Shown here one piece after another: positions 1 through 28,560 of a stretch of DNA of 28,560 bases. Under the pieces are notes generated by a model. It saw only the letters and a list, made by a program, of their open reading frames with translations. It was not told where the DNA came from and did not search any database. This stretch comes from a virus, in the IMG/VR virus record IMGVR_UViG_3300006916_000272, positions 1 through 28,560 of that record; one strand, given 5' to 3'. A program made the translations under genes and the position numbers. The first letter of the stretch is position 1; each line of letters begins with the position of its first letter.

Positions 1-1
1 C

Positions 2-493
2 GTGCGCAACCCTGACGACAACGAGTATATATTCCACCCCAAGTCACAACGTGCCGCATTCATCACGCCACGTTCGCTCGAGAAAGCCAGTGACATACTA
101 CACCTACGTGAGCACTTTGATGACAACACGTTGACAGCCGCACTGTCCGGTACTATCGGTGCGCGTGGTGCAATGGACATGATGGCGTTCGTCAAACTAG
201 CCGACCAACTACCATCGCTCGAGTCCATCAAGCAAGATCCACTCAATGCCAAGATTCCATCGTCTGCCTCTGCTGTATGTATGGTGGTGTATCGTGCTGT
301 GAGTATGATCGAGCGTGACTGGGTTGAAGCGTGGATGAAGTACCTACCACGTCTCGACAAAGAGGCGCAGGGTCTGTTCGTCAACTGTATACGACAGCCT
401 AACTACTCCAAGCGTGACCTAGTGATGAATGCCAAAGGCTACCAGTCGTGGGCACTTGACAACAACTATATGTTTCAGGCGGACAAAGTATGA
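2..493 (+). CDS. MoxR-like AAA+ ATPase, C-terminal fragment (cut by window edge)
   Basis: The reading frame is open to the left edge and has no ribosome-binding site in view, so this is the last ~163 codons of a longer gene and the GTG at base 2 should not be taken as its start. The segment FITPRSLEKASD (about residues 21-32) matches the sensor-2/lid region of MoxR-type AAA+ ATPases, where an arginine follows TP, and the helical stretch after it (LSGTIGARGAMDMMAFVKLAD) is typical of the lid. Walker A and B would lie upstream, outside the window. MoxR ATPases normally work with a VWA-domain partner as an ATP-driven chaperone or remodelling pair, and such a partner is encoded two genes downstream. 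The stop codon overlaps the next start (ATGA). The family call is fairly sure. The substrate is unknown. Confidence 0.72.
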   Translation: MRNPDDNEYIFHPKSQRAAFITPRSLEKASDILHLREHFDDNTLTAALSGTIGARGAMDMMAFVKLADQLPSLESIKQDPLNAKIPSSASAVCMVVYRAVSMIERDWVEAWMKYLPRLDKEAQGLFVNCIRQPNYSKRDLVMNAKGYQSWALDNNYMFQADKV

Positions 494-687
494 AGATTAC
501 TAGAAGCGAACTACTACAGCTAAGACTACATCGTAGTAAGTTCAAGACGTGTGGCAAGTACCGGTTCGACGAACCTAGTAGAGAGCTACCCATCGACGCA
601 AAGTATACGCACCCCAAGCAGATATTTGGGGAGAAACCTAAGAACAAACGAGACAGGAGAGTGAATCATGCTAAGCATCGGAACTAA
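490..687 (+). CDS. Small basic hypothetical protein (65 aa)
   Basis: This 65-codon gene starts at an ATG that overlaps the stop of the upstream ATPase (ATGA) and runs 20 bases into the next gene, so it fills the space between an ATPase and its VWA-type partner. It is rich in Arg and Lys (for example KPKNKRDRR near the C-terminus), with no membrane segment and no motif I recognise. Overlap at both ends suggests translational coupling. The basic composition would suit nucleic-acid binding, but that is only an inference. I do not recognise the family. Confidence 0.6.
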   Translation: MKITRSELLQLRLHRSKFKTCGKYRFDEPSRELPIDAKYTHPKQIFGEKPKNKRDRRVNHAKHRN

Positions 688-1867
688 GCTGACCGCTGAG
701 CAACGTCTATCGAAAGCTGTTGTCGCTATCATTGGTAACGCACGCTACACCGCATTGTCAGGTGTGTTGATGATCGGTGACAAGACTATCAACGACGACG
801 TGCCGACAGCGTGTACCAACGGACGCGACGAGATGCATGGTCGTGAGTTTGTTGAGTCACTGGCTGACACAGAGCTACGTGGGTTGATACTCCACGAGAA
901 CTACCACAAGCTGTATCGTCACCTGACAACGTGGCGTCATCTGTATGACGAAGACCAAAAGCTAGCGAACATGGCGTGTGACTACGTCATCAACCAGAAG
1001 ATTGCCGACGACAACCGCGATGGGTTCGCCAAGCTACCCGATGGCGCACTGCTCGACGACAAGTACCGCGGCATGGATACCGCACAGGTGTACAACCTAC
1101 TCAAGCAAGAGCAAGACGAGCAGGATTCAAATGGCGGTAATCAATCCGTTGACGGCGGCGAGTCTATGGACTCTCATGACTGGGAGGGTGCGAAAGAACT
1201 ATCCGACACCGAGAAAGACGAGCTAGCGCGTGACATCGACGAGGCTATACGTCAGGGTGCTATGGCGGCAGGTAAGATGGGCACTGGTGATCTGCGTGAC
1301 ATCAACGAGCTACTGTCTCCACAGGTTGACTGGCGTGACGTGTTGCGTGAGTTTGTACAGAACACGTGTACAGGTAGTGACTATACAACGTACGCCCGCC
1401 CAAACAGACGGCTTATGTCACAAGATATTATTATGCCTAGCGGTATCAGTGAGCAGATCGGTGAGCTAGTCATCGCCATCGACACGTCTGGTTCTATCGG
1501 ACAAGAGCCGCTTACTGTGTTCATGTCTGAGGTCAGCGGCATATGTGAGTCTGTGCGCCCCGAGCGTGTCCGCATACTGTACTGGGGCAGTAGTGTTGTT
1601 CAAGACGAGCTGTACCTTGAGCATGAGCTTGACAAGCTGACCGAGACTACCAAGCCGCGTGGCGGTGGTGGTACTGACGTACGCTGTGTCACCAAGTACA
1701 TGGACAAGGAAGACATCAAACCACAAGCTGTTGTGGTGTTGACTGACGGCGAACTCTACGCAGGTTGGGGCGAGTGGTCGTGCCCTGTGCTATGGTCTGT
1801 ACTTGACAACAAACACGCTGTGCCTGATGTTGGTACGTGTGTCCACATCAACTCAAGGAGTATGTAA
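668..1867 (+). CDS. Metallopeptidase-like / VWA-like two-domain protein (DUF2201 type)
   Basis: The protein has 399 residues. The N-terminal half carries an HExxH-like zinc motif in HENYHKLYRH (76-85), as in the putative metallopeptidase domain found at the N-terminus of DUF2201 proteins. After an acidic Gln/Asp/Ser-rich linker (about 150-190), the C-terminal third is a VWA-like domain: IDTSGS (D272, S274, S276) is the metal-ion-dependent adhesion site, followed by a GGGGTD loop and LTDGEL. It very likely partners with the upstream AAA+ ATPase, as in other MoxR/VWA pairs that remodel protein complexes. The start is supported by AGGAG a few bases upstream. Whether the HExxH is an active protease cannot be told from sequence. 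The role in the phage cycle is unknown. Confidence 0.8.
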   Translation: MLSIGTKLTAEQRLSKAVVAIIGNARYTALSGVLMIGDKTINDDVPTACTNGRDEMHGREFVESLADTELRGLILHENYHKLYRHLTTWRHLYDEDQKLANMACDYVINQKIADDNRDGFAKLPDGALLDDKYRGMDTAQVYNLLKQEQDEQDSNGGNQSVDGGESMDSHDWEGAKELSDTEKDELARDIDEAIRQGAMAAGKMGTGDLRDINELLSPQVDWRDVLREFVQNTCTGSDYTTYARPNRRLMSQDIIMPSGISEQIGELVIAIDTSGSIGQEPLTVFMSEVSGICESVRPERVRILYWGSSVVQDELYLEHELDKLTETTKPRGGGGTDVRCVTKYMDKEDIKPQAVVVLTDGELYAGWGEWSCPVLWSVLDNKHAVPDVGTCVHINSRSM

Positions 1868-2103
1868 TGAGTGAAGAATACGAGCTTTATGGGAAAAAAT
1901 TTCCACATAGAAATGAGCTACCTGTCGGAGAGTTCAGCAGTTCCACAGAACTACGTATGGAGTGGGCGGAGGCTGTAAGTGTTATTGATGATTTGGTAGA
2001 TTTTTACGACGACTACCTCAAGGAGTACCCTACTACGTCTGAGATAGACAGGCAGGACTACGAGACAGTACAACGTGCATGGGCACGAATCAAACAAGGC
2101 TAA
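1867..2103 (+). CDS. Acidic hypothetical protein (78 aa)
   Basis: I chose the ATG at 1867 because it overlaps the previous stop (TAATG) and has AAGGAG just upstream. An in-frame TTG/GTG-type start at 1837 would lie inside the VWA gene and adds only ten residues. The protein is acidic and aromatic (clusters such as DDLVDFYDDYLKEY), probably helical, with no membrane segment. I do not recognise a family. Position next to the ATPase/VWA genes suggests co-expression with them. Confidence 0.6.
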   Translation: MSEEYELYGKKFPHRNELPVGEFSSSTELRMEWAEAVSVIDDLVDFYDDYLKEYPTTSEIDRQDYETVQRAWARIKQG

Positions 2104-2105
2104 CC

Positions 2106-2122
2106 ATGTGACATTGTCACAT
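2106..2122. promoter_or_regulatory. Perfect 7-bp inverted repeat in an intergenic gap
   Basis: ATGTGAC-ATT-GTCACAT lies in the 38-base gap before the gene at 2142. Arms are perfect over 7 bp around a 3-base centre. It could be a binding site for a dimeric regulator or an RNA hairpin. No U-run follows, so it is not an intrinsic terminator. Nothing else in the gap looks like a promoter. Confidence 0.4.
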
Positions 2123-2141
2123 ACAACTGAGGATACAAACA

Positions 2142-3158
2142 ATGACTAGGAAATATTGTAATCGACTGAGTTCTTTCGCTGACGTGGAGAACGACTACGC
2201 CAAGACCAAACCTATACGTGGTAATGGTAAGAACGCAGGTAACGTACCCATCGCAAATAGGAATCGTGCATGGGAGGAGATCGTCAAGGTCAACGACGAC
2301 TGCTACGCACTGTATGACAGTGACGCGTACTGGTGGTTTTCACACAATGACAACGCCAAGAAGTGGGTAGACCATGCCGCGGCGGCTATACTGTGGACAC
2401 GTGACCGCAAGAAGAATACCCAGTCTGTCCGCATTCGCAACATAGGTGTGGGTATGAACGCGTGCAGTAGGATCGACTTCTTGTATCGGTTCTTGCCGAT
2501 GGGGTTGAGAGTAGACAATCGTAATAGTCACTACTATATATACGATGTAGTGTCTAAGTACAGCTACTACCTACCCAAGACCACCATACACCTACAAGAC
2601 ATTTTCGCGGGTGATCCAGCTATGATGCGTAATTGGCGTGCTTCTGACGATATACCTACTAAGTATGATGACATAGACGTTACCCTTACGCGCACCATGA
2701 ATGCAGTGGGTAGACCAGAGGGCGAGTGGCAACTGACAAGCAAGCTACACAAACAACCACGTAAACGTGTTGACACAGAAGCTAAGAAAGCGGCGCGACA
2801 AGACATCAAGTCGTTCCTTGAGTACTGTTGGTTACGCGCACCTGTATTACGTGACGTCACCCCAACGCAGCGGTATACAAGAAACCGCGAGGCGGCAGAA
2901 CTTGCGGCTGAGCTTGCCAACTTCGACCCACTCGAGACAATCAAAGAAGATTCCGACGAGCGAATGGTGGTATGTCGTTTGTTCTTTGCAATGAAAAGCA
3001 AGAGTGATAACGATGACGTGTGGGACGCGCGGCGGCAGGAATTTGTAAGCACGAATACTAACTTTTGGGACGACCCCGACACGTTCCGTAGAAGATACAA
3101 CACCTTTATAAACAAATACTGTAACTTCAACTACACCACAACTGACTACTTAGGATAA
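2142..3158 (+). CDS. Hypothetical protein (338 aa)
   Basis: The protein has 338 residues and starts at an ATG preceded by TGAGGA. It is soluble-looking, Asp/Asn/Tyr-rich and has no clear membrane segment or catalytic motif. The middle (about 195-245) is basic and Lys/Ala-rich. The C-terminal third has aromatic and charged residues (WDDPDTFRRRYNTF). It begins a run of unrecognised genes downstream of the ATPase/VWA pair and ends 4 bases before the next start, so the two are probably co-translated. I cannot assign a function. A host-takeover or accessory role would fit the position but is not shown. Confidence 0.75.
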   Translation: MTRKYCNRLSSFADVENDYAKTKPIRGNGKNAGNVPIANRNRAWEEIVKVNDDCYALYDSDAYWWFSHNDNAKKWVDHAAAAILWTRDRKKNTQSVRIRNIGVGMNACSRIDFLYRFLPMGLRVDNRNSHYYIYDVVSKYSYYLPKTTIHLQDIFAGDPAMMRNWRASDDIPTKYDDIDVTLTRTMNAVGRPEGEWQLTSKLHKQPRKRVDTEAKKAARQDIKSFLEYCWLRAPVLRDVTPTQRYTRNREAAELAAELANFDPLETIKEDSDERMVVCRLFFAMKSKSDNDDVWDARRQEFVSTNTNFWDDPDTFRRRYNTFINKYCNFNYTTTDYLG

Positions 3159-3162
3159 GACA

Positions 3163-4065
3163 ATGACACATATTAACTACAATCTGACACGTGTTGTCGA
3201 TGAGCTACGCCCGTACCACGCTAACTCTCACCACGACTCCTTGAACGAGTTTGTACGAGAGGTCACTAAGGCTATGGGAGTAGAGGCGGGGCTTAGTGAC
3301 GATGACATTGGTGGCGTCGTGCAACTGTACTACAAGGGCGACGAGTACACCTGTGGCTTTGTGCGTATCACCTACGGCATCGAGAATGACATGGTAGAGC
3401 AGACAAAGTACACAGTAGGTTCTAGGAACATAGAGAACGGACGGCACAACGGGCGGCATGAGTGTATGCAGAAGTCTAGTCAGCATATGGACACTGCAAT
3501 ACGTACAGCCAAGAAGTTCTGCACTAGGCTTAGTGACTCTGAGATACGCTACATCACAATAGATTCTTTGCGTGACAGTATGCACAGACGCCGTAGAGAG
3601 TTGGTAGAACGTATGACTAGAGCCGCGAATAAGCTAGGCGTGAAAGCCCCTGATGGGTATCACATGAAGACTGTTGCCCCTGTATTCAATGAGCTAGCAC
3701 ACCAGTTCGATTCTGGTGCTGAGTTCCTTACGACCGAGATAGCATCTGATGTAGCGCAGTTTGTTATTACTACTAGGGAGTACAACGAAGACGAGCGTGT
3801 ACGACAGAACAGGACTCACAAATATGTACGTGTTTTACAGAAGTCCACGGGACAAACAGTGCATATACTACCAAATCCTGTAGAGGGTGAGATGTACAGG
3901 GTGCGCCCCGATAACGTCGGGGGTATGGAAATGATACACAGCAACGACGTGCCCAAAGAACTAATAGAGCGTTTGGCTGTACTATCTACTCTGGACAAGG
4001 ATACATACCTTACTGGTGTAGGATACAAGACTAAGCTAGACAATGTGTTTTTTGTGGAGGATTGA
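3163..4065 (+). CDS. Hypothetical protein (300 aa)
   Basis: The protein has 300 residues. Its ATG follows an AGGATAAGAC stretch that overlaps the end of the previous gene. It is mixed alpha/beta in composition, with a basic Arg-rich patch (MHRRRRELVERMTRAANKLG, about residues 140-159) that is probably a helix. The C-terminal part contains VLQKSTGQTVHILPNP, which looks like beta strands. No signal peptide, membrane segment or familiar motif is visible. The stop overlaps the next start (TGATG), so translation is probably coupled. Function unknown. Confidence 0.75.
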   Translation: MTHINYNLTRVVDELRPYHANSHHDSLNEFVREVTKAMGVEAGLSDDDIGGVVQLYYKGDEYTCGFVRITYGIENDMVEQTKYTVGSRNIENGRHNGRHECMQKSSQHMDTAIRTAKKFCTRLSDSEIRYITIDSLRDSMHRRRRELVERMTRAANKLGVKAPDGYHMKTVAPVFNELAHQFDSGAEFLTTEIASDVAQFVITTREYNEDERVRQNRTHKYVRVLQKSTGQTVHILPNPVEGEMYRVRPDNVGGMEMIHSNDVPKELIERLAVLSTLDKDTYLTGVGYKTKLDNVFFVED

Positions 4066-4316
4066 TGCTACGTGTTAAGATAGATGACAACGGCGGTTGT
4101 GATGTAGTGTACTTGGGGCTAGACATTGCGGACATAGGTAAACACACTGACGTCCGCGAGACTGTAAACCTACCCAAGTACGTACAGCAACGACTGGCTA
4201 TACTTATGACGTGCGACCCTACGCCACCTACATTCAACGTAGAAGGTGTTGGTCGGCGTCTTGACGAACATACGTTCTGGATATTCCCAGAGGAGGTGGA
4301 CTATGACAGTAGTTGA
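4065..4316 (+). CDS. Small hypothetical protein (83 aa)
   Basis: The start is the ATG at 4065, which overlaps the previous stop as TGATG and has GGAGG four bases upstream. The TTG one codon earlier sits too close to that ribosome-binding site. The protein has 83 residues, is acidic and looks beta-rich at the N-terminus (MLRVKIDDNGGCDVVYLGLD), ending in FWIFPEEVDYDSS. No family recognised. The last 14 bases overlap the next small gene. Confidence 0.6.
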   Translation: MLRVKIDDNGGCDVVYLGLDIADIGKHTDVRETVNLPKYVQQRLAILMTCDPTPPTFNVEGVGRRLDEHTFWIFPEEVDYDSS

Positions 4317-4473
4317 GGCATTAATAGCTATACTACTTTTATCCTTTATAGTATTTCTGTGTATACACGCAGTGATATATAAGATGGAAGAAACCCGTGC
4401 ATGGAATCGTAGGCGCATAGTACGTAGGCGTATACTACAACGGAGGGCAAGGCGTGAAAGTAAAAACACGTAG
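4303..4473 (+). CDS. Small single-pass membrane protein (56 aa)
   Basis: I place the start at the ATG at 4303, which has a strong AGGAGGT six bases upstream. The same frame is open further upstream, but those codons lie over the previous gene and have no ribosome-binding site. The 56-residue product has a hydrophobic N-terminal segment (about residues 3-25, VEALIAILLLSFIVFLCIHA) followed by a very basic tail rich in Arg (RRRIVRRRILQRRARR). This is a typical inner-membrane protein with a cytoplasmic positive tail. It could be a lysis accessory or a host membrane effector. I see no holin or spanin signature strong enough to name it. Confidence 0.65.
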   Translation: MTVVEALIAILLLSFIVFLCIHAVIYKMEETRAWNRRRIVRRRILQRRARRESKNT

Positions 4474-4636
4474 CGTACTGTCCGCCGCTATTGAGGCAGG
4501 TATACATTACGGTTATGTAAGAGCGCACAAGCACACGGATACCCCCACACGTGCGCAGTTAGAAGGGGAAATAGAGCGTGAGATTTGGAACGCTATTCAT
4601 GAAGTATTTATATTCGAGGATTTTACAGATGACTGA
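4454..4636 (+). CDS. Small conserved-type phage protein (60 aa)
   Basis: The start is a GTG at 4454 with GGAGG seven bases upstream. The 60-residue product has the pattern AIEAGIHYGYVRAHKHTDTPT followed by an acidic helical C-terminus (EIWNAIHEVFIFED). Small phage and plasmid proteins with a similar 'G..YG..RAHKH' core are known to me as conserved hypotheticals of unknown role. This is a recollection, not a search. It overlaps the gene before by 20 bases and the one after by 8 (ATGACTGA), consistent with a coupled string of tiny genes. Confidence 0.65.
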   Translation: MKVKTRSVLSAAIEAGIHYGYVRAHKHTDTPTRAQLEGEIEREIWNAIHEVFIFEDFTDD

Positions 4637-5132
4637 GCAAGATATTAAAAAGAAAATCAAAGACGCACACGACACCGCTGACAAGCTACTTACTAAGGAA
4701 GAGCTTAGAACCAGATGGAATAGGGTGAACGGATTCATGAACGAAGTGGTAGGTGTGGCAACAAGGTGGCACGTGTTAGCTGTAGTGAGTGTGTTAGTGT
4801 TAGCGTTCTGGTCGCCGTTCTCAAGTGCCGGTTGCACCGCAAAGACTGATTCGTGGGGTAACACTAGGTACAACTGCCACGATGGTAACTCTGGTACGCT
4901 GACCACGGATGCATGGGGTACTACGCGTGATAGTCGTACAGGAACTCGTTACAAGACTGACGCATGGGGCACTACACGTGGCTCTGATGGTACGAGTTGG
5001 AAGACTGACGCATGGGGTACTACACGTTTCAACGATGGTACTACATCCAAAACTGACGCGTGGGGCAACACACGATACAGTGATGGTACTGTGTGTAAGA
5101 CTGACGCATGGGGCACAACGAGGTGTAACTAG
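4629..5132 (+). CDS. Membrane-anchored protein with six TDxWGxTR repeats (167 aa)
   Basis: The ATG at 4629 is chosen because CGAGGA lies 8 bases upstream and it overlaps the previous stop. Upstream in-frame codons lie over the preceding gene. Residues 1-45 are charged and helical, 48-66 form a single transmembrane segment (WHVLAVVSVLVLAFW), and from 72 to the end the protein is almost entirely repeats: TDxWGxTR at 73, 93, 110, 126, 142 and 158, settling into a strict 16-residue period. Cysteines at 69, 83, 156 and 166 bracket the repeat domain. The topology suggests a cytoplasmic N-terminus and a periplasmic repeat domain, probably beta-structured. I recognise no named family. A role at the host envelope, such as exclusion or lysis, would be a guess. 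Confidence 0.72.
   Translation: MTEQDIKKKIKDAHDTADKLLTKEELRTRWNRVNGFMNEVVGVATRWHVLAVVSVLVLAFWSPFSSAGCTAKTDSWGNTRYNCHDGNSGTLTTDAWGTTRDSRTGTRYKTDAWGTTRGSDGTSWKTDAWGTTRFNDGTTSKTDAWGNTRYSDGTVCKTDAWGTTRCN
4845..5123 (+). repeat. Six tandem coding repeats, 48-base core period
   Basis: Copies of a motif encoding TDxWGxTR begin at 4845, 4905, 4956, 5004, 5052 and 5100. The spacing goes 60, 51, 48, 48, 48 bases, so the last four copies are in exact register. The core GACGCATGGGGC/T is nearly unchanged in DNA among copies 3, 4 and 6, whereas copy 1 is more diverged. This suggests growth by duplication toward the 3' end. Confidence 0.9.
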
Positions 5133-5320
5133 TGAGAGGACGTACGCATGGTGGGAAGGGTAGCACTACCCGACCCACCGACACCAAAAAATTTAATGAC
5201 AACTTTGACCGCATCTTCGGTAAGAAGCGCGGAACTGGTATCACAGAGGACAAGCACAATGGCGATGACACCCGAAGCAAAAGTGAAAAAGCAAGTGGTG
5301 GAGCAACTAAAGGCTCTTAA
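5132..5320 (+). CDS. Small basic hypothetical protein (62 aa)
   Basis: The start is a GTG at 5132 overlapping the previous stop (TAGTG), with GAGG eight bases upstream. The N-terminus RTHGGKGSTTRPTDTKKF and the segment FDRIFGKK (about 25-32) resemble small phage proteins I have seen annotated only as hypothetical. The C-terminal half is Lys/Ser/Gly-rich and probably disordered, and it overlaps the next gene by 62 bases in another frame. The conserved-looking part ends before the overlap. Function unknown. Confidence 0.6.
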   Translation: MRGRTHGGKGSTTRPTDTKKFNDNFDRIFGKKRGTGITEDKHNGDDTRSKSEKASGGATKGS

Positions 5321-5579
5321 CGCGTATTACTTTTTCCCCGCCACTGGTGGTTATGGTAAGTCTGGCGTACCCGACATTGTTGGATGCTACGAGGGAAACT
5401 TCTTTGGTATCGAATGTAAAGCGGGTAAGAACACACCAACGGCTTTACAGGAGATGCAGCTCAAGGAGATAACCAACAGCAAAGGTATAGCACTGGTTAT
5501 CAACGAGAAGAACATCGAGTCTGTAGCGCAGATCCTCACAGGTAGGTACATACACCCAGACCAGATGGAGATGTTCTGA
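5259..5579 (+). CDS. VRR-NUC type PD-(D/E)XK nuclease (106 aa)
   Basis: VRR-NUC proteins are compact nucleases of the PD-(D/E)XK fold, many related to Holliday-junction or flap endonucleases, and phages use them in DNA processing. The motifs are in order: GGYGKSGVPD (P38-D39), FGIECKAG (E52-x-K54), then glutamines in TALQEMQL (64-67). The length of about 100 residues is normal for the stand-alone form. I chose the ATG at 5259, with AGAGGA eight bases upstream. A second ATG lies two codons later. The frame stays open upstream to 5148, but those codons overlap the small gene at 5132 and look non-coding. The stop overlaps the next start (TGATG). It sits just upstream of the polymerase genes, as expected for a replication or recombination nuclease. 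Confidence 0.88.
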   Translation: MAMTPEAKVKKQVVEQLKALNAYYFFPATGGYGKSGVPDIVGCYEGNFFGIECKAGKNTPTALQEMQLKEITNSKGIALVINEKNIESVAQILTGRYIHPDQMEMF

Positions 5580-5767
5580 TGGGATTCCTTATACCTGCAA
5601 CCCCACCGCACATTGAGTTTGAACCCATCGAAGTTAAGACACGTCGAGAGCAAACGCGACTGCAAGACATCGAGTTCGAGACCGACGAACAACCAAGTCG
5701 ATGGTACTTAGAATACCTACAGGCAGAAAGACGTCGTGGTATAACCAAATGTCCGACCAACATATGA
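5579..5767 (+). CDS. Small hypothetical protein (62 aa)
   Basis: The ATG overlaps the stop of the nuclease gene (TGATG) and has GGAG about ten bases upstream. The product is 62 residues, Glu/Arg-rich and Pro-rich at the N-terminus (LIPATPPHIEFEPIEV), without membrane segment or known motif. Overlap and spacing (9 bases to the next gene) place it in the same translational string as the nuclease and DUF3310 genes. No function can be read from it. Confidence 0.55.
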   Translation: MGFLIPATPPHIEFEPIEVKTRREQTRLQDIEFETDEQPSRWYLEYLQAERRRGITKCPTNI

Positions 5768-5776
5768 GGAACTACA

Positions 5777-6103
5777 ATGAGTATAAACGAAGCTACCCCC
5801 CAACAATGGGATGAGTTACGCAAGAAGCACCCTGCTTTAGTGGACAAGTATGAGAAGTTCATAGAAGAAGAGTGTGACGGCGTGTATCCAAACGATGTGG
5901 TAAACAACCCGCACCACTACAATGTCGGAAGCATTGAGTGTATAGAAGCTATCAAGGAGTCTATGAGTAGAGACTCATTCAAGGGCTACCTGAAAGGCAA
6001 CTGTATGAAATACATTTGGAGGTATGAGTACAAGGACAAAGCCAAGCAAGACTTGGAGAAAGCACAGTGGTACTTGAACCTGCTTATATCAGAGGTTGAG
6101 TAA
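5777..6103 (+). CDS. DUF3310 domain protein (108 aa)
   Basis: The C-terminal two thirds match the DUF3310 pattern: VNNPHHYNVGSIECIEAI (about 42-59), then KGNCMKYIWRYEYKDKAKQDLEKAQWYLNLL (about 74-104). This family is widespread in phages next to replication genes. It is often labelled 'nucleotide kinase' by automatic annotation, but no P-loop is present here and the biochemical role is not established. The N-terminal 40 residues are a charged helical extension. TGAGGA precedes the ATG and overlaps the previous stop. The stop overlaps the polymerase start (TAATG), so the two are probably translated together. Confidence 0.85.
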   Translation: MSINEATPQQWDELRKKHPALVDKYEKFIEEECDGVYPNDVVNNPHHYNVGSIECIEAIKESMSRDSFKGYLKGNCMKYIWRYEYKDKAKQDLEKAQWYLNLLISEVE

Positions 6104-7938
6104 TGGATTTAATTACGCTTGATTTTGAGACGTACTACGACAAGTCGTACTCTCTGCGTAAGCTGACCACCGAAGCCTACATTCGCGACCCTCGCTTTGA
6201 GATAGTGGGTGTAGGCATCAAGGTCAACGACGGAGATACGGAGTGGGCTAGTGGTACAAAGGAGGAACTACATGATTACCTACATACATTCGATTGGGAA
6301 AACAGCATGGTATTGGCTCACAATACTATGTTTGATGGTGCCATTCTTAGTTGGCTTTTTAATATCCGTCCTCGCGTTTGGGCTGATACTCTTTGTATGG
6401 CTCGCGCTCTCCATGGGGTTGAGGTTGGAGGAAGTCTCGCTGTCTTGGCTGATCGATACAATGTTGGAAAGAAGGGCACAGAAGTACTCGATGCCCTTGG
6501 ACTCCGACGACTAGACTTTTCTGACGAGCAGTTGAGTGACTACGGCGACTACTGTATCAATGACGTAGAGCTAACATATATGTTATTTACCCTGATGGGT
6601 AAACGCTTTCCTAAGATAGAGATGCGTATCATCGACATGACGTTGCGTATGTTCATCGACCCAATCCTAGAGCTAAATACAGACCTACTACACGAACACC
6701 TAGCGGCTACCAAGCAAGCCAAGCAAGACCTGATAACGTCTTCTGGTGTAGAGAAAGGTGATCTTATGAGCAACCCTAAGTTCGCCAAGCTACTGGAAGC
6801 GGAGGGTGTCGCGCCCCCTATGAAGAAAAGCCTTACCACAGGTAAGGAGACATACGCATTTGCCAAGTCCGACGAAGCGTTTAAAGCACTACTGGATCAC
6901 GACAACCCAAAGGTGGTGGCACTCGTCACTGCACGTTTGGGCACGAAGAGCACGCTCGAAGAATCACGTACAGAGAGGTTCATCGACATCGCCAAGCGCG
7001 GCACGTTGCCGGTTCCTGTGAAGTATTATGCCGCACACACTGGTAGGTGGGGTGGTGACGATAAGATAAACATCCAAAATCTACCGAGCCGTGGGGTCAA
7101 CGGCAAGAAGCTGAAGTCTAGTATCGTTGCGCCTGACGGCTACATGATTGTGGACTGCGACTCGTCACAGATTGAAGCACGCGTATTGGCGTGGCTTGCC
7201 GAACAAGATGACCTAGTGCAAGCGTTTGCCAACAAGGAAGATGTGTATATAAAGATGGCGGCACGTATCTATGACGTACCTGAAAGCGAGGTGACAAAGG
7301 AGCAGAGGTTCGTTGGTAAGACTACGATCCTTGGCGCAGGGTATGGCATGGGCGCAGTGCGATTCGCTGAACAGCTCAAGACCTTTGGCACTACCATAGC
7401 CCCCGCCGAAGCTAAAAGGGTAGTACAAATCTACCGAGATGCTAACTGGAAGATCGCACAACTGTGGCGTTCGTCACAACACATGTTGGTTAGCATGTCG
7501 CGTGGAGACGACTTCTCGTATGGTGTGAATGACATGGTGCGTTGCAAGTCGCGCAACGGTACAGCAGGTATACGCCTACCATCGGGGTTATGGATGAAGT
7601 ACACCGATCTACAGTTCGTGCAGGGTGAGCGTGGGCCAGAGTTTAGCTACCTGACACGTAACGGTAGGACACGTATATATGGTGGTAAGGTAGTGGAGAA
7701 TATATGCCAAGCGGTGGCTAGGTGCATCATAGGAGAACAGATGTTAGCCATCGCTAAGAGATACAAGATCGCGCTCACAGTACACGATTCCGTGGTATGC
7801 TGTGTACCAGAGAGTGAGCTTGACGAAGCACGTCAATACATTGAAGCGTGTATGAGTACGACTCCTGAGTGGGCTAAGGGCTTGCCTATTACATGTGAGT
7901 CGGGAATAGGTAAATCGTATGGAGAGGCCGCAGAATGA
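6103..7938 (+). CDS. Family A DNA polymerase with 3'-5' exonuclease (611 aa)
   Basis: This is the phage replicative polymerase. The N-terminal DEDDy exonuclease shows Exo I LDFE (D7, E9), Exo II HNTMFD (N74, D78) and Exo III YCINDVELT. The polymerase domain has motif A DSSQIEAR (D353, Q356, E358), motif B RFVGKTTILGAGYG (R-x3-K-x7-YG, O helix) and motif C VHDSV (D562). In motif C the residue after the catalytic Asp is Ser563, where E. coli Pol I and T7 polymerase have Glu. There is no 5'-3' nuclease domain, and no DnaJ-like cysteine insert of the kind known from some SAR116 phages. Length is in the usual phage range. The start overlaps the DUF3310 stop and the end overlaps the next start (ATGA). 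Confidence 0.96.
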   Translation: MDLITLDFETYYDKSYSLRKLTTEAYIRDPRFEIVGVGIKVNDGDTEWASGTKEELHDYLHTFDWENSMVLAHNTMFDGAILSWLFNIRPRVWADTLCMARALHGVEVGGSLAVLADRYNVGKKGTEVLDALGLRRLDFSDEQLSDYGDYCINDVELTYMLFTLMGKRFPKIEMRIIDMTLRMFIDPILELNTDLLHEHLAATKQAKQDLITSSGVEKGDLMSNPKFAKLLEAEGVAPPMKKSLTTGKETYAFAKSDEAFKALLDHDNPKVVALVTARLGTKSTLEESRTERFIDIAKRGTLPVPVKYYAAHTGRWGGDDKINIQNLPSRGVNGKKLKSSIVAPDGYMIVDCDSSQIEARVLAWLAEQDDLVQAFANKEDVYIKMAARIYDVPESEVTKEQRFVGKTTILGAGYGMGAVRFAEQLKTFGTTIAPAEAKRVVQIYRDANWKIAQLWRSSQHMLVSMSRGDDFSYGVNDMVRCKSRNGTAGIRLPSGLWMKYTDLQFVQGERGPEFSYLTRNGRTRIYGGKVVENICQAVARCIIGEQMLAIAKRYKIALTVHDSVVCCVPESELDEARQYIEACMSTTPEWAKGLPITCESGIGKSYGEAAE

Positions 7939-8261
7939 GTGAAGATAAAGTTATTTCGATGGAAGAGTTTAGAAAGACTGCCCGTGAGTTATCTGGGAAA
8001 GAACATGACGTGGCGACTAGCGCCGATACGTTTGATGATTTCATGGATGCAATGGAGGATGGTGACAACTCGGTATACACAGCCGTTAAGTTAGTACAAG
8101 ACGTTGACGGTGTGTTTGCCATCATGGAGCAGGGGCCAGTATACAACGACGGCACATATGGCAAGGCTATATGCGGGGTAGTGATACCCGTAAGTACACT
8201 TGCCGGAGTAATCACACAGCTACAAGCTGTAGATAAGATGGCTAAAGAGGAAGAACAGTGA
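7935..8261 (+). CDS. Acidic hypothetical protein between polymerase and nuclease (108 aa)
   Basis: The ATG overlaps the polymerase stop (ATGA) and the gene's own stop overlaps the next GTG start (GTGA), so it is coupled on both sides. The product has 108 residues, is acidic, with a Met/Asp/Glu-rich N-terminal half (FDDFMDAMEDGDN) and a hydrophobic, beta-like second half (GVFAIMEQGPVYND, ICGVVIPVSTLAG). No catalytic motif is visible. Tight coupling to the polymerase suggests a replication accessory role, but I do not recognise it. Confidence 0.65.
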   Translation: MSEDKVISMEEFRKTARELSGKEHDVATSADTFDDFMDAMEDGDNSVYTAVKLVQDVDGVFAIMEQGPVYNDGTYGKAICGVVIPVSTLAGVITQLQAVDKMAKEEEQ

Positions 8262-8929
8262 GTGTATCGCCGTGGTCGTTTAGTAGAATAAAATCGTTTG
8301 AGCAGTGTCCCAAGAAGTTCTATCACCTGAAAGTGGCTAAGGACTACCGAGAGCCTGAGACGGAGGCGATGTTGTACGGCACGGCAGTACACCTAGCCGC
8401 GGAAGAGTATGTCAGAGATGGTAAGCCACTCCCAGAGAAGTATGAGTATGTTAAGCCTGTGCTGGATAGTCTTATGCGGTTTGACGGGGAGTTCCTATGT
8501 GAATACGAGATGGGGCTTACCGAGGACTTGGAGCCGTGTGGGTTCAAGGCTGATAACGTGTGGTACAGGGGTATTGCTGACTTAGTTATACTGAACAAGG
8601 AAGAGAAAACAGCGTATGTAATTGATTACAAGACTAGTAAAAACACTAGATACGCAGACAAAGGTCAGTTAGAATTAATGGCATTAGCTACTTTTAAACA
8701 CTTCCCTGACATAGAGATAGTTAAGGGAGGATTACTATTCGTAGTATGTGAAGAGCTTGTCAAAGATGTTTACCATAAGACAGATCAAGCAGAGCTGTGG
8801 GCAAAGTGGTTGGGAGACTACAAGCGTATGGAGAAGGCATTTGAAGCTAATGTCTGGAACCCCCATCAAAGTGGCCTATGTCGTAGGCACTGTATAGTAA
8901 CTGAATGTGTACACAACGGTAGAAACTAA
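8258..8929 (+). CDS. Cas4/RecB-like PD-(D/E)XK nuclease with cysteine cluster (223 aa)
   Basis: This is an exonuclease-type member of the PD-(D/E)XK superfamily (RecB C-terminal/Cas4-like). Motifs in order: SFSRIKSFEQCPKKF (C17), YGTAVHLAAEE (H45), YRGIADLV (D108), VIDYKTSK (D123, K125), then KGQLELMALA (Q137). Three cysteines near the C-terminus (208, 212, 217 in SGLCRRHCIVTEC), together with C17, could bind an Fe-S cluster as in Cas4 and AddB. The spacing differs a little from the classic C-x2-C-x5-C. It starts at GTG, overlapping the previous stop, with GAGG upstream. Likely job: DNA end processing during replication-linked recombination or packaging. The fold is sure. The exact polarity is not. 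Confidence 0.9.
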   Translation: MSVSPWSFSRIKSFEQCPKKFYHLKVAKDYREPETEAMLYGTAVHLAAEEYVRDGKPLPEKYEYVKPVLDSLMRFDGEFLCEYEMGLTEDLEPCGFKADNVWYRGIADLVILNKEEKTAYVIDYKTSKNTRYADKGQLELMALATFKHFPDIEIVKGGLLFVVCEELVKDVYHKTDQAELWAKWLGDYKRMEKAFEANVWNPHQSGLCRRHCIVTECVHNGRN

Positions 8930-9180
8930 TGCCATACAAGAACCCAAAAGACCGTAAGAAGCAGAAGAACTCTCCGCGAGGCAGTGCTGCTTTTGAAGCG
9001 CGTATGGAGAGGCAACGTGCGCGACGAGCTTTTGACAAGAAGAATGGTAAGTCTGCCCGTAAGGATAAAGACATAAGCCACAACAAAGCGTTGAGTAAAG
9101 GCGGCAGTAACAAAGACGGCTATAAACTAGAAAGTCGTAGTAAGAACCGTTCGCGTAACTACAAAAATAAAAAAGTGTAG
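8929..9180 (+). CDS. Small basic HNH-like protein (83 aa)
   Basis: The product is very basic (many Lys/Arg) and starts at an ATG overlapping the nuclease stop (TAATG). The region DISHNKALSKGGSN followed by SRSKNRSRNYK (about 49-80) resembles the HNH-like small phage proteins with D-x-x-H...LSKGGSN...NRS. The usual DH pair reads as D-I-S-H-N here. Whether it can cut DNA is doubtful, and it may be a DNA-binding derivative. It is the last gene before the 218-base non-coding gap. Confidence 0.62.
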   Translation: MPYKNPKDRKKQKNSPRGSAAFEARMERQRARRAFDKKNGKSARKDKDISHNKALSKGGSNKDGYKLESRSKNRSRNYKNKKV

Positions 9181-9398
9181 GTCGAAGCGTGAGACGCTTA
9201 GTGTGATGCGTCTATAAACAAAGTAGTCAGGCTATTATCCTCTAGTAGTTGTTGTATGACTATAAAATCGCATTAGCTCGAAGATATATGGTTTAGATAT
9301 ACGTTGCAGACTTGGCCTCATCTGGAGCGAAAGAGGCTTAACTTATTCAAGCGCGTTGTGGACACCCACTTCGTGCTATTTTGCATCGGAGCTAATAA
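9181..9398 (+). other. Non-coding gap rich in inverted repeats
   Basis: No credible gene fits in this 218-base gap. The few ATGs are followed by stops within seven codons. It contains several inverted repeats: AAGCGT-GAG-ACGCTT at 9185-9199; AGACGC (9192-9197) with GCGTCT (9208-9213), which would compete with the first; TAGTCA (9224-9229) with TGACTA (9257-9262); GGCCTC (9314-9319) with GAGGCT (9333-9338, one G-U pair); and a longer hairpin at 9350-9377. It could hold a small RNA, a structured 5' leader for the SNF2 gene or a replication site. I see no tRNA and no convincing -35/-10 promoter. Confidence 0.45.
9350..9377 (+). promoter_or_regulatory. Hairpin upstream of the SNF2 helicase gene
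   Basis: AGCGCG pairs with CGTGCT (one G-U), a TT/TT internal loop follows, then GTGG pairs with CCAC around an ACAC loop: ten base pairs in all. ATTTTG follows, so a weak intrinsic terminator is possible. The hairpin ends 10 bases before the GGAG ribosome-binding site (9388-9391), so a role in translation or RNA stability is equally likely. Confidence 0.4.
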
Positions 9399-10934
9399 AT
9401 GGAAATAATTGATAACAAAGCATTACTCTTGCGACTACGTAACCCTAAGCACGTGACAACGGTTATACCTAAGAGTAAAGAGTTATCCAACAACCAAGTA
9501 CTTGTAAGTTGGGGATTGGAAGAGACGCACGTACTACGCAATTTAAATATAAAAGCTCCTTCACCTATACGTAGGGAGTATCAGTGGACAGGTAAGTACG
9601 AGCCGTTTGACCACCAAAAAGATACAGCGGCATTTCTTACTCTCAACAAGAAAGCATTCTGCTTCAACGAGCAGGGCACAGGTAAGACAGCCAGTGCCAT
9701 ATGGGCGGCTGACTATCTATTGGACAAGGGTAGAATCAACCGAGTGTTGGTTATATGTCCACTGTCTATTATGGATTCCGCATGGCGCAACGACTTGTTC
9801 ACCTTTGCTATGCACCGAACAGTTGACGTGGCCTACGGCTCTAAGGATAAACGTAGAGCAATCATCGAAGAGGGCGCAGAGTTTGTGATTATCAACTACG
9901 ATGGTGTGGAGATAGTACAAGACGCTGTGGCAAACGGGGGGTTCGACCTAATCATTATTGATGAGGCGACACACTACAAGAACCCACAGACTAAACGATG
10001 GAAAGTACTGAACAAGTTGGTCAAGCCTGAGACATGGCTATGGATGATGACGGGTACTCCTGCCGCACAGAGTCCGGTAGATGCGTTTGGTTTGGCTAAG
10101 TTGGTAAACCCCAACAAAGTCCCCCGCTTCTTAGGTTCGTTCCGTGATCAAGTGATGCGTAAGGTGACGAACTTCAAATGGGTTCCAAAAGATACTGCGA
10201 CGGATACCGTACATAGAGTGCTACAACCTGCAATACGTTTCACGAAGGATGAGTGTCTAGACCTACCCGACATGGTGTACGTCAAACGAGAGGTGGAGCT
10301 TACTCGTCAACAGAAGAAATACTACAAAGAATTGAAGACCCGCATGGTTATGCAAGCGGCAGGAGAACAGATCACGGCGGCAAACGCGGCGGTGAACATG
10401 AACAAGCTACTGCAAATATCTGCCGGCGCTGTGTATACCGACGAGGGCGATTCGCTAGAGTTCGACATCAAGCACAGGTACAAGGTGCTACGTGAGGTGA
10501 TCGACGAATCTAGCAAGAAGGTGCTCGTGTTCGTGCCGTTCAAGCACACCATCGACATGCTCACAGAGAAGCTACGTAAGGATAAGATAACCACCGAGGT
10601 AATTCGTGGTGATGTACCTGCATCCAAACGTACAGAGATATTCAAGCGGTTCCAAGAGAATGACGATCCACAAGTTCTGGTGATTCAGCCTCAGTCGGCG
10701 GCGCATGGTGTGACCCTAACTGCGGCGAATACAGTAGTGTGGTGGGGGCCAACAAGTTCCCTAGAAACCTACGCGCAAGCCAACGCACGTGTACATAGAT
10801 CAGGGCAAGATCAGAAATGTACCGTCGTCCAGCTAGCAGGTAGCCACGCAGAGAAACGTGTTTATGCGTTATTAGACAGTAGAATTGACGTACACACAAA
10901 GATGATTGATTTATACAAAGAAATACTTGACTAG
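9399..10934 (+). CDS. SNF2-family DNA helicase/translocase (511 aa)
   Basis: This is an ATP-driven double-stranded-DNA translocase of helicase superfamily 2. The motifs are complete: Q-motif-like YEPFDHQ (about 67-73), Walker A EQGTGKT (91-97), Walker B IIDEAT (DEAT, 188-191), motif III TGTP (218-221), and motif VI ARVHRSGQ (463-470), whose HRSGQ form is typical of SNF2 proteins. Length is normal for the compact phage version, which lacks accessory chromatin domains. GGAG lies seven bases before the ATG. Phage SNF2 proteins sit with replication and recombination genes and probably remodel or clear DNA at forks. It starts the second replication cluster after the structured gap. Confidence 0.94.
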   Translation: MEIIDNKALLLRLRNPKHVTTVIPKSKELSNNQVLVSWGLEETHVLRNLNIKAPSPIRREYQWTGKYEPFDHQKDTAAFLTLNKKAFCFNEQGTGKTASAIWAADYLLDKGRINRVLVICPLSIMDSAWRNDLFTFAMHRTVDVAYGSKDKRRAIIEEGAEFVIINYDGVEIVQDAVANGGFDLIIIDEATHYKNPQTKRWKVLNKLVKPETWLWMMTGTPAAQSPVDAFGLAKLVNPNKVPRFLGSFRDQVMRKVTNFKWVPKDTATDTVHRVLQPAIRFTKDECLDLPDMVYVKREVELTRQQKKYYKELKTRMVMQAAGEQITAANAAVNMNKLLQISAGAVYTDEGDSLEFDIKHRYKVLREVIDESSKKVLVFVPFKHTIDMLTEKLRKDKITTEVIRGDVPASKRTEIFKRFQENDDPQVLVIQPQSAAHGVTLTAANTVVWWGPTSSLETYAQANARVHRSGQDQKCTVVQLAGSHAEKRVYALLDSRIDVHTKMIDLYKEILD

Positions 10935-10984
10935 TGTGTTATATGTCACTAAAGTGTATTTCCCCTTACCAAGAGGTGCGAAGT

Positions 10985-11386
10985 ATGTCAGATAGTAGTA
11001 AACCAACAGCCGAGAAGCTGACAGAAGTTTATCTCAAGATACGAGATGAACGCTCAAAGTTATCGGCGGATTTCAAAGAGAAGGATAAAGACCTTCTAAG
11101 TAAGATGGACAAAGTCAAACGTGCTCTACTCGATTACTGTGCAGAGCATGGCCTTGATAGCGTCAAAACCCCTGCGGGATTGTTTTATAGATCTGTTAAG
11201 ACTAGGTACTGGACGAGCGATTGGGAGTCTATGTATCAGTTTGTTATGGAGAACGATGTTCCTGAGTTCTTCGACAAGCGTCTTAATCAGGCCAACGTAA
11301 AACAGTTCTTGGAGGAAAACCCTGAACAAGTACCCAAGGGTCTGAACGTAGACTCCGAGTACGTAATTGCAGTGAGGAAAAAGTAA
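10985..11386 (+). CDS. Helical hypothetical protein (133 aa)
   Basis: I place the start at the ATG at 10985, with GAGGT seven bases upstream. The frame is open back to 10934, but the extra 17 residues are Cys/Tyr-rich, unlike the rest, and lack a ribosome-binding site. The first 60 residues are a charged helix, possibly coiled coil (EKLTEVYLKIRDERSKLSAD). The second part (YRSVKTRYWTSDWESMYQFV, then PEFFDKRLNQANVKQFLEENPEQVP) looks globular. Similar proteins sit near SNF2 and SSB genes in other phages in my recollection. A DNA-binding or nuclease-inhibitor role is possible but unproven. Followed directly by an HTH gene. Confidence 0.65.
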   Translation: MSDSSKPTAEKLTEVYLKIRDERSKLSADFKEKDKDLLSKMDKVKRALLDYCAEHGLDSVKTPAGLFYRSVKTRYWTSDWESMYQFVMENDVPEFFDKRLNQANVKQFLEENPEQVPKGLNVDSEYVIAVRKK

Positions 11387-11632
11387 ATGGAAGAGTTTGT
11401 AACTGTAGAAGATGTAGCCAAACATTTTAAGGTATCCGTATCTACGGTACGTGCTTGGTTACGCAAAGGTATGATACCCGACAACACGTATGTTCGTATG
11501 GGTAGTGTGTACCGATTCCGGCTCAATGCTGTAGTTGATGCCTTGTTGAATGCGTCTGGTAATGACGACTCAGCTAAACTCTCTGACCCCGTAGAACTTG
11601 AAGAACTGTGGGATGCAGGAGAGGACGTATAG
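11387..11632 (+). CDS. Excisionase/MerR-type helix-turn-helix protein (81 aa)
   Basis: Residues about 4-50 form a winged helix-turn-helix of the HTH_17/excisionase kind: VTVEDVAKHFKVSVSTVRAWLRKGMIP followed by the wing segment RMGSVYRFRLNAV. An acidic tail follows. Such proteins are small DNA-binding regulators, excisionases or terminase-small-subunit relatives. No integrase is in the window, so a transcriptional or replication role is more likely here. The ATG follows the previous stop directly, with GAGG about ten bases upstream, and its stop overlaps the next GTG (TAGTG). Confidence 0.8.
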   Translation: MEEFVTVEDVAKHFKVSVSTVRAWLRKGMIPDNTYVRMGSVYRFRLNAVVDALLNASGNDDSAKLSDPVELEELWDAGEDV

Positions 11633-12294
11633 TGGATCGTCGTATCAGCATACGTAACGGTGAGATGCGATATATAAACGGTGACGTGACATCACAGGCC
11701 CAAGATTCTATGGATTTGGTTATTGTGAATGCGGCTCCTATATCTCGATCTTACTTCTCTGGAGAGTTCGACCCCGACAAGGTGCGTGCTCCCAAGTGTT
11801 GGTCAGCTAATACGCAAACTCCGGCGGAAGATGTACCGGAAGAGCAGAAGCAATCTGGTCGGTGCATGGACTGCCCCCAAAATGTTAGGGGTTCAGGTTC
11901 CAATGGAGGTAGGGCTTGTCGGTTCTCACAACGACTTGCTGTAGCGTTTGAAGACGATCTAACTGTAGTTTATAGACTACAACTCCCCGCTACTTCGATA
12001 TACGGTAGAGGTGGAAGCGGACATAAGCCGTTGCAGGAATACGTAAAGCTATTAGCCGCACGTGGTTACGGAGCAACGACTCTTGTCACAAGAGTATATC
12101 TTGATAAAGAAAGTGTAATACCCAAACTCTATTTTAAACCCGTACGCTCATTGAGCGGAGAAGAGTTGGAAGCAGTGGAAGATATATCCACGCACGCCGA
12201 CACCATTGAGGCAATACAGCAAGATAAGTATGTCTCAGCGGGAGCTACTTCTCCTTTCGGTGTGGTAGACGGATTTGAACTAGACGCAAATTAA
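11632..12294 (+). CDS. Cysteine-cluster protein adjacent to SSB (220 aa)
   Basis: The start is GTG at 11632, which overlaps the previous stop (TAGTG) and follows GGAGAGG. The frame is open 24 bases further upstream but lies over the HTH gene. Four cysteines, C56, C78, C81 and C96 (KCW...CMDCPQNV...GRACRFSQRLAV), form a likely zinc or Fe-S site. Phage proteins with this CxxCP...RACRFS pattern occur beside single-strand-binding proteins in my recollection. The C-terminal end carries SPFGVVDGFEL (207-217), which is repeated exactly in the next protein. I infer a DNA- or replisome-binding role together with the SSB. The exact activity is unknown. Confidence 0.75.
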   Translation: MDRRISIRNGEMRYINGDVTSQAQDSMDLVIVNAAPISRSYFSGEFDPDKVRAPKCWSANTQTPAEDVPEEQKQSGRCMDCPQNVRGSGSNGGRACRFSQRLAVAFEDDLTVVYRLQLPATSIYGRGGSGHKPLQEYVKLLAARGYGATTLVTRVYLDKESVIPKLYFKPVRSLSGEELEAVEDISTHADTIEAIQQDKYVSAGATSPFGVVDGFELDAN

Positions 12295-12312
12295 ACCAAA
12301 GGAAAAATTGAC

Positions 12313-12993
12313 ATGGCACATTTAATAAACAATGTAGAAATTCTTTACCCTCGTATCAACCAGTGTTACCGATTCGACAACACCGAGAACAAAAGCGTTC
12401 CGTGTGACCCGTTTGAGGATGGCGCTAAGTACGAGACAAAGTTCCGTATGGATAAAGACCAAGCCAAATCCCTATACAAAGCTATGGCTACCGCCTATGC
12501 AGAGCGTAGAGAGAAGTCTTGGCCCGAGAAGCTAGAGATGCCGTTCGAGCAGGATGACGAGGGCAAGTTTGTCGGTAAGGCTGTACTCAAGGGTGCGTAT
12601 GGTAAAGACGCCACCGCAAAGCCTAAGCAGTACGATGCTAAGAGCAAGGAGCTACCGACAGACTTTAAACTCACTACTGGTAGTGTAGGTAACATCGCAG
12701 TTGTGTTTGTACCTTACAACATGCGTGACAACGGTGTGTCACTACGTCTGAAAGCCGTACAGGTTACTAGGTACCAAGAGCCACAGTCTGCCGCTTCTCC
12801 GTTCGGTGTAGTAGATGGTTTCGAGTTAGAGGTTGACGACAATCCTTTTGAGGTGCAAACTCCAAAAGCTGCCAAACAAGAAGCAGTTAGTGACGACATC
12901 TTTGAGGAGCCTAAGAAGGTAGTAAAGAAGGCGGCGCCAGCCCCCAAGAAAGATGCCGACTTAGCTTCAATCGTAGATGAGTGGGACGACTAA
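12313..12993 (+). CDS. Single-stranded-DNA-binding protein, DUF2815 / T7 gp2.5-like (226 aa)
   Basis: The N-terminal 155 residues fit the DUF2815 family of phage SSBs, distantly like T7 gp2.5: beta-rich, with KFRMDKDQAKSLYKAM and a KDFKL..GSVGNIAVVFVPY-like core near 115-135. The C-terminus is a flexible Lys/Ala/Pro segment ending in an acidic tail (SIVDEWDD), as expected for an SSB that docks replication partners. Residues 162-172 are SPFGVVDGFEL, identical to a segment of the neighbouring upstream protein. AAAGGA precedes the ATG. It coats single-stranded DNA at the fork and probably contacts the polymerase and primase-helicase encoded nearby. Confidence 0.85.
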   Translation: MAHLINNVEILYPRINQCYRFDNTENKSVPCDPFEDGAKYETKFRMDKDQAKSLYKAMATAYAERREKSWPEKLEMPFEQDDEGKFVGKAVLKGAYGKDATAKPKQYDAKSKELPTDFKLTTGSVGNIAVVFVPYNMRDNGVSLRLKAVQVTRYQEPQSAASPFGVVDGFELEVDDNPFEVQTPKAAKQEAVSDDIFEEPKKVVKKAAPAPKKDADLASIVDEWDD

Positions 12994-13018
12994 CTCCACA
13001 GTAAATCTACAAACCTAT

Positions 13019-13084
13019 CACAGCTAGGGATTTCCCGAAGAGGGCGTGTAACAGCGCCCCTGCTGTGGTGACTCTCGGAACTAG
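13019..13084 (+). promoter_or_regulatory. Pseudoknot-capable leader over the primase-helicase start site
   Basis: In the 100-base gap before the primase gene, CACAGC (13019-13024) can pair with GCTGTG (13062-13067). The strand 13032-13042 can pair with 13072-13080 over nine base pairs with two single-base bulges. Inside lies the hairpin GGCG (13043-13046)/CGCC (13055-13058). The first two stems cross, giving a pseudoknot, and CTAG (13024-13027)/CTAG (13081-13084) could extend the second stem. The probable ribosome-binding site, CGGAACTAGG (13076-13085), is inside the paired strand, so the fold could hide it. Drawn by hand, with no energy calculation. Confidence 0.45.
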
Positions 13085-13093
13085 GTAAATACT

Positions 13094-15925
13094 ATGGATA
13101 CAAAAACATTTTTGGAAAGCACGTTGGGGAACGATGGCTATTACTGCCTGCTTGCCATAAATAAAAAGACAGGGCATAAACCCCAAAAGTTCTTCGACTC
13201 AGTAGGACATCTAATAGATGAGGCCACTGAATATGATGGCAAAGGTTACGACACCTACTTCGCATTGAGTACCTTTGCAGAATCAAATTCTCGTAAAGTA
13301 AACAATGTGAAACAAGTTAAGTCCCTATTTCTAGATATAGATTGTGGGGAAGGGAAGGACTACGCTACGCAAGCCGAAGCGGTACAGGCGTTAGCTAAGT
13401 TCTGTAAGAAGTTAAGCCTCCCACGTCCGCTGTTAGTAAACTCTGGCAGAGGTGTTCACGTGTATTGGAGGTTACTAGAGACAGTGTGTCTCGATGAATG
13501 GCAACCCGTGGCGGCACGACTAAAGCAGTTGTGTAACGAACATGGATTCAAATGCGATAATTCAGTCACCGCCGATGCCGCTAGGGTACTACGAATACCC
13601 AACACCCATAACCATAAGACTGTACCACCATCGCCTGTGGCGTACTTCGGTGCTGTCCCTACAGCCGTGGACTTTGACAAGCTGTCCGATCTGCTAGGTA
13701 TAGATCAGATACCAGTTCCCACGGTTAGGCCATCCACCAACAGTTCGGTAATGGACGCATTGTTACCCAACTACAAGAGCTATTTCAAAGATATACTGCG
13801 GAAGAGCAAGGAAGGGCGTGGGTGTGAGCAGTTGGTTCAGGTGCTACGTGACCCCGACAGTGTGAGTGAACCCACGTGGTTCGACGCCGTATCCATCGTG
13901 AAGCATTGCGAGGATGGTGGCAGAGTTGGGGTGCATAAGTTGTCCAAGGGGTATTCCAATTACGACCCCGAAGAGACAGATAGTAAGTATGACACAACCA
14001 AATACGTTCACCTATGTAGTAGCTTTGACTCTAACAACCCCGGCATATGTCAGGACTGTCCCAACTGGGGTAAGATAAAGTCACCTATTACGCTAGGTAA
14101 TCGTGTTGAACGTGCTACCGCTGAAGATAATGTGGTAGAGGTTACAGTGGAGGCTCCGGCGTTAGACCTACCGGACACCCCAACTAATACGTACACCATA
14201 CCCGAATACCCCAAGCCATACTTTCGTGGTAAGAATGGTGGCGTATACACCCGATCCGTTGACGAAGAAGGCGATCCTGTGGACAAGTTACTGTACCACA
14301 ACGACCTGTACGTAGTTCGTAGGCTACGCGATGTGGAGATCGGGGAGGCTATAGTTATGAGACTGCACCTACCGAAAGACGGGGTGCGTGAATTTACAGT
14401 GCCACTTACTGCCGTGACATCTAGGGATGAGTTTCGTAAGCAGATGTCCATGCAGGGTGTGGCAGTTACTAAAATGGACGAACTAATGCAATATACCACT
14501 ACATGGGTAAATGAATTACAGGCCACCAACGTGGCAGACGAAGCTAGGCGGCAGTTTGGTTGGACAGATGATAACCACAACACGTTTGTGGTAGGGAACC
14601 AAGAAGTGTGGGCAGACCGTATAGGGTTTAACCCTCCCTCTACTGCAACCGCAGGGTTGTTTCATATGTTTGAACCGAGGGGCACGATGGATGAGTGGAA
14701 GCAGAACGCTGAGTTCTATAACCGAGATGGATTCGAGATGCACCAGTATATCGTTGGCACTGCGTTCGGCTCTCCGTTAATGGAGTTCTCTCCTATCAGT
14801 TGTGCGGGGTTTCACATCCACAGTAAGGCAACGGGTATTGGTAAAACAACCGCCATGCTATGCGCCGCTTCTGTATGGGCTAAACCTAAAGAGTACATGG
14901 TTGAAGAGCGAGACACGCAAGCAACTCGTATGAATCGTGGCGAGGTATACCACAGCTTACCGCTGTACATTGATGAACTTACAAACGCCAAAGGCGACGA
15001 GTTGTCCGACTTGGCTTATCAACTGTCTGGAGGTAAACAGCGTAACCGTATGTCTGGCAGTAGTAACGTCGAACGTGTACGTGGTAGACCTTGGAGCCTG
15101 TTGGCAGTGAGCACGGGTAACACTAGTTTTGTTGAGCGTGTAAGTATGGTTAAGGACATGCCAAAAGCGGAAGCACAGCGCATGATGGAGACTCGTGCCG
15201 TTAAGAAGTTCTCCGACACCGCCGATAAGAGAGAGACAGATAGGTTCGCCAATAGTGTAGAGAATGTGTACGGGCATGCGGGTATACCTTACATCCAGTA
15301 CATCATGGCTAATAAAGAAGAGGTCAAGGCTCTCATACAGAGAGTGCAGTTAAACATTGACCGTGAAGCAGGGCTTACACCTGAGAACAGGTTCTGGTCA
15401 GCGGGTGCGGCGTCGACCATAGCAGGAACCATAATCGCCAAGCGTATAGGGCTGGTGAACTACGACATAGGAAAGTTGACCAAGTACGTTATACGACTCT
15501 TAAAAGAAAACCTACAGACTGTACAAGGTATGGACTGTTCCGCTTCTGATACTTTGAACGATTACATCCACGAGCACTGGGGTAGCATCCTCAAGATCAA
15601 GAGCACTGACGATCTACGTAGGAACAATGCCAATGGGCTAGACACACTAGTTATACCTGAGTTAGACCCGAAAGTTAGATTGGTAGGTAGGTACGAGACT
15701 GATATTAAAAAGGCATACCTTGTGCCAAAACCTCTCAAGGCTTGGTGTGGTAGACAGCAGATAAACTACGGTGCGTTTGTACAAGACCTGAAGGATAACT
15801 TTGGCGCTAAGTCTATAAAGATGCGGCTCACTAAAGGCACGCCGACACAGTTACCCCCATCCACGGTGCTTTCGGTGGACTGTAACCTAGAAGAGGCGCC
15901 TAGTGACGACGAGAAAGATAAGTGA
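13094..15925 (+). CDS. Primase-helicase: AEP-like primase plus P-loop helicase (943 aa)
   Basis: The N-terminal part looks like an archaeo-eukaryotic-type primase domain: FLDIDCGEG (metal-binding D81 and D83), SGRGVHVYW (117-125) and TADAARVLRIPNTHNHK (about 165-181). A cysteine cluster (LCSSF...ICQDCPNW, about 308-326) resembles a small zinc site. The C-terminal part is a P-loop ATPase of the DUF927/phage helicase kind: ATGIGKTT (K584, T585), which lacks the first glycine of a classic Walker A, and Walker B LPLYIDELTN (D627, E628), followed by LLAVSTGN, a sensor-1-like segment. It would prime and unwind at the phage fork. The acidic C-terminus (PSDDEKDK) overlaps the next gene by 23 bases. 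The ATG is preceded by a structured leader. Confidence 0.88.
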   Translation: MDTKTFLESTLGNDGYYCLLAINKKTGHKPQKFFDSVGHLIDEATEYDGKGYDTYFALSTFAESNSRKVNNVKQVKSLFLDIDCGEGKDYATQAEAVQALAKFCKKLSLPRPLLVNSGRGVHVYWRLLETVCLDEWQPVAARLKQLCNEHGFKCDNSVTADAARVLRIPNTHNHKTVPPSPVAYFGAVPTAVDFDKLSDLLGIDQIPVPTVRPSTNSSVMDALLPNYKSYFKDILRKSKEGRGCEQLVQVLRDPDSVSEPTWFDAVSIVKHCEDGGRVGVHKLSKGYSNYDPEETDSKYDTTKYVHLCSSFDSNNPGICQDCPNWGKIKSPITLGNRVERATAEDNVVEVTVEAPALDLPDTPTNTYTIPEYPKPYFRGKNGGVYTRSVDEEGDPVDKLLYHNDLYVVRRLRDVEIGEAIVMRLHLPKDGVREFTVPLTAVTSRDEFRKQMSMQGVAVTKMDELMQYTTTWVNELQATNVADEARRQFGWTDDNHNTFVVGNQEVWADRIGFNPPSTATAGLFHMFEPRGTMDEWKQNAEFYNRDGFEMHQYIVGTAFGSPLMEFSPISCAGFHIHSKATGIGKTTAMLCAASVWAKPKEYMVEERDTQATRMNRGEVYHSLPLYIDELTNAKGDELSDLAYQLSGGKQRNRMSGSSNVERVRGRPWSLLAVSTGNTSFVERVSMVKDMPKAEAQRMMETRAVKKFSDTADKRETDRFANSVENVYGHAGIPYIQYIMANKEEVKALIQRVQLNIDREAGLTPENRFWSAGAASTIAGTIIAKRIGLVNYDIGKLTKYVIRLLKENLQTVQGMDCSASDTLNDYIHEHWGSILKIKSTDDLRRNNANGLDTLVIPELDPKVRLVGRYETDIKKAYLVPKPLKAWCGRQQINYGAFVQDLKDNFGAKSIKMRLTKGTPTQLPPSTVLSVDCNLEEAPSDDEKDK

Positions 15926-16124
15926 TCTGTGCCCCGACGGCGTCAGGGTAGTAGTTGACTGGGACAATATGGTGGTAGGTTCGTCCATATTTGTCCCTTG
16001 TATCAACACTAAGAAAGCTACAAAAGAAATAAAAATGTACTTCAAGAAGCAAGGATGGAGTATCGAGGTACGCACCTTATCTGAGAATGGACTGCTCGGA
16101 GTACGGGCTTGGCGTACCACCTAG
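15903..16124 (+). CDS. Small hypothetical protein, last gene of the plus-strand arm (73 aa)
   Basis: The start is a GTG at 15903 inside the end of the primase gene, with GAGG seven bases upstream. The next in-frame start would remove much of the protein. The product is 73 residues with a likely beta-alpha-beta pattern (GVRVVVDWDNMVVGSSIFVPCI, KKATKEIKMYFKKQGW, IEVRTLSENGLLGVRAWRT). It looks like a compact fold with a basic helix, possibly nucleic-acid binding, but matches no family I can name. It ends 13 bases before the terminator hairpin. Confidence 0.68.
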   Translation: MTTRKISDLCPDGVRVVVDWDNMVVGSSIFVPCINTKKATKEIKMYFKKQGWSIEVRTLSENGLLGVRAWRTT

Positions 16125-16136
16125 TTTCCCCGCAGT

Positions 16137-16178
16137 GCCCCCCTCTCGTTGTTCCGAGGCGAGTTGGGGGGCTTTTTT
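16137..16178 (+). terminator. Strong intrinsic terminator between the convergent arms
   Basis: GCCCCCC (16137-16143) pairs with GGGGGGC (16166-16172), and inside it CTCG (16145-16148) pairs with CGAG (16160-16163). Six Ts follow (16173-16178). The T-run is only on the plus-strand side, so it ends plus-strand transcription. On the minus strand the stop codon of the giant gene overlaps the end of the T-run. Confidence 0.92.
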
Positions 16179-19100
16179 ATTCGTCCTTACCGAACAGTAT
16201 TTCAAATCCTTCGCTGTACTCGTTACGACTACGCTTGAAGTCTTGTTGTAGAGACTTGGTTATGGCTACGCCGTTGTGCATCTCTCTAGACGTACGTTTA
16301 AACTGAGCACTAGATCTCCGTATAGTCTCTCCGGTAATACGCTGTCTTCTGTGTTTCTTATTGAACTCACGTATTTCTACACGTATTTCCTTAGCCGTTT
16401 CCACGTCTCCGAACCTTCTAGCCACGTTCAGCTTCTTGAGTAGGTTCTGTCGCTCTGCCAATATACCTTTCTCCAGTCGTTTCTCTTGACTAGCCTGCTC
16501 TTGTGCAAACGTGTACTCAGCAGGTGCGAAGCCCATACCCTGAAACGCTAGCTCTGCGAAAGACATATCGTCGTAGATAGGGTCGCCTCTGCGGGTGTAC
16601 ATACCACCTTCTCTTGCGAATCTACCGAACGTAGACTTCCAGATATTAGATAGTGCCGCAGGTGTGATACTCTCCAGACCTCGTTCTATATTACCTTCTC
16701 GCAGGTCGCCCACACCACGTATGAACCTATTACCTACACTGAGTGCAGGGCCACCGAGGTGGAAACCAATTATCTCTTCTGTCGATGGATCATTGTTATA
16801 TCTGTTTGTCTGTATTACTAGATCAGTCAGCTTGATACGTGTCGCAAAGTCTACGCCTAGCGCATCTACTATTGGGCCTTTGTAGAACCCTTCACCGATA
16901 TACTTACGTACTATGGTATCCGCATCTTCGTCGTCATCATCGAGGAAGAACATATCTGCAATGGCTCTAACCAACCCGTACAGCGGGACACCCTGTACCC
17001 CAGCCATCAGCGCGGACGATAGATATACACCAGCGATCTGCTGTCTGGCTAATCTTCTTAGTTCTTTACCTTCAGGAGTATTATCCCCGATATTGTCAAC
17101 GAACAACTTAGCAGACTTGAACATGGTGTAGTACATTTGTAGGCCGTAGGTCTTATACATAAAGGCTACACGACCAATACCCTCTCGCGCCCATGCAGGG
17201 GATGTCTCTAGTACCGCACCGCCGTTGGTTTCCTGAGTCTGGTATATAGCTTCATTTGCGGCTAGGGTTGTTAGGTCTGCGTCACTAATATCCTTTAGGT
17301 TGACGAACTCAGCTTTGGTGGCAGCGTAATATTTCTCGCCTGATTTCTTCTTAGCTCTTAGCTGGCGTAGTGTGAGATCGTAGGTAGCTACCATGGCGGT
17401 CTGCCGGTTGAACCTTTCTGCCTGAGCAAAACCAAACTGAGCACCTACACTAGATGCGCTATCTAATAACGACCCAAAGAATCCTCCCTTACCCTTTCTA
17501 CCTTGCTCATGCACTGCGAGGGCATCTGGCAAGAAGGACTTAGTAAGCTGTCCTTGTTCTGCGGCGGCTTTTACCAACACCTCCAAGTTCATGTCGTTTA
17601 TCAGCTTCTTCTGACCATCACTTAGGCTATCCTTGGCGGTGTAGTTGCCATTGGCGTCTAAGTCAAAAAGATCGTCTACACTAAACAGAGAACCCACTTT
17701 AAAGTTACTAGCTGCACCGGTATTGTCACTAGTGCCGCCCACAATCTGACTTGCACGTGTTATAGCCGCCGTACTATCAAAAAGCCCGTGCCTAGCGGAT
17801 AGGTATGGTAGAACCACCAACGGTATCTGAGACAAGTTCACTATCGCAGAAGACACGTTAAAGCCGATGGTGTATATAAAGGCAAGCTGGTTAGCATTCT
17901 TTACATACTTCTCCATGCCCTTCTTGTTTGCCCCGTTGATAGCAAAGTTGGCGCTCTTGTCCAGATGATTCTTTACGGCGGCAAAGGCTTTTTTGTTGGT
18001 ACCTTCTGGAGCGTCCACTTCGTTTATAGCAGAACGTATCTTGGAGATCTCTGCACTATACTGTATCTGCACTACCTGTCGAGCCAAGTCAAAGCCCTTT
18101 GTACGTAGGGCAGTCAAAGAGTTACCCTCGTAACCCAGAGTGCCTTGTCGTCTTCTTAGCGACTGAGCGAAAGAAGTTTCAGGTAGGTGATCCATATACA
18201 TGCGCATGAACGCGTCTTGTAGCTCGGAGTCAGCGCCGCCTTCTTTAAGTAACTTTAAAGTCTTACCGGCGAAACTATCTGGGGGCGCATTGTTATACAT
18301 CGTCGCCTTACCAATGTCGAGATCTGCCTCAATAGAATCAGTTTCTATCTCAGAGTCCTGCTCCAGTTCTGCCTTTACACGCTCCATCTCTCTTTTAGTA
18401 GTGAAGCGTCTGACGACATAAGCCTGCTCTGGGTTGGCTGGGTTCTTAAATGAGTATGAGAGTACGTAGTCGCCTTCACGAGTAAGTGGGAAGTATACGT
18501 CCAGAGTTTTGTTAGAGAACATCTGCTCCATTACCTGCTGCTTCAAGGTTCTGACAGCTTCTTTGGATATGTCTCCATCAGCCTGCGCCGAATCCAGACG
18601 TGTAAATATAACGTCTTTCAGTTTAAGGTACTGATTTTTGTACGCGTCACGCAGTTCGGTATACATTTCTCGTCCTTCTTTACCAAACTCAGCGGAGTTC
18701 CATATCTTGTTCTGCTTCTCCCAAGTAGCGAAGTCTTCGTCGTTGTACTTCTTCTTAGCTTCTGCCTTCGACAGCTCTGGGTCTACCTGCGTGATAGTGG
18801 CTCCGATCTCGGGATCATATATCAACTTATCTAGCAGAGGTTGGTTACTCTCTTTAGCTTTAGCGAACTCAGATAGCTTACGAGTGACCATTCGCATATT
18901 CTCGTCGGCTTTGTCCATAGCGCCACGACGGAGGTTGAACATTTTGTGCAGCTTTAAGCCTAGATCTCCGAACCCATATTTACGTGCTACATCACCTACA
19001 CCCTGAGAACCTACGAGGTTAAGTATAAATTGCTGTAACTTAGGCGCACCGCTATCAATCAACTCCGAAGCCCCATCTGCAAAGCCTTGTCTGGTGGCGC

Positions 19101-22100
19101 CGCTACCTTTTAATTTCTTCTGTGCATCGCCTATAGAACTAATCAGGCGTGCCGCCCCAGCTCGAGTACCGTCAAACTCTGGGAACTGGACTATGCCTTG
19201 GTCGGCAGGGATCAGCATGCTGTTTATCACGTTGTCCACTTCGGTAAGTAGGGTGGGAGAGGGTTCTAGCCCCATAAGTCTGCGCACCATGTTTATTACT
19301 GTGGTGCTGAACTGCTCCCATAGAGACTTACTGTCGGCAAATTTTCCATCGGGATGTACTCTGCTGAGGAGCTGACGGAAGTCGCTACTAGTAAATGCCT
19401 CTGCCACAAACTCGTTTATGTTTGTTAGTCCGTAGTGTGTCTCTGCATCAAGCCCTCTGTCCTTAGCTACTTTCTGGAAGTCTTCCCACAACTTAGCAAT
19501 TCTTTTAGCGTTAGCCGTAGTGCCTAGAACCTTACCCGTATCAGGATCCATGTTTAATTCGTATAAGGTAAGGGCGTGAGTCATCTCATGCAGGAGCGTA
19601 TGTACGCCTCCGTTCTCCTTCCCATTTATAAATATAGTATCTCGAAGGTTGGCAGGCATGTTACTACCAGAGTGTACATATACCCCCTTGACAACATCGG
19701 TTTCTTTAACAGCAAACCTACTCATAAACTCGGGAGAAGCGACAACTACTTTAGTACTACCAACCTTTCTAGCCATTGCACTAGCTATGTTCTTGACGCG
19801 AGGGCTTTTGGTGGACGTAGCGATAGCATTCAAAGCAGCCACTAAGTCTCCGTCATTTATGGCACGGATGGCTCCTATAGGTAGAGGTTCGGATAGAGCG
19901 GCAGCATCTTTTTTGGATACAAACCTGTCAAACAGAGACGTCTTACCGACCCGTGCAAAGAACTGTTCAGCGGTCTCTCTTTCTCCCGTCCTTTGCTGTG
20001 CTTCATACGAAGCCTTACTGTCGTTGTTTACAGAGTTAGCTATAACGCCTTCAACAGCTACAGGGTCAAACGTAACACCCGTCTCCTCGAGGCGCTTTTT
20101 CTCTGCCGCAACTAGTTTCTTGATCTTCGCTTCATTGGCTTGCTGCTGTTTATCTGCTTCTTTCTGTTCAGCCGTAGGTTGCTTTTTAACTACCTTTTCA
20201 GCTTTCTTGGTATCCTTAACGTCTTTTTTCTGCTGCTGTTCTTTTGCTCTCTTATCAGCGGCTTCTTTACGCTTCCTACGTGCAACACGTTTAGCGGCGG
20301 GGGACTCGCCTCCTTCTAGCTCCATCTGTGCTAGCTTTTTCTTTTGCTTCTCGTTAGCTTCGGCTAGCTCGGCAGCAGCTACTTCTTCACGTAGTTTCTT
20401 CTTTGTGTTCTCCACAGCCTTAGCGTCTTCCGCTTTGTCCGTTTCGATTTGTTTGTCTATAGCCGCGTTGGTTTCGGCAGGCAAATTATTTTTAGCCCAC
20501 TCTATTACAGCCTCAGCGCTCTTACCACCTGTGCCTCTACGTTTAACTTCGATTGGGTCTACAGCGCCTTTCACATTTCTAACCGCTGGCATGTCATTAG
20601 CCACTTCAAAAGCGGCAGCACGTAGGGCGCTCTCTGGGTTAGCGTAGGCGTTTAAGTACTTAGCTATAACCCTGTTGGTATTGAACTTATCTTTTGCGTC
20701 TTCGTAGCGTGGCACTGACTCTGCCGGACGCTTCTTGCGGAACTCTCTGTCTTTGCCCTTTTCATCGACGTACTGGGCCACATCAGATACGGGAGCCAAA
20801 GCAGTGCGGTCTGCATCCGCAAGTTTAATTGGAGTATCAACAACTAACTTACCAGTCTCAGGATCAACAGTACTCATACCCGGGGTTGGCTTTGTGGGGG
20901 TTGTTGTGGCAACAGGTTGTGGCGCTACTTTAGTTTTGGGCGCAGGTTGTACCTTTTTGGGCGCAGGTTGTACCTTAGCCTCTTCCACTACGGGCGCAGG
21001 TTGTACCTTTTGCTTGGGTACCTCAATACCCTTATCGGCTAATGCCTTTTGTGCGGCAGGAGGTAACTCGGGTAGTTCTTGTCGTTTAAGTTCAGGGGTG
21101 GTCTTAGGCGCAGCGGGGGTCTTGAGTCCTTGCTTTTTAACTCCAGTCTTGGACTGCATACCCGGCAGGGGTTCCTGCTGCCCACGTTCTTTCGGCTTGC
21201 GTTCTTTAACCTGCGCTTCTAGTTCTGCTTGAGCTGCCTTATCTTCGTCGGCGATAACCATACGCTCTATTTCTAGGTCTTCGGCTTCTCTAGCGGCATC
21301 TTCTTCCCGCTGCATTCGCGCTAGCTCAATGTCTTCGGCGGCGGTTCTCTCAGCGACCTGTTTATCTTGTAACTCTTCGTACCGTGCTTGGTCAACCATG
21401 TCGCCTTCTGGCTTCATCTGGTCGTCATCTTCTAGCCGCGCTAGTCTTTCTTGCTCCGCGTCTTCCATAGCCATAGTGTCGGCTAATTCTTCGTCGGTAA
21501 CTTCTTTGGGTGTTCGGTCTGTATCTGGGAATAAGTCCCCCGCTTCCTGCTGTTCTCTAGCTAGCTCGGCTTCAGCTTGCTTACGGTTTCTCTGGTCAGT
21601 AGGGGAGCGTACATCTTCACTGGGCATATCACCGAGGACTTTTTCGTCCTCTATTTCTTGTTGTCGTCGAGCCTCGTCCGCGTCTCTCCTAGCCTGCTCT
21701 GCTTCAGCAGGGGTACGTGCGGTTCCCTCTTCATCCACAACAATGGTAGTGTCTGGTGCGGGTAGTAGTCCGGCTACTCTTTCTTCTGGTGGTACTTCAT
21801 CCTCGAGATGGCCTTCTACGTCTTCAGGTTTAACTCCTCGTGATCTACTACCGCCCGGCAAGAACAAATCAAGCGTAGCACCGACGATGCCGCCGATAGT
21901 AGCTTCTTCACCCACACCCCCAAAGGTTTCGGCAAGGGCGTTGTATTCCTGTTCGTTGAGGTTTTGCAGGACACCTGCTGTAGCTTCTTGAGCAGCCTCG
22001 AATCCGCCGGATAGAGCGGCACTATGGATTTTCTGCCCCATAGTCTCTACAGTTTCAGGGCCAATGTTGTTTGCTAGTTTGGTTATGACAGGGACGTCAA

Positions 22101-22668
22101 TAGCTTTGATGAATCTACCCAGAGGTAATATTTCTAGCAGGCCGATAGGAGCACCACGTAGGGTGGCGGCGGAGCGTTCTACTTCGGTAGCGCCTGCGGC
22201 ACGAGCACGTTCACTAGCTTCACCAGCAGCAGCGCCTACACCAAGTAGACCGGCAATACCTGTGGCGGCGAGAGTGGGGGCACCTGCGACGGCAGCGGCA
22301 ACAGCGGGGAGAGCTATACCTGCTACGGAGCCAAAGCCCTGTCCTACTTTATATGTGAACGAATCTTTGTCCCCGCCTTCGGGGGTAATAGCATCAAAGG
22401 TAGACTGTATAGCTTTCCTAGCTTCTAACTCGTCTTCCTCTTCAAGTAGAGCAGCGGCACCAAGTGATGCCATCTCTCCGACGTTTGCCGCACCCGCGCC
22501 GAATCCAGTGAGTAGGTTCTCGATAAAGGACGAATCATCATCGTCATCCTCTACAGGACGTACCCCCAGACCTTCGCGCTCTTCGATTATCAGCCTTAAC
22601 TTCTGTGCGCGTTCAATATCGCCCTTATTAAATGCTTCAAGTAAGCGCTTTCTGAGTTCTAATTCCAC
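16177..22668 (-). CDS. Giant polyvalent-type virion protein with zinc-protease motif (2163 aa)
   Basis: The start is a GTG at 22668 with AAGGG about seven bases upstream. Regions in order: Gly/Ala-rich hydrophobic stretch (about 100-150); acidic helical region (about 280-480); Pro/Lys linker with KVQPAP repeats (about 550-580); Lys/Ala/Glu coiled coil (about 735-860); zinc-metallopeptidase motif HEMTH (1027-1031) with a likely third ligand in NEFVAE (E1086 or E1090); PLTREG (1394-1399), a variant of the PLxRFG motif; a hydrophobic segment (about 1595-1625); and a MYKTYGLQMYY...DDDDED region (about 1835-1915) like the large-polyvalent-protein-associated (LPD) domains. Such proteins are thought to enter the host with phage DNA. 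Likely role: internal virion/ejection protein with protease activity. Tail tape measure is less likely. Confidence 0.82.
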   Translation of the reverse strand: MELELRKRLLEAFNKGDIERAQKLRLIIEEREGLGVRPVEDDDDDSSFIENLLTGFGAGAANVGEMASLGAAALLEEEDELEARKAIQSTFDAITPEGGDKDSFTYKVGQGFGSVAGIALPAVAAAVAGAPTLAATGIAGLLGVGAAAGEASERARAAGATEVERSAATLRGAPIGLLEILPLGRFIKAIDVPVITKLANNIGPETVETMGQKIHSAALSGGFEAAQEATAGVLQNLNEQEYNALAETFGGVGEEATIGGIVGATLDLFLPGGSRSRGVKPEDVEGHLEDEVPPEERVAGLLPAPDTTIVVDEEGTARTPAEAEQARRDADEARRQQEIEDEKVLGDMPSEDVRSPTDQRNRKQAEAELAREQQEAGDLFPDTDRTPKEVTDEELADTMAMEDAEQERLARLEDDDQMKPEGDMVDQARYEELQDKQVAERTAAEDIELARMQREEDAAREAEDLEIERMVIADEDKAAQAELEAQVKERKPKERGQQEPLPGMQSKTGVKKQGLKTPAAPKTTPELKRQELPELPPAAQKALADKGIEVPKQKVQPAPVVEEAKVQPAPKKVQPAPKTKVAPQPVATTTPTKPTPGMSTVDPETGKLVVDTPIKLADADRTALAPVSDVAQYVDEKGKDREFRKKRPAESVPRYEDAKDKFNTNRVIAKYLNAYANPESALRAAAFEVANDMPAVRNVKGAVDPIEVKRRGTGGKSAEAVIEWAKNNLPAETNAAIDKQIETDKAEDAKAVENTKKKLREEVAAAELAEANEKQKKKLAQMELEGGESPAAKRVARRKRKEAADKRAKEQQQKKDVKDTKKAEKVVKKQPTAEQKEADKQQQANEAKIKKLVAAEKKRLEETGVTFDPVAVEGVIANSVNNDSKASYEAQQRTGERETAEQFFARVGKTSLFDRFVSKKDAAALSEPLPIGAIRAINDGDLVAALNAIATSTKSPRVKNIASAMARKVGSTKVVVASPEFMSRFAVKETDVVKGVYVHSGSNMPANLRDTIFINGKENGGVHTLLHEMTHALTLYELNMDPDTGKVLGTTANAKRIAKLWEDFQKVAKDRGLDAETHYGLTNINEFVAEAFTSSDFRQLLSRVHPDGKFADSKSLWEQFSTTVINMVRRLMGLEPSPTLLTEVDNVINSMLIPADQGIVQFPEFDGTRAGAARLISSIGDAQKKLKGSGATRQGFADGASELIDSGAPKLQQFILNLVGSQGVGDVARKYGFGDLGLKLHKMFNLRRGAMDKADENMRMVTRKLSEFAKAKESNQPLLDKLIYDPEIGATITQVDPELSKAEAKKKYNDEDFATWEKQNKIWNSAEFGKEGREMYTELRDAYKNQYLKLKDVIFTRLDSAQADGDISKEAVRTLKQQVMEQMFSNKTLDVYFPLTREGDYVLSYSFKNPANPEQAYVVRRFTTKREMERVKAELEQDSEIETDSIEADLDIGKATMYNNAPPDSFAGKTLKLLKEGGADSELQDAFMRMYMDHLPETSFAQSLRRRQGTLGYEGNSLTALRTKGFDLARQVVQIQYSAEISKIRSAINEVDAPEGTNKKAFAAVKNHLDKSANFAINGANKKGMEKYVKNANQLAFIYTIGFNVSSAIVNLSQIPLVVLPYLSARHGLFDSTAAITRASQIVGGTSDNTGAASNFKVGSLFSVDDLFDLDANGNYTAKDSLSDGQKKLINDMNLEVLVKAAAEQGQLTKSFLPDALAVHEQGRKGKGGFFGSLLDSASSVGAQFGFAQAERFNRQTAMVATYDLTLRQLRAKKKSGEKYYAATKAEFVNLKDISDADLTTLAANEAIYQTQETNGGAVLETSPAWAREGIGRVAFMYKTYGLQMYYTMFKSAKLFVDNIGDNTPEGKELRRLARQQIAGVYLSSALMAGVQGVPLYGLVRAIADMFFLDDDDEDADTIVRKYIGEGFYKGPIVDALGVDFATRIKLTDLVIQTNRYNNDPSTEEIIGFHLGGPALSVGNRFIRGVGDLREGNIERGLESITPAALSNIWKSTFGRFAREGGMYTRRGDPIYDDMSFAELAFQGMGFAPAEYTFAQEQASQEKRLEKGILAERQNLLKKLNVARRFGDVETAKEIRVEIREFNKKHRRQRITGETIRRSSAQFKRTSREMHNGVAITKSLQQDFKRSRNEYSEGFEILFGKDE
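20938..21008 (-). repeat. Short coding repeats encoding KVQPAP
   Basis: The 16-base sequence GCGCAGGTTGTACCTT occurs three times between about 20940 and 21008. The first two copies are 21 bases apart and the third lies about 33 bases further on. Read on the minus strand they encode KVQPAP units in the proline-rich linker of the giant protein. The near-identity of the DNA suggests recent slippage or duplication. Confidence 0.8.
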
Positions 22669-22684
22669 TAGGAAACCCTTATGA

Positions 22685-24898
22685 TTAGTTAGCCATTGCC
22701 CTCAACTGATCCATGACATTACCAGTTAAATCCTCAAACTCTTTTTCATCCCCTATTTGCTGCTCTGCTTCCGCCAAAGGGACACCACTCAATGTAGAGA
22801 TTCGTGCAATAATTGCTTTCTCAATCGCAGGGATATTTGCATCTTCTATAGCTTGTGTTATGGCAACTTCTAAGGCTTTGGCGGTTGGCGGTACGTCCAC
22901 GTTATCGTACATCTTAGTTATAACTTCGCCAATAGCCTTTCTTTGTGCTGCTAGGCCACCATATAAGGCAGCTAACGTCTTAGAATCAGCGCTCTTTATC
23001 ATAGACATTTTATACTGTCTGTCAATCTCGTTTGCCTGCGCCGTCAACTGATTTTTGATTGTAGCACTGGCAGCATCCAGTATCTGTTTATACTGTGCGT
23101 CGTATCGTTCTAAGTTGGCTTTACCCAGATTCATAGCGAGGGTGGCTGCGGCTCTCTTGTCTTCTTTAATAGACTTGTACACATCAGCGCCTGCCGCGAT
23201 CTCCTTACCTATAAGTTCAGCGTTCTTATCAATGCTAGCTTTGTCCAGCTCAACACGCTTCAGGAATGCTCTTTCTCTCTCGCCTTCTTGACGTCTACGC
23301 TCCGCAGCAATACCCGTCGCTCCACCGCCAGCACCACCTCTGCCGATACCACGTAACTGAGCTTGACTACGCTCAAACCTTTGTTTTTCAGGGTCTTGTA
23401 TCCCACCCATCATTTTTTCGTAGTCTGACGTATACTTGTCCATCCTAGCGATGGTGTCGCCTTTGATATACTTACCCGGATTTTTAGGGTCTTCTTTTAG
23501 ACGTCCATATTTCAGAGCTAACCGCAGTTCTTCAGCGTCACGCGCAGTCGCCATGTCAGCTTCAGACTTACCCATACCTTCTTGTATGAACTCGTTTACA
23601 CCAGTGCCTTGGAGAGCATCGGTAACACGTGTGTCGGATACGGCAGCTAGGCCAGCCGCTGCTTTCTTAGTAGGGTCTAACTCTGTAACGGCGGGGGCAG
23701 CAATACCGCTAGGCTCTGGGCCAGCTTGTGGGCCAGCTTGTTGGCCAGCTTCTTGCTTTCTAAGTACTCCCGCACCGCCCATGTCCGCTATACTACCACC
23801 GCCCGTAGTCATGCCATCCATAACGCCAGTATCAGCGTCAGTTATGCCTAGTTCGGCCTTAACGTTGCCTATAGGAGCTTCTGTGATTACTTCTGGCTTG
23901 GCCTTGGGCTTATTGAAGTTAGCGCGTAGGTCAGCGATAGCGGCTTCTATCTCTTCAGGAGATTTTCCTTCTCGCTTTAGTTTCCTTTTTGTCTGGTACT
24001 CCTGAATTTCTAATTGTCTTTCAGGGCTACCTTCAAAGAACTCAGTAATTCCCGCTCTAGCAGCAGCGCTTTCTTCGGCAGTGGGGAACTCTCTACCCAT
24101 CTGCTTTGGGCGTGGTTCCTTCTTTTCCGGGCTAGGTATGGTAGTCAGCCCAGAAAGTCCTTCTTTTCTTTCGCCTAGCTTTGGGAGGCCCATGTCTCCC
24201 AGTTCTGGCATTTTTATTTCTGCTGGAGCTTCCTCTTCTGGCGCCGACTGTGTAGCGATTTGCGCGTCTATATCATCCATCTCTTCTGGTGAGATTTTAG
24301 TCGGGTCATCTTTTGGCTCAAAGCCATGCTGTGTCTCTAGAAACTCTACGATTTCACTTTTGTTTTGTCCGGCGGGGAGAGAGTCTACGAGGCCACTAAA
24401 CTGAGCTTTAGTTAGCTTACCTTCTTGGATAAGCTGTCTGACTTTTTCTACTGTCAGTTTACTCCGTATGTTAGACATAACGTCTCGCATTTCCTCATCA
24501 CTTGCAGCGTCAACTGAGCCACCATCCTGAAAGCCGGGCATACCTTGTGGAGCCATACCTGCAATACCGGCTGGACGTTGGGGTGGTTGTCCCATCTGCT
24601 TCGCTTGCGCTGCGGCTTTCTGCCTACGCTGATCCATGATGCCTGCGGTCTGCTCTACCATGTCATTCTTAGTCTGCTCCAGCATCTCTTTTTCCATCTG
24701 CTCAGCAATGGTTCCGGGCATCTGTTCAGCCTTCATTTGCATATCACGAGCAGCGGCGTCTTTTTCAGACTTCAGCTTTTGAAGAGCCAACAGGTCTAGC
24801 AGTTCTTTATTTCTAGAGTAACTCTGCTCAAGACGTTGTGGGTTGGCGCGATTAGCGTCTACTTTTTTGTCAACAATACTGTCAATACCGCCAATCAT
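22685..24898 (-). CDS. Coiled-coil virion-type protein (737 aa)
   Basis: The ATG at 24898 follows GGAG by eight bases and lies two bases after the previous stop. The first 110 residues are Gln/Lys/Glu/Met-rich helices. Near 110-130 is PAGIAGMAPQGMPGFQDGGSVD, a Gly/Met/Pro turn of the kind repeated in late proteins of marine phages. The middle (about 150-370) is acidic with Pro-rich spacers, and the C-terminal half (about 500-737) is again helical and charged. No enzyme motif is visible. Between a Gly-rich structural-type protein and the giant protease protein, it is best read as an internal virion or tail-associated protein. The exact place in the particle is unknown. Confidence 0.7.
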   Translation of the reverse strand: MIGGIDSIVDKKVDANRANPQRLEQSYSRNKELLDLLALQKLKSEKDAAARDMQMKAEQMPGTIAEQMEKEMLEQTKNDMVEQTAGIMDQRRQKAAAQAKQMGQPPQRPAGIAGMAPQGMPGFQDGGSVDAASDEEMRDVMSNIRSKLTVEKVRQLIQEGKLTKAQFSGLVDSLPAGQNKSEIVEFLETQHGFEPKDDPTKISPEEMDDIDAQIATQSAPEEEAPAEIKMPELGDMGLPKLGERKEGLSGLTTIPSPEKKEPRPKQMGREFPTAEESAAARAGITEFFEGSPERQLEIQEYQTKRKLKREGKSPEEIEAAIADLRANFNKPKAKPEVITEAPIGNVKAELGITDADTGVMDGMTTGGGSIADMGGAGVLRKQEAGQQAGPQAGPEPSGIAAPAVTELDPTKKAAAGLAAVSDTRVTDALQGTGVNEFIQEGMGKSEADMATARDAEELRLALKYGRLKEDPKNPGKYIKGDTIARMDKYTSDYEKMMGGIQDPEKQRFERSQAQLRGIGRGGAGGGATGIAAERRRQEGERERAFLKRVELDKASIDKNAELIGKEIAAGADVYKSIKEDKRAAATLAMNLGKANLERYDAQYKQILDAASATIKNQLTAQANEIDRQYKMSMIKSADSKTLAALYGGLAAQRKAIGEVITKMYDNVDVPPTAKALEVAITQAIEDANIPAIEKAIIARISTLSGVPLAEAEQQIGDEKEFEDLTGNVMDQLRAMAN

Positions 24899-24900
24899 AC

Positions 24901-26493
24901 TTATGACTCCCCTTCACTTTTGTTATTCATAAACTCGCGATACTCAGCCAAAATATTTGCTATGTCAGATGCTTGTGAAGGCTGCGAATACTGCGTTGTC
25001 TGAGCCGCTAATGGAAGACCCTGCAACAGAGACTGTTGGAACTGTACTGCCTTGTATGGATAATCTCTTTCTTCCTCGAACTGCGCAATGTCTGCCGCAA
25101 TACCCTCAGAAGTAATACCCCTCTGGACTGCACCTGCGTCAGCTTGTGTCTTGAGTACGTCAAATCCAAGTTGGTTAGCTCTATCCTGCGCGGTCATAGT
25201 GCGATCTTGCTCAGTGTTGAATTGCTGCTGCGCCTTATCATACGCGTCACGGTATCCTTGAGCTGTGATGTCAGATAGACGTCCCTGCAAGTTACGTGCG
25301 CCTTCGGCTTCCATGATGGCCTGTCGAGAACCACCAAATGCACCAGCTTTAGTAAGGCGTCCTGCGTCAGCAATACGTTGAATTTGTGCCTGCCTTACAG
25401 CTTCTTGTCGCTGAGGGTCTAACGCCGCTTCTAGGTACGGGTTCATACCTTGTTGAGCTGCCGCTGCGTCAAATGTCTGAGGGGTGTATGCGCCCATATT
25501 TTGTGGGGCTTGTAGTGCGCCAATACCCGTAAATGCCTGATCCTGTAGTTGGCTTTGTCCCGCAGTAAGTGGGCCTGTGTAGGCTTGATAGCCTTGATTA
25601 GCTAGCGCCTGACCTTTGCCGAGCATGTCAGTAACATAGTCGCCTGCCCAGTTAGATAGTGAGGACTCTGTACCGGTCTTTTGACCTACTCCGGGATCTG
25701 CTTCCACAGGGTCTTCAGAGCCGGTCTGAAAGTGTTGAATCTTACCACCACCAGCATACTGAGCAATACCGCCCTGCGCCATCTTAGGCATGAACTTATT
25801 GGGGTCGATCTCTTTACCCTGCTGAGTGGTGCCGGTACGCTCTTTACGTACGTTGTCCATCATACTGTGTAGCTGCTTGGCACCTGCATCAGAGTTACCG
25901 GTACCGAGGTGGCTTACTACATCAGCAGGGATCACGAACTCGCCGTCACTCAGACGGGCTTCTTGTTTCCCATCAATGTTTGCCGGAACTAAATCAGCCA
26001 TACCATCGCTAGCGCCGTTGAGGTACATACCCTTCATTCTATTGGCAGTGTCCGTGCCCGGCATAGAAGCTAAACCACCAGCAGCCATCTGCTGTACGTC
26101 GTCGAGGTTGCGAGTATTATTGTTTATTTTGTAGTTGTCATGACGTAACTCTCCCGCTTGCTGGTTTACGATAGCTTGCGCTTCTTCCAGTGTGGGGACT
26201 TCTTGGTCTTCGGGTTTCTGTGCGTAAATAGTATCAGTGAAGTAGCGCTGCCCACCCTGCCCGGGACGGCGGTATTTGTAACCGGCTAGAGGGGTATCCA
26301 TTGGCTGTGTTTGCCTGCGCACGGCTTGGTATTCGGGGATTTTACCCTGATAACCTGTTTGAGGTATTTGCGGATCAAATACACCACTTTGTTGCGCGGC
26401 ATATGCCAACCCTAACTCTAGCAAGTTGTCGCCGGTAATCGAATCGCCGAGGTCTTCAAGCCCCCCAACAAAATCATCCCAAAATTTACTCAT
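24901..26493 (-). CDS. Gly/Ala-rich virion-type protein with RLSDGEFVIPADVV motif (530 aa)
   Basis: I chose the ATG at 26493, which has GGAG six bases upstream and follows the previous stop by one base. A TTG four codons earlier would begin inside the previous gene and overlap that ribosome-binding site. The N-terminal third is polar. At about 178-196 is RLSDGEFVIPADVVSHLG, flanked by glycine turns (MAAGGLASMPG before; AQGGIAQYAGGG after). The C-terminal half (about 340-500) is Gln/Ala-rich helix containing NPYLEAALDP and AGAFGGSRQAIMEAEGA, patterns I associate with structural or ejection proteins of marine podoviruses. No catalytic residues are evident. It probably forms part of the internal core or tail. 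This rests on composition and context. Confidence 0.7.
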   Translation of the reverse strand: MSKFWDDFVGGLEDLGDSITGDNLLELGLAYAAQQSGVFDPQIPQTGYQGKIPEYQAVRRQTQPMDTPLAGYKYRRPGQGGQRYFTDTIYAQKPEDQEVPTLEEAQAIVNQQAGELRHDNYKINNNTRNLDDVQQMAAGGLASMPGTDTANRMKGMYLNGASDGMADLVPANIDGKQEARLSDGEFVIPADVVSHLGTGNSDAGAKQLHSMMDNVRKERTGTTQQGKEIDPNKFMPKMAQGGIAQYAGGGKIQHFQTGSEDPVEADPGVGQKTGTESSLSNWAGDYVTDMLGKGQALANQGYQAYTGPLTAGQSQLQDQAFTGIGALQAPQNMGAYTPQTFDAAAAQQGMNPYLEAALDPQRQEAVRQAQIQRIADAGRLTKAGAFGGSRQAIMEAEGARNLQGRLSDITAQGYRDAYDKAQQQFNTEQDRTMTAQDRANQLGFDVLKTQADAGAVQRGITSEGIAADIAQFEEERDYPYKAVQFQQSLLQGLPLAAQTTQYSQPSQASDIANILAEYREFMNNKSEGES

Positions 26494-26494
26494 T

Positions 26495-28560
26495 CTATTC
26501 TCCAATCAAGCGTAGAAGCTCGTCATTCGTCTGTATAATACCACCTTTAGCCACTCTCTGTGGGGGTAATTCCGTCCGGCTCCCATAGGGAGAGGCAAAC
26601 AATTCTTTCTGTTGTGGGGTGGCAAATATTTCGTCCCCATACACATCAAACAAGTAATCAATTTCTGCCAACTCTTGCGGCGTCCGTGTGGTAGCCGTGC
26701 GAGCACTTTGCGCTTGGGTAGCTTGCCCCAATCTTTTGAGTATGTCCTCTTCCTGCTCCTGCTGCTGAGCTAAGTAGTTAGCGTCAGAGTATGCCTGCTG
26801 TCGCTCCAGTTCGGCCTGCTGCTGGGCTTCTAGGTCAGCTTGTCGCTGCGCTTCTTGTTCGGCTAGTAGTTCGTTCTGAGCGTCTATCTGCGCATACAAT
26901 CCTGTAGAAGGCCCAAATATGGAGCTTTCAGCAAATTGTACATCTTGACCTGCAAACGAATCTTCTAGTAACGCCTGATCTATTTCGTTTATTACACCAT
27001 CAGCATTGACATCATACAACATCTCCTCAGCAGTTGGAACATACGCTGGGTCATCTAATGTCTCTTGGTTAGCTAGGAAGTCTGTTACTGCGTCTATATC
27101 ATCTTGAGTAACTTCTCGAGCAGGTTTACCGAGTATCCTTGCTACTTCTTCGTTAGCGGTTTTTTGCTGTTCTAGCTGCGCTAATAATGTCGCAGTGTCA
27201 GTGCCCTGCTGCTCGGCTAACTCATTAATAGCTTGCGTAATCGCAGCGTCTCTGTCCCCAGTCTGGGCTTCTAACTCGTCGATGCGGTTGTTCAGCGTAG
27301 TGCCTAGATCAGCAACCTGCGTTTGCACAGTGCCGATTTGGGCTTCCAGAGCTTCTTTGTCCGTGCCCATTTGCGCCAGCAGAGTGTCTTCTGTTGTCTG
27401 GAGGTCGCCTGCCACCTGCGCAAGAGCCTCTTCAAACGTAGCTCCCTGCTGCATAAGGGTAGTTATCTGCCCCTGAATGTCCCCTAACTGGGTCTGCACA
27501 TCGCCCACTTGACCACGTAATACATCTATATCATCAGACAACTCTTGTTTGTCTTTACCCATTTGGGTAAGCAGCGCATCTTCTGTAGTCTGTAGATCAC
27601 CAGCTACCTGTGCAAGAGCCTCTTCAAACGTAGCTCCTTGGTTCATCAGCTCGGCTATCTGTCCCTCAATACCACCTAACTGGGTCTGCACATCGCCCAC
27701 TTGACCACGTAGTACATCTATATCATCAGACAACTCTTGTTTGTCTTTACCCATCTGGGCAAGCAGTGCATCTTCTGTAGTCTGTAGATCACCAGCTACC
27801 TGCGCAAGAGCATCATCAAAACTAACACCTTGGTTCATCAGGGCGTTTATCTGGGTGGTTATGTCGTCAACCTGAGTTTGTAGCCCAGCAATGTCCGCCT
27901 CAAGTTCCTGCCTAGTAGTACCCAGTTGGTCGAGAATACCCTGTTCAGTTGTATCAAGATCTCCCGCTACCGCATCTATAGCGGCCTGCAACGCAGCATC
28001 CTTGTCCATACCAGCGCGTAGGTTAGCGTTTATTTGCTCTTGTAACTGATCACGTACGCGTGAAATTCTTGCGTTGATGTTATCGCGTACTGTGGTAATC
28101 CTAGTGTCGAGTCTTGTACGGGCATCCGCTGCCGCGCCCAACCTACTAAATATGGTGCCAATATCCGTGCCTAGCTCTGCTGCTAGATCCGCTATGGCTT
28201 GGTCTAGTCTCTCGGTGTCGCTGAGGTCGGCGTCAGTGTTAGCATTTATAAGTGCAACCAGCCTTTCTTCCAGCTCAGTGACACTATCTGCTACAGTCTG
28301 TATCTCAGCGGTTATTTCTTCCCCAGTACGGTAGTCGCTTAGGTATTCTGCTACTTCAGCATGGGTAGTAAAGTTCTCGTTCTCAGCGACAATATCAGCA
28401 ATAGCTTTATTAACTGCTGCATCTCGTTCCATATCAGCGGCTAGGTTAGCGCCAATCTTGTCGTTGAGGTCTGTTTCTAGGTCAGCTACTTCTTGGTTTA
28501 ACGCGTTTAGGTCAGCCGTAGTAGTACCCAGCTTAGATAATATATCGGCGCTAGTAGTAC
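26495..28560 (-). CDS. Long coiled-coil repeat protein with EF-hand-like loop (N-terminus outside window)
   Basis: The frame stays open to the right edge and the residues there continue the repeat pattern (ADILSKLGTTTADLNALNQE), so the ATG at 28432 is internal and the gene is truncated by the window. At least 688 residues are visible. Most is heptad-rich coiled coil built from AGDLxTTE...QMG...ALAQV units (57 or 64 residues). Then comes a dockerin/EF-hand-like loop DVNADGVINEID (26978-27013), a Gln/Glu-rich helix, and a C-terminus ending KGGIIQTNDELLRLIGE. This suggests a fibrous virion part such as a tail fibre, tape-measure-like rod or internal core protein. Its stop lies one base before the next start. 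Confidence 0.72.
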   Translation of the reverse strand, partial: TTSADILSKLGTTTADLNALNQEVADLETDLNDKIGANLAADMERDAAVNKAIADIVAENENFTTHAEVAEYLSDYRTGEEITAEIQTVADSVTELEERLVALINANTDADLSDTERLDQAIADLAAELGTDIGTIFSRLGAAADARTRLDTRITTVRDNINARISRVRDQLQEQINANLRAGMDKDAALQAAIDAVAGDLDTTEQGILDQLGTTRQELEADIAGLQTQVDDITTQINALMNQGVSFDDALAQVAGDLQTTEDALLAQMGKDKQELSDDIDVLRGQVGDVQTQLGGIEGQIAELMNQGATFEEALAQVAGDLQTTEDALLTQMGKDKQELSDDIDVLRGQVGDVQTQLGDIQGQITTLMQQGATFEEALAQVAGDLQTTEDTLLAQMGTDKEALEAQIGTVQTQVADLGTTLNNRIDELEAQTGDRDAAITQAINELAEQQGTDTATLLAQLEQQKTANEEVARILGKPAREVTQDDIDAVTDFLANQETLDDPAYVPTAEEMLYDVNADGVINEIDQALLEDSFAGQDVQFAESSIFGPSTGLYAQIDAQNELLAEQEAQRQADLEAQQQAELERQQAYSDANYLAQQQEQEEDILKRLGQATQAQSARTATTRTPQELAEIDYLFDVYGDEIFATPQQKELFASPYGSRTELPPQRVAKGGIIQTNDELLRLIGE
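26978..27013 (-). other. EF-hand / dockerin-like calcium-binding loop
   Basis: The 12-residue loop DVNADGVINEID has Asp, Asn, Asp at positions 1, 3 and 5, glycine at 6, a hydrophobic residue at 8 and Asp at 12, the standard EF-hand/dockerin calcium pattern. A helix (QALLEDSF) follows, and the segment before it is acidic and helical. A single loop is present in the visible part. Dockerin modules normally have two. Confidence 0.7.
27413..27967 (-). repeat. Tandem coding repeats of 171, 192 and 192 bases
   Basis: In the coiled-coil gene (minus strand) three consecutive units begin at 27967 (57 codons), 27796 (64) and 27604 (64), each opening AGDLxTTE and ending ALAQV. The last two are almost identical in DNA and protein. 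The first differs and is shorter by exactly seven residues, one coiled-coil heptad. A diverged fourth copy starts at 27412. Confidence 0.9.

Follow-up and report, generated by a model that had tools for sequence, protein, structure and literature searches.

The described systems closest to the SSB analysed here are T7 gp2.5 and other T7-type SSBs (phrog_112; structures 1JE5 and Enc34 ORF6, 5ODJ), which combine an OB fold with an acidic, aromatic C-terminus. In crystals of the Enc34 SSB, of two DUF2815 proteins and of T7 gp2.5, C-terminal segments are inserted into neighbouring molecules; the authors suggested cooperative assembly, called the biological role of the contacts unproven and named no motif (PMC5686142). 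Because the T7 gp2.5 construct stops at residue 206, its crystal contact must involve the segment behind the OB fold and not the acidic tip. In gp32 of phages T4 and RB69, a zinc-binding His-Cys3 cluster is inserted in an OB-like core, which is preceded by an N-terminal extension and followed by an acidic tail. Docking peptides of SSBs are already known as a kind: E. coli SSB has at the end of its disordered tail a conserved tip (DDDIPF), short, acidic and aromatic, that serves as a docking handle. To our knowledge, the post-OB segment of T7-type SSBs has not been described in any other protein.

We analysed a 28,560-nucleotide stretch of DNA, referred to as the window (positions 1 to 28,560 of IMG/VR record IMGVR_UViG_3300006916_000272), from a marine virus infecting bacteria. 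Two neighbouring genes encode a T7-type SSB and a Cys-cluster protein, P1, which both carry the peptide SPFGVVDGFEL, here called the tag (Table 1). The tag is real, conserved and functional-looking. Its striking feature is that an unrelated SSB-like protein shares the peptide and does so strictly in company with the SSB.

Table 1. Features of the P1/SSB gene slot and its flanks, in window coordinates
Feature	Position	Strand	Remarks
Helix-turn-helix (HTH) gene	11387..11632	+	Upstream flank of the P1/SSB slot; synteny marker
P1, 220 aa	11632..12294	+	phrog_27714 (function unknown); GTG start overlaps the HTH gene stop
Four invariant Cys of P1	11797..11919	+	Invariant in 104 homologues; C56 (11797-11799), C78 (11863-11865), C81 (11872-11874), C96 (11917-11919)
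Tag copy 1, SPFGVVDGFEL	12250..12282	+	P1 residues 207-217; pLDDT ~45 in the P1 model
gp2.5-like (T7-type) SSB, 226 aa	12313..12993	+	phrog_112, E=5.1e-16; own profile against 1JE5, E=1e-4
Tag copy 2, SPFGVVDGFEL	12796..12828	+	SSB residues 162-172; directly behind the last OB strand
Second element, NPF	12841..12849	+	SSB residues 177-179; downstream of the tag, conserved in most relatives
SSB C-terminal tail, EPKKVVKKAAPAPKKDADLASIVDEWDD	12907..12990	+	Same tail type ends P1 where the gp2.5 SSB is absent
DUF927 primase/helicase gene	13094..15925	+	Downstream flank of the slot; synteny marker; candidate alternative partner

Two proteins with one peptide

Translation of the two genes bears out the positions and residue numbers that the earlier note gave for both copies, the P1 numbering being reproduced by a start at GTG 11632, which is most plausibly the start of P1. 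The tag lies 3 residues ahead of the stop in P1 and 54 residues ahead of it in the SSB. Its codons are TCT CCT TTC GGT GTG GTA GAC GGA TTT GAA CTA in P1 and TCT CCG TTC GGT GTA GTA GAT GGT TTC GAG TTA in the SSB; as the same note had claimed, 7 of the 11 differ, each silently. For two proteins of about 220 residues with cores that do not align, an 11-residue identity exceeds chance by far; the motif is also present in both partners wherever a related phage encodes the two. Common descent of the two cores was considered and rejected, profile-profile comparison aligning the tag alone. A scan for PFx(1-5)[DE]G[FYW] hit no further ORF of the window, and a third carrier was found neither in the window nor in loci within 3 kb; annotated phages gave no match at the DNA level or to a 23-aa peptide.

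The SSB has the features of the T7 type, namely a match to the family profile, a predicted OB fold with a long helix, and an acidic and aromatic C-terminus that is conserved (DLASIVDEWDD). The predicted fold scores Z 16.9 against 1JE5 (T7 gp2.5) and 13-14 against the Enc34 and DUF2815 SSBs. The long helix lies behind strand 2, at residues 275-292 of the P1-SSB chain model described below. A Pfam search of the SSB returned no family at E up to 1, DUF2815 included. It shares with T7 gp2.5 and its relatives the position and core of the motif, whereas the SSBs of this clade add [SN]P ahead of the Phe, the second NPF element (with F179 invariant and P178 conserved to at least 90%) and a tail that is rich in Lys and closes with WDD.

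P1 is modelled (mean pLDDT 81.5) with an OB-like core rich in beta structure, from residue 1 to about 195, followed by a disordered end with the tag; the Cys-rich insert is modelled with lower confidence, and the Cys cluster is a probable zinc site. Against the PDB, the P1 model scored highest with the phiC31 recombination directionality factor (RDF; Z 7.7), followed by RB69 gp32 (6.9-7.0), BRCA2 OB domains (6.0) and T4 gp32 (4.7). Among described SSBs, T4/RB69 gp32 is thus the best match (Z about 7, 147-154 residues aligned), and P1 resembles it in having a Cys cluster inserted in an OB-like core. However, there is no sequence match between gp32 and P1, the Z values are weak and P1 has four Cys. 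The window P1 is also without the N-terminal extension and the acidic C-terminal partner tail, ending instead in the tag (ELDAN). As the Z values lie below the level that divides true kin from common arrangements, a gp32-like P1 is a lead from modelling. We infer that P1 is a second, predicted SSB; in related phages it seems to serve as the SSB. The top structural match, the phiC31 RDF (gp3; 9teh_I), has only 12% identity to P1; such RDFs may share this OB-like fold, and no integrase partner was seen in the window.

The tag as a local form of a post-OB segment

We aligned the SSBs of this clade with those of CRP-125, LUZ100, Pasto, pelagiphages and other contigs. The tag columns of the other SSBs read FxxEEGF, FAVEDGF or FEEIKDGY, immediately behind the last OB strand, and a segment of the general form FxxExGF occupies this place throughout the T7-type SSBs compared. 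Autographiviridae SSBs have FAVEDGF, FDKEDGF, FGEEEGF, FGAQEGF or FEEIKDGY in these columns and T7 gp2.5 has WADEVEENGYV. The SSBs of roseophages CRP-811 (SDPFAVADGYT) and CRP-406 (SPFGATQGSF), which are free of P1, keep a version of the tag. Because the segment is found across the T7-type SSBs compared, P1 is the odd carrier of an old feature of these SSBs, of which the SSB copy is the clade form, a relationship that the earlier note had missed. A literature search found no named motif of this kind and no description of the segment.

Neither copy of the tag has the form of an SSB C-terminal tip, in which an acidic run and a terminal aromatic or hydrophobic residue stand at the extreme C-terminus: DAN follows the tag in P1, and in the SSB it is internal. 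In contrast to the E. coli tip, the tag needs no free C-terminal Phe and its Gly is fixed, and the window SSB has a separate tip. The SSBs of CRP-811 (20001-20612 of locus L162) and CRP-406 (5986-6639 of L163) end in the bacterial-type tips DDDIPW and DFDDEIPF, with no WDD tail; these possibly recruit partners of the host SSB.

Constraint on the peptide

The conserved core is [SN]-P-F-x-x-V-[DE]-G-[FY] and not a private 11-mer. Its fixed points are F3, G8 and an aromatic residue at position 9, and F164 and G169 of the SSB tag are invariant in 65 SSBs. Every related phage found to encode both partners has the motif in both (99 distinct P1 tails). Comparison of homologues bears out selection on the peptide, as had been proposed, and identifies it as a short linear motif under purifying selection within disordered sequence. 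The earlier note had made this claim vulnerable to homologues that lack the motif or vary freely at its residues, and it withstood the comparison.

Complete identity of the P1 and SSB tags is exceptional (2 of 92 non-redundant phages, with the window counted and inserted residues ignored), the usual identity within a phage being 5-8 of 11. The within-phage value is slightly higher than that of re-paired phages (6.59 versus 6.25 of 11). Where position 6 is E or T, P1 and SSB of one phage show the same variant, for E in 5/5 cases (Fisher 2e-5, kinship ignored), but an independent-pairs analysis leaves only about three informative events. Variable positions shift in the same direction when both change, in events too few for significance. 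MAFFT tended to misplace P1 tags onto the SSB tag, which trimming avoided.

Three arrangements of the gene slot

We fetched about 280 related loci. The slot is bounded on one side by a coiled-coil/HTH pair behind an SNF2 helicase and on the other by the DUF927 primase/helicase. In arrangement A, that of the window, a short tagged P1 accompanies an SSB that bears the tag and the WDD tail; where an SSB is present in the locus, 99/99 distinct P1 tails are the tag or a degenerate form that keeps F, G and the aromatic residue (for example, SIFAEVDGFVY). In arrangement B, P1 occupies the same slot alone and is tagless; it is extended by about 38 residues at the N-terminus and closes with an SSB-type tail, EPKKVxKK..LxDIVDxWDD; among 39 distinct tails of P1 without gp2.5, the tag is missing and the tip is a WDD of SSB type. 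In arrangement C, the SSB stands alone with tag and tail, and P1 is absent.

No gp2.5 was found in 14 P1-alone records, of which several metagenomic ones are fragments and in which the P1 tail itself matches the SSB profile, and PF00436, the bacterial-type SSB family, had no match in the P1-alone records tested. The complete P1-bearing genomes KPP25, Effie and TM3_14A likewise yielded neither gp2.5 nor a PF00436 SSB, the phrog_112 search of these genomes having as its positive control that of the P1-alone record search. On a tree of P1 cores the A and B states need four changes, at least three of which are forced by well-supported branches. Thus, the P1 tag repeatedly tracks the presence of the gp2.5 SSB. 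The retention of the tag in SSB-alone phages means that the SSB tag is independent of P1.

The N-terminal extension is conserved in P1-alone loci (L020, L030, L052, L061 and others; for example, MSDLTLFENNALATSDLFKSLNDVNDNLLSG) and missing from the window P1. Together with the acidic C-terminal tail it gives P1 of these phages a likeness to gp32, and by analogy with the N-terminal domain of gp32 it may be an element for self-association. The tail EPKKVVKK..LASIVDEWDD is common to the window SSB and to P1 of other phages (L020-L080), and this module moves between non-homologous proteins in one slot.

Candidate docking partners

We give about an even chance to the reading that the SSB-like P1 acquired the docking segment of T7-type SSBs and that, in phages with both proteins, this segment docks most likely on the gp2.5 SSB. 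The tag would be the local form, [SN]PFxxV[DE]G[FY], of a post-OB docking segment, a copy of which P1, a structurally different OB-like Cys-cluster protein, would have gained at its C-terminus. The segment of the SSB would dock in a groove on the neighbouring SSB subunit, leading to chaining on ssDNA. Through its tag P1 would dock onto the SSB and thereby enter, or be recruited to, SSB-coated DNA, and in P1-alone phages P1 would rely on its own extension and tail. The starting points, observed directly, are the position of the segment in SSBs of several groups, the constraint on the tag, the distribution of the P1 tag, and the retention of the SSB tag without P1. Because the SSB is always tagged and P1 is tagged only where a gp2.5 SSB is encoded, docking on the SSB itself is the simplest model for arrangements A, B and C, and we infer that the segment binds the SSB core. 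The shared peptide probably ties P1 and the SSB together on DNA. In an AlphaFold2 model of a P1-SSB read-through chain, in which TAA was read as Ser as a modelling device that implies no readthrough in the phage, both tags are disordered (pLDDT 37-55, pTM 0.47) and there is no fixed domain arrangement; therefore, no docking site is predicted.

The earlier note had offered the polymerase or the primase-helicase as docking partner, or P1 and the SSB for each other. The distribution favours the mutual docking. The tag could nonetheless bind a third replisome protein (the family A polymerase, the DUF927 primase/helicase, the SNF2 helicase or the PD-(D/E)XK exonuclease), P1 and SSB being handed to the same enzyme. 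In T7, T4 and E. coli, replication enzymes are recruited by the SSB tail (PMC5686142), the P1 and SSB genes directly precede the primase/helicase gene, SSB-alone phages retain the tag, and no docking onto the P1 or SSB cores was predicted. Yet the SNF2 helicase, coiled-coil and primase/helicase genes are still present in P1-alone phages, although their P1 is tagless, which mildly disfavours the polymerase or primase-helicase as partner, and a recruiting role fits the separate SSB C-terminal tip, which P1-alone phages keep instead of the tag. P1 of these phages might, on the other hand, be tagless for the simple reason that its own tip does this work with a third partner. As the read-through model, the covariation at position 6 and the tag similarity gave no support to docking on the SSB, we regard a shared replisome partner as a serious, though less likely, alternative.

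It is considerably less probable that the tag derives from the C-terminal tip of the SSB (LxSIVDxWDD) as a variant with the same binding site and that P1 of this clade swapped acidic-aromatic tails. Tag core and tip are alike in the pattern [GS]-[VIL]-V-[DE]-x-[FW]-[DE], and a matrix of P1 tags ranks the tip best in 27/64 post-tag SSB sequences against 1.2 expected. However, the scores are negative, the invariant Gly of the tag is not fixed in the tip, and the tips of P1-alone phages do not rank first. Tag and tip moreover coexist side by side in the SSBs, which by keeping both indicate that the two are not redundant. Inheritance or copying with no shared partner, whether by gene conversion, partial SSB duplication or chance, is very improbable. 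Occasional conversion would also give the slight within-phage excess of tag identity, but the codon differences, the unlike flanks and cores, and the fixation of F, G and the aromatic across highly divergent phages amid variable disordered sequence all speak against it.

Docking of both tags on the SSB can be extended to a wider and more doubtful proposal, in which two SSB-like proteins with unrelated cores would form one mixed ssDNA-coating system. The peptide would chain the SSB of SSB-alone phages, admit P1 to the SSB array in two-protein phages, and give way to a self-association extension and an SSB tail in P1-alone phages. Behind the OB fold of T7-type SSBs, the analysis suggests a conserved docking segment that seems not to have been described before and that is separate from the well-studied acidic tip. 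The natural experiment of phages with SSB alone, P1 alone or both makes its binding partner testable. It also provides a function hypothesis, that of a second SSB, for phrog_27714, a phage family of unknown function.

Other genes in the window

The best PHROG match of the gene at 10934-11386 (+) is phrog_13900, 'minor head protein'; the gene is, however, part of the replication cluster and weakly matches Mu Gam/Gp157-like proteins, and the name is probably a misannotation. The predicted protein encoded at 4578-5132 (+) has a hydrophobic stretch followed, in its C-terminal half, by imperfect tandem KTDAWGTTRxxDGT repeats.
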